Assembly: GCA_910573755.1 (NCBI GenBank)
Contig: CAJTBO010000004.1
Span: 186,001 to 250,000 of the forward strand
DNA from: Lachnospiraceae bacterium
GTDB taxonomy: Bacteria > Bacillota > Clostridia > Lachnospirales > Lachnospiraceae
Length of the DNA: 64,000 nucleotides
Direction of reading: 5' to 3'
Part shown: piece by piece, positions 1 to 64,000 of the stretch
Layout: the number at the start of each line of letters is the position of its first letter
Position numbering within the stretch: position 1 is the first letter of the stretch
Translations under genes and position numbers: made by a program
The notes under the pieces: generated by a model
Told to the model about the DNA's origin: nothing
Databases searched by the model: none
What the model saw: the letters and a program-made list of their open reading frames with translations, nothing else

Positions 1-61
1 ACAACTCTGTCGCCACAATCACTGCCCCTGCGGTCAGCATACCAAAAATGAAATACTGCAT
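1..61 (-). CDS. N-terminus of a small membrane protein (cut by window edge)
   Basis: An ATG at 61 on the minus strand is preceded by a strong AGGAGG Shine-Dalgarno about 8 nt upstream. The frame reads MQYFIFGMLTAGAVIVATEL to the window edge. The hydrophobic start suggests a signal or membrane segment. The rest lies outside the window, so no function can be given. It is probably the last visible gene of the minus-strand operon of the mobile element. Confidence 0.5.
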   Translation of the reverse strand, partial: MQYFIFGMLTAGAVIVATEL

Positions 62-165
62 TTCTTCTTCCTCCTGTCTTTCTCTCTGTCAGACGGCAGA
101 ATACCGCCTGTATAAACTTTCTTCGTTACCTGCAGACGGCAATACCGCCACCTGTGAAAGCCCTC

Positions 166-534
166 TTACACCGCCTCTGCAGTTTCCGGATAAATCAGCA
201 CAAGCGAATCATCTGATGATAACAGGTATAATTCTTCCCGCCATTGTATCGTGCTGCCAGCCGTACCTTCTATTGTGTTGGAATATTCAGCTAAGTCCTT
301 ATCAAGACGGTAGAACTCCATAATCTTTGAGATATGATTTTCATAAGTTTGTATATCTCCAAAGAACAGGATATAGCCGCCCATATCAAACGCACCGCGA
401 CTGCCGTCATATGCTCCGTCAAGTATGTCTGTCAGTTCTTCCATACGGCGCACCACGTTCTGGTTGGTCTGTTCCGATTCCAGAAAATCTTTGATGATCT
501 CCATATCCAGTTTATTTTTTATCCGCTGATACAT
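166..534 (-). CDS. Small hypothetical protein, paralogue of the 9635-10003 product
   Basis: 122 aa, no recognised domain. The start at 534 has AGGGGGTG about 8 nt upstream, and the gene overlaps the end of the DUF1643 gene by 23 nt, so the two look translationally coupled. The sequence is similar along much of its length to the product of 9635-10003: both have an ILDxxY motif, a GGYIL strand in the middle, and a (R/F)EELYL(I/L) stretch near the C-terminus followed by a hydrophobic strand ending in VIYP or VVYS. The second copy lies beside a DUF5688 gene. This defines a small protein family of this accessory region. Function unknown. Confidence 0.6.
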   Translation of the reverse strand: MYQRIKNKLDMEIIKDFLESEQTNQNVVRRMEELTDILDGAYDGSRGAFDMGGYILFFGDIQTYENHISKIMEFYRLDKDLAEYSNTIEGTAGSTIQWREELYLLSSDDSLVLIYPETAEAV

Positions 535-1209
535 CCCGCTTCACCCCCTTTCTCTTTTTGCCGATTTCTGTAGAAGCTTTTTCATCATTCTCACCAAAAA
601 CAGCCACTTTTCTTTCGCTCAAAGCTTTCTCACCATTCGCCGCAGGAACAGTTACTTTACTGTCACCAGAAACTGCTTCATCATTCTCAGCAGAAGCCGT
701 CTCTTTCCTTACAACAGAGATTTCTTCACTGTTCTCCATAGAAACCGCTTCTTTCTCTTCTTCTGAAGCTTTTTTACTGCTTCTGGCAGAAGCCTTTTTC
801 TCTGTGCTTTCCAGTTCATTCAGTACCTTCTCCAGAGGAAACGGCTGCAAACTCCATACATCTTTAGAATATCTGAGTCCTAAATATAAAGGATGCACGC
901 CGTTGGCTTTCAAATTATTTGTCACAATGCACTTTACCTGTTTCGCTAGCCCTTTTTCCTTTATCATGGTGAGAAGGTCTGTTTTTGCCTGTATGGTCTG
1001 CCTGTGGCTGATGAGCGTATTCCCCCATGCAATCACAATGTCATAGCCTCCGATATCCTGTTCTTCCAAAATCTCTTCAATATAAGACAAATTGTTGTCG
1101 TCCTCCGATAACTGGCTCACTGTCGGCTTCTCTGAAAATACTTTGGAATAAAGGTTCACGATTCGAACCTCGCCCCAGCCTAACTCCTGCACATGGTTCA
1201 TCAGGTGCA
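512..1209 (-). pseudogene. DUF1643 protein, 3' fragment (gene split by transposon)
   Basis: C-terminal part of a DUF1643 (PF07799) protein. The fragment contains the family's GWGEVRIVNLYSK strand, a VIAWG motif and HPLYLGLR. The 5' part of the same gene is at 4231-4518, on the other side of the transposon. An open frame continues to a GTG at 1234, but those 24 nt are transposon end sequence. After about residue 140 comes a long charged, low-complexity tail with imperfect repeats rich in Glu, Ser, Ala and Lys, which is not part of the family core. Without the transposon the product would be roughly 290-330 aa, depending on the start. DUF1643 has no established biochemical function that I can cite. 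Confidence 0.8.
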
Positions 1210-1436
1210 TGTTGTTATTCGTAACTTTACCCACTCCTAATTACCGGCAAATTCTTCAAATTAAAAGAAGGTACAGCATAATTCATTCTGATGAATATTA
1301 CGTCAGATTGTTTTATCCTGTACCTTCTGTTATCATGTCAAAGCCACTATCAACAAAAGAAGCAGGAACCTCTCCGTCCAAAGTTTGGTTTCCTGCCTCA
1401 TTCACACACCATAGGTATGCCTATGGGTACAAGACT

Positions 1437-1958
1437 ATGATAACCATATTTGTAGGAGAAAACAATCCCTTAACGCCAAATTTTTATAATAATCTTATTG
1501 CACAACTGCAGTTCCACAGGCTTACCTGTACCTGCGGTCACTCTGGCTGTCTTTCCGTTCATGGCTACTATATCCGTTCCCTGAAAGTACCCGCTGGAAA
1601 GCTCTTTTTCCGGATCTGCCGGGTTATCTGTTCCTGCTGTCACCATACCCATGCGCTTCTTCCGTCTTTCATGGTTCCCTATTCACAGATTTCCATGAAT
1701 GAACAGGCTGAAGTCATTTCCGCTCACGAATCAAAAGGAGGGAGGGAAAGCCTCCTGAACAGGAATCCTTCCATCGATGAGAGTAACTGCCGCTATATCA
1801 TCCGCTGCTTCCTGCGCCACTGGAAACAGCGTCTCCTTTCCGAAAAGATAACCCTTTCCAATAAAGCTGAACTGTGTCGTGGTTGTTTTTCCGCTTTTGC
1901 CAGACAGTTTATGCAGATTCACTGCACCCCAAATATTCTTTTTTTGAATACCACATAA
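1437..1958 (+). CDS. DUF6431 family transposon protein
   Basis: 173 aa from the ATG at 1437. The open frame extends upstream to 1209, but the family start fits MITIFVGENNPL. The first 90 residues carry a zinc-finger-like set of Cys and His (CTCGHSGC, then CSCCHHTH) followed by the hydrophobic stretch ending VPYSQI that I associate with DUF6431. In Clostridia this gene commonly precedes a DDE transposase and an ATPase, as here. It is probably a DNA-binding accessory protein of transposition; that role is inferred. No clear Shine-Dalgarno was seen at 1437, so the start is uncertain. Confidence 0.65.
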   Translation: MITIFVGENNPLTPNFYNNLIAQLQFHRLTCTCGHSGCLSVHGYYIRSLKVPAGKLFFRICRVICSCCHHTHALLPSFMVPYSQISMNEQAEVISAHESKGGRESLLNRNPSIDESNCRYIIRCFLRHWKQRLLSEKITLSNKAELCRGCFSAFARQFMQIHCTPNILFLNTT

Positions 1959-2020
1959 CCTGACACGACTTCCTTTCCGTTTCTTCCTATACTTATAGAA
2001 AAACGAAGGAGGATCCTCAC

Positions 2021-3268
2021 ATGACACAGGAAAAACAGCACGATATCGCCCTGATGCGGTATTCTGTTATCTCACCCATCATAAACGGGCTTTCAGAGGA
2101 ATACAGTTCCCTGGATGCCTTTTATCGTGATGCCGCAAAGAAGGGCGCCGTTGCACCCGACGGCACGGTGAAACATTTTTCAGCCGCCACCATTGAACGC
2201 TGGTACCGTAATTACAAAAACGGCGGCTTTGATGCCCTCATCCCACAGGGGCGCGTGGACGAGGGAAAACCCAGAAAACTGGATGCAGATTTACAGGAAC
2301 AGATTAAATATCTTAAACTGAACTATCCGCGCATGTCTGCATCTGCGATTTTCAGACAGCTTCATGACAATGGCAGCATTATTACCGGTGAAGTTTCCGA
2401 GTCCACCGTTAACCGCTATGTCAACCAGCTTGCACTGGAACTGAAAACAACCACCAACCAGGATATGCGCCGCTATGAGCGTCCTCATATCAATGAGGTC
2501 TGGTGTGGCGACTCCAGCGTGGGGCCTTACTTAAAAACTGCCGACGGGCAGAAACACAAGGTATACATTACTGCCCTGATCGATGATGCCAGCCGCTTCA
2601 TTGTAGGTATTGATGTATTCTTCAATGACAACTTTGTAAATCTGATGTCCGTTATCAAATCTGCTGTTGCAAAGTATGGGCGCCCCCGGATATTCAACTT
2701 TGACAATGGCAAATCCTACCGTAACAGGCAGATGGAACTGCTTGCGGCAAGAATCGGCTCCGTCCTGCATTACGACCAGCCTTATACCCCTACACAGAAG
2801 GCTAAAATTGAACGGTGGTTCCGTACCATGAAAGACCAGTGGATGGCTTCCCTTGATATCCGGGATTTCCATTCTTTAGCTGAACTGCGCGGAAATCTGC
2901 TTGCCTACGTGGATTCCTACAACCGGGCTCCCCATTCCTCACTGAAGGGAAAATCACCGCAGGAACGCTTTTTCTCTGAGCCTGAATGCTTCCATCGTCT
3001 TCCCGAAGATGAGCTTGATAAAAATTTCCTTCTGGAAATCAAGCGCAGGGTATCTGCTGACAGCGTTATCGTAATTGACCAGGTGGAGTATGAGGTGGAC
3101 TGCCGCTTTGCAAAACAACGCATTACCCTGCGTTATTCCCCGGATTTAAAGGATATCTTTATTGTGGAAGCAGACAGAACACTCACACCCATACGGCTTT
3201 TAAATAAAACGGAAAACGCGTTTGTGAAACGCGAAAAAATACATTTATGCAGAGGAGAACAGGAATGA
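2021..3268 (+). CDS. DDE-type integrase/transposase
   Basis: 415 aa. Start at 2021 with AAGGAGG about 8 nt upstream. The N-terminal 150 residues are helix-turn-helix-like, with a motif around TIERWYRNYKNGG. The rve-fold core follows with acidic residues in VWCGDSS (about residue 164), FNFDNGKS (about 232) and KAKIERWFR (about 267), i.e. an intact D-D-E triad. A Mu/Tn7-type C-terminal beta domain follows. It catalyses strand transfer of the transposon ends. Its stop codon overlaps the start of the ATPase gene, as in TniA-TniB or TnsB-TnsC pairs. Confidence 0.9.
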   Translation: MTQEKQHDIALMRYSVISPIINGLSEEYSSLDAFYRDAAKKGAVAPDGTVKHFSAATIERWYRNYKNGGFDALIPQGRVDEGKPRKLDADLQEQIKYLKLNYPRMSASAIFRQLHDNGSIITGEVSESTVNRYVNQLALELKTTTNQDMRRYERPHINEVWCGDSSVGPYLKTADGQKHKVYITALIDDASRFIVGIDVFFNDNFVNLMSVIKSAVAKYGRPRIFNFDNGKSYRNRQMELLAARIGSVLHYDQPYTPTQKAKIERWFRTMKDQWMASLDIRDFHSLAELRGNLLAYVDSYNRAPHSSLKGKSPQERFFSEPECFHRLPEDELDKNFLLEIKRRVSADSVIVIDQVEYEVDCRFAKQRITLRYSPDLKDIFIVEADRTLTPIRLLNKTENAFVKREKIHLCRGEQE

Positions 3269-4071
3269 TGGAATATTTTACAAGGTACGGTCTGGAATTC
3301 AATCCATTTTTAAAGAATTCCAGGGAAATCTTAGTGGATACGAATGAGCGCAGGGAGACCCTCTTCCGGCTGGATTATCTGGCTAAAACAAAGGGGTTCG
3401 GCCTTCTGACCGGCGGCGCCGGACGCGGCAAGACAACCGTCATCCGCACATGGGCTGCCGGACTGAACCCTTCCCTTTACAAGGTAATCTATACCAGTCT
3501 TTCCACACTGACGGCAAACGATTTCTACCGAAATCTGGCGCAGGAGCTGGGCGTACAGCCTTCCTTCCGCAAACCCGATAATTTCAGAACCATTCAGGAA
3601 GAAATCGCCCGCCTTTCCCTTGAAAAGCGGAAGACCCCTGTCATTATCATTGACGAAGCCAACTACATCAACAATGCCATCCTCAACGACCTGAAAATCC
3701 TGTTTAACTTTGAAATGGATTCCAGGGACAGGGCCGCCGTTCTCCTTGCCGGGCTTCCCAAACTGAATTCCACCTTACGGCTGGCAATCCATGAGCCGCT
3801 TTACCAGCGGTTGGTCATGAATTATAATCTGGAAGGGCTGTCCAAAGAGGAAGGACACTCCTATATCCACGAAAAGTTAAAAGGCGCAGGCTGTAACCAG
3901 ACCGTTTTCCATGAAGCTGCCGTGGAAGCAATCCTGAACGCCGCTGACGGAACACCGCGTATCATCAATAAGCTGTGCAATGCCGGCCTGCTCATTGGTG
4001 ACAGCAGCAAATCAGAAATCATTACCGCCGACATCGCCATGCAGGCAATCAATGACTGCGAACTTGGCTGA
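3265..4071 (+). CDS. AAA ATPase of transposition (ExeA/TniB-like)
   Basis: 268 aa, start at 3265 in an ATGA overlap with the transposase stop, preceded by AGAGGAG. Walker A is GGAGRGKTTV (about residues 48-57) and Walker B VIIIDEANY (about 125-133). A LAGLPKLNSTL segment corresponds to the conserved region after Walker B in ExeA/TniB/TnsC proteins. Such ATPases choose or remodel target DNA and activate the DDE transposase. No C-terminal peptidoglycan-binding domain is present, which argues against a secretion ExeA. The coupled start implies balanced expression with the transposase. Confidence 0.85.
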   Translation: MMEYFTRYGLEFNPFLKNSREILVDTNERRETLFRLDYLAKTKGFGLLTGGAGRGKTTVIRTWAAGLNPSLYKVIYTSLSTLTANDFYRNLAQELGVQPSFRKPDNFRTIQEEIARLSLEKRKTPVIIIDEANYINNAILNDLKILFNFEMDSRDRAAVLLAGLPKLNSTLRLAIHEPLYQRLVMNYNLEGLSKEEGHSYIHEKLKGAGCNQTVFHEAAVEAILNAADGTPRIINKLCNAGLLIGDSSKSEIITADIAMQAINDCELG

Positions 4072-4087
4072 CCCAGAATCCTTCATG

Positions 4088-4222
4088 CATTTAATGTGCG
4101 TGGGGGATTTTGAAACTTTAAATAAAGTGACCATTCGGCTTTATATAATCTGTTGCATTTGTGTAGTTTCAGCACAAAATGGCTACATTTAATGTGACGC
4201 TGAAAGCATCATTTAATTTGCC
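4088..4222 (+). repeat. Three direct subterminal repeats at the transposon right end
   Basis: CATTTAATGTG at 4088-4098 and 4186-4196, and CATTTAATTTG at 4210-4220, all in the same orientation within 145 bp of the right terminus. The left end has a related inverted motif, CAAATTAAAAG at 1257-1267, next to GGCAAATT at 1246-1253, which matches AATTTGCC at 4215-4222. Such repeats are usual binding sites for Tn7/Tn552-like transposases. That reading is inferred. Confidence 0.55.
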
Positions 4223-4230
4223 AAACAACA

Positions 4231-4518
4231 CATAGTAGATACATCCATATTGCCGCACTGATCGGCGGTGAGCGTGGGGTACAGCTCTATGACTAAAGCT
4301 TTCTTCCCTTTCTCTACCCATTTCCTGCGTATCTCATAGGTGTTTATGCCATCGTCAGAACCGACTGCGCTTATGTCCATACGAAATGTTTCTGTAACCA
4401 TCTTCTGTCCTTTCCGGCACAAAAACAGCGGCAACGCTCTCAAAATGCGTGCCGCCGTTTCCTGTGCCTCTATGTTCTTACTACTCCCTGCTATATCATT
4501 TTGTGATATAGACCTCAA
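4231..4518 (-). pseudogene. DUF1643 protein, 5' fragment (gene split by transposon)
   Basis: N-terminal part of the DUF1643 gene whose 3' part is at 512-1209. It contains YEIRRKWVEKGKKALVIELY, corresponding to the family's N-terminal strand (typically RR-W ... LNPSTAD), and then LTADQCGNMDVST up to the transposon junction. The open frame runs five codons into the transposon to a TAA at 4213. The start may be the ATG at 4518, which overlaps the end of the serine recombinase gene, or the internal ATG at 4401. The overlap shows the gene belonged to the recombinase operon before it was interrupted. Confidence 0.8.
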
Positions 4519-6289
4519 TGTTTAAATCTTTCCACTGATTCTTTCTGATAAAATTCCCGTACTGCTTCCTGTATGCCTTTGCTTCCTCAAAACTCAGACG
4601 GAATGTATCATAAAGAATATAATCTTTTTCTGCAAATACCGCAGCCTCCTGTATATCGCTGTTCAGATACCATCTGTATATGCCCGCCTCTGTCGGAGTG
4701 ACCCGTTCCACTAACGTATCAATCAGTTTATCGTCTATTTTTTTCCTGTTCAGGTCACAGGCATTTTCAAGCACCTCTGTAACCCTTGCAATCGTGCCGC
4801 TCACATCCTCTGTGCTTTCTTTTGTTTCCTGCTGTGCATAAATTTTCAGCTTTTCTTCAACCTCTACCATGCGCTCCTGAAGCTGGCTCTGTTTCTCTGT
4901 AAACTGGCTTTCTTCAATCCTGTCGTCCAGACGCATATCCAGAAGCCGCTCCAACCTGCATTTCAGGCGGTCATGCTCTCTTCGAAGCCTGCCCTGTTCC
5001 GTACTGCCTTCCTGTTCCTGCACATAATCATCCGCAATGCTTCCGATCAGCACGGTCACTGCCTCTTTGGGATTGTTCCATATTCTGTGCAGAATGCTTT
5101 TCAGCATAAAATCAAGTTTCCACTCACAGACAGTCGACACATCACAGTAGCCGGAAGCGTCCAGTCCATTAGCAATCCGGTAACTTTTCTTTCGGTTATT
5201 GATCTGGTTCCAACAGGTATATCCGCAGCACTCCTCCCCTGACTGGTTGACTCTCCATTTATATTTATGGAAAGTCCTGCCGCATTCACAGGTAAGAACT
5301 CTGATCCAGCGGTCTTTTGAGCGCTTCTTTCCTGATATTCCCTGGTCCAGATGTGTCACTTTCTTTCCTTTCAGCCTCTGCACCCGATTCCATGTTTCTT
5401 CCGGAATGATGGCAGGAAAATTGCCCTTAATATACTCGTACTGTGTACGGTCTTTCACAGCAACCCTTGTATGGTCCAGATAGCTTGTGGTGTGGGACTT
5501 ATGGTAGCCGATATAACCTGCATAGGTCTTATTATCCAGAATGCGCAGAACCTTTGTTGCATCCCATTTACACCCTGACCTTGCTGTTTCCCTGTGAAAT
5601 GCCTGCATCTTTGCGGCAATGGCTTTTGCTCCCATTCCATCAAGATAGAAATCATAGATCATGCGTACCGTTTCTGCATCTTCCTCCACGATCTCATAAG
5701 TATTTTCACTGGACGTTTTCCCTCTTACGAGCCTGTAGCCGAGAATATTTCCATTCCCATACAGTACCCCCTTCTGCCGGGAAATGCTCTGCCCCGCAAG
5801 CACCCTGTCGCTGATATGTCTGGATTCCTCCTGTGACATTGCGGACATAATTGTAAGCCTTAATTCCCCGTCATTTTCACAGGACCATATGTTATCATTA
5901 TAGAAGAACACTTCCACTCCCATCTTTTTCAGTTCTCTTGTATAATTCAGGCTGTCTAACGTGTTGCGTGCAAACCTTGATACCTCCCTTGTGCAGATCA
6001 GGTCAAACATGCCTTTGGAAGCATCTTCTATCATCTTCATAAAACCCTGACGCTTTTTTGCCTGTGTCCCTGTGATCCCTCTGTCTACATATACATTTAT
6101 CTTTTCCCAGTTTGGATGGTCTGACAAGATACTATCGTACCACTGCATCTGATTTTCCAGTGCGTTCATCTGTGCCTCATGCTGTGTGGATACTCTGCCA
6201 TAGAAGCAGACGCGCACTTTATCGTTCTGTAATGTACGGTATTTATTGCTGACATTTCCGTGCAGCATTTTCATTGTCAAATCGCCCAT
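4496..6289 (-). CDS. Large serine recombinase (site-specific integrase)
   Basis: 597 aa. The resolvase-type catalytic domain (about residues 25-170) has the nucleophile Ser34 in YGRVST and the motifs RQGFMKMI and TREVSRFARN. A recombinase domain (about 190-300) follows, then a zinc-ribbon segment (CECG ... ECCGYTCW, about 350-380), then a coiled-coil-rich C-terminus, the usual layout of TnpX/phiC31-like integrases. AAGGAGG lies 14 nt upstream of the ATG. It would catalyse integration and excision of the host element between short attachment sites that I could not place. The downstream DUF1643 gene overlaps its 3' end. Confidence 0.92.
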   Translation of the reverse strand: MGDLTMKMLHGNVSNKYRTLQNDKVRVCFYGRVSTQHEAQMNALENQMQWYDSILSDHPNWEKINVYVDRGITGTQAKKRQGFMKMIEDASKGMFDLICTREVSRFARNTLDSLNYTRELKKMGVEVFFYNDNIWSCENDGELRLTIMSAMSQEESRHISDRVLAGQSISRQKGVLYGNGNILGYRLVRGKTSSENTYEIVEEDAETVRMIYDFYLDGMGAKAIAAKMQAFHRETARSGCKWDATKVLRILDNKTYAGYIGYHKSHTTSYLDHTRVAVKDRTQYEYIKGNFPAIIPEETWNRVQRLKGKKVTHLDQGISGKKRSKDRWIRVLTCECGRTFHKYKWRVNQSGEECCGYTCWNQINNRKKSYRIANGLDASGYCDVSTVCEWKLDFMLKSILHRIWNNPKEAVTVLIGSIADDYVQEQEGSTEQGRLRREHDRLKCRLERLLDMRLDDRIEESQFTEKQSQLQERMVEVEEKLKIYAQQETKESTEDVSGTIARVTEVLENACDLNRKKIDDKLIDTLVERVTPTEAGIYRWYLNSDIQEAAVFAEKDYILYDTFRLSFEEAKAYRKQYGNFIRKNQWKDLNIEVYITK

Positions 6290-6293
6290 CTGC

Positions 6294-6437
6294 CTATGCT
6301 GCCTCCTTTCCTTTATATCGTTTTATGACCTTATCATAGGTCGGCTGGTTGATGACTTTACTGCATAACAACATTTTAAGCAGACGAACGCACAATGCGG
6401 TCTCCATCTGGATACTTTTATGCTGTTTTTCCTGCAT
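6294..6437 (-). CDS. Small hypothetical protein of the mobile element
   Basis: 47 aa from the ATG at 6437, which has GGAAAGGAG 5 nt upstream. An open frame extends further upstream but lacks such a site. The product is basic, starts MQEKQHKSIQME and ends with a short helix containing NQPTYDKVIKRYKG. It ends 4 nt before the recombinase start, so the two are likely co-transcribed. Small SHOCT-like proteins are common beside recombinases of Clostridia. That assignment is tentative. Confidence 0.55.
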   Translation of the reverse strand: MQEKQHKSIQMETALCVRLLKMLLCSKVINQPTYDKVIKRYKGKEAA

Positions 6438-6580
6438 ATTCACTCCTTTCCTGCACCTGTCAGCCATCATAGATATAATATACATTTCTATATCTGCTTC
6501 AAACTGACTGACAGGGCAAAAATAATTATTTTAGGTTTCTTTGCGAAAGTTGCGGCAGTTCATCTTTGCTGCTTTGTTTA

Positions 6581-8056
6581 TCAAGAATCTTCTTCTGTCG
6601 CAACTTTCGCTAACTTCTTCAAATTTTTTATTGTGATCTGTTTAAAGGTTCCTATATTTTTAACATGGTAGGTGATGCCGTATTCCGATTGAAGGTTGCT
6701 CTTCGTTTTATCCAGCCTGCTCCTTAAATGGTTCGCCGTTTTAGGGATCACGGTTGACGGCATACCGTTTTTATCTGCAATATCAAGAAGATCAATCAGT
6801 AATCCCGACATAGAGTTTACATATTTATTCCTGCCCTGCATCAGCTCTATGACACAGAGGGCAACCACATCCTCATCCAGTGTGCGCCGATTGATATTTT
6901 TCTGGTTCTCCCATAAAATATCAGATACCTCTTCCTCCGAAATGCCTAATACCCTCCCGACTTTCACACAGGCGACATGAAAATCTGCCATCCGGATTTT
7001 ATTTCTGACCTGCACCTCTTCCATATCGTTCAGGGCTGCAGCCAAAACATTGAAGCAGGCTCCGAGCATTTTCGGTCTGTCTTTTTCAAATTCTGCCCAC
7101 AATTCTTCCTCTGTCAGAACCTTATCAGGAGCAATCCTTTTTAAAGTGAGAATGACCGAACGGTCTAACAGGTCACTTTCTTTCGCAACCAACGAAACCC
7201 CGTTGACCGCAACAATCGCCTTTAAATCCAACACAATCTCATCTGCGTTGCGATATAATGCACGCTTTGAAAAGCTTCCCCCGGTAACTGCCACTGCAAG
7301 AATATCCGATATTTTACGGCTAAGGGACGATAAGTTATCAAATGTTACAAAGTAGCCGTTATAAAGCCTTACCTCCAGCCCGTCACTGCCTCTCGGAATG
7401 CCGCTTCCCAGTTCGCTTGACTTAGGGTCAATCAGTTCCTCCAGCTTTTTGAAGCTGCTGCTCTTGCTGGAACCCTTTTCGCCTGTAAGCACCAGAATGG
7501 GATGGTTGATCCTAAGCCCCCACAGAGAGGTCACAAGATACAGCGTAAGAAGCTTTATCTCCCTGTCGGAAGAGAGGTTGAAATGCTTCCTCATATAATC
7601 CAGTAATTTCTCCGGCTGAACCTTTAGATTCGGCTCTATCTGGTTGGCATAATTCGCTGCGTGACGGAATATGATGCCTGATGTCTTTTCTATCGAAACT
7701 TCTCCGTCTTCAATCCATACAGCCGTACCCTCTTCCCTGTTCAGTTCGTAGGCATATTGATAGCTGTTGTTAAATATACGCTTACAAACTTCTACCTCTT
7801 CTGTCGTGTCTGTCCCGATGATCTCGATAATCTCGACTGCGCTCTGTACCTCCTGCACAGAAAGTACTTCGTTAAACTGGTTATAATAAAGCTTTTTCAG
7901 TTCTTTTCTAAATTCGTTGTCGTATAAAGGGTACGCGGCGGTATTACCCTGTTGATTGTCAGTCAAACAATAATACTCTCCCCTGTTGTCCTTCACAACT
8001 TTTAAAAAGCCTCCTGTGAGAAGTTCCTGCAGGTCTTTCTGCAAATCCTTAGCCAT
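6581..8056 (-). CDS. Helicase-like P-loop ATPase of a mobile element
   Basis: 491 aa from the ATG at 8056 (GAAAGGAG upstream). The central part has a Walker A variant in LTGEKGSSKSSSFKKL (about residue 215), a Walker B in GYFVTFDNLSSLS (about 260) and an arginine-containing segment LLDRSVILTLKRI (about 315), as in DUF927/D5-like superfamily 3 helicases of plasmids and prophages. The N-terminal 120 residues are unassigned. The C-terminus has a small helical domain that may bind DNA. It probably takes part in replication of the excised element. It overlaps the 8049-8366 gene by 8 nt. Confidence 0.7.
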   Translation of the reverse strand: MAKDLQKDLQELLTGGFLKVVKDNRGEYYCLTDNQQGNTAAYPLYDNEFRKELKKLYYNQFNEVLSVQEVQSAVEIIEIIGTDTTEEVEVCKRIFNNSYQYAYELNREEGTAVWIEDGEVSIEKTSGIIFRHAANYANQIEPNLKVQPEKLLDYMRKHFNLSSDREIKLLTLYLVTSLWGLRINHPILVLTGEKGSSKSSSFKKLEELIDPKSSELGSGIPRGSDGLEVRLYNGYFVTFDNLSSLSRKISDILAVAVTGGSFSKRALYRNADEIVLDLKAIVAVNGVSLVAKESDLLDRSVILTLKRIAPDKVLTEEELWAEFEKDRPKMLGACFNVLAAALNDMEEVQVRNKIRMADFHVACVKVGRVLGISEEEVSDILWENQKNINRRTLDEDVVALCVIELMQGRNKYVNSMSGLLIDLLDIADKNGMPSTVIPKTANHLRSRLDKTKSNLQSEYGITYHVKNIGTFKQITIKNLKKLAKVATEEDS

Positions 8057-8366
8057 TGTCACTACTCCTTTCTTCGTTGAAACAATAATAAGACAGATCA
8101 AATATCATTTCTTTTATAAAAATCCTGTTGAAACATTCCACAGCTTTTACGCTTACCCGCATACCTTCCAGATATGACAGGTCTACTGTCCCGTCCAGTC
8201 TGTAAATAGGAAGATTACGAAATTTGCTGTACATACGATCCGCTTTCATAATACAGAATCGTCTCTGTACCGTTTTATTCCTGTGATAAAATGAGAAATA
8301 AATGATTACAGTGTGTTTCTTTTTATCAAGTGTATAATCTGTTATCGTTCCATGACGATATTTCAT
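8049..8366 (-). CDS. Hypothetical protein of the mobile element
   Basis: 105 aa, start at 8366 with AGGAGG 12 nt upstream. Rich in aromatic and basic residues, with predicted alternating beta strands (HTVIIYFSFYH, TVDLSYLEGMRVSVKAVECF). No recognised domain. Its end overlaps the ATPase start, so it is the upstream gene of the same operon. No function can be assigned. Confidence 0.5.
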   Translation of the reverse strand: MKYRHGTITDYTLDKKKHTVIIYFSFYHRNKTVQRRFCIMKADRMYSKFRNLPIYRLDGTVDLSYLEGMRVSVKAVECFNRIFIKEMIFDLSYYCFNEERSSDNG

Positions 8367-8771
8367 ATCTTCGTTTGCCTCCTTTAAATTCTTTAAAATT
8401 AATCTGTTTATTCAGATGCCTTGTTTTTTTCATCTATTTTGTATCTCGCGATTTCACCTTTGTATTCTTTGCCTGCCTAAACTTCGGGCTTCTCAAACTT
8501 GATTTGCACTATTACACTCCTTTCGCATCCCTTTGCGCTAAGGGATGCTAACTTCATATTTAAGCTGATCAACTTATATTTTCTATTATAACACCGAGGT
8601 TTTGAAGAAAATTTATTATTATTTGCTATCATTCAGTCATATTATATAACTATTAGTAATATACTGATTACTAAGGATTCAGTGTTTCTTCTCTAATTGC
8701 TATCAAGCACACATTACTAACGCAATCCTTGATGTCAATACCCTATTTTAATTTTTTTAGGAGAATTATCT
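8367..8771. other. Gene-poor AT-rich interval with a hairpin and a mini-ORF
   Basis: About 400 nt between divergent genes. On the minus strand a 9-bp stem (GCATCCCTT/AAGGGATGC, 8525-8548) is followed by AAAGGAG and, 7 nt on, a GTG-started 10-codon frame (8509-8477, MQIKFEKPEV). This resembles a leader peptide ahead of the 8366 gene. The plus-strand side (8590-8770) is very AT-rich and should hold the promoter of the 8772 gene. I could not pick a single convincing -35/-10 pair. Confidence 0.4.
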
Positions 8772-9494
8772 ATGATTGAAAATGAAAGCAAAACAAGATC
8801 CCCAAAATCACAAGGTGTCATCAATGGCAGATCAAAAAAATCTACTATTAGAAAACGCCGTAAAATATGTCGTATGCTTGCCGCTGATGAGTCAAATAAT
8901 CTAAAGACCAAAAAGGACTTTTTGGAAAAATACCGTCAAAAGCTAGTTGAAAAAAAAATCGATCCCATCCCATCAGATCAAACGTTAAAAAAGGATATGG
9001 ACGACTGCAAGATAGATTTCAAATATGGAATAGCACGAATTTCAACGGACGATACAATATTTGATTCATTGGGATATGATATAAATTATTCTTTAAGACA
9101 GATGCGTCTCATTTATGGCAGCAATGACATCACTTTACTTAATACATATGCTAAACCTATGCTATACCCAAAGACTCTTAAAGGTTTTTTGTCTCCCTTA
9201 GATGAACTGATTGCCAATACAAGCACAGAAGAAAATATTTCTTCTTCAAACACTGACACTGCAACCAAATCAAAAAAAATAGCGAAAAACTTTCTCATGT
9301 ACTTGCATTTTATTTTAGATAAAAAAGGATTTGAAGATCTCATAGAAGATGCTTTTTGTAAAGACTGTAGTACACCACCCTATTTTCTGTATATTGATAA
9401 ACACAGCTATTGTGTAACTATTGTATTCGAATATGAAAACTTAGAAACAATAATGAAAAAGACATACGATATAATAAAAAATTGTCCATATTAA
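8772..9494 (+). CDS. Hypothetical protein with ArgR-like winged-helix N-terminus
   Basis: 240 aa, AT-rich gene. The start at 8772 has TTAGGAGA upstream. Residues about 20-85 resemble the ArgR DNA-binding domain in layout: a basic start RKRRKICRML, a helix with KTKKDFLEKYRQKL, then SDQTLKKDMDDCKI in the position of ArgR's ATVSRDLKEL, then a short strand. After a variable Ser/Thr-rich linker (about 140-165), residues about 170-240 (FLMYLHFILDKKGFEDLI ... YCVTIVFEY) resemble ArgR's C-terminal oligomerisation/arginine-binding domain, which also ends in an acidic/aromatic strand and a helix. The similarity is judged by eye and is weak. Its base composition differs from the core genes and suggests transfer. 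Confidence 0.45.
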   Translation: MIENESKTRSPKSQGVINGRSKKSTIRKRRKICRMLAADESNNLKTKKDFLEKYRQKLVEKKIDPIPSDQTLKKDMDDCKIDFKYGIARISTDDTIFDSLGYDINYSLRQMRLIYGSNDITLLNTYAKPMLYPKTLKGFLSPLDELIANTSTEENISSSNTDTATKSKKIAKNFLMYLHFILDKKGFEDLIEDAFCKDCSTPPYFLYIDKHSYCVTIVFEYENLETIMKKTYDIIKNCPY

Positions 9495-9501
9495 AATCTA
9501 T

Positions 9502-9607
9502 ACACAAAATGGCTCTTTCTGGCGAAGCAGAAATGCACAGTCCCCGAAAATTCCCCAAAAGGGAACCACAACCCTTTTTTACTGAAAAAGAAAGAGCCGT
9601 TTTGTGT
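9502..9607. repeat. 106-nt element bounded by a 19-bp inverted repeat
   Basis: Left arm 9502-9520 and right arm 9589-9607 pair over 19 bp with a single T-G wobble (core GGCTCTTTCT/AGAAAGAGCC). They enclose 68 nt that contain AATTCCCCAAAAGGGAA and a C-run followed by T6. It lies between the convergent 8772 and 9635 genes. It could be a bidirectional terminator with an unusually long loop, a structured RNA, or a tiny MITE. No transposase-like end or target duplication is obvious. Confidence 0.5.
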
Positions 9608-9634
9608 CTCATTATATTAAACCGATTATAACGC

Positions 9635-10003
9635 TCACTTTGAATAGACCACCGTAATCCCATAGTCATTCGTAATCAGATACAGTTCCTCAAACCATTC
9701 CATTCCTCCATATCTACATATAACACTCTTCATCTCTTCTGTTCCATATCGAAGTCCATACTCTTCCAATAACCTATGATACAAGATTTCCGTATCATCC
9801 ATATCTTTCTCCGGCAACAGCAGAAGTATATAGCCCCCATCATCATTATCTACATCCCGTTCCATTCCGTATTCTGCATCCAGAATTTCAGCGATATGCT
9901 CTACCACCCTTATCACTTCCTGCGGTATTTTATATTTTTCCTGCAAAGCCAATAAATTCTGTATCTGTGCTACTCTCCATATTTTTTCTACCATACCTGC
10001 CAT
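9635..10003 (-). CDS. Small hypothetical protein, paralogue of the 166-534 product
   Basis: 122 aa. Same length and motif order as the 166-534 product: ILDAEYG, then GGYILLLL, then EYGLRYG, then WFEELYLITNDYGITVVYS. GGAGGG precedes the ATG at 10003; a second ATG at 9994 is possible. It follows the DUF5688 gene by 55 nt on the same strand and is probably co-transcribed with it. Function unknown. Its recurrence beside different accessory genes suggests a partner or inhibitor role, but that is speculation. Confidence 0.6.
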   Translation of the reverse strand: MAGMVEKIWRVAQIQNLLALQEKYKIPQEVIRVVEHIAEILDAEYGMERDVDNDDGGYILLLLPEKDMDDTEILYHRLLEEYGLRYGTEEMKSVICRYGGMEWFEELYLITNDYGITVVYSK

Positions 10004-10058
10004 ATCCCTCCATTTGCAATTTCAAAATCTTGCATGAAAACCATCATCATACAAAATA

Positions 10059-10892
10059 TCAAATAAAATCTACATCACCGCTTTCCAGTGAATATCTATA
10101 TACATTTTCAGACAGCACAGCTCCCTCAAATTCCAGTAGCTCTATTCTATTTCGGGAAAACTCCTGCAATTCCGACAGGTCGAACACATTATCTTCGGGA
10201 ATAACAAGAACCTCATAAATACTGACCGGAACAATATAAAGAAAACTACTATATATTTCCTTTGCTAAGTCTCTTAATCTGCCTGTATCAAGGATTGCCG
10301 AATGATGCCCATTGCTCATTGCGAGTATCTCATAGCCTGATTCCTCCGCCGAGAACTCCACTCCTTTTACCATACAATCTTTCTTTGTATTCTCACTGGC
10401 AGTCTGAAACAATTCCTCCTCACCGACATCACACATTCCCTTTTGAATATTTACTGCAAGAGAAAAACACCTGTCTTCAGTACTCACCTCCAGAACAAGT
10501 ACAGGCACTACAGCCATGTCAAGAAATGGGTAATAAACCAGATTATCTAAAAATCCATTATATCTCTCATACGGAACAAGCCGAAGATACACGTTTGCTT
10601 TCATTTTGTCAAAAGGAAAACCTTTTCTATCCAGTTTTTTATATCTGTCATACACAGTCCAAAGTCCCTGTAAAATATCATCTAAACCGCTTTTTCCATA
10701 GCCTGTGCCGGACGCTTCCACACATACCACTGGGGCAAACAGTGGGTTCTCTCCTATGATGATCTCAAAAATCTTCTGTCCGTCCGCCTTTGTCACTGCA
10801 TGAATGATAACCCTTTCTTCTGTCTTTTCCTCTGCTGATTGTCGCAGTTGTTCTAAAAATACGCTTAACTCTGTTTGTCTGTCTGAATACAT
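10059..10892 (-). CDS. DUF5688 family protein
   Basis: 277 aa from the ATG at 10892 (GGAAAGGAG 5 nt upstream); the frame opens 7 codons earlier without a site. It shows the DUF5688 pattern: a start resembling ...VFLEQLRQ, an N-terminal part with VIIHAVTKADGQ and APVVCVEA, a middle strand pair (FLDMAVVPVLVLEVS), and the C-terminal YIVPVSIYEVLVIPED followed by ELLEFEGAVLSENVYRYS. DUF5688 proteins are frequent in Lachnospiraceae accessory regions and occur in many copies per genome. No enzymatic motif is visible. A hairpin followed by a T-run precedes the start. Confidence 0.75.
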   Translation of the reverse strand: MYSDRQTELSVFLEQLRQSAEEKTEERVIIHAVTKADGQKIFEIIIGENPLFAPVVCVEASGTGYGKSGLDDILQGLWTVYDRYKKLDRKGFPFDKMKANVYLRLVPYERYNGFLDNLVYYPFLDMAVVPVLVLEVSTEDRCFSLAVNIQKGMCDVGEEELFQTASENTKKDCMVKGVEFSAEESGYEILAMSNGHHSAILDTGRLRDLAKEIYSSFLYIVPVSIYEVLVIPEDNVFDLSELQEFSRNRIELLEFEGAVLSENVYRYSLESGDVDFI

Positions 10893-10913
10893 ATGCGCTC
10901 CTTTCCGAATCAT

Positions 10914-10949
10914 AAAAACAGGAGCAAAACCATCTGTTGGCTTTGCTCC
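10914..10949 (-). promoter_or_regulatory. Attenuator-like hairpin before the DUF5688 gene
   Basis: On the minus strand GGAGCAAA pairs with TTTGCTCC around a 13-nt loop, directly followed by TGTTTTT, and the DUF5688 start codon comes about 22 nt later. This is the shape of an intrinsic terminator placed in the 5' untranslated region. It could instead end an unseen upstream transcript. Confidence 0.45.
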
Positions 10950-11029
10950 CCATATTTATCACAAATACTATGTATGAAATTTTTATTTCAACACATCTCA
11001 CTGACACTCAAAACTCAACTGTTGCACAC

Positions 11030-11077
11030 AAAAAAGTCCCCTGCTACTTTTTCTATAAAGTAACAGAGGACTTTTTT
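11030..11077 (-). terminator. Intrinsic terminator after ppdK
   Basis: A long imperfect hairpin (AAAAAGTCC-CTG-TACTTT against AAAGTA-ACAG-AGGACTTTTTT) with A and T runs on either side, 50 nt downstream of the ppdK stop. The symmetric tails would allow termination in both directions. Confidence 0.8.
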
Positions 11078-11126
11078 ATTCATATCTGTAAATAATCAAA
11101 CTACTATTTACTCAGCTTCCAGTGTA

Positions 11127-13751
11127 TTACTTGCTGTTAATAGCCGCCTGTGCAGCCGCCAACCTTGCGATCGGCACCCTGAACGGTGAACAGGAAACAT
11201 AATCCAGTCCAATATGGTGGCAGAATTCCACGGAAGAAGGATCTCCGCCGTGCTCGCCGCAGATACCGCAGTGCAACTCGGGCCTTGTCTCCTTACCTTT
11301 CTTGATCGCCATCTCCATCAGAAGGCCTACGCCGTTCCTGTCGAGTTTCGCAAACGGATCGTTCTCGAATATCTTCGCCTTGTAATAAGCTTCCAGAAAC
11401 TTGCCCGCATCGTCTCTGGAGAAGCCGTATGTCATCTGAGTCAAATCGTTTGTACCGAAGCAGAAGAACTCAGCCTCTTTCGCGATCTGGTCTGCTGTCA
11501 GGGCTGCTCTCGGGATCTCGATCATCGTACCCACTTCATACTTCAGATCAATACCTGCCGCTTTGATCTCGGCATCCGCTGTCTCCACCACGTTCTTCTT
11601 AACGAATTTCAGTTCCTTATCATCGCCGATCAGCGGGATCATGATCTCAGGAACGAGATTCCAGTCGGGATGCGCTTTTTTTACATGGATCGCCGCACGG
11701 ATCACCGCCTGTGTCTGCATCTTAGCGATCTCAGGGAAAGTAACTGTCAGACGGCAGCCGCGGTGTCCCATCATCGGGTTCATCTCATGCAGAGTATCGA
11801 TGAACTTCCTGATCTCTTCCATGGTCTTTCCTTTGGCATCCGCCAGTTTTCTGATATCCTCCTCCTCGGAAGGAACAAACTCATGCAGAGGCGGATCCAG
11901 GAAACGAATCGTAACAGGGTCGCCTTCCATAGCCTCGAACAGTTTTTCAAAGTCGCTCTGCTGCAGCGGGAGCAGTTTTGCCAGCGCTTCCTCACGCTCT
12001 TCGAGCGTATCGGAACAGATCATCTCACGGAATGCATCGATACGATGTCCGCCGAAGAACATATGCTCCGTTCTGCAAAGGCCGATACCTTCTGCGCCGA
12101 GTTCACGTGCCTTCTGTGCATCTGAAGGTGTGTCGGCGTTTGTGCGGACTTTCAGGACACGATATTTATCTGCCCATTCCATGATCCTGCCGAACTCACC
12201 TGCGATGGTTGCATCCACCGTGGGGATCGGCCTGTCATAAATATTACCGGTGGTACCATCAAAGGAGATCACATCGCCCTCATGGAATTCCTGCGCGCCG
12301 ATGCGGAATACTTTATGCGCTTCGTCCATCTCGATCGCGGAACAGCCGGATACACAGCAGGCGCCCATACCACGCGCAACCACTGCCGCATGGGAAGTCA
12401 TACCGCCGCGGACAGTCAGGATACCCTGCGCCGCCTTCATGCCTTCGATATCTTCCGGGGAGGTTTCCAGACGTACCAGAACAACCTTCTCGCCCTTTGC
12501 CGCCCATTTCTTTGCGTCATCCGCCGTAAAGACGATCTTGCCGCAGGCTGCGCCGGGTGCTGCCGCCAGCCCCTTTGCCACGGGGATCGCTTTGCTGATC
12601 ACGTAGCTGTCAAACTGGGGATGCAGCAGGGAATCCAGATTTCTCGGATCGATCATGGAAACTGCCTTTTCCTCGGATATCATGCCTTCATCCACCAGAT
12701 CGCAGGCAATCTTCAGGGCAGCCTTCGCCGTTCTCTTGCCGTTTCTGGTCTGCAGCATGTATAAATGCTTGTCCTCAATCGTAAATTCCATATCCTGCAT
12801 ATCGCGGTAATGATCTTCCAGCTTCGCACAGATGTCCACAAACTGGTCATATACTTCCGGCATGCTCTTTTGCAGTTCCCTGATCGGCTGAGGAGTACGA
12901 ACGCCGGCAACCACGTCTTCGCCCTGCGCATTTAACAGGAACTCACCCATCAGCTCCTTCTCGCCGGTGGCGGGATTACGCGTGAAGGCAACGCCTGTGC
13001 CGGATGTATTGCCCATGTTGCCGAACGCCATCATCTGTACGTTGACTGCCGTTCCCCAGGAATATGGGATATCGTTGTCGCGGCGGTATACATTCGCACG
13101 GGGGTTGTCCCAGGAACGGAACACGGCTTCGATCGCGCCGATCAGCTGTGCCTTCGGATCATCAGGGAAATCCGCGCCGATCTTGGATTTATATTCTTCT
13201 TTAAACTGATTTGCAAGCGTCTTTAAATCGTCAGCGGTAAGCTCCACATCCTGCTTCACGCCTCTTTCCAGTTTCATACGGTCGATCAGTTCTTCAAAGT
13301 ATTTCTTGCCGACTTCCATCACAACGTCGGAATACATCTGGATAAATCTTCTGTAGCAGTCCCATGCCCAGCGGGGATTGCCGGATTTTCTGGACAGCAC
13401 TTCCACCACTTCTTCATTCAGGCCCAGGTTCAGGATCGTATCCATCATACCGGGCATAGACGCTCTTGCACCTGAACGGACAGATACGAGCAGCGGATTT
13501 TCCTTATCGCCGAATTTCCTGCCGGTAATCTCCTCCATCTTCTCTATATACTCCATGATCTGGCCGGTGATCTCGTCATTGATCTTTCTGCCGTCCTCAT
13601 AATATTGAGTACATGCCTCTGTCGTAATCGTAAACCCCTGAGGAACCGGAAGACCCAGATTCGTCATCTCTGCAAGATTCGCGCCCTTTCCTCCCAGAAG
13701 TTCGCGCATATTTGCATTACCCTCAGTAAACAAATAAACCCATTTTGCCAT
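11127..13751 (-). CDS. ppdK: Pyruvate, phosphate dikinase
   Basis: 874 aa from the ATG at 13751 (AAAGGAGA upstream; an open frame of 45 more codons is not needed). It interconverts pyruvate, ATP and phosphate with PEP, AMP and pyrophosphate. The N-terminal ATP-grasp domain begins MAKWVYLFTEG...LLGGKGANLAEM. The swivelling phosphohistidine domain carries GGMTSHAAVVARGMG with the catalytic His. The C-terminal TIM barrel has GLCRTEHMFF, MNPMMGHRGCRL, FGTNDLTQMTYG and CGICGEHGG (active-site Cys). The length is the family's usual length. In anaerobic Clostridia it usually works in glycolysis. It stands alone and ends at a strong terminator. Confidence 0.97.
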   Translation of the reverse strand: MAKWVYLFTEGNANMRELLGGKGANLAEMTNLGLPVPQGFTITTEACTQYYEDGRKINDEITGQIMEYIEKMEEITGRKFGDKENPLLVSVRSGARASMPGMMDTILNLGLNEEVVEVLSRKSGNPRWAWDCYRRFIQMYSDVVMEVGKKYFEELIDRMKLERGVKQDVELTADDLKTLANQFKEEYKSKIGADFPDDPKAQLIGAIEAVFRSWDNPRANVYRRDNDIPYSWGTAVNVQMMAFGNMGNTSGTGVAFTRNPATGEKELMGEFLLNAQGEDVVAGVRTPQPIRELQKSMPEVYDQFVDICAKLEDHYRDMQDMEFTIEDKHLYMLQTRNGKRTAKAALKIACDLVDEGMISEEKAVSMIDPRNLDSLLHPQFDSYVISKAIPVAKGLAAAPGAACGKIVFTADDAKKWAAKGEKVVLVRLETSPEDIEGMKAAQGILTVRGGMTSHAAVVARGMGACCVSGCSAIEMDEAHKVFRIGAQEFHEGDVISFDGTTGNIYDRPIPTVDATIAGEFGRIMEWADKYRVLKVRTNADTPSDAQKARELGAEGIGLCRTEHMFFGGHRIDAFREMICSDTLEEREEALAKLLPLQQSDFEKLFEAMEGDPVTIRFLDPPLHEFVPSEEEDIRKLADAKGKTMEEIRKFIDTLHEMNPMMGHRGCRLTVTFPEIAKMQTQAVIRAAIHVKKAHPDWNLVPEIMIPLIGDDKELKFVKKNVVETADAEIKAAGIDLKYEVGTMIEIPRAALTADQIAKEAEFFCFGTNDLTQMTYGFSRDDAGKFLEAYYKAKIFENDPFAKLDRNGVGLLMEMAIKKGKETRPELHCGICGEHGGDPSSVEFCHHIGLDYVSCSPFRVPIARLAAAQAAINSK

Positions 13752-13916
13752 ACTTTCTCTCCTTTTCTTTACATACAGCTTTTTTAACACAAACAGTATA
13801 TCATATTCTGCCCCAAATGCGTCTATTTTTTTACAAAAAAGTAATATTTTCCCCCAACTCAAGAAAATTTTACCAATTTTACGCACAGAAGAAACATTTT
13901 AAATATCGTTTTCTCC

Positions 13917-13944
13917 TTGAAAAAGCAAAAGGTTTATGTATAAT
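13917..13944 (+). promoter_or_regulatory. Sigma-70-type promoter for the ABC-F gene
   Basis: TTGAAA at 13917-13922 and a perfect TATAAT at 13939-13944, spacing 16 nt, about 70 nt upstream of the ABC-F start. The divergent ppdK promoter must lie at 13752-13900, an AT-rich stretch where I see only a weak TATACT. Confidence 0.75.
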
Positions 13945-14012
13945 AGAGAGGTAGCCCCGTAATAAAGCAAAAATAAGCTGTTTGCAGGTTGTAGAAAGGC
14001 ATAGGTATAAAG

Positions 14013-15653
14013 ATGATAAGTGCAAATAATGTAACCTACAGAGTAGGGAAAAAAGCCCTGTTTGAGGATGTCAATATAAAATTTACGGAAGGAAACTGCT
14101 ACGGCATCATCGGTGCCAACGGCGCGGGAAAATCTACCTTCTTAAAGATCCTTTCCGGTGAGCTGGAAACCACAAACGGCGATATCGCGATCACCCCCGG
14201 CGAGCGCCTCTCCGTACTGGAACAGGATCACTTTAAATATGACGACTACACCGTAATGGACACGGTGATCATGGGCAATGCCCGCCTCTATGAAATTATG
14301 AAAGAAAAGGACGCGCTCTACGCCAAAGAGGATTTTTCCGACGAGGACGGCATCCGCGTAAGCGATCTGGAAGCGGAATTTGCGGAGATGGACGGATGGG
14401 ATGCGGACACCAATGCCGCAATGCTCTTAAACGGCCTCGGCATCGATGCGGAACTCCATACCGCGCAGATGTCCGATCTGGACGGCAGTCAGAAAGTAAA
14501 AGTCCTGTTGGCAAAGGCACTTTTCGGCAATCCGGATATCCTGCTTTTGGATGAGCCCACAAACCATCTGGATCTGGATGCCATCAACTGGCTGGAAGAG
14601 TTTCTGATCAATTTCCCAAATACCATTATCGTGGTCTCCCACGACCGGTATTTCCTGAACAAAGTCTGCACCCACACCGCGGACATCGACTACGGCAAGA
14701 TTGAATTGTTCGCAGGCAACTATGACTTCTGGTACGAGTCCAGCCAGCTGATCTTAAAGCAGCGCAAGGAAGCCAACAAGAAAAAGGAGGAACAGATCAA
14801 GGAGCTGCAGGAATTTATCTCCCGCTTCTCCGCCAACGCTTCCAAATCCAAGCAGGCGACTTCCAGAAAACGGGCGCTCGAAAAGATCCAGCTCGACGAC
14901 ATCCGTCCCTCCAGCCGCAAGTACCCCTACATCGATTTCCGTCCCGAGCGCGAGATCGGCAACGATGTACTGCTTGTGGAAAATCTTTCCAAGACCATTA
15001 ACGGAGAGAAAGTGCTGGACAATATATCCTTTATTGTGGGACATGACGACAAGATCGCCTTTGTGGGCGGAAACGAACTGGCAAAGACCACCCTGTTCCA
15101 GATCCTGACAGGCGAGATGGAACCCGACGAAGGCTTTTATAAATGGGGCGTGACCACTTCCCAGGCTTACTTCCCCAAGGACAGCAACGCGGAATTTGAC
15201 AACGATTATACGATCACCGAATGGCTCACCGCCTACTCTCCCGTGAAGGATGTGACCTATGTCCGGGGGTTCCTCGGCCGTATGCTCTTTGCCGGGGATG
15301 ACGGCGTGAAAAAAGTAAAGGTATTATCCGGGGGCGAGCGGGTACGGTGCCTGCTGTCCAAGATGATGATCAGCGGCGCAAACTGCCTGATCTTCGACGA
15401 GCCTACCAACCATCTTGATATGGAATCCATCACGGCGTTAAACGAAGGCATGAAAAAATTCCCGGGTGTGGAGCTGTTCTCCTGCCATGACCATCAGGTC
15501 GTACAGACCACGGCAAACCGCATTATGGAGATCCTGCCAAACGGCTCCCTGATCGACAAAATCACCACCTACGATGAGTATCTGGAAAATGATGAAATGG
15601 CAAGGAAGAGGACAATCTACACCAAGACCGCTTCCGACGAGGAAGACAACTGA
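14013..15653 (+). CDS. ABC-F family ATP-binding protein (YkpA/YbiT type)
   Basis: 546 aa with two ABC nucleotide-binding domains and no membrane segment. Domain 1: Walker A GANGAGKST (about residues 33-41) and LLLDEPTNHLD. Domain 2: a degenerate but lysine-keeping Walker A GGNELAKTT (about 347), signature LSGGERVR and FDEPTNHLD. The first signature reads LDGSQKVK in place of LSGGQ, which is normal for the YkpA/YbiT branch. The P-site tRNA interaction linker lies at about 235-300 and is rich in Lys and Glu. Such proteins bind ribosomes and modulate translation. Nothing specifically marks antibiotic resistance. A HAD gene follows 54 nt downstream. Confidence 0.9.
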   Translation: MISANNVTYRVGKKALFEDVNIKFTEGNCYGIIGANGAGKSTFLKILSGELETTNGDIAITPGERLSVLEQDHFKYDDYTVMDTVIMGNARLYEIMKEKDALYAKEDFSDEDGIRVSDLEAEFAEMDGWDADTNAAMLLNGLGIDAELHTAQMSDLDGSQKVKVLLAKALFGNPDILLLDEPTNHLDLDAINWLEEFLINFPNTIIVVSHDRYFLNKVCTHTADIDYGKIELFAGNYDFWYESSQLILKQRKEANKKKEEQIKELQEFISRFSANASKSKQATSRKRALEKIQLDDIRPSSRKYPYIDFRPEREIGNDVLLVENLSKTINGEKVLDNISFIVGHDDKIAFVGGNELAKTTLFQILTGEMEPDEGFYKWGVTTSQAYFPKDSNAEFDNDYTITEWLTAYSPVKDVTYVRGFLGRMLFAGDDGVKKVKVLSGGERVRCLLSKMMISGANCLIFDEPTNHLDMESITALNEGMKKFPGVELFSCHDHQVVQTTANRIMEILPNGSLIDKITTYDEYLENDEMARKRTIYTKTASDEEDN

Positions 15654-15707
15654 CAAACGCCGAAAAACGAAGGCGAAACGGGCAACGCCCCATGAAAGGA
15701 GAAAACC

Positions 15708-16520
15708 ATGTACCTCTTTTTTACTGATCTGGACGGCACACTGCTCAACGATGAAAAACAGATCACACCAAAAACGCTGGAAGCTATAGATGCCTATATT
15801 TCAGCAGGCAATAAGTTTATCATCACCTCCGGCAGGCCCTTTAACAATATCCGGGAAGTGGCAAAGCGGACCGGACTTGACAAATATCAGGATCTTTTGC
15901 TGATCTGCTATAACGGTTCCATGATCTATGACTGCGGGCTGGAGAAACCGCTGGTGGATCTGCGGCTTGATCCGAAGGACGCGCTGCACATTATCGATAC
16001 CGCAGAAGAAATGGGGCTCCACTGTCAGACCTACTCCTCCACAAAAGTAATCTGCAGGCATCATGACATCGAATCGGACTACTATAAAAAGCAGACCCAG
16101 ATGGATTATATTTATGACGATGACATCCTTGCCTGTCTGGACGAAGCTCCCCACAAAGCGCTGGCTATCTCCATGAATGACCGTGAGAAACTGGAAAGGT
16201 TAAATGAGAAACTCACCCCCTGGATGGAAGGGAAACTGACTACCGTTTTCTCCTGTCCGGAATATCTGGAGTTTGTGGACTGCCGCTCCGGCAAGGGAAG
16301 CGCCGTAAAATATGTCTGCGACCTGTATCATGTGCCGGTTTCGGACGCCTACGCCGCAGGGGACGCCAACAACGATTTCTCCATGCTGACGGCAGTGGGC
16401 AACAGCATCGCCATGATAAACGGCAGTGATGAAGTAAAAGCAGTATCTTCCATCATCACCACCGAAGATAATAACCATGACGGACTGGCTGATATACTGT
16501 TTCGTCTGGCTGGAAAATAA
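15708..16520 (+). CDS. Cof-type HAD-IIB family phosphatase
   Basis: 270 aa, start at 15708 with AAAGGAG upstream. Motif I is FFTDLDGTLLND with the catalytic Asp pair near the N-terminus; motif II is IITSGRP; motifs III and IV are represented by the Lys in GKGSAVKY and by AAGDANNDFSML. The C2-type cap lies between about residues 85 and 190. Cof-type enzymes dephosphorylate sugar phosphates or cofactors; the substrate cannot be told from sequence. Probably co-transcribed with the ABC-F gene, and a terminator follows immediately. Confidence 0.92.
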   Translation: MYLFFTDLDGTLLNDEKQITPKTLEAIDAYISAGNKFIITSGRPFNNIREVAKRTGLDKYQDLLLICYNGSMIYDCGLEKPLVDLRLDPKDALHIIDTAEEMGLHCQTYSSTKVICRHHDIESDYYKKQTQMDYIYDDDILACLDEAPHKALAISMNDREKLERLNEKLTPWMEGKLTTVFSCPEYLEFVDCRSGKGSAVKYVCDLYHVPVSDAYAAGDANNDFSMLTAVGNSIAMINGSDEVKAVSSIITTEDNNHDGLADILFRLAGK

Positions 16521-16532
16521 AGCTTTAAAAAC

Positions 16533-16578
16533 CCGCACCGCCACAGGCAGACTGCGGCGGTGCGGATTTTCTTTTTAT
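16533..16578 (+). terminator. Intrinsic terminator after the HAD gene
   Basis: A perfect 10-bp stem CCGCACCGCC/GGCGGTGCGG (16533-16542 and 16556-16565) followed by ATTTTCTTTTTATTT. Confidence 0.9.
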
Positions 16579-16644
16579 TTAATTCTTTTTATCATTTTCC
16601 TATTTCATCTTCAAGCTTTTCCATTCTCTATATTCCAGATGTTT

Positions 16645-17622
16645 TTAAAGATATACCATAGCCGTCAGCACCAGAAAAAGCCCCATCAAAATACTGATGA
16701 TCCCCGATGCCATATTAAAGTTCCTTTTATTACAATAATACTGGTTCTGCGCAGGCGGCACCGCCGAGTAGGGCACCTGCATGGCATCCAGCATGGCGAG
16801 GAAATCCGCCGCCCGTTTGCTCATATATTCATGCAGCCCGAAACTGACGGTCTGGGCGAACCAGTGTTTTGCCACCTGCAGGTTGTTCATATTGTATTCC
16901 AGCCTGCCCATATAATAGCAATACCTGACAAACTCATAACGGCTCCCCAGCCTGCCCGCCGCATACAGGTTCATCATATCCGCCTTGATCCTGTCATTTT
17001 TACCCGCAAACATCATATCCCGGAAGTTCAGTTCCTGCAAAAGGGCGATTGCCTGCGCCTGCAGTTTCCTCTTCACCTGAGGATTATGAATCCAGTTGTT
17101 GCGGAAAGCGTCCATGCACACATGAAAATTCTGCATATCCTCCAGTTCCCCGTAAAAGCGGCACCAGAAATAATCGTACATCATCCTCGCCCTGTTGTTG
17201 CAAAGTTCGTACTTCGGTTTCATCTCCATCAGGTTCTGATAAGCCGCGTCGAAATCCCCCATCACCAGATAGGCGTCGGTGCGGTTGATGCGCTGGCTGC
17301 GCCGCATGCCCGGAAACTGAAACCTCTCCAGATATTTCACGCATTCCAGATAGGCGTCAAAATCGCACTCCTGAGTGGCTATCATCTGCAGGCTGTAATT
17401 GCGCATCATGACCATCATGAAATACACATATAACAGCCAGAACAGCAGCAGCATAATCCCGACCGGATTATAGTAGGGCGTATAAACCTTCTGGTATGTA
17501 CGATGCAGAAAACTTCCCTCGGATACCACAAACACAACTGCCACAGGCCAGATCAGCGTCATCAGCACATGAAGCGCCTTGACCCGCCTGACATTTTTTC
17601 TTACCATATTTGTTCTTGTCAT
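16645..17622 (-). CDS. Membrane protein with helical-repeat domain, unknown function
   Basis: 325 aa. Two N-terminal membrane segments (about residues 17-37 and 52-75), then a soluble region (about 80-280) rich in aromatic residues, Met and Arg with TPR-like helix pairs (for example DAYLVMGDFDAAYQNLMEM, CYYMGRLEYNMNNLQVAKHW), then a C-terminal membrane segment (about 303-323). I recognise no named family. The TPR-like pattern suggests protein-protein contacts. It starts 17 nt after the end of the acidic 92-codon gene, so the two probably form an operon. Confidence 0.65.
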   Translation of the reverse strand: MTRTNMVRKNVRRVKALHVLMTLIWPVAVVFVVSEGSFLHRTYQKVYTPYYNPVGIMLLLFWLLYVYFMMVMMRNYSLQMIATQECDFDAYLECVKYLERFQFPGMRRSQRINRTDAYLVMGDFDAAYQNLMEMKPKYELCNNRARMMYDYFWCRFYGELEDMQNFHVCMDAFRNNWIHNPQVKRKLQAQAIALLQELNFRDMMFAGKNDRIKADMMNLYAAGRLGSRYEFVRYCYYMGRLEYNMNNLQVAKHWFAQTVSFGLHEYMSKRAADFLAMLDAMQVPYSAVPPAQNQYYCNKRNFNMASGIISILMGLFLVLTAMVYL

Positions 17623-17639
17623 TGATCTTTTTTATCCTT

Positions 17640-17906
17640 CTAACCTTCCACTATCAGATATCGCCCGTCTCCGATCTCGAAGACTTCCGAGGCTTCCAGA
17701 ATGTTCTCCGCATCCGCCTCCTCCGTATCTATTCCCTGTTCTTCAAAATACTCCAGTACCTCATCCGCGGATTCGGCGATCACAGCCATGCACTCCTCCA
17801 GAAATGCCTCCGCTTCACTCTCGTTCTCCACCACGTCCTCCGGAAATAACTGCCTTTGATTTTCTAAAAAACAGAGAACGGCAGCATCATCATACTCGTA
17901 AGTCAT
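17640..17906 (-). CDS. Small acidic hypothetical protein
   Basis: 88 aa from the ATG at 17906; the frame also opens at a TTG at 17918, but AGGAAAGG lies directly against that TTG, too close to use. Very acidic (many Glu and Asp) with helical stretches such as AEAFLEECMAVIAESADEVLEYF, and a final hydrophobic strand GDGRYLIVEG. No recognised domain. It sits between ppk and the membrane protein gene on the same strand. Confidence 0.55.
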   Translation of the reverse strand: MTYEYDDAAVLCFLENQRQLFPEDVVENESEAEAFLEECMAVIAESADEVLEYFEEQGIDTEEADAENILEASEVFEIGDGRYLIVEG

Positions 17907-17969
17907 ACTTTTTACCAACCTTTCCTCGTTATCCTGAAAAATGAAAAATACACAGGCTCAGATTCCGCT

Positions 17970-20102
<2,133 letters not shown>

Positions 20103-20116
20103 GATCGCCATCCCTC

Positions 20117-21661
20117 CTAAAAACTCTTCTTCTGCCGGATCACCGGCCTGATACTGTACACCTCTTCAAAGAAATCCGCGCGCCTCGTAAAAAGCCCCCG
20201 CTCCAGTGTGATATCCGCCGCCGTATCCACCTGGATCACGAGCTGTCCGTCCTTCACCACGGTTTTGACATCCTTGAATTTCTGCTTATGGCTCCGGTCG
20301 AGCCCGTTCGCCACCCGCAGCAGCGCTGTCAGTTTCGCCACCACCAGATAGGCGTCCTCATCCAGCAGGCTCCTGCCGTCCGCATTGTAATAGTATACAA
20401 AAGGCAAATGGTTATATTTCACCACATTCGCCACGATCTCCCGCTCTTTATGGGAGAGTCCGATGATCTCCGTTGACATAATGATATTGTAGGAACATTC
20501 CCCCAGATTCACCATGCTGATATACTTGCCGCAGTCATGAAGCCTTGCGGCAAGCTGCAGAAGAAGCCTCTCCCGCTTTCCCAGTCCGTGGATACGCTTC
20601 ATGCTGTCAAAGATCGTCAGCGCGATCCGCTCCAACGTCTCTCCCCGCTTCTTGCTGCCCATATAACGCTTGCTGATATTTTCGGCGCTGGAGAGGATAT
20701 CCCGCTCAAAATCATGCTCCACCTTGAATATCTTATGCTGCTCCGCATATTCGTAGGCGATACCGTCACATAACGTCACCCCGGGCACCCACAGGAGCGA
20801 TGCGTCCATCATCTTTACAATCCGCTTCACAAGCACCGCGGAAATAAACAAAAGCAATGCGTTTTCCCGCGGGATATTCAGGGTGCCCGCAATCTCAAGC
20901 AGAGTCCTTGACTGCACCGATTCCAGAAAACTCATATACTGATCCGCATCGATCATCCCCGGCCTCTCCCCGGTAATCGCGGGATTCTGCAGGATCACGG
21001 AAAGATAGTCGTCCACCACGATGATATTTTCGATCCGGCAGTCCTTCAGATACATTTTCTTAAAAACGGAAAGCTGCGCCGTGGCGATCTCATCGATCAG
21101 TCCTTCTACTTTAGAGGACGCCGCATCCAAATGCGTCAGCCGCTCCTGCAGCCGCAAAACCCCCAGACGCATATTCTGGGTGGAGATCAGGCTTCCCTTC
21201 TCAAACAGGGATATCTGGATGCTGCCGCCCCCGATGTCCACAATGGCGGTTCCCTTTTCCATGATCTTGTCAAAATCTTCCGTCCTGGAAGCAATGGATT
21301 TATAATCCATAAAACGCTGCTCGGAATTGCTCAGCACATCAATCCTGATCCCGGTGCGCTGCCGGATCTGATCCAGCAGTATCTTCGTATTTTTCGTCTC
21401 CCGCACGGCGCTGGTCCCGTATGCCTTATAATCACTGACCTTATAGGATCTCATGATATTCTGGAACTCTTTCAGGATACCGCAGAGTTCGTTCACCGCC
21501 TCATAGGAGACCTTGCCCTCCGCATAGGTATCGCTGCCTAAATCCAGCCGGTATCTGATATCGTCCACCTGCTTCATGCCGCCCTTGCCGGACATCTCGA
21601 ATATCTTCATCTCCAGATCGTAGGAACCTATATCGATTGCCGCAAATGTCGTTATCGCCAC
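20117..21661 (-). CDS. ppx: Exopolyphosphatase / Ppx-GppA phosphatase with HD domain
   Basis: 514 aa. The N-terminal actin-like ASKHA fold begins FAAIDIGSYDLEMKIFE (phosphate-1 motif) and has GTAIVDIGGGSIQISLF (phosphate-2) and YGTSAVRETKN. The C-terminal part has an HD-type region with AARLHDCGKYI (about 375), as in long Ppx enzymes. It would release phosphate from polyphosphate or hydrolyse pppGpp. The ppk partner directly downstream favours polyphosphate. The first glycine-rich motif reads IGSYD, where many relatives have IGSNS. Confidence 0.9.
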   Translation of the reverse strand: MAITTFAAIDIGSYDLEMKIFEMSGKGGMKQVDDIRYRLDLGSDTYAEGKVSYEAVNELCGILKEFQNIMRSYKVSDYKAYGTSAVRETKNTKILLDQIRQRTGIRIDVLSNSEQRFMDYKSIASRTEDFDKIMEKGTAIVDIGGGSIQISLFEKGSLISTQNMRLGVLRLQERLTHLDAASSKVEGLIDEIATAQLSVFKKMYLKDCRIENIIVVDDYLSVILQNPAITGERPGMIDADQYMSFLESVQSRTLLEIAGTLNIPRENALLLFISAVLVKRIVKMMDASLLWVPGVTLCDGIAYEYAEQHKIFKVEHDFERDILSSAENISKRYMGSKKRGETLERIALTIFDSMKRIHGLGKRERLLLQLAARLHDCGKYISMVNLGECSYNIIMSTEIIGLSHKEREIVANVVKYNHLPFVYYYNADGRSLLDEDAYLVVAKLTALLRVANGLDRSHKQKFKDVKTVVKDGQLVIQVDTAADITLERGLFTRRADFFEEVYSIRPVIRQKKSF

Positions 21662-21704
21662 AACTACTACCCCCTTATTCCCTTCCGCGATTTTCCTGCC
21701 GTTT

Positions 21705-23018
21705 TTACAGTTTCCCGAGAAGGTAATCTATAAACTGCTGCGCCGTCCGCCCTGAGAGGCCGCCGTGGGAGAGTTCCCATCTGTTGGCTTCCAGCAGCAG
21801 CTTTTCTTCTTCCATATCAATATGATAACGCTTTGCCAGCGTTCTGACAATATTCTGAAACTCTTTTGGTGCAGGTTTTCCGAAATAGATCGTCACACCG
21901 AACCGGTAAGCCAGAGAAAGCTTCTCCTGTACCGTATCATTGGTATGCAGATCTTCATCCCTGTCGTTTTTATCGGAAGCGGTTTCCCGGATCAGGTGCC
22001 GCCTGTTGGAAGTCGCATAGATCAGTACATTCTTCGGCTTCTTCTCCAGTCCCCCCTCGATCACCGCTTTCAAATATTTGTAATCCGTCTCAAAATCCTC
22101 AAAACTCAGATCATCCATATAGATGATGAATTTGTAATTCCTGTTTTTGATCTGACCGATGATATCGTTTAAATCCCGGAACTGGTGCTTATACAGTTCG
22201 ATGATACGCAGTCCCTTTTCATAGTATTCATTGGCGATGGCTTTGATACTGGAGGATTTCCCCGTACCAGCATCCCCGAACAGCAGGCAGTTGTTCGCCT
22301 TTTTATTCCGCACAAAAGCCTCCGTGTTATCGATCAGCTTCTGCTTCTGACTCTCATATCCCACCAGATCGTCAAGGTGCACATGGGCAATGTTGGTGAT
22401 CGGCACGATCCGCGCACCTTCTTCCCCCGGGACAATGCGGAACGCCTTGTGCAGCCCGAATTTCCCGACGCCGTAGTCCCTGTAGAACTGCGTCAGTGTG
22501 TCCTTCATCTCTTCGGGCGTATTGTCGCGGCAGAATTGTTCCGCCAGATCGCAGATCCGCTGCCGTATCCTTGTATTATAGACTTTGCTCTCCTCGTCGC
22601 TGCCCTGATACTGCTCGATCAGCGCCCAGCTCTCCGCCCCGAAAAGCTTTACCACCGGCGCGAAATCAAAGTCAAAAAACTCCTTGAATATCACAATATC
22701 ATGCAGCACCGCCTGATTGATGCTGCCCTCCGCCGGCCCCACCACCTCGCAGGCGCGGCTGTAACTGTTTTCATCATTGACAAGAAGATTTGCCAGATAA
22801 CAGTGCCAGAGGTTTCCGTAAAAGCCGTGGTTGCCCGCCAGCTCCAGCAGTTCATGGATACAGGCGTAGAACAGTTCTTTTAGCTCTTCCAGCCTTCCGG
22901 ATGCTCCTTTATAATGATATATCTCTTTATAGTGGTCTATGATATAGGACATGTCCGAAAGAAGTTTTCCTTCTTCTCTGGACATGTTTCTGTATACAAT
23001 CAGTTCTTTTTCTCTCAT
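21705..23018 (-). CDS. DUF815 family AAA ATPase
   Basis: 437 aa from the ATG at 23018 (GGAAGGGAAAACA before it). Walker A is LLFGDAGTGKSSSIKAIA (about residues 230-247) and Walker B FIIYMDDLSFE (about 285-295). The sensor region is ATSNRRHLI, and the C-terminus is SGRTAQQFIDYLL. This is the PF05673 (DUF815) pattern; the family resembles DnaA/DnaC-type ATPases but its role is unknown. The N-terminal 200 residues are helical. It lies 43 nt upstream of ppx on the same strand and may be in the same operon. Confidence 0.85.
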   Translation of the reverse strand: MREKELIVYRNMSREEGKLLSDMSYIIDHYKEIYHYKGASGRLEELKELFYACIHELLELAGNHGFYGNLWHCYLANLLVNDENSYSRACEVVGPAEGSINQAVLHDIVIFKEFFDFDFAPVVKLFGAESWALIEQYQGSDEESKVYNTRIRQRICDLAEQFCRDNTPEEMKDTLTQFYRDYGVGKFGLHKAFRIVPGEEGARIVPITNIAHVHLDDLVGYESQKQKLIDNTEAFVRNKKANNCLLFGDAGTGKSSSIKAIANEYYEKGLRIIELYKHQFRDLNDIIGQIKNRNYKFIIYMDDLSFEDFETDYKYLKAVIEGGLEKKPKNVLIYATSNRRHLIRETASDKNDRDEDLHTNDTVQEKLSLAYRFGVTIYFGKPAPKEFQNIVRTLAKRYHIDMEEEKLLLEANRWELSHGGLSGRTAQQFIDYLLGKL

Positions 23019-23123
23019 TGTTTTCCCTTCCGTCCTCAAACCCCTTCCGTCTGTTTATGATCAAACGCTCCTTATTTCTTCCTCCCTGAACCGGTACGAT
23101 AAATCCCGGTTATCCACATCTTC

Positions 23124-24254
23124 CTAATAATTCCCCAGAATCCTCATATTTCTCGCTTCATCCCGCAGTCCCCGCAGGGCGTTCTTCACTGCGGAATCCC
23201 CGAGATTCCCGTCAAAATCAATGAAAAACCTGTACTCCCAGTTCCGCTCCTCGATGGGGCGGCTCTCGATCTTGTTCATATTCAGATTATTGTAGATAAA
23301 ATGGGACAGCATATGGTATAAAGAGCCGCTCTCATGGGGCACCTCAAAACAGATGCTGACTTTTTTCGCGTCCTTTTTAAATATCTTCTGGTTCGTGACA
23401 ATAATGAACCGCGTGGAGTTGGAACTGGACTGGTTGATGCCCTTTTGCAGTACTTCCAGCCCGTAAAGCTTCGCCGCATACTCGCTGGCGATCGCCGCCT
23501 GGCTCTTATCCCCGTCCTTTTGTACTTTCTTCGCAGCAAAGGCATTATTCTTCATGCTGATCTGCTTCCAGGAAGGGTATTCCAGCAAAAACCTTGCGCT
23601 CTGCATCAGCGACTGGGGGTGGGAACAGACGGTGTGTATATCCGAAAGCTTTGTCCCCGGCAGCCCCATCAGGCAGTGCTCTATTTTGATCACCTGTTCT
23701 CCCACGATATAATTTTCAAACTCCGCAAGCAGATCGTATATCTCGCTGACAACGCCCGCCGTGGAATTTTCGATCGGCAGTACCGCGAAATCCGCACTGC
23801 CCTCGTCTATGGCTATCATCGCGTCCCGGAACGTGTCCACATGAAAACTGCTGATCTGATCCCCGAAATACTGCATCATCGCCGCCTGAGAATAAGCGCC
23901 GTCCGCCCCCTGAAAGACCACCCGCGCTTTTTCCGTATCCAGCTTATCCACACCGATAAACGGAAGCTTTCCGAGAGCGCCCTTCTCGGTGAGCATCTGA
24001 TACTGCAGCTTCCGGCTCATGGACATGATCTGCTCAAACAGTTCCGTGATGCCGTGCCTGTTAAAATCATTGCTGACAAGGGATTTGAGAACCGCCAGCT
24101 TCTCCTCCTCCCGCTGTTTGTCGAATACTTTTTTTCCGGTCTCTATTTTATATTCGGCTACCTGCCCCGAAATTTTCATCCTTCTTTCATAGAGAGATAC
24201 GATCTCTCTGTCGATTTCGTCGATCTGCCCTCTGAGCGTCAGTAAATCTATCAT
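23124..24254 (-). CDS. pheA: Bifunctional chorismate mutase / prephenate dehydratase
   Basis: 376 aa. Residues 1-85 are an AroQ chorismate mutase helix bundle (LRGQIDEIDREIVSLYERR, KISGQVAEYK). Residues about 110-290 are prephenate dehydratase, with FQGADGAYSQAA, IENSTAGVVSEIYDLL and SNSTRFIIV (the catalytic TRF). Residues about 298-376 are an ACT domain carrying the GSLY and ESRP motifs that bind Phe in feedback control. It makes phenylpyruvate from chorismate. It has its own promoter, and no other aromatic genes adjoin it. Confidence 0.96.
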   Translation of the reverse strand: MIDLLTLRGQIDEIDREIVSLYERRMKISGQVAEYKIETGKKVFDKQREEEKLAVLKSLVSNDFNRHGITELFEQIMSMSRKLQYQMLTEKGALGKLPFIGVDKLDTEKARVVFQGADGAYSQAAMMQYFGDQISSFHVDTFRDAMIAIDEGSADFAVLPIENSTAGVVSEIYDLLAEFENYIVGEQVIKIEHCLMGLPGTKLSDIHTVCSHPQSLMQSARFLLEYPSWKQISMKNNAFAAKKVQKDGDKSQAAIASEYAAKLYGLEVLQKGINQSSSNSTRFIIVTNQKIFKKDAKKVSICFEVPHESGSLYHMLSHFIYNNLNMNKIESRPIEERNWEYRFFIDFDGNLGDSAVKNALRGLRDEARNMRILGNY

Positions 24255-24299
24255 TTTCTTTCCTCTTTTTCATCTGTTCTGTCATATTATTTATTCTAT

Positions 24300-24328
24300 A
24301 TTTTAGTACATTTATTTCTTGATAGCAA
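24300..24328 (-). promoter_or_regulatory. Promoter of pheA
   Basis: On the minus strand TTGCTA (24328-24323) and TAAAAT (24305-24300) are separated by 17 nt, about 45 nt upstream of the pheA start. The short leader leaves no room for a T-box. Confidence 0.65.
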
Positions 24329-24377
24329 GTAGGGATAACATTATAATAAAGGATAACTGATTTTCATTGCAGCTTTC

Positions 24378-24406
24378 TGGACACCGGAGGAAAAACGGAT
24401 TATAAT
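24378..24406 (+). promoter_or_regulatory. Promoter of the DUF5050 gene
   Basis: TGGACA at 24378-24383 and a perfect TATAAT at 24401-24406 with 17-nt spacing, 105 nt upstream of the start codon. Confidence 0.75.
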
Positions 24407-24511
24407 ATAAAACAGTATTAAAAAAACAAGGATGCAAAATGCCGGATCGGATCTTACGCCCGGCACAATAAGATCATACATGGAAACCTATTAAGACAGG
24501 AGAGTTCTGCT

Positions 24512-25567
24512 ATGAAGAAAAATATGAAAAAGCCTTTGTATATTATCATACCCGCCGTTTTGATCGTACTTCTGATCCTTGCGGTCTATCTGGAGAAACG
24601 GGGTGTCCACCTGTCCCCCATCCCGAAGGATACGATCGGCAATACCGCCGGGAATCTGCGGGGAGAGGGAAAGTTTTGTGAATATGACGGGAAGGTTTAT
24701 TTCTCCAATCCCTATGACAATGATACGCTGTATGTCATGAACCCTGACGGGAGCAAAATGAAAAAACTGCTGAATTCCAGCGTTTCCTATATTAACGCCG
24801 GCGGGAATTATCTGTTTTATTACCTTGAGAGCAGAAACGGCGGCTCCGGCCTCGGTTATATCCGTGCCACCACAGGTATTTACCGTTCCACATTAAAAGG
24901 AAAAGAAAGTTCCTGTCTCGACAGCGATATGGCGACCATGATGGTGCTCGTGGGCGATACGATCTACTGCCAGCATTATGACAATACCGATTTCAGTACT
25001 TTCCATAAGATTCCCGCCGCAGGAAGCAAGGAGGAAATAGAACTCAGCAAAGACATCGTGGAGACCGCCTGTGTTCAAAACGGAATGATCTACTATAGCG
25101 GCGTCACCGATGACCACTACCTGCACGCCTGGGATACCCAAAGCGATACCACCGACATTATCTGGGAAGGCAACACAAGCTACCCCACAGTGATCGGCAA
25201 TTATCTGTATTATATGGATGTCGACAACGACTATCATCTGTGCCGTTACGATCTGTCAGGCGGGGAACTGGTGGAACTGACAAACGAGAGATTGGATTTT
25301 TATAATATATATGACAGTGTGATCTTTTATCAGACAAACGGTACCGATACGCCCGCCCTGATGCGTATGAGCATTAACGGCAGCAATCCGGAAGTCGTTA
25401 TGGAAGGCGTTTATCACAGGATCAATACGACCTCCGCCTACACTTATTTCCAGCCTTTTGATGACGATAGCATCATTTACCGCACCAGTACCTTCGGCCC
25501 TGTGGCAGTCGATAACTTCCCGGAAGCGAAGGAAGCCGCGCCGGAGGATCAGGAAAAGGAAAACTGA
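24512..25567 (+). CDS. Membrane-anchored DUF5050 beta-propeller-like protein
   Basis: 351 aa, start at 24512 with AGGAGAG upstream. One N-terminal membrane segment (about residues 8-26, YIIIPAVLIVLLILAVYL) places the rest outside the cell. The body repeats short strands of the form 'Y..GKVYFSNPYDNDTLYVMNPDGSKMKKL', typical of DUF5050 (six-bladed propeller-like). Such proteins are numerous in Clostridia and probably bind ligands at the surface; no catalytic residues are evident. The C-terminus is charged (Glu/Lys). Convergent with the folate operon, whose last gene ends 28 nt away. Confidence 0.8.
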   Translation: MKKNMKKPLYIIIPAVLIVLLILAVYLEKRGVHLSPIPKDTIGNTAGNLRGEGKFCEYDGKVYFSNPYDNDTLYVMNPDGSKMKKLLNSSVSYINAGGNYLFYYLESRNGGSGLGYIRATTGIYRSTLKGKESSCLDSDMATMMVLVGDTIYCQHYDNTDFSTFHKIPAAGSKEEIELSKDIVETACVQNGMIYYSGVTDDHYLHAWDTQSDTTDIIWEGNTSYPTVIGNYLYYMDVDNDYHLCRYDLSGGELVELTNERLDFYNIYDSVIFYQTNGTDTPALMRMSINGSNPEVVMEGVYHRINTTSAYTYFQPFDDDSIIYRTSTFGPVAVDNFPEAKEAAPEDQEKEN

Positions 25568-25595
25568 TCTGAGTCCGCACAGGAGACGGCAGTTT

Positions 25596-26423
25596 CTACG
25601 CCCTGCCAGTCTCCTCCAGTTCCTCAAGCATTTCCTTCACAGTCTTTCTGTAAACAGGGTGCACATAAAACGGCGCCAGTTCCGAAAGCGGCTCTAATAC
25701 AAACTGCCGGTTCTTCATATCAGGATGAGGAATCGACAGTTCTTTTTTTGCCAGAACAAGATCATCATAGAACAGGATATCCAGATCCAGAGTCCGGGGG
25801 CCCCAATGGATCTCCCGCTTTCTTTCCGCAAGCCTCTCTTCCTCCTGCAGCCTTGCAAGCAATCCTTCGGGGCTGTAGAGGGTTTCCGCCTCCAGCACAC
25901 CGTTTAAAAAATCGTCCTGCTCCACACCGCCGTAGGGCGCCGTCTCTATGTAATCAGAAACCCTGATGCCCCTGAAACAGACATCCGCCCGCAGATCTGC
26001 CACTGCCCGTTCCAGAAATTTTAACCGCTCCCCCATGTTCGAACCCAGCGCGATAAAAACCCTGTGCCAGCCTCTCTCTGTCTTTACGGAGACACTGTCA
26101 AAGCGAAGCGGGATCGGCGCATCCGGCTTTTCGACTTCCAGTTCCACTTTCCGGATCGCCGGAAACGCAAGCAGAAGCTCCTCCGCTACATGCCTTGTCA
26201 CGGCCTCCAGCAGATCAAAGCGGTTTTCCCGCATATAATTATCGATAAACAGGCAGGCCGCGCCATAATCCACGGCATCCGCAATATCGTCGCTTTTTCC
26301 CGCTTTTTCCGTATCGGTATAGAGCACCGCATTGACGCAGAAGTTCTGCCCCTGCTCCTTTTCCTGCTCGTATACGCCATGGTAGGCAAATATTTTAAGA
26401 TTCCTGATCCTGATCTGATCCAT
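25596..26423 (-). CDS. folK: FolB-FolK fusion: dihydroneopterin aldolase / HPPK
   Basis: 275 aa from the ATG at 26423 (AAGGACT upstream). Residues 1-118 are FolB (DQIRIRNLKIFAYHGVYEQEKEQG, with the family's YHGVYEQE); residues about 125-275 are FolK (VFIALGSNMGERLKFLERAV, APYGGVEQDDFLNGV, GPRTLDLDILFYDD, IPHPDMKNRQFVLEPL). It performs two consecutive steps of folate synthesis: aldolase cleavage of dihydroneopterin and pyrophosphorylation of the hydroxymethyl pterin for FolP. Last gene of the folC-folE-HD-folP-folBK cluster. Confidence 0.95.
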   Translation of the reverse strand: MDQIRIRNLKIFAYHGVYEQEKEQGQNFCVNAVLYTDTEKAGKSDDIADAVDYGAACLFIDNYMRENRFDLLEAVTRHVAEELLLAFPAIRKVELEVEKPDAPIPLRFDSVSVKTERGWHRVFIALGSNMGERLKFLERAVADLRADVCFRGIRVSDYIETAPYGGVEQDDFLNGVLEAETLYSPEGLLARLQEEERLAERKREIHWGPRTLDLDILFYDDLVLAKKELSIPHPDMKNRQFVLEPLSELAPFYVHPVYRKTVKEMLEELEETGRA

Positions 26424-26590
26424 AGTCCTTGTTTCCTTTGTTGTTTTTTCCGGCATTTTTATTTGCCGTTTTCTTAGCTGTTTTTTCTACGGCTCCATTA
26501 TACTCTACGTTTGCCCTGTGTCCAATCCTTTCACCTTCTCTTCAACCGCCCGAAGGATCACTGAATGAAAAAGGATTATCCAAGAATTTT

Positions 26591-27406
26591 CTATGCCGAA
26601 CAATAATCTCTGACCGCTTCCGCCATCCTCAAAGCCCGCGCATTCTCCTTCACATCATGCACCCGGATAAAGCTGCAGCCTTTTAAAACCCCGACTGCCG
26701 TTGTGACAAGCGTGCCCTCTAACCTTTCCGATACCGGCAGATCCAGCGTAAGCCCGATCACAGATTTTCTGCTGCATCCGAGCAGCAGCGGATATCCCCA
26801 TGTATGCAGCTTCTCCAGCTTTGCAATGATCTCCAGATTCTGCTCATAGGTCTTTCCGAAACCTACGCCGGGATCCAGTATAATCTTATCATCCGCAATG
26901 CCCGCCTTTTTTGCCAATGAAACACTTTCCTGCAGATCATGAATAACATCTGTTATGAATGACTTGTAAACCGTATTATCCCTGTTATGCATCAGACAGC
27001 AGGGAACTTCCGCCTCCGCGATCACCTGTGCCATTTTATCATCGTATTTCAGTCCCCGGATATCATTGATCAGATCCGCCCCCGCCGAAATTCCCGCCTT
27101 TGCAACGTCACCCTTGCAGGTATCCAGCGATACGGGAATGTCAAATCTTCTTTTCAGGTTTTCTATCACAGGCACAACACGCCCGATCTCTTCCTGTGCC
27201 GAAATCTTCGTATGCCCGGGCCTTGAGGATTCCCCGCCGATATCCACGATATCCATCCCTTCCCGTATCATCTCCTCCACATGGAAAAGCGCCTGATCCA
27301 TGTCCTGAAACTTTCCGCCGTCGGAAAAAGAATCCGGCGTCACATTCAGGATCCCCATGATATAACAATGATGTTTTGTGTCAAAATCTCTGCTGCCTAT
27401 TCTCAT
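26591..27406 (-). CDS. folP: Dihydropteroate synthase
   Basis: 271 aa from the ATG at 27406 (GGAGATATTATATT before it); the longer open frame lacks a site. It condenses hydroxymethyl-dihydropterin pyrophosphate with p-aminobenzoate. TIM barrel with MGILNVTPDSFSDGG, DIGGESSRPGH, LINDIRG, ILDPGVGFGKT and LLGCSRKS, the full set of family motifs; it is the target of sulfonamides. It sits between the HD hydrolase gene and folBK. Confidence 0.96.
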   Translation of the reverse strand: MRIGSRDFDTKHHCYIMGILNVTPDSFSDGGKFQDMDQALFHVEEMIREGMDIVDIGGESSRPGHTKISAQEEIGRVVPVIENLKRRFDIPVSLDTCKGDVAKAGISAGADLINDIRGLKYDDKMAQVIAEAEVPCCLMHNRDNTVYKSFITDVIHDLQESVSLAKKAGIADDKIILDPGVGFGKTYEQNLEIIAKLEKLHTWGYPLLLGCSRKSVIGLTLDLPVSERLEGTLVTTAVGVLKGCSFIRVHDVKENARALRMAEAVRDYCSA

Positions 27407-27449
27407 AATATAATATCTCCGTATGCCTTTCGCTTTCCTGCAGCGCCTC

Positions 27450-27932
27450 TCAGTATCTAAGTTCCCGATTTTTCCTGGTGCCCTTCCAGTCGCACTCCCT
27501 CTCCGCTTCACAGCAAAAGCAGCTCCTGCTCATCTTATCCGCACGGTACAAAATGCCGTCCAGCGTCTCATCCTGCCCAATCGCCGCATTCCTGTGGTTT
27601 AAGATGGCGGAAAGTATCTGTTCCGACTCTTCTTTTGTAAAGCCGCTCTCCGCAAGGATCTCCGGCGCAAACAGGGCTGACGCCTTCTCGTGGGGCGTCC
27701 CGTCCTCATACTGTTTCCATCTGCCGATATCATGGAGCAGTGCCGCCGCGTAGATCATTTCCTTTGACACAGACAACCCCTGCTGCAGATTGAAGATCAT
27801 CGCCAGCCTCGCCACATCCAGAAAATGCCCCATATCATGATGACAGAAGCGCCTTCCCTCTTCTGCCATCCTGTTCTTTTCCAGATATTCTTTATATCGT
27901 ATATGATTTAATATTTTATTGACACGCTCCAA
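27450..27932 (-). CDS. HD-domain hydrolase in the folate operon
   Basis: 160 aa. HD-superfamily metal ligands are in CHHDMGHFLDVAR (about residues 30-42), LLHDIGRW (about 69), HEKAS and NHRN, followed by RADKMSR. The C-terminus has a Cys cluster (SRSCFCCEAERECDW) that may bind metal. HD phosphohydrolases occur often in Clostridia folate clusters, and the place suggests dephosphorylation of dihydroneopterin triphosphate or monophosphate, a step with no other enzyme here. That role is inferred from context only. Confidence 0.75.
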   Translation of the reverse strand: MERVNKILNHIRYKEYLEKNRMAEEGRRFCHHDMGHFLDVARLAMIFNLQQGLSVSKEMIYAAALLHDIGRWKQYEDGTPHEKASALFAPEILAESGFTKEESEQILSAILNHRNAAIGQDETLDGILYRADKMSRSCFCCEAERECDWKGTRKNRELRY

Positions 27933-27972
27933 CTTTTTATTCCCGTCCCCGCAAATTGCATAATTTCCGCAG

Positions 27973-28124
27973 CATCAGCCCGTCTGCTTCCTCCCGACTC
28001 ATATCCCCGGCATCGGCCCGTCTGCTTCCTCCCGACTCATATCCCCGGCATCAGCCCGTCTGCTTCCTTCCGATTCATATCCCCGGCATCGGCCTGTCTG
28101 CTTCCTTCCGATTCATATCCCCAG
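27973..28124. repeat. Four tandem copies of a 38-bp unit at the end of folE
   Basis: Exact 38-bp periodicity (27973, 28011, 28049, 28087), four copies with a few substitutions. In coding orientation each unit contains GGGGATATGAATCGGAAG. The copy nearest folE contains the folE stop codon, so the array probably arose by repeated duplication of the gene's 3' edge. There are no spacers, so it is not a CRISPR array. It fills the folE-HD intergenic gap. Confidence 0.9.
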
Positions 28125-28670
28125 CAGCCGAAAAAAACTCTCCTGCAGCCGTGCATCCTCCCGAAAAGCCCCTTTCACGGCATAAGTAACGGTCTTACTG
28201 CCGGGCTTTTTGATCCCTCGCATAGTCATACACATATGCTCCGCCTCCGTCAGCACCATCACTCCCTTCGGAGACAGATGTTCCATCACCGCCTCCGCGA
28301 TCTGCTCCGTCATACGCTCCTGAAGCTGCAGCCTTTTCGCGTAAACCTCCACACATCTCGCCAGTTTACTGAGCCCCACGATCCGTCCGTCCGGAATATA
28401 GGCGATATGCACTTTTCCGAAAAAGGGCAGCATATGATGCTCGCACATGGAATAGAACACGATATCCTTCTCCAGTACCATCTCCGTCTTTTCCGTCACA
28501 AACGTTTTAGACAGGATCTCCTTCACGTCCATCTCCATCCCGCCGCAGATCTCTCCATACATCCGCGCGATCCGATCCGGTGTCTCGATCAGCCCTTCCC
28601 GTCCGGTATCTTCGCCGATTCCCTTAAGCAGCAGTCTAACGGCCTCTTTTACTTTTTCCTGATCTATCAT
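28113..28670 (-). CDS. folE: GTP cyclohydrolase I
   Basis: 185 aa. It converts GTP to dihydroneopterin triphosphate, the first committed step of folate synthesis. Motifs: [20 protein letters not shown] with Cys and His zinc ligands, [25 protein letters not shown], and [17 protein letters not shown] with the second Cys ligand. The N-terminus ([21 protein letters not shown]) is typical. Its start overlaps the end of folC by 35 nt, indicating coupling. The stop lies inside the 38-bp repeat array. Confidence 0.97.
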
Positions 28671-29970
28671 GTTTCTCGCTCCTGTCTTTTATGATCCTGC
28701 CGAGGGCTCCCAGATAGGAAAGGGAACCGAAGGCAAGAATAACCCAGTCTTTTTCCGCCAGCAGATACGCCATCTCCACCGCCTCTTCCAGACTGGCAGC
28801 CTCTGTCACACGGGGATGATATTCCAAAGCCGTCAGCGCCAGTTCATGGCACGGCAGAGCGCGGGGCTGCCCCTGCGGCGTAACCGTGATGATCTGTTCC
28901 GCGTAAGCATAGGTCTGCGCTATGACTTTTTCATATTCTTTATCCTTCAACATTCCTATTATATAGAGAATCTTCTTATTTGTAAAATAAAATCGGATCC
29001 CCTCCGCAAGGCGCTTCGCCGCATCCTCATTGTGGGCGCCGTCTAAAATGAACACGGGTCTTTTTGCCGCGATCTCAAATCTGTAGGGCCACTTTGCCTG
29101 AAACAGCCCGCTTCTCAACTGCTTTTCCGATACGGAAAATCCCTTTCTCCCTAACGCCTCCACAATTTCCACCGCCAGCGCCGCGTTCTCCGGCTGCACC
29201 ACGCCCGCCAGAGAGATTTCCAGACGGCGGTAGAGTATGCCGCTGCTGGAAAGATAATCAAACCGCTGTTTTTCCAGTCCGTATTTTATATGGGACAGCC
29301 GCTCTTTTTCCACCGTCCTGCACTCCGCCTCCCCGGCTCTTCTCTTTAAAATTTCCAGTACCTCCGGCTGCTGCACTCCGCTTACAATCTCCGCCCCCGG
29401 CTTGATGATCCCCGCTTTATGATGTGCTATCTCCTGCAGCGTATTTCCCAGAAAAGCCATATGATCCATACTGACGGAAGAAAAAGCGGCAGCCAGCGTG
29501 TTTTTGATGATATTAGTGGCATCCAGATCACCGCCCATCCCGCATTCCAGCAGCACGATATCACAGCGCTGCTCTTTAAAATACAAAAAGCTCACCGCCG
29601 TTTCCATCTCAAATACGGTAGGATGCGGCATTCCCTCCGCCTCCATGGCGTCCGCCTCCTCCCGCACCAGACTCATCAGCGCGGCAAACTCTTTTGTCAA
29701 TATCTCTTTTCCGTTTACCTGTATTTTCTCCCGATAGGCATAAACCGCCGGGGATGAATAATGCCCAACCCGATATCCCGCATTTTTCAAAACACTGTAA
29801 ACAAAAGCAAGCACAGATCCCTTGCCGTTCGTCCCGGCAATATGCACAAAAAAAAGATCATCCTGCGGATTCCCCAGCCGCCTGCAAAGCTTTGTCGTAC
29901 TCTCAAGCCCCGGCACACTCCCGAGTTCAGACATCTCCTCAATATAATCCATACTCTCCCGATAATTCAT
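28636..29970 (-). CDS. folC: Folylpolyglutamate / dihydrofolate synthase
   Basis: 444 aa from the ATG at 29970 (AGGGAGGAG about 7 nt upstream); the frame opens 20 codons earlier without a site. Mur-ligase fold with P-loop [45 protein letters not shown] and the C-terminal [14 protein letters not shown]. It adds glutamate to folates and, in the bifunctional form, to dihydropteroate. First gene of the folate operon; a perfect 11-bp palindrome lies about 50 nt upstream. Confidence 0.95.
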
Positions 29971-30017
29971 CCGCCTGCTCCTCCCTCTGTCACATACCGG
30001 ATTTTCCATTGCTGTAA

Positions 30018-30047
30018 ATAACAGAATCAAAAGAGAGATTCTGTTAT
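30018..30047. promoter_or_regulatory. Perfect 11-bp inverted repeat between divergent genes (candidate operator)
   Basis: ATAACAGAATC (30018-30028) and GATTCTGTTAT (30037-30047) form a perfect palindrome with an 8-nt centre, located between folC (start 29970, minus) and the 30097 gene (plus). There is no T-run directly after either arm, which argues against a terminator. It could bind a dimeric repressor acting on one or both promoters. Confidence 0.5.
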
Positions 30048-30096
30048 CAAAATAATATTATGAATAATCTTCTCTGATCTGTCCATACTTTTTCCT

Positions 30097-30549
30097 ATGA
30101 AAATGAAAAAATCGACCGTTAAAATACAAAAAAACGAAGCCTCCATGCCGCTTTTCAAATTGTTCCTCCACTGCGGCATTGCAGGCTGGTGTTTTGAAAT
30201 TCTTTATACATCATTTAAAATGCTGCAGCGCCGCGATTTCCGGCTGACGGGAACTACTTCTTTATGGATGTTCCCGATCTACGGCTGCGCTGCTTTTCTG
30301 CGCCCGCTGTTCCGCGTCACCCGTAAACTATGGCTCCCTCTGCGCGGTACTTTATATGCCCTGATTATTTTTTTCGCTGAATTCCTTTCCGGAAAAATTC
30401 TTGACAAAAAGGAGCTTGTGCCCTGGGATTACAGCCGATGCCGTTTCCGCGTAGGTCCCCATATCCGGCTTGACTTTTTTACAAACTGGTTCTTAGCCGG
30501 GCTTTTTCTGGAAAAATTTACACTGAAAGACGGGTTTCGGAAACTATAA
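30097..30549 (+). CDS. PF06541 (ABC_trans_CmpB) family membrane protein, short form
   Basis: 150 aa. Four predicted membrane segments. Family signs are LHCGIAGWCFEILYTS near the N-terminus (compare FLGWCVEATYVS in the 41185 gene), PIYGCAAFLRPLF and VPWDYSR. The family is annotated as putative ABC transporter permease, but I know of no proven transport role. It is shorter than the 311-aa paralogue and lacks its coiled-coil tail. Monocistronic; divergent from folC. Confidence 0.75.
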   Translation: MKMKKSTVKIQKNEASMPLFKLFLHCGIAGWCFEILYTSFKMLQRRDFRLTGTTSLWMFPIYGCAAFLRPLFRVTRKLWLPLRGTLYALIIFFAEFLSGKILDKKELVPWDYSRCRFRVGPHIRLDFFTNWFLAGLFLEKFTLKDGFRKL

Positions 30550-30618
30550 CAGGGCGGGTATACTCATTTTCTGTTTCTGCAAACCTATTTTCCGAATCTC
30601 CGCATTTTATATTTTACC

Positions 30619-31008
30619 TCAATCCTCAAGCCTGTCCGGTATCCCGTTACCGTCCAGATCCACGTCGGCATCGATACTCAGGGTATTCATCGTCCTGCGT
30701 TTCATCCGTGCTTCCTCCGACGCTTCCAAAATAAAATCCTTGATCGCCTTTGCGTTTCTGACATGTTCTATGTACAGTTTGGGATTCGTTGTATCGCCCG
30801 TGTAACAGATGATTGTCCCCATTCCGAATATCCTCTCTCCTAAGGAGGCGGACAACTCCACATCCTGCACTTTATACATATAACAGTCGTTTTCCTTCGT
30901 GCTCAGAAGCCCTGTATTGATCGTGATCATTTCATCCCTGATCGTATATTTTGTAAATGTCCAGGGCAGTCCAAAAAATAACAATCGTTTTCTTTCAATA
31001 TATTCCAT
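30619..31008 (-). CDS. Bacterial PH-domain protein with EF-hand-like C-terminus
   Basis: 129 aa from the ATG at 31008 (GTAAAGGAG 6 nt upstream). Residues about 1-100 match the bPH_2/YdbS pattern (FFGLPWTFTKYTIRDEMITINTGLLSTKENDCYMYKVQDVEL). The last 20 residues contain DADVDLDGNGIPDRLED, with acidic residues spaced like a calcium-binding dockerin/EF-hand loop. No membrane segment. The pairing of a PH fold with a single calcium-loop tail is unusual. Downstream of pyrI on the same strand (117-nt gap). Confidence 0.75.
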   Translation of the reverse strand: MEYIERKRLLFFGLPWTFTKYTIRDEMITINTGLLSTKENDCYMYKVQDVELSASLGERIFGMGTIICYTGDTTNPKLYIEHVRNAKAIKDFILEASEEARMKRRTMNTLSIDADVDLDGNGIPDRLED

Positions 31009-31124
31009 TTTTTTCTCCTTTACTCTCACCCGCCAACCGATCCTCGCATTGCAGTTCACCTGTTTATAATGTTGCATATAGTTTTATACACACATTTCAC
31101 CAGCAACGGTCAATGGGAACATTT

Positions 31125-31568
31125 CTATTTATCATGCGACGCTTTCTTACTGTATTTCTCCTCACAGTATTTACACCGGTAAATTTCCTTTGCTTCATCA
31201 GCCAGTATAAAAATGTGAGGAAGTCCCTGCTCTATGGAAGTAATACACCGGGGATTGTGGCAATGGATCACGTTTTTGATCTCTCCGGGCAGATGAAGCG
31301 CCCTCTTCTCTACAATCTCTCCCTTCTGTATCACATTGATCGTAATATTATGATCTATATACCCTAAAATATCAAGATTTAATGTATTGATATCACATTC
31401 CACCTTGATGATATCCTTCTTTCCCATTTTATTGCTGCGTGCATTTTTGATGATCGCAACCGTACAGTCCAGCTTATCAAGCTGCAGATATCTGTATATT
31501 TCCATACTCTTCCCGGCTTTGATATGATCCATCACGAAGCCTTCTTCTATTTTTCCCACATTCAGCAT
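31125..31568 (-). CDS. pyrI: Aspartate carbamoyltransferase regulatory subunit
   Basis: 147 aa from the ATG at 31568, with AGGAG 8 nt upstream inside a repeat-family copy. The nucleotide-binding N-terminal domain (VGKIEEGFVMDHIKAGKSMEIYRYL) binds CTP/ATP. The C-terminal zinc domain has four Cys in CHNPRC and CKYC. It confers allosteric control on PyrB. An upstream open extension to 31667 is repeat sequence and not part of the protein. It follows pyrB after a 40-bp tandem repeat array. Confidence 0.95.
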   Translation of the reverse strand: MLNVGKIEEGFVMDHIKAGKSMEIYRYLQLDKLDCTVAIIKNARSNKMGKKDIIKVECDINTLNLDILGYIDHNITINVIQKGEIVEKRALHLPGEIKNVIHCHNPRCITSIEQGLPHIFILADEAKEIYRCKYCEEKYSKKASHDK

Positions 31569-31576
31569 TTTGTAAT

Positions 31577-31595
31577 CTCCTATTTCAGTACCGCA
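31577..31595 (-). repeat. Repeat-family copy carrying the pyrI ribosome-binding site
   Basis: In coding orientation it reads TGCGGTACTGAAATAGGAG; the final AGGAG is the Shine-Dalgarno of pyrI. The same sequence with two or three substitutions precedes trpX (38614-38633) and dnaG (54541-54559). Confidence 0.8.
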
Positions 31596-31680
31596 GACAT
31601 CCTTCCAGTACAATCCTGACCTAAAACAATCAACAGCCGCTATGCGTCTGTTAATTGTTTTTTGCACTGTTCGGATATCT

Positions 31681-31800
31681 GCTGTTTTTTCAGTACCGCA
31701 GATATCCTCCCCGGATAACCGCTGTTTTTTCAGTACCGCAGATATCCTCCCCGGATAACCGCTGTTTTTCCAGTACCTCAGATATCCTTCCCGGATAACC
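31681..31800. repeat. Three tandem 40-bp repeats between pyrB and pyrI
   Basis: Units start at 31681, 31721 and 31761; the first two are identical and the third differs at a few positions. In coding orientation each contains TGCGGTACTGAAAAAACAGC, i.e. the repeat-family core with AAAACAGC where the pyrI-proximal copy has AATAGGAG. They start one base after the pyrB stop codon. Confidence 0.9.
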
Positions 31801-31801
31801 G

Positions 31802-32716
31802 CTACCTGTTCAGTTCCAGCAAAGTCAGGATCAGCGCCATGCGGACATATACCCCGTACTGCACCTGTTTAAAATAGACCGCCCTTTCATCATCATCCAC
31901 CTCAACGGAAATCTCATTCACTCTCGGCAGCGGATGCAGCACCAGACAGTCCGGCTTTGCCAGATTCATTTTCGCCTTATCCAGAATATAGAAATCCTTT
32001 AACCGCACATAATCTTCTTCGTTAAAGAATCGCTCCCTCTGCACTCTTGTCATATATAACAGATCCAGTTCGGGAATGCAGTTCTCCAGACTGATCACCT
32101 CTTCATAAGGAATCTTCTTTTCCTTCAGCATCTCTATGATATAGTCGGGAACCCGCAGCTCTTCCGGGGAAATAAACCGAAACGTAACATTCTCATAACG
32201 TACCAGCGCATGGATCAGAGAATGCACGGTGCGCCCGAATTTCAGATCTCCGCAGAGTCCCACCGTAAAATTGCCGAGACGCCCTTTCAGCGCACGGATC
32301 GTCATCAGATCCGTCAATGTCTGTGTCGGGTGCTGATGCCCACCGTCCCCGGCATTGATGATCGGGATCGAGGAATGGGAAGCTGCCACAAACGCCGCCC
32401 CCTCTTTCGGATGCCGCATAGCGCAGATATCTGCGAAACAACAGATCACACGGGTCGTATCCGCAACACTCTCCCCTTTCGATGCAGAGGAGGACGCCGC
32501 GTCGGAAAACCCGAGAACGCTGCCGCCCAAATTCAGCATAGCCGTCTCAAAACTCAGCCTTGTCCTTGTACTCGGCTCATAAAAACAGGTAGCCAGTTTT
32601 TTTCCGGCACAGGAATGGGCATACTTTTCAGAATTTTTTTCAATATCGTCCGCCAGATCAAACAGCGCATCCAGTTCTTCGGTCGAAAAATCCAGAGGAC
32701 TTAAAAGATGATTCAT
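31802..32716 (-). CDS. pyrB: Aspartate carbamoyltransferase catalytic subunit
   Basis: 304 aa. It condenses carbamoyl phosphate and aspartate in pyrimidine synthesis. The carbamoyl phosphate site is [16 protein letters not shown] (about residues 46-61), with the SSASKGES loop, [17 protein letters not shown] and [16 protein letters not shown] lies upstream of the ATG at 32716. No PyrR-type attenuator was seen in the short leader. The operon pyrB-pyrI gives the allosteric holoenzyme. Confidence 0.97.
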
Positions 32717-32813
32717 ATAATACTTTACCTCCTACTATTTTGTATGGGAAACTTCTCAATTTGCCCGCGTACATCGATAAGCAGCGGCCGGCTTCATGAA
32801 AAACAAAGACAGC

Positions 32814-32846
32814 CTTAAAAAGCGAAGGGATAAAGATCCCTTCGCT
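32814..32846 (-). terminator. Intrinsic terminator after the nitroreductase gene
   Basis: Perfect stem AGCGAAGGGAT/ATCCCTTCGCT with a 4-nt loop, followed on the minus strand by TTTTAAGG. It separates the nitroreductase from pyrB. Confidence 0.85.
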
Positions 32847-32853
32847 CTCATAA

Positions 32854-33393
32854 TCAACAAAATGACAATAATTCTTCTACCGGTTTTCTCTTTGGCGCCT
32901 TAGGTGTCTCAGCCGCATATCCCATAGGAATCAGAGCAGCCACCTCTCTGTCTTCCGGAATCTCCAAAATAGACGCTGCTTTCACATCGTCAAAAAGACC
33001 AAGAATAACAGATGCTATTCCCTGTTCATAGGCTGCGAGGCAGAGTGTCTGGGAAGCAATTCCCGCATCATACATCTGCCACCTGTCGCCTTTAGCAGTG
33101 GAGTAGGAACCGTCTCTCTCAAAACCGGAACGGTTTTTGATCATGGTAACTGCCATTACCACCGGCGCGGACTCCATGATCTTACCGTTATTTTGCCACA
33201 TATCAGTACATTCCTTCGCAAGCCTTTCTTTTTTCTCTCCCTCCACGGCAACAAACCGTACGATCTGTGTGTGTTTCCAGCTCGGATAATAAGAAGCCGT
33301 CTCCACAATCTCGGAAAGAAGCTCATGGTCGATTGCCTGCTCGGTGAACTGACGGACACTTCTGCGCTCCATAATACATTCTTTTGCGGTCAT
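32854..33393 (-). CDS. Nitroreductase family protein
   Basis: 179 aa. FMN-binding nitroreductase fold: ERRSVRQFTEQAI at the N-terminus, the family's SASYYPSWKHTQ-like segment (ASYYPSWKHTQIVRFV), DAGIASQTLCLAAYEQGI and the C-terminal IPMGYAAETPKAPKRKPVEELL. It would use NAD(P)H to reduce nitro compounds, quinones or flavins; the substrate is unknown. Own promoter probably at 33394-33480; terminator directly downstream. Confidence 0.9.
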   Translation of the reverse strand: MTAKECIMERRSVRQFTEQAIDHELLSEIVETASYYPSWKHTQIVRFVAVEGEKKERLAKECTDMWQNNGKIMESAPVVMAVTMIKNRSGFERDGSYSTAKGDRWQMYDAGIASQTLCLAAYEQGIASVILGLFDDVKAASILEIPEDREVAALIPMGYAAETPKAPKRKPVEELLSFC

Positions 33394-33518
33394 GAAATAC
33401 CTCCCTTGTCATGATAATCGTTTTTTGCAGTTCCAAATCCTATAGACAAGTATAACAAAAGAAAAGGGGGCTTTCAAGTTCCTTTACGATACTTTTCCAA
33501 AAATCCGCCTTGTGGTAT

Positions 33519-35246
33519 TTATCCCTCTATGTAAAACCGTGCAGCAATACCCTTCAGCTTATCCGCCTCATTCTGGCATCCTGCCACCATTTCCATATTT
33601 TCACCCATACGGTTCACCACGGAGGCCGTCTTTTCCGCTATATCCGACACACCGATGGCGGACTCGTTGATCGTCTTGCTGATACCCTCAAGTCCGTCTG
33701 TAACCAGCAGGATCGTTTCATTCAACTGTACAACGGATTCCTGAATGGATGTCATACTCTTCTTCACTGCCACGGAGTCATCATTATACTGGTTGCTCAC
33801 ATCATAGAACGCCTGATAATCCGGCACCACCTGATTTTCCATAAACTGTGTCGTATCATTCAGCGTTGTTCCCATATCGCGCACGACCATATTGACTTCT
33901 GCAACGATATTGTTGATGTCTGCCACGGTCTCGGAAGTCTGATTCGCCAGATTACCGATCTCCGTCGCCACCACGGCAAAGCCTTTTCCCGCTTCGCCCG
34001 CCCTTGCCGCCTCGATGGACGCATTTAACGCCAACAGACTGGTCTGGGAAGAGATCCGCATGATAACCTCGGTCAGTTCATTGATTTTCTCCACCGCACG
34101 CGCCTCTTCGATCGCCTTCGCGGAATTTTTCTGTAATGACGCAAACATTTCGCGCGCCAGTTTCACGGACTCGGTGGCGGATTTTTTCAACTTCGCCGCC
34201 CGCTCCTCAATCTCATTTGACAGTTCTTCCCCTTCTATGGACATTCTCTGGATATCATTGGATTCCTCCTTCATATCCTCAATGCTTGAAACAAGGGTCT
34301 GGGTAGTCGCCGTCGTCTCCTGCATGCCTGCCGCCAGTTCTTCGGTGGTGGCGGAATTATCCGTACAGGAGTCATTTACCTCCGAAGTCGTAGCCTGCAG
34401 CGTATGTACGATCTCATTCAGATGCGCACTGGCATTGCTGACATCCCGGATCACGCTCCGGAGGCTATCCCTCATTGCCGACACCGCATTCGCCATGGCG
34501 CCGCACTCATCCTTCCCCTTTTTGAGCTTCCTGTTCCAGGGATGGCTTACAAATTTCAGTTCCTCCATCTCATTGATCAGTATCGTGATCTTCTTCAGCG
34601 GATTCATCATGATACCGGTCACGATAAAGATCACCACCGCGAGCAGGATCATCACCACAAGCATTCCCTCTCCGGAATGTACCATCATTGTCTTGATACC
34701 GCTTAAGACTTCTTCCTCGTCCGCGGAGATCACGATCACATCATTCGTGAACAGAACATAATAAGACGCGTATTTTACCTTTCCGTCAAATTCATAACCC
34801 ACCACTTCCGGCTCCGGTGTGGTTCCCGCCTTGATCTTCGCTATCACATCTTTTATCACTTCATTTTCCACCGGCTCTCCGACCTTGCTCTTTGTCGGAT
34901 GATACAGCATCGTTCCGTCCGGTGATACCATATACGCATAGGAAGACTCCACGCCTTCCATTTTCGCATTTGCAAGGATTCCCGCATAGGCTTCGTAATT
35001 CAATGTCCTGTCGTTCTGTTGATACTCCATGATCTCCGTTTCCATCCCGGCGGCATAAGCTTCGACAAGACTGAGCATAGAATTCTGCGTCAGCGTAGTC
35101 AGTTCCTCCTCCGCTCTCGGCACCGTCATCTGCAGTACCATAAGACAAGAACAAAGTGCTCCGATCTGCACTAGCAACATGATTTTTGTCCGCATGGAAT
35201 GTATTACGGACACTCTGTGTTTTTGTTTTGTCTGTTCATAAACCAT
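33519..35246 (-). CDS. Methyl-accepting chemotaxis protein with extracellular Cache domain
   Basis: 575 aa. Membrane segment about 22-42, an extracellular Cache-type sensor (about 45-190, [23 protein letters not shown]), second membrane segment about 192-213, HAMP (about 215-270) and the cytoplasmic signalling domain with the hairpin tip [33 protein letters not shown] region (about 398-430). It would signal to CheA through CheW. No che genes are in the window. AAAGGAG precedes the start at 35246. Confidence 0.95.
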
Positions 35247-35428
35247 TGTTCACATCTCCTTTTTCTAATAGTATCGGTTAAGAAGATAACCTATTACAAA
35301 AATTATATAATATTTTTGTGTGGAAGACTACTATTTTTTCCAAGATTTGTGATCTATCATAACAGTTCAGCCTTCGGCTTCTCTGCTGCGGAATCCGCCC
35401 CGATTTCCCCCGGCGCACAGATGCCGTC

Positions 35429-35504
35429 CGGCTTTTATCCAGTCTCTTCGCTGCACCGGCACAGCCCGGCTTTTATCCTGTCTCTTCGCTGCACCGGCAC
35501 AGCC
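35429..35504. repeat. Two tandem 38-bp repeats between trpZ and the chemoreceptor gene
   Basis: Copies start at 35429 and 35467 (plus-strand CGGCTTTTATCC), with the start of a third at 35505; one internal difference. They fill most of the 290-nt gap, which also holds a TTCAGCC-TTCGGCTTC segment (about 35366) that recurs near 37397. No gene is visible in the gap. Confidence 0.8.
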
Positions 35505-35537
35505 CGGCTTCCCCCCGTCTGCGTACAGTTAGTTCTC

Positions 35538-36341
35538 CTACCTTCCGGAGAGCAGGATTCTGTCGTTATCCAGCCTGGTCCCCGCCTGCTCCCGGAATTT
35601 TTCAAGCAGGGTATCCACGGTCATGCTTTCCCGTTCTTTGCCGGTGATATCCAGAATAATCCTGCCGTCGTTCATCATCAGGGTACGGTTTCCGGTTTCC
35701 AGCGCCTGATGCATGTTGTGTGTCACCATAAGGCAGGTGATCCCCCTCTCCGCTATGATATCTTTGGTCAGTTTCATTACCTTTTCGGCTGTTGCCGGAT
35801 CCAAAGCGGCAGTGTGTTCATCCAGCAGAAGTATTTTGGGAGTGACGACGGTTGCCATCAGAAGCGTCAGCGCCTGCCTTTGTCCGCCGGATAAAAGGCC
35901 CACGGGATTTTTCATCCGCTCCTCCAGCCCCATATCCAGAAGCGCCAGCTTTTCCCGAAACAGTGTTTTGTCCTTTTTGGTAACCCTGCCAAAGGGAGAA
36001 TGTTTTCCCGAAACACGCATATAGGCGAGCGCCATATTTTCTTCTATCGTCATATGGGGAGCCGTGCCCAGAAGCGGGTCCTGAAACAGGTGCCCGATAT
36101 CCCTGCTGCGCAGATGTTCTTTTTTGAAAGTAATGTCCTCGCCGTCCAGAATGATCTGTCCCCCGTCCACATAAAAGGCGCCGGTGACGGCATGGAACAG
36201 CGTGGATTTTCCGGCGCCGTTACTGCCCACGATCGTGGCAAAATCCCCGCTTTTCATCTCCAGAGAGACATTTCTCAATGCGGTTTTTTCATTCACTGTG
36301 CCGGCATGAAAGGTTTTGCTGATATTTTTAATAGATAACAT
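35538..36341 (-). CDS. trpZ: ABC transporter ATP-binding protein of the tryptophan importer
   Basis: 267 aa. Walker A VGSNGAGKST (about residues 38-47), signature LSGGQRQAL (about 150), Walker B ILLLDEHTAALDP, H-loop VTHNMH. The Glu-His in LDEHTAALD is seen in the branched-chain/TrpZ-like ATPases. Third gene after trpX and trpY, with an 18-nt gap, so co-transcribed. Substrate is inferred from the tryptophan T-box ahead of the operon. Confidence 0.85.
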   Translation of the reverse strand: MLSIKNISKTFHAGTVNEKTALRNVSLEMKSGDFATIVGSNGAGKSTLFHAVTGAFYVDGGQIILDGEDITFKKEHLRSRDIGHLFQDPLLGTAPHMTIEENMALAYMRVSGKHSPFGRVTKKDKTLFREKLALLDMGLEERMKNPVGLLSGGQRQALTLLMATVVTPKILLLDEHTAALDPATAEKVMKLTKDIIAERGITCLMVTHNMHQALETGNRTLMMNDGRIILDITGKERESMTVDTLLEKFREQAGTRLDNDRILLSGR

Positions 36342-36359
36342 GTGTTTTCATTCTCCTGT

Positions 36360-37295
36360 TCAGGTTCTGACTGCGGCTTTTTTCCGCATCTCCATCTTCT
36401 TCTTTGTAAATCCGGCCTTCTCCTTTAAGCAGGGGAAGGATATTGCCGCCGCCACAATAACGGCTGATACCAGTTTCACCGCTTCCGCCGGAAGATTGAG
36501 CCGCAGCGCGATCGCCACGATAAAACGGTACAGACAGCTTCCGAGCACCACCCCGGAAACACGCTTCAGCATGCCGCCCCGACGGACCAGTGTATTCCCG
36601 ATGATCAGGCTTGCCAGCGCAATGGTCACCTGGCCTGTTCCGAAATTGATATCACAGGATTTCTGGTACTGTCCCAAAATGGCGCCGGAAAGCGCCGTCA
36701 GGGAACCTGAGATACAGAGTCCCGCCGTGATCATTCTCCCGGGATTGATGCTGGACGCCTTTACCATATGGGCGTTGTCTCCGGTGGCACGGATGGAAAG
36801 CCCTGAAGAGGTATTTAAAAACCAGCCCAGAATCAGGCAGACCGCCAGAACGATCAGCGCCGCGATCCCCAGTTCATACCAGTCTCTGTATATCTTGTTT
36901 TCCGAAACCTGTTTTGCCAGACTGAACAGAGTATCGCAGTGAAACAGGTTGATATTGGAAGAAAAGCCCATCACTGCCAGATTGACGGTATACAGGCCGG
37001 TGTTGACGATAATACCTGCCAGAATGGACTGCACACCCATCTTTGTCTGAAGAAAGGCAGTGATAAAACCGGAACAGACACCGGCACCCATAGCCATAAA
37101 AAGAGCGAGCACCGGGTGTCCTGCCATCGTCACCATGGCTCCCACCGCACAACCCAGCGTAAAACAACCGTCCGTGGACAAATCTGCTATATTTAGTAAA
37201 GTAAAAGATATATACAGTGCTATGGCGATCAGGGCGTAGATACATCCCAGTTCCAAAGCACTCTGTAAGATGGATAAGGTAAAAATGGTTGACAT
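36360..37295 (-). CDS. trpY: ABC transporter permease of the tryptophan importer
   Basis: 311 aa with about eight membrane segments; a branched-chain amino acid (LivH-like) permease fold. Typical segments: YALIAIALYISFTLLNIADLSTDG near the N-terminus and IRATGDNAHMVKASSINPGRMITAGLCIS, the cytoplasmic loop that contacts the ATPase. Paired with a PF04392-type binding protein and an ATPase, it matches the TrpXYZ system of Firmicutes. Assignment to tryptophan comes from the leader RNA, not from the permease itself. Confidence 0.85.
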   Translation of the reverse strand: MSTIFTLSILQSALELGCIYALIAIALYISFTLLNIADLSTDGCFTLGCAVGAMVTMAGHPVLALFMAMGAGVCSGFITAFLQTKMGVQSILAGIIVNTGLYTVNLAVMGFSSNINLFHCDTLFSLAKQVSENKIYRDWYELGIAALIVLAVCLILGWFLNTSSGLSIRATGDNAHMVKASSINPGRMITAGLCISGSLTALSGAILGQYQKSCDINFGTGQVTIALASLIIGNTLVRRGGMLKRVSGVVLGSCLYRFIVAIALRLNLPAEAVKLVSAVIVAAAISFPCLKEKAGFTKKKMEMRKKAAVRT

Positions 37296-37443
37296 GACAG
37301 CCTCCCTGTTCTTTCTATTATTCAGGAACCGGCGCTGTCCGCCCTGAGGACTGTGCCGATGCGGACAGCTTCATCTTCCGGCTCATTCATGGTAACGGTT
37401 CAGCCTCCGGCTTCACTGTTACCATTCATTTCTCTGCATCCGG

Positions 37444-38604
37444 CTACTCAAATTCCTTTGCAGTGGTGATTTCCTTCAATTCGCTGCACATTCCTTCAAA
37501 CATACTGTAATCCAGTCCGATCTCCTGCGCCGTATCCGTGTTCACCGTGGCGATGCCGTTATCCAGAGATACCACCGGCACAGCCGCAGGGTCTTTTCCG
37601 TTTACCAGAATGTCCGCCGCCATATCCGCGGTCGCTTTTCCCAGTTCCACATAATTTACGCCGTAGCCGCAGAACGCGCCGTTTAAGGCAAAGGAATCCG
37701 CTCCGCCGTAGTGGGGAATTTCCGCTTCCGTGAATTTTTCATAAATTGCCAGCTCCGCCGTCATGATCGTATTATCGGTGGGCGTAAACACCGCGTCTAC
37801 GCCTGCCGCTGTCAGCGCGTCCGCCGCCAGCATCACTTCATCGTTGGTGGTTCCCGTCTTTTCCACTACTTCCACATTCTTTTCCTGACAATACGCCTTT
37901 GCGTCTTCTATCGGCTCTCTGGAAGCATCTTCGCTCTTATTATAGAGCAGTCCCACCGTTTTGATATCAGGGTTTGCCGCAAACATCAGATCCATCACAG
38001 CCTTTGTGTTGAGCGCGTCTGACGTACCTGTCACATTAGACCCGGGCGCCTCCAAAGATGCCACCAGTTTTGCGCCCTCCGGATCGCTGACCGCGGAAAA
38101 TACAACCGGTATCCGGCAATCCTCCGTTGCCGCCTGCATAATCACTGCCGCCGGCGTGGCGATCGGTATGATCACATCCACTTCCTCCGCAATAAGCTGC
38201 TGTGCGATCTGATTCAGCATGGTAGAGTCCGCCTGACCGTTAAAATTGTAATCTGCATAGTCAAAAGTGACGCCAAGTTCCTCCCCTTTTGCGTCCAGCT
38301 GCTCGCAGAGAGCGCTGTTGATCTGATTCAGGGACGCATCATCCACAAACTGCACGATTCCGACTTTATATACCGCTCCGTCGCCTGCCGTCTCCTGCGT
38401 GCTTTGGGATGCTTCCGCTTCCTTTGCCGTCTCCTCATTCTCATTGCCTTCCGCAACATAGACGGACGTCGGACCGTCGGCGCCGCCGATCATATCCTTT
38501 TCACTTCCGCAGCCCGCCAGCATACCCGCCGTTACGGCTGCGGCAAGTAATGCCGCGCCTGCTTTCTTTCCTGCCGTTTTCAGTAACATAGATCTGTTTC
38601 TCAT
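37444..38604 (-). CDS. trpX: ABC transporter substrate-binding lipoprotein (tryptophan)
   Basis: 386 aa. Lipoprotein signal peptide with lipobox LAGC (Cys about residue 32), then an acidic Glu/Thr-rich linker, then a PF04392 two-lobe binding fold (VGIVQFVDDASLNQI, IIPIATPAAVIMQAAT, PVVFSAVSDPEGAKLV, TVGLLYNKSEDAS, AVFTPTDNTIM). It would deliver the ligand to TrpY. Its Shine-Dalgarno GGAGG lies in a copy of the intergenic repeat family, and a T-box transcription attenuator lies further upstream. Confidence 0.88.
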   Translation of the reverse strand: MRNRSMLLKTAGKKAGAALLAAAVTAGMLAGCGSEKDMIGGADGPTSVYVAEGNENEETAKEAEASQSTQETAGDGAVYKVGIVQFVDDASLNQINSALCEQLDAKGEELGVTFDYADYNFNGQADSTMLNQIAQQLIAEEVDVIIPIATPAAVIMQAATEDCRIPVVFSAVSDPEGAKLVASLEAPGSNVTGTSDALNTKAVMDLMFAANPDIKTVGLLYNKSEDASREPIEDAKAYCQEKNVEVVEKTGTTNDEVMLAADALTAAGVDAVFTPTDNTIMTAELAIYEKFTEAEIPHYGGADSFALNGAFCGYGVNYVELGKATADMAADILVNGKDPAAVPVVSLDNGIATVNTDTAQEIGLDYSMFEGMCSELKEITTAKEFE

Positions 38605-38613
38605 AATTTTTTG

Positions 38614-38633
38614 CCTCCTATTCCAGTTCCGCA
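38614..38633 (-). repeat. Repeat-family copy carrying the trpX ribosome-binding site
   Basis: In coding orientation TGCGGAACTGGAATAGGAGG; its GGAGG is 9 nt from the trpX ATG. Equivalent copies lie before pyrI and dnaG. Confidence 0.8.
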
Positions 38634-38941
38634 GATGCCCCTCCGGTACACCCTATCCGAAGACTAATTTCCAGTCGCTTCCGCTTCTGTAAATTGTCTT
38701 GTGCACTCTCTGGGCATCTGCTGTTTTCCTGTTCCGCAGATGCCCCTCCGGTACACCCTATCCGAAGACTAATTTCCAGCCGCTTCTTCGTCTGTAAATT
38801 ATCTTGTGCACTCTCCGGGCATCTGCTGTTTTCCTGTTCCGCAGATGCCCCTCCGGTACACCCTATCCGAAGACTAATTTCCAGCCGCTTCTTCGTCTGT
38901 AAATTGTCTTGTGCGCTCTCCGGGCATCTGCTGTTTTCCTG
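38627..38941. repeat. Three tandem 105-bp repeats in the trpX leader
   Basis: The sequence TTCCGCAGATGCC starts at 38627, 38732 and 38837, and TTCCGCATCCCG at 38942, giving an exact 105-bp period and three units that differ at only a few bases. Because 105 is divisible by 3, a plus-strand frame stays open through the array as 35-residue repeats; I regard that frame as an artefact. The array lies between the T-box terminator and the trpX start, so it is transcribed whenever the T-box reads through. Confidence 0.92.
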
Positions 38942-38979
38942 TTCCGCATCCCGCCTTGGAAGGCCGTATGATATACATT

Positions 38980-39296
38980 AAAAAAACCGCCCCAGACATA
39001 TTGTCTGAGACGGTAATAAACACAGTTTATTATCGCGGTACCACTCGACTTGGTGTAAAACACCCACTCTGTCATGTACTATCATACATGCCGGATTGAT
39101 AACGGGTTCGGTTCCCGTCGCTCCCTACTGGCAGACACGCCGCTTTCTGAAGCGCCCTCAGAAGTCCATTCCATAACGTTCCCCGTACTGCAATTCCACC
39201 ACCTGCAGCTCTCTGTACCGGTTCCGGCTACTTACTACTCTTCCTCAACGGTTTGCAATATTCTGTTCTGAAGAATTCTCTATAAGAATCTTCATG
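38980..39296 (-). promoter_or_regulatory. T-box leader RNA, probable tryptophan specifier
   Basis: On the minus strand the T-box sequence AGTGGTACCGCG is at 39045-39034. A 13-bp terminator stem (ACCGTCTCAGACA against TGTCTGGGGCGGT, 39014-38986) follows with a T-run. Upstream are the Stem I signs GAGGAAGAGTAGTAAG, CAGAGAGCTGC, GGTGG and GGAACG, and the specifier segment GAATGGACTTCTGAG. TGG at 39168-39166 fits a Trp codon followed by A. Uncharged tRNA-Trp would stabilise the antiterminator and switch on trpXYZ. Confidence 0.9.
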
Positions 39297-39302
39297 CCTA
39301 AT

Positions 39303-39332
39303 ACTTTAGTACAGCAAAGTATTTTTGTCAAC
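39303..39332 (-). promoter_or_regulatory. Promoter of the T-box / trpXYZ transcript
   Basis: A perfect TTGACA (39332-39327) with TAAAGT (39308-39303) 18 nt on, just upstream of the first Stem I elements. The interval 39333-39540 up to the symporter gene holds no other gene. Confidence 0.65.
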
Positions 39333-39559
39333 CCTTTTCTTCTGTAAATTCTCCCACATTTAACGGACACATTCTCATAATCCTTTAAAAACAGCATAAA
39401 ATTCCCCCAAAATTGCTCCCTCCTCATTTTATATCAGATATCGATTCAGCACTTTTTGCAACTTTTTTCTCACTTTATGCCATTGTATTCCCTTCCGTCT
39501 TTTTTTATACTTGATACAAAGCCATATTCACAGACACAACCATGATAAAGGAGGCACCT

Positions 39560-41101
39560 ATGGAACGTATTTTTGAAATGATCAACAACGTATTTTCTTT
39601 TGTCATCCCGGTTTCCGATTTTTTCTGGGATTTTCCCACAAATTTCGACTGGTATGCCAATATTCCCATCCTCGGAAATTTTTCTCTCGCCATTATCCTG
39701 CTGGTGGGATCAGGCATTTTCTTTACGATAAAACTTAAATTTATACAGGTAACACACTTTAAAGAGGGAATCCGGATTCTCGCCAAAAAGAAAAGCGACG
39801 AGATCGGTATTTCCTCACTCGGCGCTTTCTTCCTGAGTTCTGCCATGCGGGTGGGGCCGGGTAATATTCTGGGCGTGACAGGAGCCATTTCCGTGGGCGG
39901 CCCGGGCGCGCTGTTCTGGATGTGGCTTTCCGCCTTCTTCGGTATGTCCACCGCCTACACGGAAGCCGTTATGTCACAGATGTTCAAGGAAAAGAAGGAT
40001 GACGATTTCGTAGGCGGCCTGCCCTACTACGGCAAAAAACTGCTGGGCAACAAAAAGGGCGCCGGTATCTTTCTCTCCGTTATGTTTATTGTCTACGCGA
40101 TGTGCTGTCTTCCCGCCCAGGGCTTTAACGTGGTAAGCTCCATCGGACAGATGGGCGAGATCCTGACCGGCAGTGCCATTTCCACCACTTCGCCCTTATA
40201 TTACATAACAGCCGCTGTTTTAATCCTGCTGGTCGCATACCTTGCCTTCGGCGGCATCAAAAAAGTGACGAAAGTGACCGACACTGCCGTACCAGTAATG
40301 GCTGTTATCTATATTGTCACCGTATTATCACTGGTAGTGATGAACCTTAACGCGGTTCCCTACTTCTTTGCTTCCGTATTCGGCGGCGCTTTCACGCCTC
40401 AGGCTATTTTCGGCGGCGCTTTCGGCACCGTACTGGCACAGGGCATCAAGCGCGGGCTGATGAGCAATGAAGCAGGCCAGGGTACCATCACCATGGCGGC
40501 AGGCGCCGCCAATACCGACCATCCCTGCGAACAGGGCTGTGTGCAGTCCATCGGCGTTTTTCTGGATACCATCGTGATCTGTACGCTGACCGGATTTGTG
40601 ATCGTTATGGCGCATCTCTGGACCGGGGATGGCGCTGAAACCTGGATGGAACTGGACAGACTGCCCAAATTCCTTACGTCCGCTTCCTCACTGACGCCGG
40701 GAACAGGCATCTTTGACAATATCGTGATCTTCCTGATCACCATCTGCTTCTGCCTGTTTGCATTCACCTGCGTGATCGGCTTTTTCAGCTTTTCCGAGAT
40801 CGCTGCCAGCAGGATCACCTCAAAGAGATCCTTTATCAACGGCGTCCGTATCCTCGGCATTTTCATTACCCTCTTCGGCATCTTCTGCTCCATCGCAGGA
40901 CTTGATCTGGGCAATATGTGGGCGATCTCCGATCTGGGCAATATCCTGATCGTGTTTGCCAATATCCCGCTGTTATATCTGGGATGCAAATATGTGTTCA
41001 AAGCAACCGACCACTACAGAAAAAATGACGGCACTCCCTTTACCTCCGAAACGGCAGACGTCACCTGCGAATACTGGGATGAAAGAGCCGGCATAAAATA
41101 A
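39560..41101 (+). CDS. AGCS family sodium:alanine/glycine symporter
   Basis: 513 aa from the ATG at 39560 (AAAGGAGG 6 nt upstream). About ten to eleven membrane segments. Family signs: SSAMRVGPGNILGVTGAISVGGPGALFWMW region, TAYTEAVMSQMF, QGFNVVSSIGQM, GIKRGLMSNEAGQGTITMAAGAA and FSFSEIAASR. Imports alanine or glycine with sodium. Monocistronic, followed by a symmetric hairpin. Confidence 0.95.
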   Translation: MERIFEMINNVFSFVIPVSDFFWDFPTNFDWYANIPILGNFSLAIILLVGSGIFFTIKLKFIQVTHFKEGIRILAKKKSDEIGISSLGAFFLSSAMRVGPGNILGVTGAISVGGPGALFWMWLSAFFGMSTAYTEAVMSQMFKEKKDDDFVGGLPYYGKKLLGNKKGAGIFLSVMFIVYAMCCLPAQGFNVVSSIGQMGEILTGSAISTTSPLYYITAAVLILLVAYLAFGGIKKVTKVTDTAVPVMAVIYIVTVLSLVVMNLNAVPYFFASVFGGAFTPQAIFGGAFGTVLAQGIKRGLMSNEAGQGTITMAAGAANTDHPCEQGCVQSIGVFLDTIVICTLTGFVIVMAHLWTGDGAETWMELDRLPKFLTSASSLTPGTGIFDNIVIFLITICFCLFAFTCVIGFFSFSEIAASRITSKRSFINGVRILGIFITLFGIFCSIAGLDLGNMWAISDLGNILIVFANIPLLYLGCKYVFKATDHYRKNDGTPFTSETADVTCEYWDERAGIK

Positions 41102-41118
41102 CCTGCCTTTGCAATAAC

Positions 41119-41153
41119 AGGGGGCTGACGCCAAACAGCAGCCCCCTGTTCAT
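41119..41153. terminator. Symmetric hairpin between convergent genes
   Basis: A 12-bp stem, AACAGGGGGCTG against the GC-rich arm CAGCCCCCTGTT, with a 10-nt loop, after the symporter stop and before the end of the 41185 gene. There is no strong T-run, so termination is likely but not certain. Confidence 0.6.
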
Positions 41154-41184
41154 ACCCCGCCGCAGGCATGCGGTCGTTGGTTTA

Positions 41185-42120
41185 TCATGATTCTTTATTA
41201 TATTTCAGCTTTCCTCTCACTGCCTCCTTCAGTTCATTCAGGCTGTACCGCACCTTCTTTGTTCCCTGCATGCCCGGATTACCCAGGATCATACTCCGTT
41301 TCCAGTGATCCCGTATCGTCTTCAGTTCGGAAGCACGATACCTGATATTCATAAATCTGTCACGGATCTCCAACGCCTCATTTCTTGCGCCTTCCAGATA
41401 ATCTCCCTGATAAATCTGCATTTTCTCACGCATGCTGTGCAGTTTCCCTTCCACACTCTCCGCAAGTTCTTCGATCCGCATCTCAGCCGCGCTGCGGTAC
41501 TGCCCTATTTCCTCCTCCGTCAGAGCCGCGATCACATCCAGCCTCTTCTGCATATGAGCCATTTCCTCTTTGACTTTTTCCATTGCCAGCAGAATATCCC
41601 TGATATCCAGCGCTGCCCGGAAGGAAAGGGCAAAATCTCCCGCAATGTAGACGGTCAGAAGAAACACGCAAACTGCCAGTAAACCGTCCGGTATCATATA
41701 AAGCAGCCCTTCCACCGGTTTATGGATCACACGGGTCATCAGGATCGTCAGAAATCCCCAGGCCAACGTCGTCCCGAGGCAGATATGCCCCTGAAAATTA
41801 AAAGGCTGGTTGGAATAATCCCAATACCGCACTTTAAAAAGCACTTCCATCGCAGCACCTGTTATATATTCCAGTACCGTCGCCCCGATACAGCCTGCCA
41901 CATAAGTAAGCCATATATTATGCTGAAAAGGCGCGGATACCACCAGCATCATGATCGCTCCGCTGCCGTATAAGGGCAGAAAAGGCCCCCGTATAAATCC
42001 CCTGTTGATCCAATGGGGCGGTTTCTCCTTCAGGCTGACATATGTGGCTTCCACACACCAGCCCAAAAAACAATAAAAATAAAACAAAAATAACCACTGT
42101 GTCATTGTGTATGGGTACAA
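41185..42120 (-). CDS. PF06541 membrane protein with coiled-coil C-terminal domain
   Basis: 311 aa. A TTG start at 42120 is preferred because GGAGG is 9 nt upstream; the next ATG at 42105 is too far. The N-terminal 170 residues hold about five membrane segments and the family motifs FYCFLGWCVEATYVSL, GFIRGPFLPLYGSGA and VRYWDYSNQPFNFQGHICLG. Residues about 185-265 form a long charged coiled coil, followed by a basic tail. Annotated in the family as putative ABC transporter permease with no proven role. A short paralogue is at 30097. Confidence 0.75.
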   Translation of the reverse strand: MYPYTMTQWLFLFYFYCFLGWCVEATYVSLKEKPPHWINRGFIRGPFLPLYGSGAIMMLVVSAPFQHNIWLTYVAGCIGATVLEYITGAAMEVLFKVRYWDYSNQPFNFQGHICLGTTLAWGFLTILMTRVIHKPVEGLLYMIPDGLLAVCVFLLTVYIAGDFALSFRAALDIRDILLAMEKVKEEMAHMQKRLDVIAALTEEEIGQYRSAAEMRIEELAESVEGKLHSMREKMQIYQGDYLEGARNEALEIRDRFMNIRYRASELKTIRDHWKRSMILGNPGMQGTKKVRYSLNELKEAVRGKLKYNKES

Positions 42121-42135
42121 CGCCGCTTTCCTCCT

Positions 42136-42900
42136 TTACTGATATAACAATACTCCTGCACTCAGTTTTCCCTTTTTCGTTTCCCTGTCCACGCCGTCAT
42201 AAAAAAATTTCCCTTTTCCCCGCACGCTGACTACGTCTTCCTTCTTTAAAAAACAACTGTTATTCCCACATACCCTGCCATTGATAAACACTTTCTGCTC
42301 CCGAAACAGATCCATGCTCTGTGCGCGTGACAGATGATACAGGGACGCAATGACCACATCCGCCCGCTCCGAGGAAACGGTCAGGCTCTGCCTCACCTTT
42401 TCCCTCTTTTCCAGTATTTCCGCCGCCTCTGCCCTGGTGCACTTTACATCTGTATGCCTGATCCGCCGCAGTTCCTCCTGAATAAAATCCGCAATGGAAT
42501 CCAGACAGAAAAGATAACCACAGTTATCTTTAATAAAGATATCCCCCAGCGTACTTCTCTCTATTCCGAGATTCATCAGCGCCCCCAGAAAATCCCTGTG
42601 GCCCAGCGCATCCGCATACTTCTGCAAAAGAGGTTCTATCTTCAGCAACGTGATCGGAAATGCTTCCTCATAACCCATATCCTCCGGATCGCCAAACCGC
42701 ACTACCATTCTCTCCGCCTCTTCACTGCCTCCGAAAAGCACGGGATGTGCGTAAAAAAGTTCCTGTTCCATCCGGTGGAACGCATCTAACTCCGCCATGC
42801 CGAGAAAGCCCGTAAAAGTATAAATATTCTGTCTGCTGCTTCGCTCCGCCAGTTCTTTCAGGCGTTTTTGAAGCTGTCTTATTTCCTTCTCCCCATCCAT
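42136..42900 (-). CDS. YlmH-type RNA-binding protein (S4 domain)
   Basis: 254 aa from the ATG at 42900; a longer frame to 42978 lacks a ribosome-binding site. An N-terminal YlmH domain (FTGFLGMAELDAFHRM, YEEAFPITLLKIEP, LGHRDFLGALMNLGIERSTLGDIF) is followed by a C-terminal S4 RNA-binding domain (RADVVIASLYHLSRAQSMDLFREQKVFINGR). YlmH proteins are linked to cell division operons and, in recent work, ribosome rescue. Here it is not next to division genes. Ends 15 nt before the PF06541 gene start, same strand. Confidence 0.88.
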   Translation of the reverse strand: MDGEKEIRQLQKRLKELAERSSRQNIYTFTGFLGMAELDAFHRMEQELFYAHPVLFGGSEEAERMVVRFGDPEDMGYEEAFPITLLKIEPLLQKYADALGHRDFLGALMNLGIERSTLGDIFIKDNCGYLFCLDSIADFIQEELRRIRHTDVKCTRAEAAEILEKREKVRQSLTVSSERADVVIASLYHLSRAQSMDLFREQKVFINGRVCGNNSCFLKKEDVVSVRGKGKFFYDGVDRETKKGKLSAGVLLYQ

Positions 42901-43082
42901 CTGTGATTCCCCGCAACTCTCTCTGTTTCCGATCCATCCCGGCTGAAAATCAAAATTATACATGAAGCAGTTTATCATACAGGCTGAATATGATTCCCGC
43001 CCGGATCAGACATATCAAATATAATTGATATAACTGATCCATAAAACACGCCGGGCAACCGTTTTTTATCCGCCGGAACAGC

Positions 43083-44012
43083 CTACATAAAAGATATCAC
43101 TTCTTCCTTCGGCGCTTTCGTCTTTTCCACCTTTTCTGCGTAAAGCACCGGTCCTTTTCCGTTATAATCAGCCCAATACTCTTCTTTTACCACTGCGGTC
43201 ACTTTAACCCACTCGCGCTGTTTCAATGCCGCCGCCCCTGCAAATCTGCAGACATATCCGAGAAAACTCATATCCTCGGCACAGCAGGTCATTGCCATTC
43301 TTCCCGGCACAAAGCAATCCGCCGGAAAATTTTCCGGTTTCAGCACCTGCGCCGTAAACTGAACCTTTTTATTCAGATACCGCTCCAGATGATCCATAGA
43401 ATCGATATACCAGATACCATAACCATTGTTATCCAACACAAGGGGATCATCCTGCAGGCTGTAGGGAAGATCATCCTCAAATATCTCGTCGATCTCGCCG
43501 TTGGAATCCTCAAAAATAATTTCCGCCTGCCGGTTTACCGCTTTTATATTCCGTTTATAGGAGGCCAGATCCTGAATGCCGTCGCACCGGTTAAAAATGA
43601 TCATCTCGGATTTTCTTACCATTTCCGCCAGCAGCGATTTCATATTGGTATAATACATCGGAAATGTGGACGCATCGATGCAGGTGATCTGCTGCTCCAC
43701 ACTCCAGTGCCAGGGCAGCTTCATATTTTTAAAATTCCACATGCCGTTATACTCTATGATGATACGTTCCGGTTTATATTTTTTATCCAGTTCCATCAGC
43801 GCGGAAGGCGTAAAGTTTTCCTCTTCCTCTATCAGTTCCAGAATCGTATTCGTATCTTTCAGCAGCGTTTCATCATACTCGATCTCGCCCTCTTCACAGA
43901 GCAGCAGCAGTGTTTTTCCCTTGACTCTGAAATAGGGCTGCGCCAGCGTATAGATGATAAACTCCGTTTTGCCGCTTTCCAGAAATCCATTGATGATATA
44001 TACAGGTCTCAT
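43083..44012 (-). CDS. G3E (CobW) GTPase fused to a TIGR03943-like domain
   Basis: 309 aa. The N-terminal GTPase has Walker A GFLESGKTEF (about residues 9-18), IIIEYNGMWN and a guanine-specificity-like FNRCD. It lacks the CxCC metal motif of canonical CobW proteins. The C-terminal third (about 200-300: VQFTAQVLKPENFPADCFVPGR, AMTCCAEDMSFLGYVCRF, REWVKVTAVVKEEYW) resembles TIGR03943/DUF1980 proteins, which normally pair with a UPF0718 permease. The fusion suggests a metal-handling role. Downstream of the His-rich CobW gene by 89 nt. Confidence 0.75.
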   Translation of the reverse strand: MRPVYIINGFLESGKTEFIIYTLAQPYFRVKGKTLLLLCEEGEIEYDETLLKDTNTILELIEEEENFTPSALMELDKKYKPERIIIEYNGMWNFKNMKLPWHWSVEQQITCIDASTFPMYYTNMKSLLAEMVRKSEMIIFNRCDGIQDLASYKRNIKAVNRQAEIIFEDSNGEIDEIFEDDLPYSLQDDPLVLDNNGYGIWYIDSMDHLERYLNKKVQFTAQVLKPENFPADCFVPGRMAMTCCAEDMSFLGYVCRFAGAAALKQREWVKVTAVVKEEYWADYNGKGPVLYAEKVEKTKAPKEEVISFM

Positions 44013-44101
44013 CGCAATCCCCTCCGCCTTTCACTTACAAACATTCTGATTCCGCAGATATTTCACTGCACATAGCCGTACGATTTTCTGTCATGCCGCC
44101 T

Positions 44102-45319
44102 TTACTTCTGTAAGAACAACTCTTTCAGCGCATCCTCTTTCAGTTCCGAACCGATCACGCAGAATTTTCCGGTCACATCGGGCACGCCCGTCCGAACTTC
44201 CGCCTCGCCCGGCACATAATCAAAATGAATCCAGCTTCCGTCCGCACAGGGAACCATTCCCTTCGCTCTCAGGACAATGCCGTACTCTTTCTCCCGGTCC
44301 AGTTCATCCAGAATATCTTCAATCTGCTCCTTCTCATAGACCGCCGCCGTTTCCATTCCCCAGCTTGTGAATACCTCATCCGCATGGTGATGGCCGTGAT
44401 GATCATGGTCATGATCGTGACAGCCGCAGCTGCAGCCTTCTCCGTGATCATGGTGATGCTCATGATGCTCTTCGTGATGATGGTGCGCATGCTCCTCTTT
44501 GTCATGATGGTGATGATGCTCATGCTCGTCGTGATGGTGATGCTCATGTCCCTCTTCATCATGAGAGTGATGGCATCCATGCTCTTCTTCATCATGATGG
44601 TGGTGGCCATGCTCTTCTTCGTCGTGGTGATGATGCTCATGTCCCTCTCCATCATGATGGTGATGATGATGTTCTTCGTCATGGCGCGCGAGTACTTCCG
44701 CCATCAGTTCCGCCTCCAGATCAGCCGCTCCTTCTATTGTCTCCAGAATTTTTGTACCTTCCAGCTCCTCCCAGGGTGTTGTGATCACTGTCGCTTTTTC
44801 GTTGTGCTGTCTTATCAGCGCAACAGCTTCCTCAATCTTCTCCTGTTTCATGGAGCCGGTACGGCTGAGTATGATCGTTCCTGCATATTCGATCTGATTG
44901 ATGAAAAACTCACCGAAATTCTTCATATACATCTTGCATTTGGAAGCATCCACCACGGCTACGGCACTGTTCAAATGCGTTTCTCCGCCTGCCTTTACAT
45001 TTTCCACCGCCTTCATCACATCAGAAAGCTTGCCCACTCCTGAAGGCTCTATCAAAATCCTCTCCGGCTGATAGGTCTCCAGTACCTCCACCAGAGAAGT
45101 CCCGAAATCCCCTACCAGAGAACAACAGATACAGCCGGAATTCATCTCTTTAATCTCAATACCCGATTCCTTTAAAAATCCGCTGTCAATCCCGATCTGT
45201 CCGAACTCGTTCTCAATCAGCACCACTTTTGTCCCTGCCAGCGCATCCTTCAACAGCTTCCTGATCAAAGTAGTCTTTCCCGCGCCTAAAAATCCTGAAA
45301 CAATATCAATCTTTGTCAT
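44102..45319 (-). CDS. CobW/ZNG1-type G3E GTPase with very long His-rich insert
   Basis: 405 aa from the ATG at 45319 (AAAGGGTG upstream); the extra 35 codons to 45424 are not needed. Walker A GFLGAGKTT (about residues 9-17), metal motif GCICCS, SGVGKLSDV, a guanine-binding-like SRTGS, and the C-terminal CobW domain (VLRAKGMV, WIHFDYVPGEAEV). Residues about 213-315 (44378-44682) are a run of His, Asp, Glu and Gly with dozens of His, a probable zinc or nickel store. Such proteins act as metallochaperones. A palindrome overlaps the promoter region. Confidence 0.9.
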   Translation of the reverse strand: MTKIDIVSGFLGAGKTTLIRKLLKDALAGTKVVLIENEFGQIGIDSGFLKESGIEIKEMNSGCICCSLVGDFGTSLVEVLETYQPERILIEPSGVGKLSDVMKAVENVKAGGETHLNSAVAVVDASKCKMYMKNFGEFFINQIEYAGTIILSRTGSMKQEKIEEAVALIRQHNEKATVITTPWEELEGTKILETIEGAADLEAELMAEVLARHDEEHHHHHHDGEGHEHHHHDEEEHGHHHHDEEEHGCHHSHDEEGHEHHHHDEHEHHHHHDKEEHAHHHHEEHHEHHHDHGEGCSCGCHDHDHDHHGHHHADEVFTSWGMETAAVYEKEQIEDILDELDREKEYGIVLRAKGMVPCADGSWIHFDYVPGEAEVRTGVPDVTGKFCVIGSELKEDALKELFLQK

Positions 45320-45426
45320 TTTAATACCCACACCCTTTCTAAACGGGCAATTCTTTTTACCCGTAAATCCTGTTTCTCTGATCCCTATAAATGATTCTTC
45401 CCTATTTTCCTCCAAATCCTTCAACC

Positions 45427-45446
45427 TGTCAAGTTTACAGGTAAAC
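45427..45446 (-). promoter_or_regulatory. Candidate operator/promoter of the CobW genes
   Basis: GTTTAC-2-GTAAAC (45433-45446) is a perfect 6-2-6 palindrome that directly abuts TTGACA (45432-45427) on the minus strand. A weak -10 (GAAAAT) lies 17 nt on. A repressor bound here would block the -35 box. The metal regulator is not in the window. Confidence 0.4.
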
Positions 45447-45459
45447 AGTTAATGGATTC

Positions 45460-46458
45460 TTAAGAAACCGCCTGCCCCTGTTTTCCCGCAAATTTCCATA
45501 CCGGCACAGCCGCAAATCCTTCTCTGCCGTCCCCGCCGGCAAGGATCCCCAAAAGCCGTCCCTGTCTGTCAAAAACGCCGCTGCCGGACATACCGGCATC
45601 TATCATACCTCTTTCATGTGTTCCTTTGCCAGCGATTCCATCGGCCTCACCTGATCCATTCCTGTTTGCTGCATCTGCTCTTTCACCACCCGGACCATTC
45701 ATATTCACCGTATCTTCTTCGCCGCCCGGTCTGTCGACATCCGATATGCCGGCACGCCCCCCGTCTCCCTCCTGTAAAATGCCTCCCAGCAAGAGCCCTT
45801 TGGCACTTTCATATCCCTCAAGCTGCATCTCCTTCTCCGCCTCTATCAGATATCCCTTCACAAAATTCCCCGCCACATAGTCCATAGAACCGTAAACCGC
45901 CAGTTCCTCTCCCTGTATCAGATCTTTTTTATCCCTTCCGCATGGTATGACCGCCGTCAGTTCCACCTGATCCTCCAGCAGCGCTTTAACGGAAAATACC
46001 GCAAAACCGACATCGCAATCCTCCAGCACCTGTTCTACTTCCGCCTCATAATAAATGCCGGCATAGCATTCCACCTCACAGGTCTCCCCGTATTTCAAAA
46101 GATGCCCGCTGCTTACCACCCTTACTTCTTCTTCCGTTATCTCCCATACTACGCCGCTTCCCGTATAACCGCCGCAGGTAATCTGCAAAACAGAAGGGCG
46201 CAGCACTTCCTCGAGCGTTATCCAGTCCAGTTCCGGTCCCCCGGATAAACTGTTGTCTGCCGCCTCTGCTTCCTCCTCCAGTATATATTTATCACTCCCT
46301 TCTTCTGCAATGTTTCCTTTTGGCAGCACCTCTATCATAGAGTTTTCTTCAACCGGATCTTTCACTATCTCTGTATTTTTTCCGCAGCCTGCCAATATTC
46401 CCGACGAAACAGAACTCAACAGAAGAAATATAATTACACACGTTATTTTTCTTTTCAT
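45460..46458 (-). CDS. Lipoprotein trypsin-like serine protease
   Basis: 332 aa. Signal peptide with lipobox LAGC (Cys about residue 25). The protease fold is read from VVSSGHLLKYG (catalytic His), LEDCDVGFAVFSV (Asp) and GMSGSGVFDRQGRLLGI (Ser), the chymotrypsin/DegP order. An unusual Gly/Asp/Glu-rich insert (about 225-285) separates the Asp and Ser regions; it is absent from DegP-like enzymes. No PDZ domain. Surface-anchored; substrate unknown. Confidence 0.75.
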   Translation of the reverse strand: MKRKITCVIIFLLLSSVSSGILAGCGKNTEIVKDPVEENSMIEVLPKGNIAEEGSDKYILEEEAEAADNSLSGGPELDWITLEEVLRPSVLQITCGGYTGSGVVWEITEEEVRVVSSGHLLKYGETCEVECYAGIYYEAEVEQVLEDCDVGFAVFSVKALLEDQVELTAVIPCGRDKKDLIQGEELAVYGSMDYVAGNFVKGYLIEAEKEMQLEGYESAKGLLLGGILQEGDGGRAGISDVDRPGGEEDTVNMNGPGGERADAANRNGSGEADGIAGKGTHERGMIDAGMSGSGVFDRQGRLLGILAGGDGREGFAAVPVWKFAGKQGQAVS

Positions 46459-46596
46459 CCCCTGTTCCTGATACCTTTTTTATTATTTTTTTCCGGTACT
46501 TTTTCCGATACCTTTTTTGCTGCTTTTTTCTGATACATCTCTCTCCGCATAACTTTCCCGCTTTAAGATATATCACTCCCTTATGCTAATAAAAAA

Positions 46597-46614
46597 ATCC
46601 TGCATGCAGGATTC
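46597..46614 (-). terminator. Terminator of rnpB
   Basis: The 18-bp palindrome AATCCTGCATGCAGGATT followed on the minus strand by a T7 run, about 75 nt after the mature RNA end. Confidence 0.8.
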
Positions 46615-46689
46615 TTTTACGCGGAATATCAGAACTTCTTACCCTTCCTATTCTGTCAGAACAGAAATTCCCTCCGCTGATTATGTTGA

Positions 46690-47110
46690 TAAGCAGGCCG
46701 ATAAGCCGGGTTCTGTTCCCTGCAAAGCAGGGCAATGACCATCTATCTGGTACTGCTGTCGCCAGCAGTCTCAAGCGACCTACCTGAGAACAAACCGGGC
46801 CGGTTTATCGTTCTCTGTTTGGTCTTGCTTCGAATGGGGTTTACATGGCTCCGCCTGTTACCAGACGGACGGTAGTCTCTTACACTGCCTTTCCACCCTT
46901 ACCAGCCCCAACACAGTAAACTGTGTCAAGCCGAAAGATCGGCTTCGCCGATTCTTCCTGCCCTGTGCAGCAAGCTGCATTCGTGCGCTGGCGGTATATC
47001 TCTGTTGCACTAGCCTTGGAGTCACCTCCACCGGACGTTATCCGGCATCCTGCCCTGTGAAGCCCGGACTTTCCTCACCTGTCCCTGCAAACAGATCACA
47101 GGCGCGGTCA
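46690..47110 (-). ncRNA. rnpB: RNase P RNA (class A)
   Basis: The minus strand carries the universally conserved segments: GAGGAAAGTCCGGGC near the 5' end, GTGCAACAGAGA, and near the 3' end the AACCCGGCTTATC motif. The internal GGAAAGGCAGTGTAAGAGAC and GAGGTAGGTC-like segments fit as well. Length about 420 nt is right for a bacterial class. It is the ribozyme that cleaves the 5' leader of tRNA precursors. A promoter lies just upstream. Confidence 0.95.
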
Positions 47111-47147
47111 TTTGTCCTACTTATAAAACATCATTATGTCACTATGC

Positions 47148-47176
47148 ATTATAAAAGCGAACCGAACGTTTGGCAA
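47148..47176 (-). promoter_or_regulatory. Promoter of rnpB
   Basis: TTGCCA (47176-47171) and a perfect TATAAT (47153-47148), spacing 17 nt, about 35 nt upstream of the mature RNA 5' end. Confidence 0.75.
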
Positions 47177-47193
47177 GTAATAAATGTAATTAT

Positions 47194-47994
47194 TTAATAA
47201 ATTCCTTCTTCCCCTTCTTCTCCCATATACATCCTCCTGACAATGACAGCCAAAACTCCGATCATGATCAGAAGAACCGCTTCGAGTATCATAAGGGGTG
47301 TGTAATTTGACAGAAGCACCGTAAGCGCATCCACCAGAAAATGAATGCCGACCGCCAGAAAATAGTATTTCTTCATCCCGTATTTTACCGCTCTGTAAAC
47401 AAGGTAGGACAGACATATATGCAATGTGACCGCAGAAATCCGCTCCACTCCTGCAAGGAAAAACTGATAGCCCGGCGTGGTCCAGAGCACAGACAGTCCC
47501 TGAAGCGCCGTTTCCCTTCCAACGCCGTCTTCTATTGTCGAAAAAGCGCTCTCAATCTGTCCCGAATTGATCATAAGCGCCGCAATAAGATTGGAAATAC
47601 ATGTAAATCCGACGATCAGTATCGCCTCTATCCCGCCGTGCCCCACACCGTACATCACAGAACTTTCTTTCGAGAGACTTTTCTTCATCCAGAACTTCAT
47701 TGCCACAAGCCGCCCGGTTTCCTCGAACACCCCGGCGGCAAGTCCGCCATAAACCGCGAAAAGCCAAATATTTTCCCTCAGTGTTTCCCCAAAAAGACGC
47801 AGCATGATGCCATGCAGTATCTGCTCCAAAACCAGCGCAAATAAAACAAAAGTAAGCGCTCCTATCCCCGCACCGGCGACCCTTGCATGCAGTTTCACCT
47901 TCACCAGAATCAGCAGGACAACCGGCAGCCCTATCGCGATCACCGCCGAAAAAATAATCCCTGTTATTGCTACTATCGAAACCTCTCCAATCAT
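47194..47994 (-). CDS. YhfC family (DUF2324) predicted intramembrane protease
   Basis: 266 aa from the ATG at 47994, 8 nt after GGAGGTAAT; the frame upstream to 48051 is repeat sequence. About eight membrane segments. The family resembles CPBP/PrsW-type proteases: conserved EETGRLVAMKFWMK (Glu-Glu pair, about residue 92), YGVGHGGIEAILIVG (His and Glu) and GIHFLVDALTVLL (His and Asp). Activity and substrate are unknown. Last gene of the dgt-to-yhfC run; rnpB follows. Confidence 0.85.
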   Translation of the reverse strand: MIGEVSIVAITGIIFSAVIAIGLPVVLLILVKVKLHARVAGAGIGALTFVLFALVLEQILHGIMLRLFGETLRENIWLFAVYGGLAAGVFEETGRLVAMKFWMKKSLSKESSVMYGVGHGGIEAILIVGFTCISNLIAALMINSGQIESAFSTIEDGVGRETALQGLSVLWTTPGYQFFLAGVERISAVTLHICLSYLVYRAVKYGMKKYYFLAVGIHFLVDALTVLLSNYTPLMILEAVLLIMIGVLAVIVRRMYMGEEGEEGIY

Positions 47995-47997
47995 ACC

Positions 47998-48073
47998 CAT
48001 TACCTCCGACTCACAAACGTTTCGCTTTTTGTTCGTATCCCCCGCTTTCAACCCGGTCTATTCCTGTTCCGCA
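47998..48073 (-). repeat. Long-form dispersed repeat before yhfC
   Basis: About 76 nt, roughly 88% identical to 50538-50612 by eye. In coding orientation it begins TGCGGAACAGGAATAG and ends GTGAGTCGGAGGTAATG; GGAGG is the yhfC ribosome-binding site. The first 16 nt are the core of the repeat family also found before pyrI, trpX and dnaG. Confidence 0.85.
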
Positions 48074-48080
48074 TTCACCC

Positions 48081-49733
48081 TTACACTTTGAAGCAGCTTC
48101 CGCCTACAAACTCTCTGCAGATCGAATTATTCGGGATTGATGCGCTGTCCACCCCGAGGAAATAATTGAGGAACCGCAACAGACGTTTCGCCTCAAAAAA
48201 TTCCGGCTCTCCCTCCCTGATGCTGAAAAGAAGGGGTTCCGCATACTGCTTCAACACTGCCAGTTCATATACCAGCGCGGAATTAAACATCATATCCGCC
48301 TCCTCCTGGAACGGGAAAATATTCTCCTCCTCGCCCCGTCTTACCGACGGCCACATCTGAATCGTCCGCTTTGCGGAAGCATTTCTTGTTCTTGCATCCC
48401 GCACAATACGCCGCAGCAGACGTGCATCCGTCGTAGGAATCCTGTTATGGTCGTCAATATTCAGGCTTGTTAATGCGCTGATATAAATCTTAAATTTGCT
48501 GTCTTCCGGCAGAGAATAGCACATTTTCGGATTCAGACCGTGAATCCCCTCTATTACAAGGATATCCTCTTCCTCCAGCTTCATCATATGCCCGTTATAT
48601 TCACGGTGCCCTGTCTTAAAATTAAAGTACGGCAGTTCCACCTTTTCCCCGCCGAGAAGCCTTAACATATTCTGATTGAATAATTCCACATCAATCGCGC
48701 CGAGACACTCAAAATTGTAGTCGCCCTTTTCATCCCGCGGCGTATCTTCCCGGTTCACAAAATAATCATCCAGACTGATCAGGTGCGGCACTTTTCCGAG
48801 AGCACGAAGCTGTATGGATATCCTGTTTGCAAAAGAAGTCTTTCCGGAAGAGGACGGCCCGGCTATCATCACAAATTTTACATGGGAATGGCTCACCACC
48901 TCCTTGGCGATCTCACCGATACGGCGCTCCTGCTCGGCTTCCTGCAGCAATATCATCTCCTGCATCCGGTTGCTGCAGATCACGTCATTTAACTCGCCCA
49001 CGTTTTCGATCCCTACACGGGCGCCCCAGTCTGTCGACTCTTTCAACGTCCTGAACAGTTTTTCCTGCGGCTTAAAGGGTTTTAATGCAAGAGGGTCCTT
49101 TCGATCCGGCAAAACCAGCATAAACCCTTCCTCATAGGGAAGTACCTGAAACTCTTTCACATAAGATGTATCGGGCAGCATATAGCCGTAATAATAATCA
49201 TAATATCCGTCCAGACAATACAGATTGACGCCTGAGCTCCTGCGGTAACGAAACAGCTTTTCCTTCGCCTTCAGACCGTACTTACGGATCAGCTTCATGC
49301 CCTGCACCATAGGATAATACTTTTTTGTGATCGGCAGTTTTGCCGCTGCCATCTCCTGCATCCTGCTCCGGATCTCTCCCGCCAGTTTCTCCGTGATCTC
49401 CAGATTTCCCTTTACGGTGCAGTAATAACCGTTGCCCACCGTAAACTCCATTTTCAGTTTTTCCAGATTGTCCCTGCCCACAATATCCGTTATCGCCTTC
49501 AGGAACATAATCTTCGCCGTTCTGATATACGCCCTGTAGCCGGTCGCATCCCGCAGTGTCAGAAAAGAGACCTCACAGTCTTCTTCGATCACCTTATGTA
49601 ATTCCTGCATTTTTCCGTTTACGACCACCAGCGCAATCTGATTCTTGTACTCCTCCTGAAACTTTGACGCTGCCTCTTCAAAAGTTACTCCTTCCGCGTA
49701 TTCGGTCGTAATTCCGTTTATTGTTACCTTCAT
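48081..49733 (-). CDS. TGS-domain nucleoside (uridine) kinase
   Basis: 550 aa. The N-terminal TGS-like domain (about residues 1-60, MKVTINGITTEYAEGVTFEEAA) and a threonyl-tRNA-synthetase-like second domain (to about 210) are followed by a P-loop kinase of the uridine kinase type: IAGPSSSGKTSFANR (about 290), SLDDYFVNREDTPRDEKG, VIEGIHGLNPKM and LLRRIVRDARTRNASAKRT. The architecture is common in Clostridia. Likely phosphorylates a nucleoside; the substrate has not been told from sequence. Twenty nt after nif3. Confidence 0.9.
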   Translation of the reverse strand: MKVTINGITTEYAEGVTFEEAASKFQEEYKNQIALVVVNGKMQELHKVIEEDCEVSFLTLRDATGYRAYIRTAKIMFLKAITDIVGRDNLEKLKMEFTVGNGYYCTVKGNLEITEKLAGEIRSRMQEMAAAKLPITKKYYPMVQGMKLIRKYGLKAKEKLFRYRRSSGVNLYCLDGYYDYYYGYMLPDTSYVKEFQVLPYEEGFMLVLPDRKDPLALKPFKPQEKLFRTLKESTDWGARVGIENVGELNDVICSNRMQEMILLQEAEQERRIGEIAKEVVSHSHVKFVMIAGPSSSGKTSFANRISIQLRALGKVPHLISLDDYFVNREDTPRDEKGDYNFECLGAIDVELFNQNMLRLLGGEKVELPYFNFKTGHREYNGHMMKLEEEDILVIEGIHGLNPKMCYSLPEDSKFKIYISALTSLNIDDHNRIPTTDARLLRRIVRDARTRNASAKRTIQMWPSVRRGEEENIFPFQEEADMMFNSALVYELAVLKQYAEPLLFSIREGEPEFFEAKRLLRFLNYFLGVDSASIPNNSICREFVGGSCFKV

Positions 49734-49752
49734 CTGCCTTACCCCCTGTCTC

Positions 49753-50535
49753 TTATGCTATCCAAAACGGATTTTTTTCCGGTGCCGTATAAACCTTCAC
49801 ACCGGTCAATTTTCTTTTGCAATACTCTTCCATATAGGGCACAAATATCTTTTCCAGCCCGTAATGCCCCGCATCGATGATCGCAAGTCCCTGCTCCACC
49901 GAATCGATACCCTCATGATGATCAATATCACCCGTTATCAAAACATCCGCTCCCAGCCTGACTGCATCCTCAATACAGGTTTTCCCTGATCCCGGACAGA
50001 CTGCCGCCATCACAATGGTTTCCGCCGGCGTTCCGAACACTTTTACCTGTTCAATATGACAGCGGCTTTTTACATACTCGGCACATTCCGCCAGTGTCAT
50101 AGGTACGGGAAGCGCCCCGATCCTGCCGATGCCCTCTTTGGAAAGTTCATCCTCATAAGTCACGGACAGTACTTTTCTATCCTCCAGACCGAGCTGCTCC
50201 GCCACCGCATCCGCCATACCCATCACGTCAAAATTGGTGTGCATGGCATAGTAGCACATCCCGCTTTCCGCCAGTGTGAGTATCTTGTCTCCGATAAAAT
50301 GACTCCCTGCAACCCGCTTCAACGGATGAAAAATCATAGGATGATGCGTGAGCAGCATATCCGCCCCCGCTGCCTTCGCCCCCTCGATCACTTCCTTTGT
50401 CGCATCCAGTGCAATATAGATGGCAGATACCTCTTTCTCTTCCCTGCCGCAGAGCAGCCCCACATTATCCCAGCTTTCCGCAAAGGATTTCGGGGATACC
50501 TCCTCCAGACATTCCATTATTTCATAACATTTCAT
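49753..50535 (-). CDS. Nif3-like dinuclear metal center protein (YqfO family)
   Basis: 260 aa, start at 50535 with GGAGG 7 nt upstream supplied by a repeat-family copy. Metal-ligand motifs: SWDNVGLLCG, LLTHHPMIFHP (His-His), DVLITGDIDHHEG and IDAGHYGLEK with Glu/His ligands. Short form without the inserted PII-like domain. Often annotated GTP cyclohydrolase 1 type 2, but its reaction is not settled. It habitually follows trmK, as here. Confidence 0.92.
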   Translation of the reverse strand: MKCYEIMECLEEVSPKSFAESWDNVGLLCGREEKEVSAIYIALDATKEVIEGAKAAGADMLLTHHPMIFHPLKRVAGSHFIGDKILTLAESGMCYYAMHTNFDVMGMADAVAEQLGLEDRKVLSVTYEDELSKEGIGRIGALPVPMTLAECAEYVKSRCHIEQVKVFGTPAETIVMAAVCPGSGKTCIEDAVRLGADVLITGDIDHHEGIDSVEQGLAIIDAGHYGLEKIFVPYMEEYCKRKLTGVKVYTAPEKNPFWIA

Positions 50536-50537
50536 AC

Positions 50538-50612
50538 CATAACCTCCGACTCACAAATGCTTCGCTTCTTGTTCGTATCCCCGCTTTCAGCTTGGTCTAT
50601 TCCAGTTCCGCA
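50538..50612 (-). repeat. Long-form dispersed repeat between trmK and nif3
   Basis: About 75 nt, partner of 47998-48073. It overlaps the last codons of trmK (Ala-Glu-Leu-Glu-stop reads GCGGAACTGGAATAG) and ends with TCGGAGGTTATGG, giving the nif3 ribosome-binding site. A second copy of the core lies 54 bp upstream in the trmK frame. Confidence 0.85.
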
Positions 50613-51457
50613 TATGTACTCCCAGTACACACTTTGTCCGTGCCTATGCTGTTTTCCGGTTCCGCATATGCACTCCCGCCACACACTAACCCGCGCACGT
50701 CCCGTATTCTGCGGATCTCCTCCTCCACCTGAGTTCTTCGCTCCGGATAAGCCGAAACTTCCTTTAGTATTCTATTCTGCTGTCTTTCCCACCAGTCCAG
50801 ATATTGCGCAAGTACCGGATGTTTGTCTCCGATCAGGCAGGGGCCAAACTCGTCCTCCAGACTTTCCAGATATGCCGCTTCCATACCAGAGTCTTTCTGC
50901 TTCCTCCCGGAAAACCGCATCTTATCCCCCATCTTTTCCGTACTGCCATAGATCGTGCTTTCCGCTCCGGAAGCCTTCCCCTCCGCCAGCATCATCGGAT
51001 AAAACTTCCCGTCCTCCAGCACCATATCCTCTTTCCGGATCATAAGCCCGTTCTCCCGCAGATATTTCCGCACAGATCCAGGTTCCGACTGTGGCTGCAG
51101 CACCATATAGCGCAGGCTGTTTCGCTTTTCGGGATAGTCTTCCAGAATCTTTACGATCAGCCTGCCCCCCATTCCGGCAGCTATGATACACTCCGCTTCC
51201 CCCGTATTTAACTTTTCCATCCCGTCCGATAAACGGGTTTCTATGTAGGAAGAAAGACCGGCGCCTTCAATATGCTCCCTCGCCCGGGATAAGGGCCCCC
51301 GGTTAATATCCATGGCGATCACCTTCGGACAGATCCGTTTCTGTACCAGATAAATTGCCACAAATCCGTGATCACAGCCGATATCGCAGACACTGACGCC
51401 GCGGGGAACAAGATCCGCCACTGCCGACATTCTTTTTGATAAATTGAATTTTTGCAT
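50597..51457 (-). CDS. trmK: tRNA (adenine22-N1)-methyltransferase
   Basis: 286 aa, longer than the usual 225-240. SAM-binding Rossmann motifs: VCDIGCDHGFVAIYL (about residues 22-36), VIAMDINRGPLSRA, and IIAAGMGGRLIVKIL. It would methylate A22 in tRNA. An insert at about 180-205 has Ser/Lys-rich sequence. The last 30 residues (after RDVRGLVCGG) are two imperfect copies of a SAYAEPE/STYAELE element encoded by intergenic repeat sequence, so the C-terminal tail is probably an acquired extension. Directly downstream of rpoD. Confidence 0.9.
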   Translation of the reverse strand: MQKFNLSKRMSAVADLVPRGVSVCDIGCDHGFVAIYLVQKRICPKVIAMDINRGPLSRAREHIEGAGLSSYIETRLSDGMEKLNTGEAECIIAAGMGGRLIVKILEDYPEKRNSLRYMVLQPQSEPGSVRKYLRENGLMIRKEDMVLEDGKFYPMMLAEGKASGAESTIYGSTEKMGDKMRFSGRKQKDSGMEAAYLESLEDEFGPCLIGDKHPVLAQYLDWWERQQNRILKEVSAYPERRTQVEEEIRRIRDVRGLVCGGSAYAEPENSIGTDKVCTGSTYAELE

Positions 51458-51489
51458 ATTTTGTTTAAGGAAATTAATAACGCCTGTTA

Positions 51490-52719
51490 TTAATTCAAAT
51501 AATCTTTCAGTTTCCGGCTTCTGCTTGGATGACGGAGTTTTCTCAGGGCTTTCGCCTCGATCTGACGGATACGCTCCCTTGTCACATTAAACTCCTTGCC
51601 CACTTCCTCCAACGTTCTCGCTCTGCCGTCATCCAAACCAAAACGCAGACGAAGCACCTTCTGTTCCCTGTCTGTCAAAGTGCTGAGCACCTCCACAAGC
51701 TGCTCCTTTAACAGCGTAAACGCTGCCGCCTCCGCCGGTACCGGCACATTGTCATCCTGAATGAAATCGCCTAAATGGCTGTCTTCCTCTTCGCCGATCG
51801 GCGTCTCTAAAGACACCGGCTCCTGAGAGATCTTCGATATCTCCCGCACCCTCTCCACCGGGATATCCATCTTTTCCGCGATCTCCTCCGGCAGCGGCTC
51901 TCTACCCAGATCCTGCAAAAGCTGCCTGTTCACGCGGATCAGCTTATTGATCGTCTCCACCATATGCACCGGTATCCGGATCGTTCTCGCCTGATCCGCG
52001 ATTGCCCTGGTGATCGCCTGACGGATCCACCATGTCGCATAGGTAGAAAATTTAAACCCTTTTCTATAATCAAACTTTTCTACCGCCTTGATCAGCCCAA
52101 GATTGCCTTCCTGGATCAGATCCAGAAACAGCATGCCTCTCCCCACATACCGCTTCGCAATAGAAACCACCAGCCGAAGGTTTGCTTCCGCCAGTTTCTG
52201 CTTCGCCGCATCGCCGTCTGCTATGACATAGCCCAGTTCTTTCTTTTCTTTTTCCAGCGCTTCCTTTTCTTCGCCTTCAGCGCTCTCCAGCATTTTCTCG
52301 ATATCTTTCAGCTTTTCCGCTGCCGCCGCGCCGTCTTCTATCTTACCGGCATACTCGATCTCCTCATCCGCGGATAAAAGAGGTACCTTGCCGATCTCCT
52401 TCAAATACATCCGGACCGGATCTTCAATGCTGACGCCGTCAGGCACGGAAAGGTCGATATTCTCCATATCCACCTCGTCCTCTTCCGTCAGGTTTACTTC
52501 GTCGCCATCCAGATCGCTCTCCACCGGAATCTCCACATTGCAGACAATACCGTTTGTTTCCAGAATCTCCAGCACCTTGTCAAACTGTTCTTCCTCCATC
52601 GGCAGATCCCGGAAAAAATCATTGATCTCGGAATAATCCAGTACATTCTTTTTCTTTTTGGCAAGATTTAAAATTTCTTTTATCTTCTCGTCAAATTTTA
52701 CTTTTGTGTTTTCATCCAT
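51490..52719 (-). CDS. rpoD: RNA polymerase primary sigma factor
   Basis: 409 aa from the ATG at 52719; an ATG at 52731 is also possible but AAGGAAGG touches it. Region 1.1 at the N-terminus is acidic. Region 1.2-2 is [17 protein letters not shown] ... [38 protein letters not shown] (-10 recognition). Regions 3 and 4 include [34 protein letters not shown]-type sequence (-35 helix-turn-helix). It directs housekeeping transcription. Central gene of the dnaG-rpoD macromolecular synthesis operon. Confidence 0.97.
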
Positions 52720-52761
52720 TATGACTTCCATCCTTCCTTATTTAAACAAGTAGTATACTCC

Positions 52762-54534
52762 CTAATCAAGTGAAATATGCATTTTGTTAAGTTCTTCCAA
52801 TGCTTTTTTTCCTTCGATCACCTGATTCAGCGCCGAAATGTCGGTTCCCAGCCTCTGAGAATAATATTCATAGCTGTTCCGCTTCACATTACAGACAATA
52901 TCATGCAATGCCCGCTCCGCTTCGCTCTTATTTTCCAGCCTGCCGATTCCCGTATGAAAAAGCTGTGCCACCTCCCTCTGCTGCTCTTCCTCCTCAAAAA
53001 GATCCACCATGCCTGCCGGATCGGCGCCTCCTTCTTCCAACTGCACAAAAAGCTGCTCCGCCACCTTTTTATAAAGTTCATCCGTAAAATCCTCCGCCGT
53101 GATAAACTTTTTGATCTTCGGATAGATCTCCGGTCTGTCCGTCAGCCAGGTGATCAAAAGCCTCTGCGCCTTTTTGGCGTTATCCTCCGGTGTCTTTTTC
53201 GACTGTATGCCGGATTTCGGCCTCTCTATGGGCCTCGCCAGTCCGGTCTGGGCCGCCGCGGAATTGACCAGCTTCCTTAAATTTTCATGGCCGATATGAT
53301 ATTTTTCCGCGATTGCCTCCATATAATTGGCGCGCTCCGCCTCTTCGGAAAAACCGCAGAGTTTTTTTGCGATCTCCCGATGAAACTTTGTCTTTCCAGC
53401 CGGATCGCTTAAATCAAACTCTCCGGACAGGATACGGATCTCAAACAAAAAGCTGTTTTCCGCTTCCGAGAGCCGCTTTTCAAAAGCCTCCGCCCCTTCC
53501 GCCTTGATAAATTCATCCGGATCTTTATAAGGCGCAAAGCTGATCACTTTTCCCGTAAGCCCCGACTCCCTCAGAATCCCTATGGCACGCAGCGCCGCCT
53601 TTATGCCGGCGCCATCAGAATCATAGGCAAGCAGCACCTCCTCCGCATACCGCTTCAGAAGGGAAGCCTGTCCTGTTGTAAAAGCTGTCCCCAGAGAAGC
53701 CACCGCCTGCGTAAAGCCCGCCTGGTGCATCGAGATCACATCCATGTAGCCTTCACACAGGATAAACTGATTTTTTCTGGAACTTCTGGCAAAATTCAGC
53801 CCGTAGAGGTTCCTGCTCTTATCAAATACCGGCGTCTCCGGTGAATTCAGATATTTCGGCGTTCCATCCCCCATCACCCGGCCGCCGAAACCGATCACCC
53901 GGTGATTGATATCCTGAATCGGAAAAATAACTCTGTTCCAGAATTTATCATGAACGCCATAGCGCTCATCAAAAGTGCTGACACCCGCTTCCTGAAGCAA
54001 GGCATCCGAAAAGCCCTTCTCCTTCAGATAACGGGAAAGATCATCACTTGTCTTATTTGCAAAACCCAGCCCGAATTTATGTATTGTTTCCTCACTTAAC
54101 TGTCTGTTCTTTAAATAGGTAAGCCCCTGTTTTCCCTGAGGCGCCCGAAGCTGATAGTAAAAATACTTTGCCGCCTCCTTATTTACGGCGAGAAGCCTTG
54201 CCCTGTGGTTTTCCTTGGCCCTTGCGGCTTCCGAATATTCCGCCTCCGGCAGCTTGATCCCGGCACGGTCCGCCAGCATCTTTACCGCCTCCTGAAAGCT
54301 CGCGTTTTCATACTGCTGCAGAAAAGTGATCACATTGCCGCCGGCGCCGCAGCCGAAACAATAGTACATCTGCTTTCCCTGAGACACCGAAAACGAAGGG
54401 GATTTCTCATTATGAAAAGGACACAACCCGAAATGATTTGCACCCTTTTTCTGCAGCCGCACGTAACCGGAGACCACATCCACTATATCGTTTCTCGCCC
54501 TGACTTCCTCTATTACTTCCTGCGGATAAAGCAT
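52762..54534 (-). CDS. dnaG: DNA primase
   Basis: 590 aa. CHC2 zinc finger (CPFHNEKSPSFSVSQGK ... YYCFGCGAGG, about residues 38-65), the catalytic core with FGGRVMGDGTPKYLNSPETP, the Toprim Glu in LCEGYMDVISMHQAGF and LAYDSDGAGIKAA, and a helical C-terminal helicase-binding part with lower conservation. It makes RNA primers at the replication fork. Its Shine-Dalgarno GGAATAGGAG lies in a copy of the intergenic repeat family. Confidence 0.97.
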   Translation of the reverse strand: MLYPQEVIEEVRARNDIVDVVSGYVRLQKKGANHFGLCPFHNEKSPSFSVSQGKQMYYCFGCGAGGNVITFLQQYENASFQEAVKMLADRAGIKLPEAEYSEAARAKENHRARLLAVNKEAAKYFYYQLRAPQGKQGLTYLKNRQLSEETIHKFGLGFANKTSDDLSRYLKEKGFSDALLQEAGVSTFDERYGVHDKFWNRVIFPIQDINHRVIGFGGRVMGDGTPKYLNSPETPVFDKSRNLYGLNFARSSRKNQFILCEGYMDVISMHQAGFTQAVASLGTAFTTGQASLLKRYAEEVLLAYDSDGAGIKAALRAIGILRESGLTGKVISFAPYKDPDEFIKAEGAEAFEKRLSEAENSFLFEIRILSGEFDLSDPAGKTKFHREIAKKLCGFSEEAERANYMEAIAEKYHIGHENLRKLVNSAAAQTGLARPIERPKSGIQSKKTPEDNAKKAQRLLITWLTDRPEIYPKIKKFITAEDFTDELYKKVAEQLFVQLEEGGADPAGMVDLFEEEEQQREVAQLFHTGIGRLENKSEAERALHDIVCNVKRNSYEYYSQRLGTDISALNQVIEGKKALEELNKMHISLD

Positions 54535-54540
54535 ACCAGA

Positions 54541-54559
54541 CTCCTATTCCAGTACCGTA
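54541..54559 (-). repeat. Repeat-family copy carrying the dnaG ribosome-binding site
   Basis: In coding orientation TACGGTACTGGAATAGGAG, followed 6 nt later by the dnaG ATG. The equivalent segment recurs at 54649 with AAAATCAG in place of AATAGGAG, 102 bp away, next to the dgt stop. Confidence 0.75.
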
Positions 54560-54666
54560 AGCGCCCTGCCGGTGCCGATACGGCAGAGCAATTTACAGCC
54601 GCAACACGTCTGTAAATTCTCTGGGCTCCCTCCGGGCTCTTACTGATTTTCCAGTACCGTAAGCGC
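54547..54666. repeat. About 102-bp duplicated segment between dgt and dnaG
   Basis: TTCCAGTACCGTAAGCGC (plus strand) occurs at 54547 and 54649, so one full unit plus a partial copy fill the junction, starting one base after the dgt stop codon. In between lie GC-rich segments (CTGCCGGTGCCGATACGGCAG) able to form a hairpin. Confidence 0.75.
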
Positions 54667-55671
54667 TCATCCATGCCATGAGGCCGGCACATAGATCTCT
54701 TCAAACTTTGCGATGGCGTAGCGGTCCGTCATGGCGCTGATATGGTCGCAGACCACCCGCTCCAACGGTTCTCCCCTCTCTAACAGCATCAGCATCTCTC
54801 CTGAAAGCCTGTCTTTATGTTTACAGAAATATCCGAACAGGGTTTCCACCAGCATAACGGCTTTCCCCTCTTCACTCTTCGCTTTCGGGTTTGTATAGAC
54901 ATGTTCAAACATAAACCGCCTGAGCCTCGCCATCGCCTCTGCCACCGGCTCCGACATCACAATACAGTTTTTCTCATAGCTGTTTGAGACAATATCATGG
55001 ATAAAATGATCGATCCATTCTGCGCTGTTATAGCCGATCACCTCTCCGATCTCTTTCGGTACGTCCTCTTCCTTCAGGATGCCTCCCCGGATCGCATCAT
55101 CCATATCATGATGAATATAGGCGATCTTATCGGAGAACCGCACAACCCTGCCTTCCAGCGTGGAAGGATTTCCCTTCGTCTGATGGTGCAGGATACCGTC
55201 CCTTACTTCCACTGTCAGGTTTAATCCCTGTCCGTTTTTTTCCAGAAGTTCCACGGTGCGCACGCTCTGCTCATTGTGCGCAAAGCCTAAGGAACAGACG
55301 TTATTTAAAGCTCTCTCCCCTGCATGGCCGAAGGGCGTATGCCCCAGATCATGCCCCAGCGCGATCGCCTCCACCAGTTCCTCGTTCAAACGAAGCGCCT
55401 TGGCGATGGTTCTGGCGTTTTGGGAAACTTCCAGCGTATGGGTCAGCCTGGTCCTGTAATGGTCTCCTTCCGGCGTTAAGAATACCTGCGTCTTATCCTT
55501 CAGCCTCCGAAAAGATTTGCTATGTAATATCCTGTCCCTGTCACGTTGAAAGACCGGACGGATGTCACATTCCTCTTCCGCTCTGTCCCTGCCTTTTGAG
55601 TCTGTACTGTGGCAGGCATAAGGACTTAATATTTCCGCTTCCCTCTTTTCCAGATTCTCTCGTATCTGCAT
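54667..55671 (-). CDS. dgt: Deoxyguanosinetriphosphate triphosphohydrolase-like protein
   Basis: 334 aa from the ATG at 55671; a TTG at 55686 is possible and AAAGGG lies very close to the ATG, so the start is uncertain. HD-superfamily dNTPase: FRRLKDKTQVF, DHYRTRLTHTLEVSQNARTIA (His), ALGHDLGHTPFGHAGE (HD), FSDKIAYIHHDMDDAI. Hydrolyses dGTP or related dNTPs. First gene of the dnaG-rpoD operon, as usual in Clostridia. Confidence 0.93.
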   Translation of the reverse strand: MQIRENLEKREAEILSPYACHSTDSKGRDRAEEECDIRPVFQRDRDRILHSKSFRRLKDKTQVFLTPEGDHYRTRLTHTLEVSQNARTIAKALRLNEELVEAIALGHDLGHTPFGHAGERALNNVCSLGFAHNEQSVRTVELLEKNGQGLNLTVEVRDGILHHQTKGNPSTLEGRVVRFSDKIAYIHHDMDDAIRGGILKEEDVPKEIGEVIGYNSAEWIDHFIHDIVSNSYEKNCIVMSEPVAEAMARLRRFMFEHVYTNPKAKSEEGKAVMLVETLFGYFCKHKDRLSGEMLMLLERGEPLERVVCDHISAMTDRYAIAKFEEIYVPASWHG

Positions 55672-55686
55672 CCCTTTTACCCGCAA

Positions 55687-55949
55687 TATTTCCCGACTTT
55701 ATCAAAGTCATCTGTTGATCATCGATATCATAACCGTCAATTTGATACCTTCATAAAATATATATTCTGCAAATTTTCTTCATTTCCTTTTTTATTTATG
55801 CATCAAATTTTTTATTTTTTAGACTTTTATATTTTTCACAATTTTGTCACAATTTTCCCTTAACTTTTTTCCCGCTTTGACCGAGAAATATATTACAAGG
55901 ATGTTGTATTCACTGTGTCTATTATTTCACACATAGAAGGAGCTATATT
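55687..55949. other. AT-rich divergent promoter region
   Basis: About 260 nt between dgt (minus) and the 55950 gene (plus), strongly AT-rich around 55750-55860. It must hold promoters for both. TTGACC at about 55876 lies 70 nt before the 55950 start, but no clear -10 at the right distance was seen. No RNA gene or further ORF was found. Confidence 0.4.
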
Positions 55950-56339
55950 ATGTCATTAACAGTTCAGATGAGATCGGAGTACACCAACGATGTTATCACA
56001 AGAAGCATGCAGAAGCTTGGCTCTAACGGCGGCACTGATATGAATAACCTGACAAAGACCATGCTGGGCGGAGGAGGCGATAATACGCTGATCGATTATG
56101 CCGCCATCAAAAACGGCAGTTACGGTAAACTGTTAAAAGCCTACTACAGCGAAGTGGATGACGCCGATACAAAAAAGGCCATAAAAGAGGAAGCCGCAAA
56201 TAAAAAAGCGGAACTGGTACAGGATGCCCTGAGTAAAAAATCCGAAAAATCTTCTACGGATACCACCTATAATGCCATGGCCGATAAGATCAAAAACCTG
56301 TCAGATTCCGTATCCACTCTGTTTAACGAGAGTATTTAA
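55950..56339 (+). CDS. Small hypothetical protein with own terminator
   Basis: 129 aa, start at 55950 with GAAGGAGC 7 nt upstream. Hydrophilic, no signal peptide and no membrane segment. Starts MSLTVQMRSEYTNDVITRSMQKLG, has a Gly-rich stretch (MLGGGGDN, about residue 40), then Lys/Glu/Ala-rich helices and a final amphipathic helix (KIKNLSDSVSTLFNES). The pattern recalls small filament- or spore-associated proteins, but I recognise no family. Monocistronic with a strong terminator, suggesting steady expression. Confidence 0.6.
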   Translation: MSLTVQMRSEYTNDVITRSMQKLGSNGGTDMNNLTKTMLGGGGDNTLIDYAAIKNGSYGKLLKAYYSEVDDADTKKAIKEEAANKKAELVQDALSKKSEKSSTDTTYNAMADKIKNLSDSVSTLFNESI

Positions 56340-56352
56340 AAAATGTACTGCA

Positions 56353-56380
56353 GGCAGCGGAAACCCCGCTGCCTTTTTAT
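56353..56380 (+). terminator. Intrinsic terminator after the 55950 gene
   Basis: GGCAGCGG/CCGCTGCC stem with a 5-nt loop followed by TTTTTATTG. Confidence 0.88.
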
Positions 56381-56406
56381 TGTTTTTCATCGTGGCATGT
56401 CAGCCT

Positions 56407-58182
56407 TCAGACTGGTTCTATATCATTATTCCACTCCTTTAATTGCGATTCATTAATAATATTGGAGACAGAACCAGTACAAATATTATTCCACACTTCA
56501 ACATTTTCAAATATGTAATCCTCTCTATCTCCTTCTATTATATAACCTTTAGATGAATTATCATGAATTTTCGTATTTTTCATAATCATACTCGATTCTT
56601 GAAGGTTCACTATACTTTCAATCGTATCCCTGCAATTATAAATTTCAAGATCATCAATTATACCCGCCACATTCCTCATGCGAATTGCACTATGAATACA
56701 ATGATATATTTTACAACCCGAAATTGTAATATTGCCATTTTCATATAATATACCATACATCCCACAGTTAAATAATCTCAAATTACGTAATTGGATATCA
56801 GTACAATTTTCAAATCGAAGCGCAGCCCCTCTATAAAATTCTTGTTCCGGCAAATGTCCCAACGCAATATTCTCCAATACGAGATGTGAACACTCTTTGA
56901 ATACAATAACATTTGCACAATATGCAGATGTAACAATTTCTGTTCCTTTTCCACTAATAAATAAATGATTCACTCCGGATATCACTAATTCTCTTCCATC
57001 ATAAACTTCATTAAGCGAAATATGCTTTGACCCGCATGCCCCCTCTAAAACATTATATCTCTTAGCACATAATTCCAGATACATATTATCAGACATATTT
57101 TCGCAAAAATCCGTCATATTGTCACATATAATTTTTCTATAACTTTCTATATTAACATGTTCCTGCTCTTCTGCTTTTTCCGGATCATTTTCTCTAAAAT
57201 GAAATGCTTTTCTATACTTAGGTATCTTATCAATATATTCACATAGACACTTAAAAATATATGTTACCGATTGTGCATATGAAGTATCATTATTATGCTC
57301 CCATGCAAGATAATTAACCTGCATTTCATCTTCCTGTAATTCCCTATCCCCCCATCCTGCGGTTTTATCCCAAGCCCATTCATAAAACTGTAATACGCTA
57401 TCCTGATCCGATAGCGGTTCATCTGAGCGAACTTGCATAATTCCTACAGTTGCGGATTTTCCCCGTTTCGTTTTTAATCTTTCTATTCTTCTGACTAACG
57501 GCCCCCTATTATAGTCTTCAAAAATCATCACAGCATATGTAAAAATACAAATATCCCTGTTTTCTCTGTTCACATCAAATAATTCATGATATTTACCATA
57601 AAAAACTATAAACTTGTGAATTATGTACTGCGATATCTGTCCTTTTGTCAATACATCATCCTGCTTGACTTTTTTATCAAATATTTGTTTGATAAATTGA
57701 AACAAAATAATGATTATTGCAAACCACAATTCCTCCCTTAATTCATAGGCCTGAATAAAAAGAACTTTCTCCTTTACAAAAAAATAATTTTTCAAGAATA
57801 AAGCAAGCCCTATTCCGGCTAAAGCCATTCCAGATTCATATTTAGGTGAATACATCTCTTTCCTGCGCAGTATTAAACAAATCAAAATTAATCTATATGC
57901 AAAAAAAGACACTACATAAAATACAATAAACTCTTTTACCCAAAAATATTCATACTGATCCGCAAGCATAAAGATAAACACCATAAATACATTCGGAATG
58001 CATATATTCATTAAAATATTTGTAGTCATTGGCATTCTTCGATCATCAGAAAATGTAAATACCGCATAGTTGGATTCCTCACTGCCAATGCTGCTCAGCA
58101 TACTGCCTGCCCACGATACGATATGCTGCGTGACTATTGCCAATACTATCAAACTAAATATACTTAACCATTGATCCACCAT
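56407..58182 (-). CDS. Polytopic membrane protein with right-handed beta-helix domain
   Basis: 591 aa, markedly AT-rich against its neighbours. The N-terminal third has about five membrane segments (about residues 5-25, 55-75, 85-105, 122-140, 152-172). A middle soluble region (about 190-330) contains MIFEDYNRG and, 20 residues on, VGIMQV, spaced like the catalytic Glu and the GLMQ motif of lytic transglycosylases. Residues about 395-580 are beta-helix coils (for example LVLENIALG, IQLRNLRLFNCGMYGILYENGNITISGCKIYHC). No named family was recognised. No partner gene; it looks like an isolated acquired gene. Confidence 0.65.
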   Translation of the reverse strand: MVDQWLSIFSLIVLAIVTQHIVSWAGSMLSSIGSEESNYAVFTFSDDRRMPMTTNILMNICIPNVFMVFIFMLADQYEYFWVKEFIVFYVVSFFAYRLILICLILRRKEMYSPKYESGMALAGIGLALFLKNYFFVKEKVLFIQAYELREELWFAIIIILFQFIKQIFDKKVKQDDVLTKGQISQYIIHKFIVFYGKYHELFDVNRENRDICIFTYAVMIFEDYNRGPLVRRIERLKTKRGKSATVGIMQVRSDEPLSDQDSVLQFYEWAWDKTAGWGDRELQEDEMQVNYLAWEHNNDTSYAQSVTYIFKCLCEYIDKIPKYRKAFHFRENDPEKAEEQEHVNIESYRKIICDNMTDFCENMSDNMYLELCAKRYNVLEGACGSKHISLNEVYDGRELVISGVNHLFISGKGTEIVTSAYCANVIVFKECSHLVLENIALGHLPEQEFYRGAALRFENCTDIQLRNLRLFNCGMYGILYENGNITISGCKIYHCIHSAIRMRNVAGIIDDLEIYNCRDTIESIVNLQESSMIMKNTKIHDNSSKGYIIEGDREDYIFENVEVWNNICTGSVSNIINESQLKEWNNDIEPV

Positions 58183-58487
58183 CTTTCACCCCCTCAGAAA
58201 ATCTGCTTTTTTATGTTTTTCCAATGCAGTAATTATTGCTCCCTTTAAATCATTACTCATGCTCATAGCAGTTTCTAACAATATCATTCTCTTTTGCCAC
58301 TTTCTTCACTATCTGTTTTAGTATAAGTACATTATATAACAATCCACAAATAAATTCACCATATTATATACAATCAAAATGCTTCCGCGTCTCCTTTGGC
58401 AAATACCTCATTTTATAGCAGTTTTTCTTTTGATTCAATTGAATGGCAGAACCGTTACTTTTTATCATAAATCCTTACGACAATCTA
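58183..58487. other. AT-rich interval, nothing recognised
   Basis: About 300 nt between the 56407 gene (minus, promoter expected here) and the PII promoter. No ORF with a ribosome-binding site, tRNA or clear hairpin was found. Confidence 0.4.
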
Positions 58488-58516
58488 TTGCATTTTCCGC
58501 CGTTTTCTATTACTAT
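58488..58516 (+). promoter_or_regulatory. Promoter of the PII-like gene
   Basis: TTGCAT (58488-58493) and TACTAT (58511-58516) with 17-nt spacing, about 130 nt before the start codon, leaving a leader long enough for the two stem-loops that follow. Confidence 0.55.
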
Positions 58517-58530
58517 TGAAGATACTGCGG

Positions 58531-58608
58531 CAAATGAAAGAAAAAGAGTAAACGTTTCAGAAATCTTTCATTTGCAGGTTTGTGTCCGCGCTGCATCCGC
58601 AAACCTGC
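58531..58608 (+). promoter_or_regulatory. Two adjacent stem-loops in the PII leader
   Basis: CAAATGAAAG (58531-58540) pairs perfectly with CTTTCATTTG (58565-58574), and GCAGGTTTG (58574-58582) pairs perfectly with CAAACCTGC (58600-58608). Neither has a following T-run. The arrangement suggests a structured leader RNA or tandem operator sites; it matches no riboswitch class I can name. Confidence 0.5.
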
Positions 58609-58644
58609 GACATGTGGAAAGCAGCGCAGAAACGAGGGAAATTC

Positions 58645-58986
58645 ATGAAGAAAATAGAAGTGATCATCCGCCCCGAAAAACTTGAGGCTTTAAAAAAGAT
58701 ACTGACAAAAAATGAGTACAGCGGTATGACCGTGCTTTCCGCCATGGGATGCGGCCATCAGGAGGGATTTGACAATCCGGAATTTGAAAAACTCGGTCTG
58801 GAGGTAAACCTTCTTCCCAAGCTTTATGTAATGACTGTAGTCTGGGATGAGGATCTGGAGGATATCCTGTCCGAGATCGTGGATACCCTGTCCACCGGCA
58901 ATGTCGGTGACGGTAAAGTATTTATTTCCGATATCGATGACGTTATGCGCATCCGTACCGGAGAAAGAGGCAGACAGGTACTGTAA
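58645..58986 (+). CDS. PII family nitrogen regulatory protein with atypical T-loop
   Basis: 113 aa from the ATG at 58645 (GAGGGAAA upstream); the frame opens at 58582 but the longer form is not needed. PII fold: MKKIEVIIRPEKLEALKKIL, MTVLSAMGCGHQEG, LLPKLYVMTVVWDEDLEDIL, TGNVGDGKVFISDIDDVMRIRTGERG (B- and C-loop motifs, conserved). The T-loop reads GFDNPEFEKLGLEV and lacks the uridylylated Tyr of the YRG motif. It probably senses ATP/ADP/2-oxoglutarate. No amtB or glnA is adjacent; potA follows 145 nt on. Confidence 0.9.
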   Translation: MKKIEVIIRPEKLEALKKILTKNEYSGMTVLSAMGCGHQEGFDNPEFEKLGLEVNLLPKLYVMTVVWDEDLEDILSEIVDTLSTGNVGDGKVFISDIDDVMRIRTGERGRQVL

Positions 58987-58990
58987 CATT

Positions 58991-59104
58991 GTGAGCTACG
59001 CTCACATTGCGGGATTCGCTCCGCGGACCCGATACTCCGGAACACTTTTCTGCATTTTAAGACAGTGGGCATGCCCACATTGCGGGATTCGCTCCGCGGA
59101 CCCG
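58991..59104 (+). repeat. Duplicated 29-bp repeat, each copy with a hairpin in front
   Basis: Identical 29-bp copies at 59003-59031 and 59076-59104 (containing GCGGGATTCGCTCCGCGGAC). Each is preceded by a perfect small stem: GTGAGC-TAC-GCTCAC (58991-59005) and GTGGGC-AT-GCCCAC (59065-59078). They sit between the PII gene and potA. Could be a REP-like element or a regulatory RNA; no T-runs. Confidence 0.8.
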
Positions 59105-59131
59105 GTTTCATTGGAGGTATTTACAAAAGGA

Positions 59132-60307
59132 ATGATAAAAACTGACAGAGAACCCATCGTAAGACTGTCCGGTGTGACAAAGGACTTTGGGAAAAGTGAA
59201 GTCTTAAAACATATTGACCTGGACGTGTACGAAGGTGAATTTCTGACCCTGCTGGGTCCCTCCGGCTGCGGAAAGACCACTACGCTCCGCATTATCGCCG
59301 GTTTTGAAACGCCGTCCCGGGGATGCGTCTATTTAGAGCAGGCGGATGTGACCGCCCTCGCTCCCTATAAGCGCAACGTCAACACGGTTTTTCAGAGTTA
59401 TGCGCTCTTTCCCCATATGAACGTTTTTGACAATGTGGCTTTCGGGCTTGTGGAAAAGAAAGTACCGAAACCTGAGATCAAAGAGCGGGTGGAAAAGATG
59501 CTGGATCTGGTACAGCTGAAAAACTTCGGCAAGCGAAAACCCCACCAGATGTCCGGCGGTCAGCGCCAGAGAGTAGCTATCGCAAGGGCTCTAGTCAATA
59601 ACCCGAAAGTGCTGCTTTTAGATGAACCCTTAGGGGCTCTGGATCTGAAGCTGCGCAAACAGATGCAGATGGAATTAAAGCACCTGCAAAAACAGCTCGG
59701 CATTACCTTTGTCTACGTGACCCATGATCAGGAGGAAGCCCTGACCATGAGCGACCGCATTGCTGTTATGAACAATGGTGTCATCGAACAGATCGGGACC
59801 GCACAGGAAATCTATGAACGCCCGAAGACGAAGTTTGTCGCCAGCTTTATCGGAGAATCCAATATTATAGAAGCTTCCGTCACAGGCTTTGACGGCGGCC
59901 TGATCGAACTGACCGCCGAAAACGGCGTTGTCCACGGAAGAGGCTCCGGATTTGTGCAGGACGAGATGATCTATATCTCCATCCGTCCCGAAAATACCAG
60001 ATATTCTTTTGAACCTGTGGAGAATTTCCGTTTAAGGGGTATCGTGAAAGAACATATTTATGTAGGCTCCATCATCAAGACCGTGGTGGCGCTGCCAAAC
60101 GGGCAGAGGCTCCGGTTAAACCAGCACCCCCACAGCGAACTTCCCGCTATCGGCTCTGCCGTCACGGTGTACTGGGATATGGATAAAGCCGTGATCATGC
60201 ATACCGCGGAAGATACTCTGTATGATCTGATCGAAGATGCGCTGCTCAATCGCCCCGACCTCGCCGTAAAGCAGGGCCGACGCGCCGAAGGCGGCAAATC
60301 ATTCTGA
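59132..60307 (+). CDS. potA: Spermidine/putrescine ABC transporter ATP-binding protein
   Basis: 391 aa from the ATG at 59132 (GGAGG 16 nt and AAAAGGA directly upstream). Walker A GPSGCGKTT (about residues 41-49), signature MSGGQRQRVAIARAL, Walker B LLLDEPLGALDLKLR, H-loop VTHDQEEAL, followed by a TOBE domain (SIRPENTRYSFEPVENFRLRGIVKEHIYVGS). It energises polyamine import with PotBC. The extra 25 C-terminal residues are charged. Confidence 0.93.
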   Translation: MIKTDREPIVRLSGVTKDFGKSEVLKHIDLDVYEGEFLTLLGPSGCGKTTTLRIIAGFETPSRGCVYLEQADVTALAPYKRNVNTVFQSYALFPHMNVFDNVAFGLVEKKVPKPEIKERVEKMLDLVQLKNFGKRKPHQMSGGQRQRVAIARALVNNPKVLLLDEPLGALDLKLRKQMQMELKHLQKQLGITFVYVTHDQEEALTMSDRIAVMNNGVIEQIGTAQEIYERPKTKFVASFIGESNIIEASVTGFDGGLIELTAENGVVHGRGSGFVQDEMIYISIRPENTRYSFEPVENFRLRGIVKEHIYVGSIIKTVVALPNGQRLRLNQHPHSELPAIGSAVTVYWDMDKAVIMHTAEDTLYDLIEDALLNRPDLAVKQGRRAEGGKSF

Positions 60308-60324
60308 AAAAACAGGAAACAGCC

Positions 60325-61215
60325 ATGAAAATTTTGAGACAGAAACATTTTGAAAAAACATCTGATACCAACAAAGGACACAGGGGGGAAATATTCTCCC
60401 TTGTGGGCCCGCTTTTTTTGTGGATGCTGCTTTTTCTGGCGCTGCCCCTTGTATACGTGATCATTATCAGCTTTCTGGAAAAGGGCATTTACGGCGGCGT
60501 ACAGATGATATTTACACTGGAAAATTATACCGCCCTCTGGAATCCCACTTACGGGAAAGTGATCTGGCGCTCCATTGTACTGGCTTTCTGGACCAGCCTG
60601 ATCTGCCTGCTCATCTCCTACCCGTTCGCCTTTATTTTATCGAAGTTCAGCAAAAAATATCAGGGATTCTGCATCCTGCTGATCATGCTGCCCTTCTGGA
60701 TCAACCAGCTGATCCGCTTGAACGGATGGAGCAATATTCTGCGGGATTCCGGCACTATCAACACGATCCTGTTAAAACTCGGTATCATTTCCGAGCCGAT
60801 CACAATGATGTACACAGACGGCGCCACCCTGTTCGGTATGGTATATGCACTCCTGCCCTTTATGGTGCTGCCCCTGAACAACTCCATTTCCAAGCTGGAT
60901 TACTCTCTGATTGAAGCCGCCCACGATCTCGGCGCCTCCCGGATCAGCACCTTTTTCCGCATTATCCTGCCGCTGACGCTGCCCGGTATTTTTGCCGGCA
61001 CGATCCAGGTATTTATTCCGAGCCTGGACGCTTTTTACATTGCGGACGTTATGGGCGGCGGCAACTCCACGCTGCTCGGCAACCTGATCAAGGATCAGTT
61101 CATGGCAGCCAGAAACTGGCCCTCCGGCGCCGCTTTCTCGGTGATATTGATACTCTTTACCCTGATCGTGCTGAAATGCTATACCAAAGTGGGAAATCTG
61201 GAGGATCTGGCGTAA
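60325..61215 (+). CDS. potB: Spermidine/putrescine ABC transporter permease PotB
   Basis: 296 aa, six membrane segments. The binding-protein-dependent permease EAA loop is DYSLIEAAHDLGASRISTFFRIILPLTLPGI (about residues 190-220). Start at 60325, 17 nt after potA. Typical PotB features include LLFLALPLVYVIIISF near the N-terminus and SFIPSLDAFYIADVMGGG-like sequence after the EAA loop. Confidence 0.92.
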   Translation: MKILRQKHFEKTSDTNKGHRGEIFSLVGPLFLWMLLFLALPLVYVIIISFLEKGIYGGVQMIFTLENYTALWNPTYGKVIWRSIVLAFWTSLICLLISYPFAFILSKFSKKYQGFCILLIMLPFWINQLIRLNGWSNILRDSGTINTILLKLGIISEPITMMYTDGATLFGMVYALLPFMVLPLNNSISKLDYSLIEAAHDLGASRISTFFRIILPLTLPGIFAGTIQVFIPSLDAFYIADVMGGGNSTLLGNLIKDQFMAARNWPSGAAFSVILILFTLIVLKCYTKVGNLEDLA

Positions 61216-61335
61216 TGTGCATAAGTTATCAAATAAGATAACTGTATTCTCCGGATCATAAGCGCAGGGCCTGCCGGATAATACAGTTCACCTGCCGGAT
61301 ATGTAGGCTGCCGCCAGTATAAGGAGACGATTTCA
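61216..61335 (+). other. potB-potC spacer with palindrome and short duplication
   Basis: 120 nt. AGTTATC (61224-61230) and GATAACT (61237-61243) form a perfect stem; further on CTGCCGGATA occurs twice within about 35 nt. Such a long spacer inside a pot operon is unusual. AAGGAGACG just before potC is its ribosome-binding site. Confidence 0.4.
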
Positions 61336-62136
61336 ATGAAAAGAAAAGAAAAAAAACAGCTCGGCACATTCTCTTATCTTTATGCCGGACTGATCTATCT
61401 GTTTTTATACCTGCCGATCTTTATGGTGGTCGGCTACTCCTTTAATACCAACGATAATAACCTGGTCTTTAAAGGCTTTACCCTGCACTGGTACGGCGCC
61501 ATGTTCAGCAACAGATCCCTTATGAGTTCCCTGCTTCTGACACTGGAACTGGCTCTTATCAGTACGCTGATCTCCGTTGTGCTGGGTACGCTCGCTGCCA
61601 TCGGCATGCACCGCTATGATTTTAAGTTCAAAAAAACACTGGACAATATGCTCTATGTTCCCATCGTGATCCCGGAACTGGTCATCGGTATCGCATCCCT
61701 TGCCACGTTCACGATGCTGAACATCACCCTCAGCTTCTGGACGCTGGTAATCGCCCATGTGACCTTCTGCGTTCCCTTTGTGATCATTACCCTGCGGGCA
61801 AGGATTGCCGGTTTCGACAAATCCATCGAAGAGGCGGCTATGGATCTCGGCGCAGGCCCGCTCCGCACTCTGCGGCGCGTGACGATCCCGATGCTGATGC
61901 CGGGCATTATTTCCGGCGCCCTTTTATCCATCACACTCTCTCTCGATGACGTAATCATCAGCTACTTCGTGACCGGCGCAGGGGATACCACGCTGCCCAT
62001 CAAAGTCTACGGCATGGCAAGGGGCAAGATCTCCACGGAAGTCTACGCCCTGTTTACCCTGATGATCGTTGTCACGATAGCGCTTTATCTGCTTTATATG
62101 GGGATACGGGCGGCGACGGCAAAAAGGCAGCGTTAA
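61336..62136 (+). CDS. potC: Spermidine/putrescine ABC transporter permease PotC
   Basis: 266 aa, six membrane segments; starts after AAGGAGA. EAA loop IEEAAMDLGAGPLRTLRRVTIPMLMPGII (about residues 168-196) and the PotC-type SLDDVIISYFVTGAGDTTLPIKVYGMARG. With PotB it forms the translocation channel. potD, which usually follows, is missing: the next gene is on the opposite strand. Confidence 0.92.
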   Translation: MKRKEKKQLGTFSYLYAGLIYLFLYLPIFMVVGYSFNTNDNNLVFKGFTLHWYGAMFSNRSLMSSLLLTLELALISTLISVVLGTLAAIGMHRYDFKFKKTLDNMLYVPIVIPELVIGIASLATFTMLNITLSFWTLVIAHVTFCVPFVIITLRARIAGFDKSIEEAAMDLGAGPLRTLRRVTIPMLMPGIISGALLSITLSLDDVIISYFVTGAGDTTLPIKVYGMARGKISTEVYALFTLMIVVTIALYLLYMGIRAATAKRQR

Positions 62137-62181
62137 CCCCCGCCCTTGGCCCCCTCTGATCCATTCAAATACTTTCCGGTC

Positions 62182-62592
62182 TTACGGATGGTTCCCGGTC
62201 TCATAACACCATCCGGCAATATCGGAGATCAGTTCCGCCGGGACCGTCCCGCTGTAAGGAAGCTGTATGGTTCCCTTGCTGGTCTTGTAATCTTTCAGAC
62301 GTTCGGAAAACTCCCGGACAGCTTCCGGTCCCGGGTACAGGCCCACATGGTTCCTGAAACCGGCAAACTGGATAATATTATGCTTCTTCCAATAAGTCGG
62401 CATACTCCATGATATCCGTTCCTCCGCCTCCGGCAGCGCCGCACGCAGCACACCCCTTACCTCTTTCAGATACCGCCGTATCTCCTCCGGCTGCGCGGCA
62501 ATGTATTCCTCAATTGTTTCCGGTGCCTTCCCGCAGTAATGACTCTGTTCCCTTCTCTTAAAAGTGCGCCCGCACTTCGGACATGTCCACAT
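62182..62592 (-). CDS. DUF1801 protein with N-terminal zinc ribbon
   Basis: 136 aa from the ATG at 62592 (GGAGGGATGGAAG upstream). Residues 1-20 are a short zinc motif (CPKCGRTFKRREQSHYC). The rest is a DUF1801/YdhG-like domain: YIAAQPEEIRRYLKEVRGVLRAALPEAEERISWSMPTYW, FAGFRNHVGLYPG, TSKGTIQLPY. The family includes Fra/YdhG 'iron chaperone' proteins, but no function is firm. The zinc ribbon is not part of most family members. Confidence 0.85.
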   Translation of the reverse strand: MWTCPKCGRTFKRREQSHYCGKAPETIEEYIAAQPEEIRRYLKEVRGVLRAALPEAEERISWSMPTYWKKHNIIQFAGFRNHVGLYPGPEAVREFSERLKDYKTSKGTIQLPYSGTVPAELISDIAGWCYETGNHP

Positions 62593-62986
62593 CTTCCATC
62601 CCTCCTGCCTCATTCCCGTTCCCCGGATGTCACTAAAGCCGTCCCCGGATGTTTCCCTATCCCGGAGCGTATTACCTTCTCAGCTTTTTCTTCTGATCTC
62701 ATCTTTGATAACAACCCCCATTATACAGCATATCCCCGGCTAATGTAACGCATTTTCTAAGAACTTATCAAAAACCGGACATTGCGGGAATGCGCATAAC
62801 AGGCTATGGAATCCCCTTATCTTTCCTGAATTTTACAAATTCCTGAATTTGCTTTATGATATTGCATTATCACCCACAATCCGTTAAGATATACATGCCT
62901 GCAAAACGTTAAAATAACAGAAGGATAATACGGCTGCCCCGCTGCCCGCACCGATCGGGATATACCTGAATGTTAAAATGCGTTGC
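62593..62986. other. Intergenic region, no gene seen
   Basis: About 390 nt between the DUF1801 gene and the HTH promoter. It holds no ORF with a ribosome-binding site. The 62760-62940 part contains AT-rich stretches and the promoter of the DUF1801 gene is expected near 62600-62750. Confidence 0.4.
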
Positions 62987-63015
62987 TTGCAGCAACGGGA
63001 AATTCTCCATATAAT
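62987..63015 (+). promoter_or_regulatory. Promoter of the HTH regulator
   Basis: TTGCAG (62987-62992) and a perfect TATAAT (63010-63015) with 17-nt spacing, 36 nt upstream of the start codon. Confidence 0.75.
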
Positions 63016-63050
63016 TATGGCAAAGACCAAGAAAAAGGAGGTTATCACGA

Positions 63051-63560
63051 ATGCTTAACGAAAACATTAAAGCGCTTAGAAAATCAAAAGGACTTTCACA
63101 ACAGGAGCTTGCCGTCAAGCTGAATGTGGTGCGGCAAACCATTTCCAAATGGGAGCAGGGCCTGTCCGTTCCTTCTTCTGATATGTTGATCTTCATATCG
63201 GAAGTGTTTGAAACACCTGTAAGCACATTGCTCGGAGAAACTGTTGCCGAAACGGAGGTTGACGGCTTAAAAGCGATTTCTGAAAAATTGGAGGTGGTAA
63301 ACCTGCAGCTGGCACAAAGAAAAACCACAAGAAGAAAAGTTCTTCATTGGCTGCTTATCTCATTGTGTGCGGCCATAGTAATAATTTCTGCCGTTCTGAT
63401 AACAATAAACAGCCCTTACCTGGGTTGGGATTACAGCAGTCCCGAAACCGCCGTTCTCGGAGTGGCATTTCATTCATTGGAATGGCTGTTTGTCAGGACG
63501 GCACCGGTCATCTTTATTTTCGCAATCATCGGAATTTTCTTAACAAAAAAGAAAGAATAA
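63051..63560 (+). CDS. XRE-family HTH transcriptional regulator with membrane segments
   Basis: 169 aa, AAGGAGG 9 nt upstream. Residues 1-65 are a Cro/C1-type HTH (NIKALRKSKGLSQQELAVKLNVVRQTISKWEQGLSVPS). After a short linker helix come two membrane segments (about 97-117 and 145-165). Such membrane-tethered XRE regulators of Clostridia often control an adjacent transporter, but none is seen here. Confidence 0.88.
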   Translation: MLNENIKALRKSKGLSQQELAVKLNVVRQTISKWEQGLSVPSSDMLIFISEVFETPVSTLLGETVAETEVDGLKAISEKLEVVNLQLAQRKTTRRKVLHWLLISLCAAIVIISAVLITINSPYLGWDYSSPETAVLGVAFHSLEWLFVRTAPVIFIFAIIGIFLTKKKE

Positions 63561-63625
63561 ATCCGCTTTGTCTTGAGCACGGTTCAGATTTACCCTCCCG
63601 CCGGCAAGGTAACTGCCCGACGTAT

Positions 63626-63649
63626 AAAACCCGTATTCATGCGGGTTTT
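63626..63649 (+). terminator. Hairpin after the HTH gene
   Basis: AAAACCCG/CGGGTTTT with an 8-nt loop. The T4 tail is weak, so this may terminate in either direction. Confidence 0.6.
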
Positions 63650-63659
63650 GGGGGCTGTG

Positions 63660-63828
63660 CCGCAAGCCTGAATGTCCACGCCCGCCGCTTAAGCATTTGC
63701 CCTTATCCTGTTCTCCGTCAGAGGCCGGGGGCGCGGGGGCAGAAGCAGCCGCAAAATCTGCCGGCAGCCGCAGCAGCCCAGAATTCCCTGCCTTTACCGG
63801 CAGGGCGGCCTTGCCGTCATCACGCCTT
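63660..63828. other. GC-rich segment without a convincing gene
   Basis: About 170 nt of much higher GC than the flanks, with runs such as GGGGGCGCGGGGGC and a palindrome CCTGCCTTTACCGGCAGG-like core (about 63787-63805). A minus-strand frame runs through it but has no ribosome-binding site and an Ala/Pro/Gly composition typical of GC-rich shadow frames. Confidence 0.4.
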
Positions 63829-64000
63829 TCAGATAGTCGTGTCTTCTCCGCTCCATTTCCCAATATTATCAAACAGTTCCTTCACAGAGCGTTCAGGAAT
63901 CCTCCCCTTTTTTGCCCACTCTACCACATATACCGAAACCCTTTTTCCGTCTTTTTCACGGGCATATCCTCCTCCTCTACAGAGTCGATCCTGATCGGCT
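63829..64000 (-). CDS. C-terminal end of an unidentified protein (cut by window edge)
   Basis: An open minus-strand frame enters from the right edge and ends at TGA (63831-63829). The 56 visible residues include GKRVSVYVVEWAKKGRIPE and SVKELFDNIGKWSGEDTTI, with plausible strand and helix patterns. No start codon is inside the window and no family was recognised. Confidence 0.45.
   Translation of the reverse strand, partial: ADQDRLCRGGGYAREKDGKRVSVYVVEWAKKGRIPERSVKELFDNIGKWSGEDTTI

Follow-up and report, generated by a model that had tools for sequence, protein, structure and literature searches.

Results

Repeats upstream of pyrI, a trpX-like gene and dnaG

The window, i.e. the whole 64-kb stretch of DNA analyzed here, carries three unrelated-looking genes, pyrI, a trpX-like gene and dnaG, whose starts are each preceded by the 19-mer TRCGGWACTGRAATAGGAG ending in a Shine-Dalgarno (SD) motif. 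An earlier note on this DNA had described near-identical 19-nt sequences before these starts. A pattern search of the window found the 19-mer in three exact copies on the minus strand (Table 1), with the trpX coordinate corrected from 38614 to 38615. These copies are real and far above chance: with up to three mismatches the window contains eight 19-mer matches against a shuffle mean of 0.06, and none of 100 shuffles reached eight. When two mismatches are allowed, the source genome (G000), a 4.88-Mb draft of 87 contigs, contains 57 matches, including 30 exact ones, whereas the reversed-pattern control has 2; this is far above the three matches at which the earlier note had placed the refutation of a repeat family. 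Regarding the trpX-like gene, TrpX was its sole NCBIfam match, at 221 bits and under the cut-off of 390.

Table 1. Repeat units and associated features in the window
Feature	Downstream gene or ORF	Positions	Strand	Evidence
Terminal direct repeat with SD	pyrI (31125-31568)	31577-31595	-	exact match; gene NCBIfam NF002063
Full hairpin unit	pyrI	31583-31685	-	model R1, 91.8 bits
Shortened tandem units (~40 nt, core deleted)	pyrI	31688-31805	-	tandem repeats; R1, 33.3 + 15.2 bits
Terminal direct repeat with SD	trpX-like gene (37444-38604)	38615-38633	-	exact match
trpX array unit 1, gene-proximal, full	trpX-like gene	38621-38724	-	R1, 92.8 bits
trpX array unit 2, full	trpX-like gene	38726-38829	-	R1, 92.0 bits
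trpX array unit 3, full	trpX-like gene	38831-38934	-	R1, 89.4 bits
T-box leader, adjoining the trpX array on its upstream side, outside the element	trpX-like gene	39003-39257	-	Rfam RF00230, 98.9 bits (gathering 93)
Possible degenerate unit	ORF 47194-48051	48061-48146	-	R1, 15.0 bits, E 0.12; GCGGAACAGGAATAGAC in sequence
Core-deleted unit	Nif3-like gene (49753-50535, TIGR00486)	50600-50652	-	R1, 34.0 bits
Terminal direct repeat with SD	dnaG (52762-54534)	54541-54559	-	exact match; gene NCBIfam TIGR01391
Full hairpin unit	dnaG	54547-54646	-	R1, 88.2 bits
Distal direct repeat of the dnaG unit, TACGGTACTGGAAAATCAG	dnaG	54643-54661	-	pattern match, 3 mismatches

The upstream copies that, according to the earlier note, keep the first half of the 19-mer and end in CAGC are equally real; they belong to tandem units of 105 nt at trpX and to shortened forms of 40 nt at pyrI. 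The trpX leader combines the T-box with three tandem hairpin units (38621-38934).

The core-deleted unit at the Nif3-like gene is parted from the gene start by another repeat, and the same junction carries four tandem units in genome G400. On the minus strand (50535-50600 and 48040-48060), this other short repeat, TAGACC.(A/G)G(C/T)TGAAAGC..., comes straight after the terminal GGAA of two degenerate units, in one case standing between the unit and the SD of the Nif3-like gene. A third copy lies behind a lone repeat of G399, at L282, which corresponds to L148. The window also contains imperfect tandem repeats with periods of 27 to 93 (44439-44683, inside ORF 44102-45424) and 38-nt tandem repeats (27972-28126, 4.1 copies; 35428-35510, 2.2 copies), the latter with a consensus unlike the hairpin family.

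The 19-mer is the end of a covarying hairpin unit

The 19-nt element of the earlier note belongs to a real family, but the 19-mer is merely the 3′ end of a hairpin unit of approximately 100-106 nt. This unit is composed of CAG[C/T]A (typically CAGCA), a locus-specific arm, a core hairpin (e.g. ...GTGCACAAGACAATTTACAGACGC...GCGGCTGGAAATT...), the complementary arm and TGCGGAACTGGAA; it is often repeated in tandem and is followed by T-AGGAG and the start codon. Across 30 loci, tandem units are joined through GGAA, a few A or T, and CAGCA, and T-AGGAG is found after the last unit only. Shorter forms include the 40-nt units of pyrI, lone repeats and core-deleted hairpins. One unit folds into a single long, interrupted hairpin, followed by a conserved and mostly unpaired tail, CGGAACTGGAA, whose sequence presents GGA every six bases.

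Analysis of a 20-unit alignment with RNAalifold revealed two-sided changes in 18 of 30 pairs. In a hand-adjusted structure, 23 of 31 pairs showed such changes and 91.3% of the cells were paired, compared to 76.1% after shuffling. The covariation score was 0.474 against 0.193 for shuffled alignments, none of 500 reaching 0.474, and at most 0.122 when the partner was slid, a control that is generous to the structure because the structure was derived from the same sequences. Five units folded alone gave z values from -3.4 to -6.8. Every centroid left the SD unpaired, as did four of the five minimum-energy folds; the fifth (L014) places two SD bases in a two-pair helix.

To assign the pairing to a strand, G-U and A-C cells were counted in sets of 55, 19 and 58 units, taken one per locus from alignments fitted to the model (the set of 55 includes one copy twice, through the overlap of L008 and L069). 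G-U exceeded A-C in the outer helix (19, 6 and 13, sum 38, versus 3, 0 and 1, sum 4), in the middle helix (45, 17 and 30 versus 9, 0 and 1) and in the inner helix (49, 9 and 37, sum 95, versus 28, 3 and 9, sum 40), where A-C cells are not rare. An independent alignment, A2, gave G-U/A-C counts of 3/1, 19/1 and 20/12 for the outer, middle and inner helices, and the middle helix contains a G-U pair conserved in 16 of 20 units. The excess of G-U favors pairing of the coding-sense strand, i.e. of the mRNA, and the conserved object is thus probably an mRNA hairpin.

The structure was also followed at orthologous sites, in 14 unit pairs picked by hand among those that are full in both genomes (the G000 dnaG unit enters two of the pairs). 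Among 434 cells, 54 were two-sided and compensated, 27 one-sided and still paired, 44 broken, 308 unchanged and 1 a gap. These counts suggest that individual sites retain their pairing, but the same picture could arise if one copy had been replaced by another. No Rfam family reached its gathering score over the window element or over seven further loci; the best sub-threshold resemblance, for one array, had an E value of 4.9 and was discarded.

Units nearly always lie immediately upstream of genes, in sense

In its own genome, the covariance model gave at least 108 matches with E ≤ 0.1 and at least 86 with E < 1e-7; both are lower bounds, since 150 of 3,306 first-look candidates were scored. 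The 86 units group into 55 arrays: 32 single, 16 double, 6 triple and 1 quadruple. For 53 of the 55, a same-strand start (frame of at least 60 codons) lies within 60 nt of the unit end, and within 19 nt in 51 of these 53. L085 and L086 are the two arrays without such a start, and by eye L085 has an ATG 16 nt further on that opens a short frame. On the other side, 54 of the 55 arrays follow the end of a same-strand frame (80 codons or more) by no more than 400 nt, and 38 of the 54 by no more than 50 nt. These placement counts derive from mechanical ORFs, and an antisense frame also starts near the 5′ side of 9 of the 55. A sense start was likewise found for 16 of 17 arrays of G013, taken from its best-scoring loci.

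In a hand count of the exact-19-mer loci, 76 of the 80 loci listed from 117 stretches were followed after 1-13 nt by a start codon whose frame has 45 codons or more, the exceptions being L120, L126, L138 and L174; this set requires a 19-mer that contains the SD and is therefore biased towards gene starts. The covariance model was built from SD-containing copies, but the SD itself is not required for a match. Among the 32 left flanks that remained of 246 after those with a left repeat were dropped, TAAA(A) was frequent by eye.

The downstream genes, such as dnaG, pyrI and the trpX-like gene, share no obvious function. Judged by reading their translations, further downstream ORFs resemble tkt, secD, alaS and pgk.

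The 11-mer CGGAACTGGAA occurs 157 times in the genome compared to 8 times when reversed. Isolated 11-mers were considered as lone repeats and rejected as a class: among 20 outside arrays, taken from 100 listed places of the 157 and judged by reading, four looked family-like and stood at gene starts (L351, L359, L360 and L364), while the others seemingly lay within open frames.

Within a contig, the 19-mer matches are nearly all on one strand, as could be expected of a single-stranded-DNA element (HUH, IS200 or REP-type) oriented by the replication fork. This coherence is striking, but gene strand bias can account for it (P 0.08; 22 arrays in 16 regions), and an orientation set by the replication strand was not retained. 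Moreover, the Y1_Tnp profile had no match in G013, G400 or G397, three of the eight element-bearing genomes, the first with 95 covariance-model matches. A RAYT/IS200 driver was discarded as Y1_Tnp does not track copy number, and we regard a single-stranded-DNA element as very improbable.

Relation to the Shine-Dalgarno sequence

In 25 of the 55 arrays the unit is immediately followed by TAGGAG, and in 51 the first base of the right flank is a T. Among genes with checked orthologues, TAGGAG was present in the last 24 nt before 10 of 12 element genes versus 8 of 123 others; three of these eight are element remnants, and the set of other genes includes mis-started ORFs, e.g. L330 at 5979, which begins inside an element. 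That the repeats reflect ordinary SD context or a chance similarity between leaders is practically untenable. Their final bases are indeed of the ordinary SD type, with AGGAG at 47 of the 123 other gene starts, but the scarcity of TAGGAG at those same starts, the shuffles, the reversed control and the covariation of a unit of about 100 nt all contradict this reading.

The earlier note had proposed that the repeat supplies the ribosome-binding site (RBS) of the downstream gene. Tandem copies join GGAA to CAGC, which means that the SD is not part of the duplicated stretch, and an AGGAG-type SD is also present at orthologous sites that are empty. The element is therefore not simply supplying the RBS; the enrichment of TAGGAG beside elements still makes a contribution possible. 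Either TAGGAG would be brought by the element, or sites of this kind would be preferred.

Predicted SD openness differed slightly between element genes and others, with median unpaired probabilities of 0.72 (48 genes) and 0.59 (89 genes), respectively (p=0.019); 51 of the 55 arrays had been submitted, three of which had no usable start or SD. The modeled SD-opening effect would thus be small to modest.

Turnover at orthologous junctions

Comparison by eye of the same junctions in relatives, which the earlier note had put forward as a check, revealed presence, absence and copy-number differences at orthologous sites; the states observed include arrays, single units, deletion forms, a lone repeat and the complete lack of an element. 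Among the seven genomes compared at the dnaG junction, G000 and G400 carry one unit, G184 carries two and a partial one, G399 and G402 have core-less repeat-like remnants, G403 has other sequence and G401 no element. At the pyrI junction, the array of G000 corresponds to an empty site with its own SD in G400 and to remnants in G403 and G184; no element was found there in G397 or G402. The trpX junction has three units in G000 and two with different arms in G403, while in G184 it has none and the T-box sequence seems to remain. For the permease gene after trpX, a unit stands right after the stop codon in G403 and a deletion form in G184, with none in G000. The junction of the tkt-like gene carries an array in G000 and is a clean empty site in G403, and another gene has a lone repeat in G399 versus a full unit and a partial match (34 bits) in G000. 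Shared sites also differ in copy number, with 1 versus 2 units (L007, G399) and 3 versus 1 (L084, G399).

A near-gene test against G399 gave approximately 5 shared sites, 8 in G000 only, 3 in the relative only and 117 in neither (n = 133), and against G403 approximately 2, 3, 2 and 54 (n = 61); these counts are rough because some shared sites were missed, e.g. L333 at 10672, where both genomes have the element. The orthologous junctions read contained no clean young insertion with a target-site duplication, and by eye many of the "absent" sites keep repeat remnants, so that much of the difference between species may be loss rather than fresh insertion. The earlier note had inferred a mobile or recombinogenic element landing in the gap from a stop codon to the following start. 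That the family is dispersed, recombinogenic and intergenic is borne out; recent mobility as its sole source is not, since several copies are old and common to sister species.

Two other repeats were encountered in the sequences examined. A palindromic intergenic repeat, CGTCGCC.CGCTTTCGCTCC, has four copies (L277 and L280 in G399, L237 in G402 and L240 in G397), and in G399 it occupies junctions where G000 has the hairpin family. A repeat with AAAGGCGCACGAG has three copies (L028, L086 and L276), and in L086 and L276 it adjoins remnants or a copy of the hairpin family.

These junctions also bear on the possibility of a conserved cis-regulatory RNA, i.e. a riboswitch or protein-binding leader that responds to one signal and was recruited by many genes. 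Strong covariation, a near-fixed distance to the start codon, the conserved unpaired tail with its regular GGA and the position behind a T-box at trpX would all suit such a leader. However, the downstream genes have no obvious common function, sister species often do not have the element at the same junction, and arrays of one to four units and core deletions are common. CsrA, considered as a binder of the GGA repeats, was present in all 11 genomes tested, three of them element-free, and was rejected since it does not discriminate between them. A regulatory RNA of this type appears improbable.

Distribution across species

With up to one mismatch, the 19-mer had any match in 14 of 397 sampled genomes of the family, and more than three matches in only three of them: 38 in G000, 40 in G184, of the same genus, and 48 in G013, of another genus, whereas G338, of the same genus as G013, had none. 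Counts ranged from 0 to 40 among the nine genomes of the source genus. The covariance model (E ≤ 1e-4, at most 150 candidates scored per genome) confirmed this patchiness, with 95 matches in G013, some of them partial, 11 in G397 and none in G338, G398 or G401. In a tree of eight of nine DnaG proteins (without that of G398), the element-free G401 is on a long branch, and one of the five inner branches is well supported.

The earlier note had named the same sequence at the same junctions in distant species as the mark of ordinary conserved leaders. This mark was not seen: none of 16 sampled proteins downstream of G013 arrays matched the 53 downstream proteins of G000 (BLASTP, E ≤ 1e-10). This result, together with 95 matches versus none within one genus, points to transfer or transposition as a probable part of the spread; complete loss of the family from G338 is an alternative that the counts also accommodate.

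A MITE-like, non-autonomous DNA transposon of no benefit to its host could be at the origin of this pattern; it would insert at many kinds of sites, the hairpin serving for transposase recognition and sense copies between stop codon and SD being those that survive selection. Patchy copy number among species of one genus, empty sites at orthologous junctions and the lack of a common downstream protein between the G013 and G000 arrays are in line with it. Convergent or downstream intergenic regions would nevertheless be the safest places for such an element, and pneumococcal repeats are in excess between convergent genes (see below), yet 53 of the 55 arrays lie 5′ of genes. In addition, the outer arms are complementary within a copy but different between loci, leaving no fixed terminal inverted repeat of the MITE kind, pairing is kept with two-sided changes at orthologous sites, and Y1_Tnp, the sole transposase family searched, was not found in three element-bearing genomes. 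We consider a MITE-like transposon possible, though unlikely.

Discussion

A proposed role as portable leader modules

Taken together, we read these repeats as a new family of small interspersed repeats placed in sense next to the RBS, told apart from the nearest known families by their descriptions. Our preferred explanation, to which we give a probability of roughly 55%, is that they work as portable mRNA leader modules. The family would have spread into these genera by mobility or horizontal acquisition, and its copy number would change by recombination between direct repeats. Once transcribed, the hairpin would stand just 5′ of the RBS, keeping the SD open; translation would be uncoupled from that of the preceding gene, and the hairpin may protect the mRNA beyond it against 5′ decay. 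The sense placement by the SD would reflect target choice, selection or both.

A more daring version is a self-spreading leader RNA that targets the RBS. Such an RNA would enter only in sense before the SD of expressed genes, possibly via an RNA step (mRNA-targeted or ribosome-associated integration), and would be kept as a good, insulated translation leader; we find it quite improbable.

The usual view of interspersed repeats in bacteria is that of parasites tolerated at harmless sites. The hairpin family is found almost only at a sensitive site, the gap between stop codon and SD of genes like dnaG, and in one orientation. Both the site and the orientation are uncommon for a DNA repeat that spreads, which raises the question of how a repeat chooses, or is held at, the RBS in sense. 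For the portable leader modules that we favor, matched junctions in close relatives, with an array, one unit, a deleted form, a lone repeat or an empty site, offer a means to measure how a repeat rewires operon expression.

Comparison with known repeat families

No description of the hairpin repeat was found in the titles and abstract starts of the open-licence PMC papers that ranked best in the literature searches. Like the REP, BIME and REPIN sequences, the hairpin family consists of high-copy intergenic palindromes. REPs, as far as their available descriptions go, measure 20-40 bp, are named with GTAG or CGTC tags and have been proposed to be mobilized by a Y1-type (RAYT) transposase, whereas the hairpin unit is of about 100 nt with locus-specific arms, and the co-occurring Y1/RAYT transposase that characterizes REPs and REPINs was missing, with 0 Y1_Tnp matches, from the three genomes searched (G013, G400 and G397).

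ERIC and Correia elements inside operons are likewise palindromic repeats that are active when transcribed: ERIC destabilizes upstream transcripts in one orientation and Correia elements are RNase III targets (PMC3049150, PMC2229807). Compared by description, they differ from the hairpin family in that the available text of these sources describes no confinement to the RBS side.

The TAACTGA direct repeats of marine Beggiatoaceae also adjoin start codons (PMC4679880). They are heptamers in sets of two to six, the available part of that report mentions no covarying hairpin of about 100 nt, and canonical ribosome-binding sites are described as rare in these bacteria, whereas the hairpin family is usually followed by an SD.

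By described properties, the nearest in kind are the BOX elements of Streptococcus pneumoniae which, with RUP and SPRITE, are likewise short and interspersed and whose transcripts are predicted to fold into stem-loops (PMC3049150). According to the accessible description, BOX is modular and expandable, and one copy lies inside a trp T-box leader; this likeness is between described properties and does not extend to the BOX sequence modules A, B and C. The two differ in placement: BOX, RUP and SPRITE are reported there as overrepresented between convergent genes, whereas 53 of the 55 arrays of the hairpin family lie immediately 5′ of a sense start.
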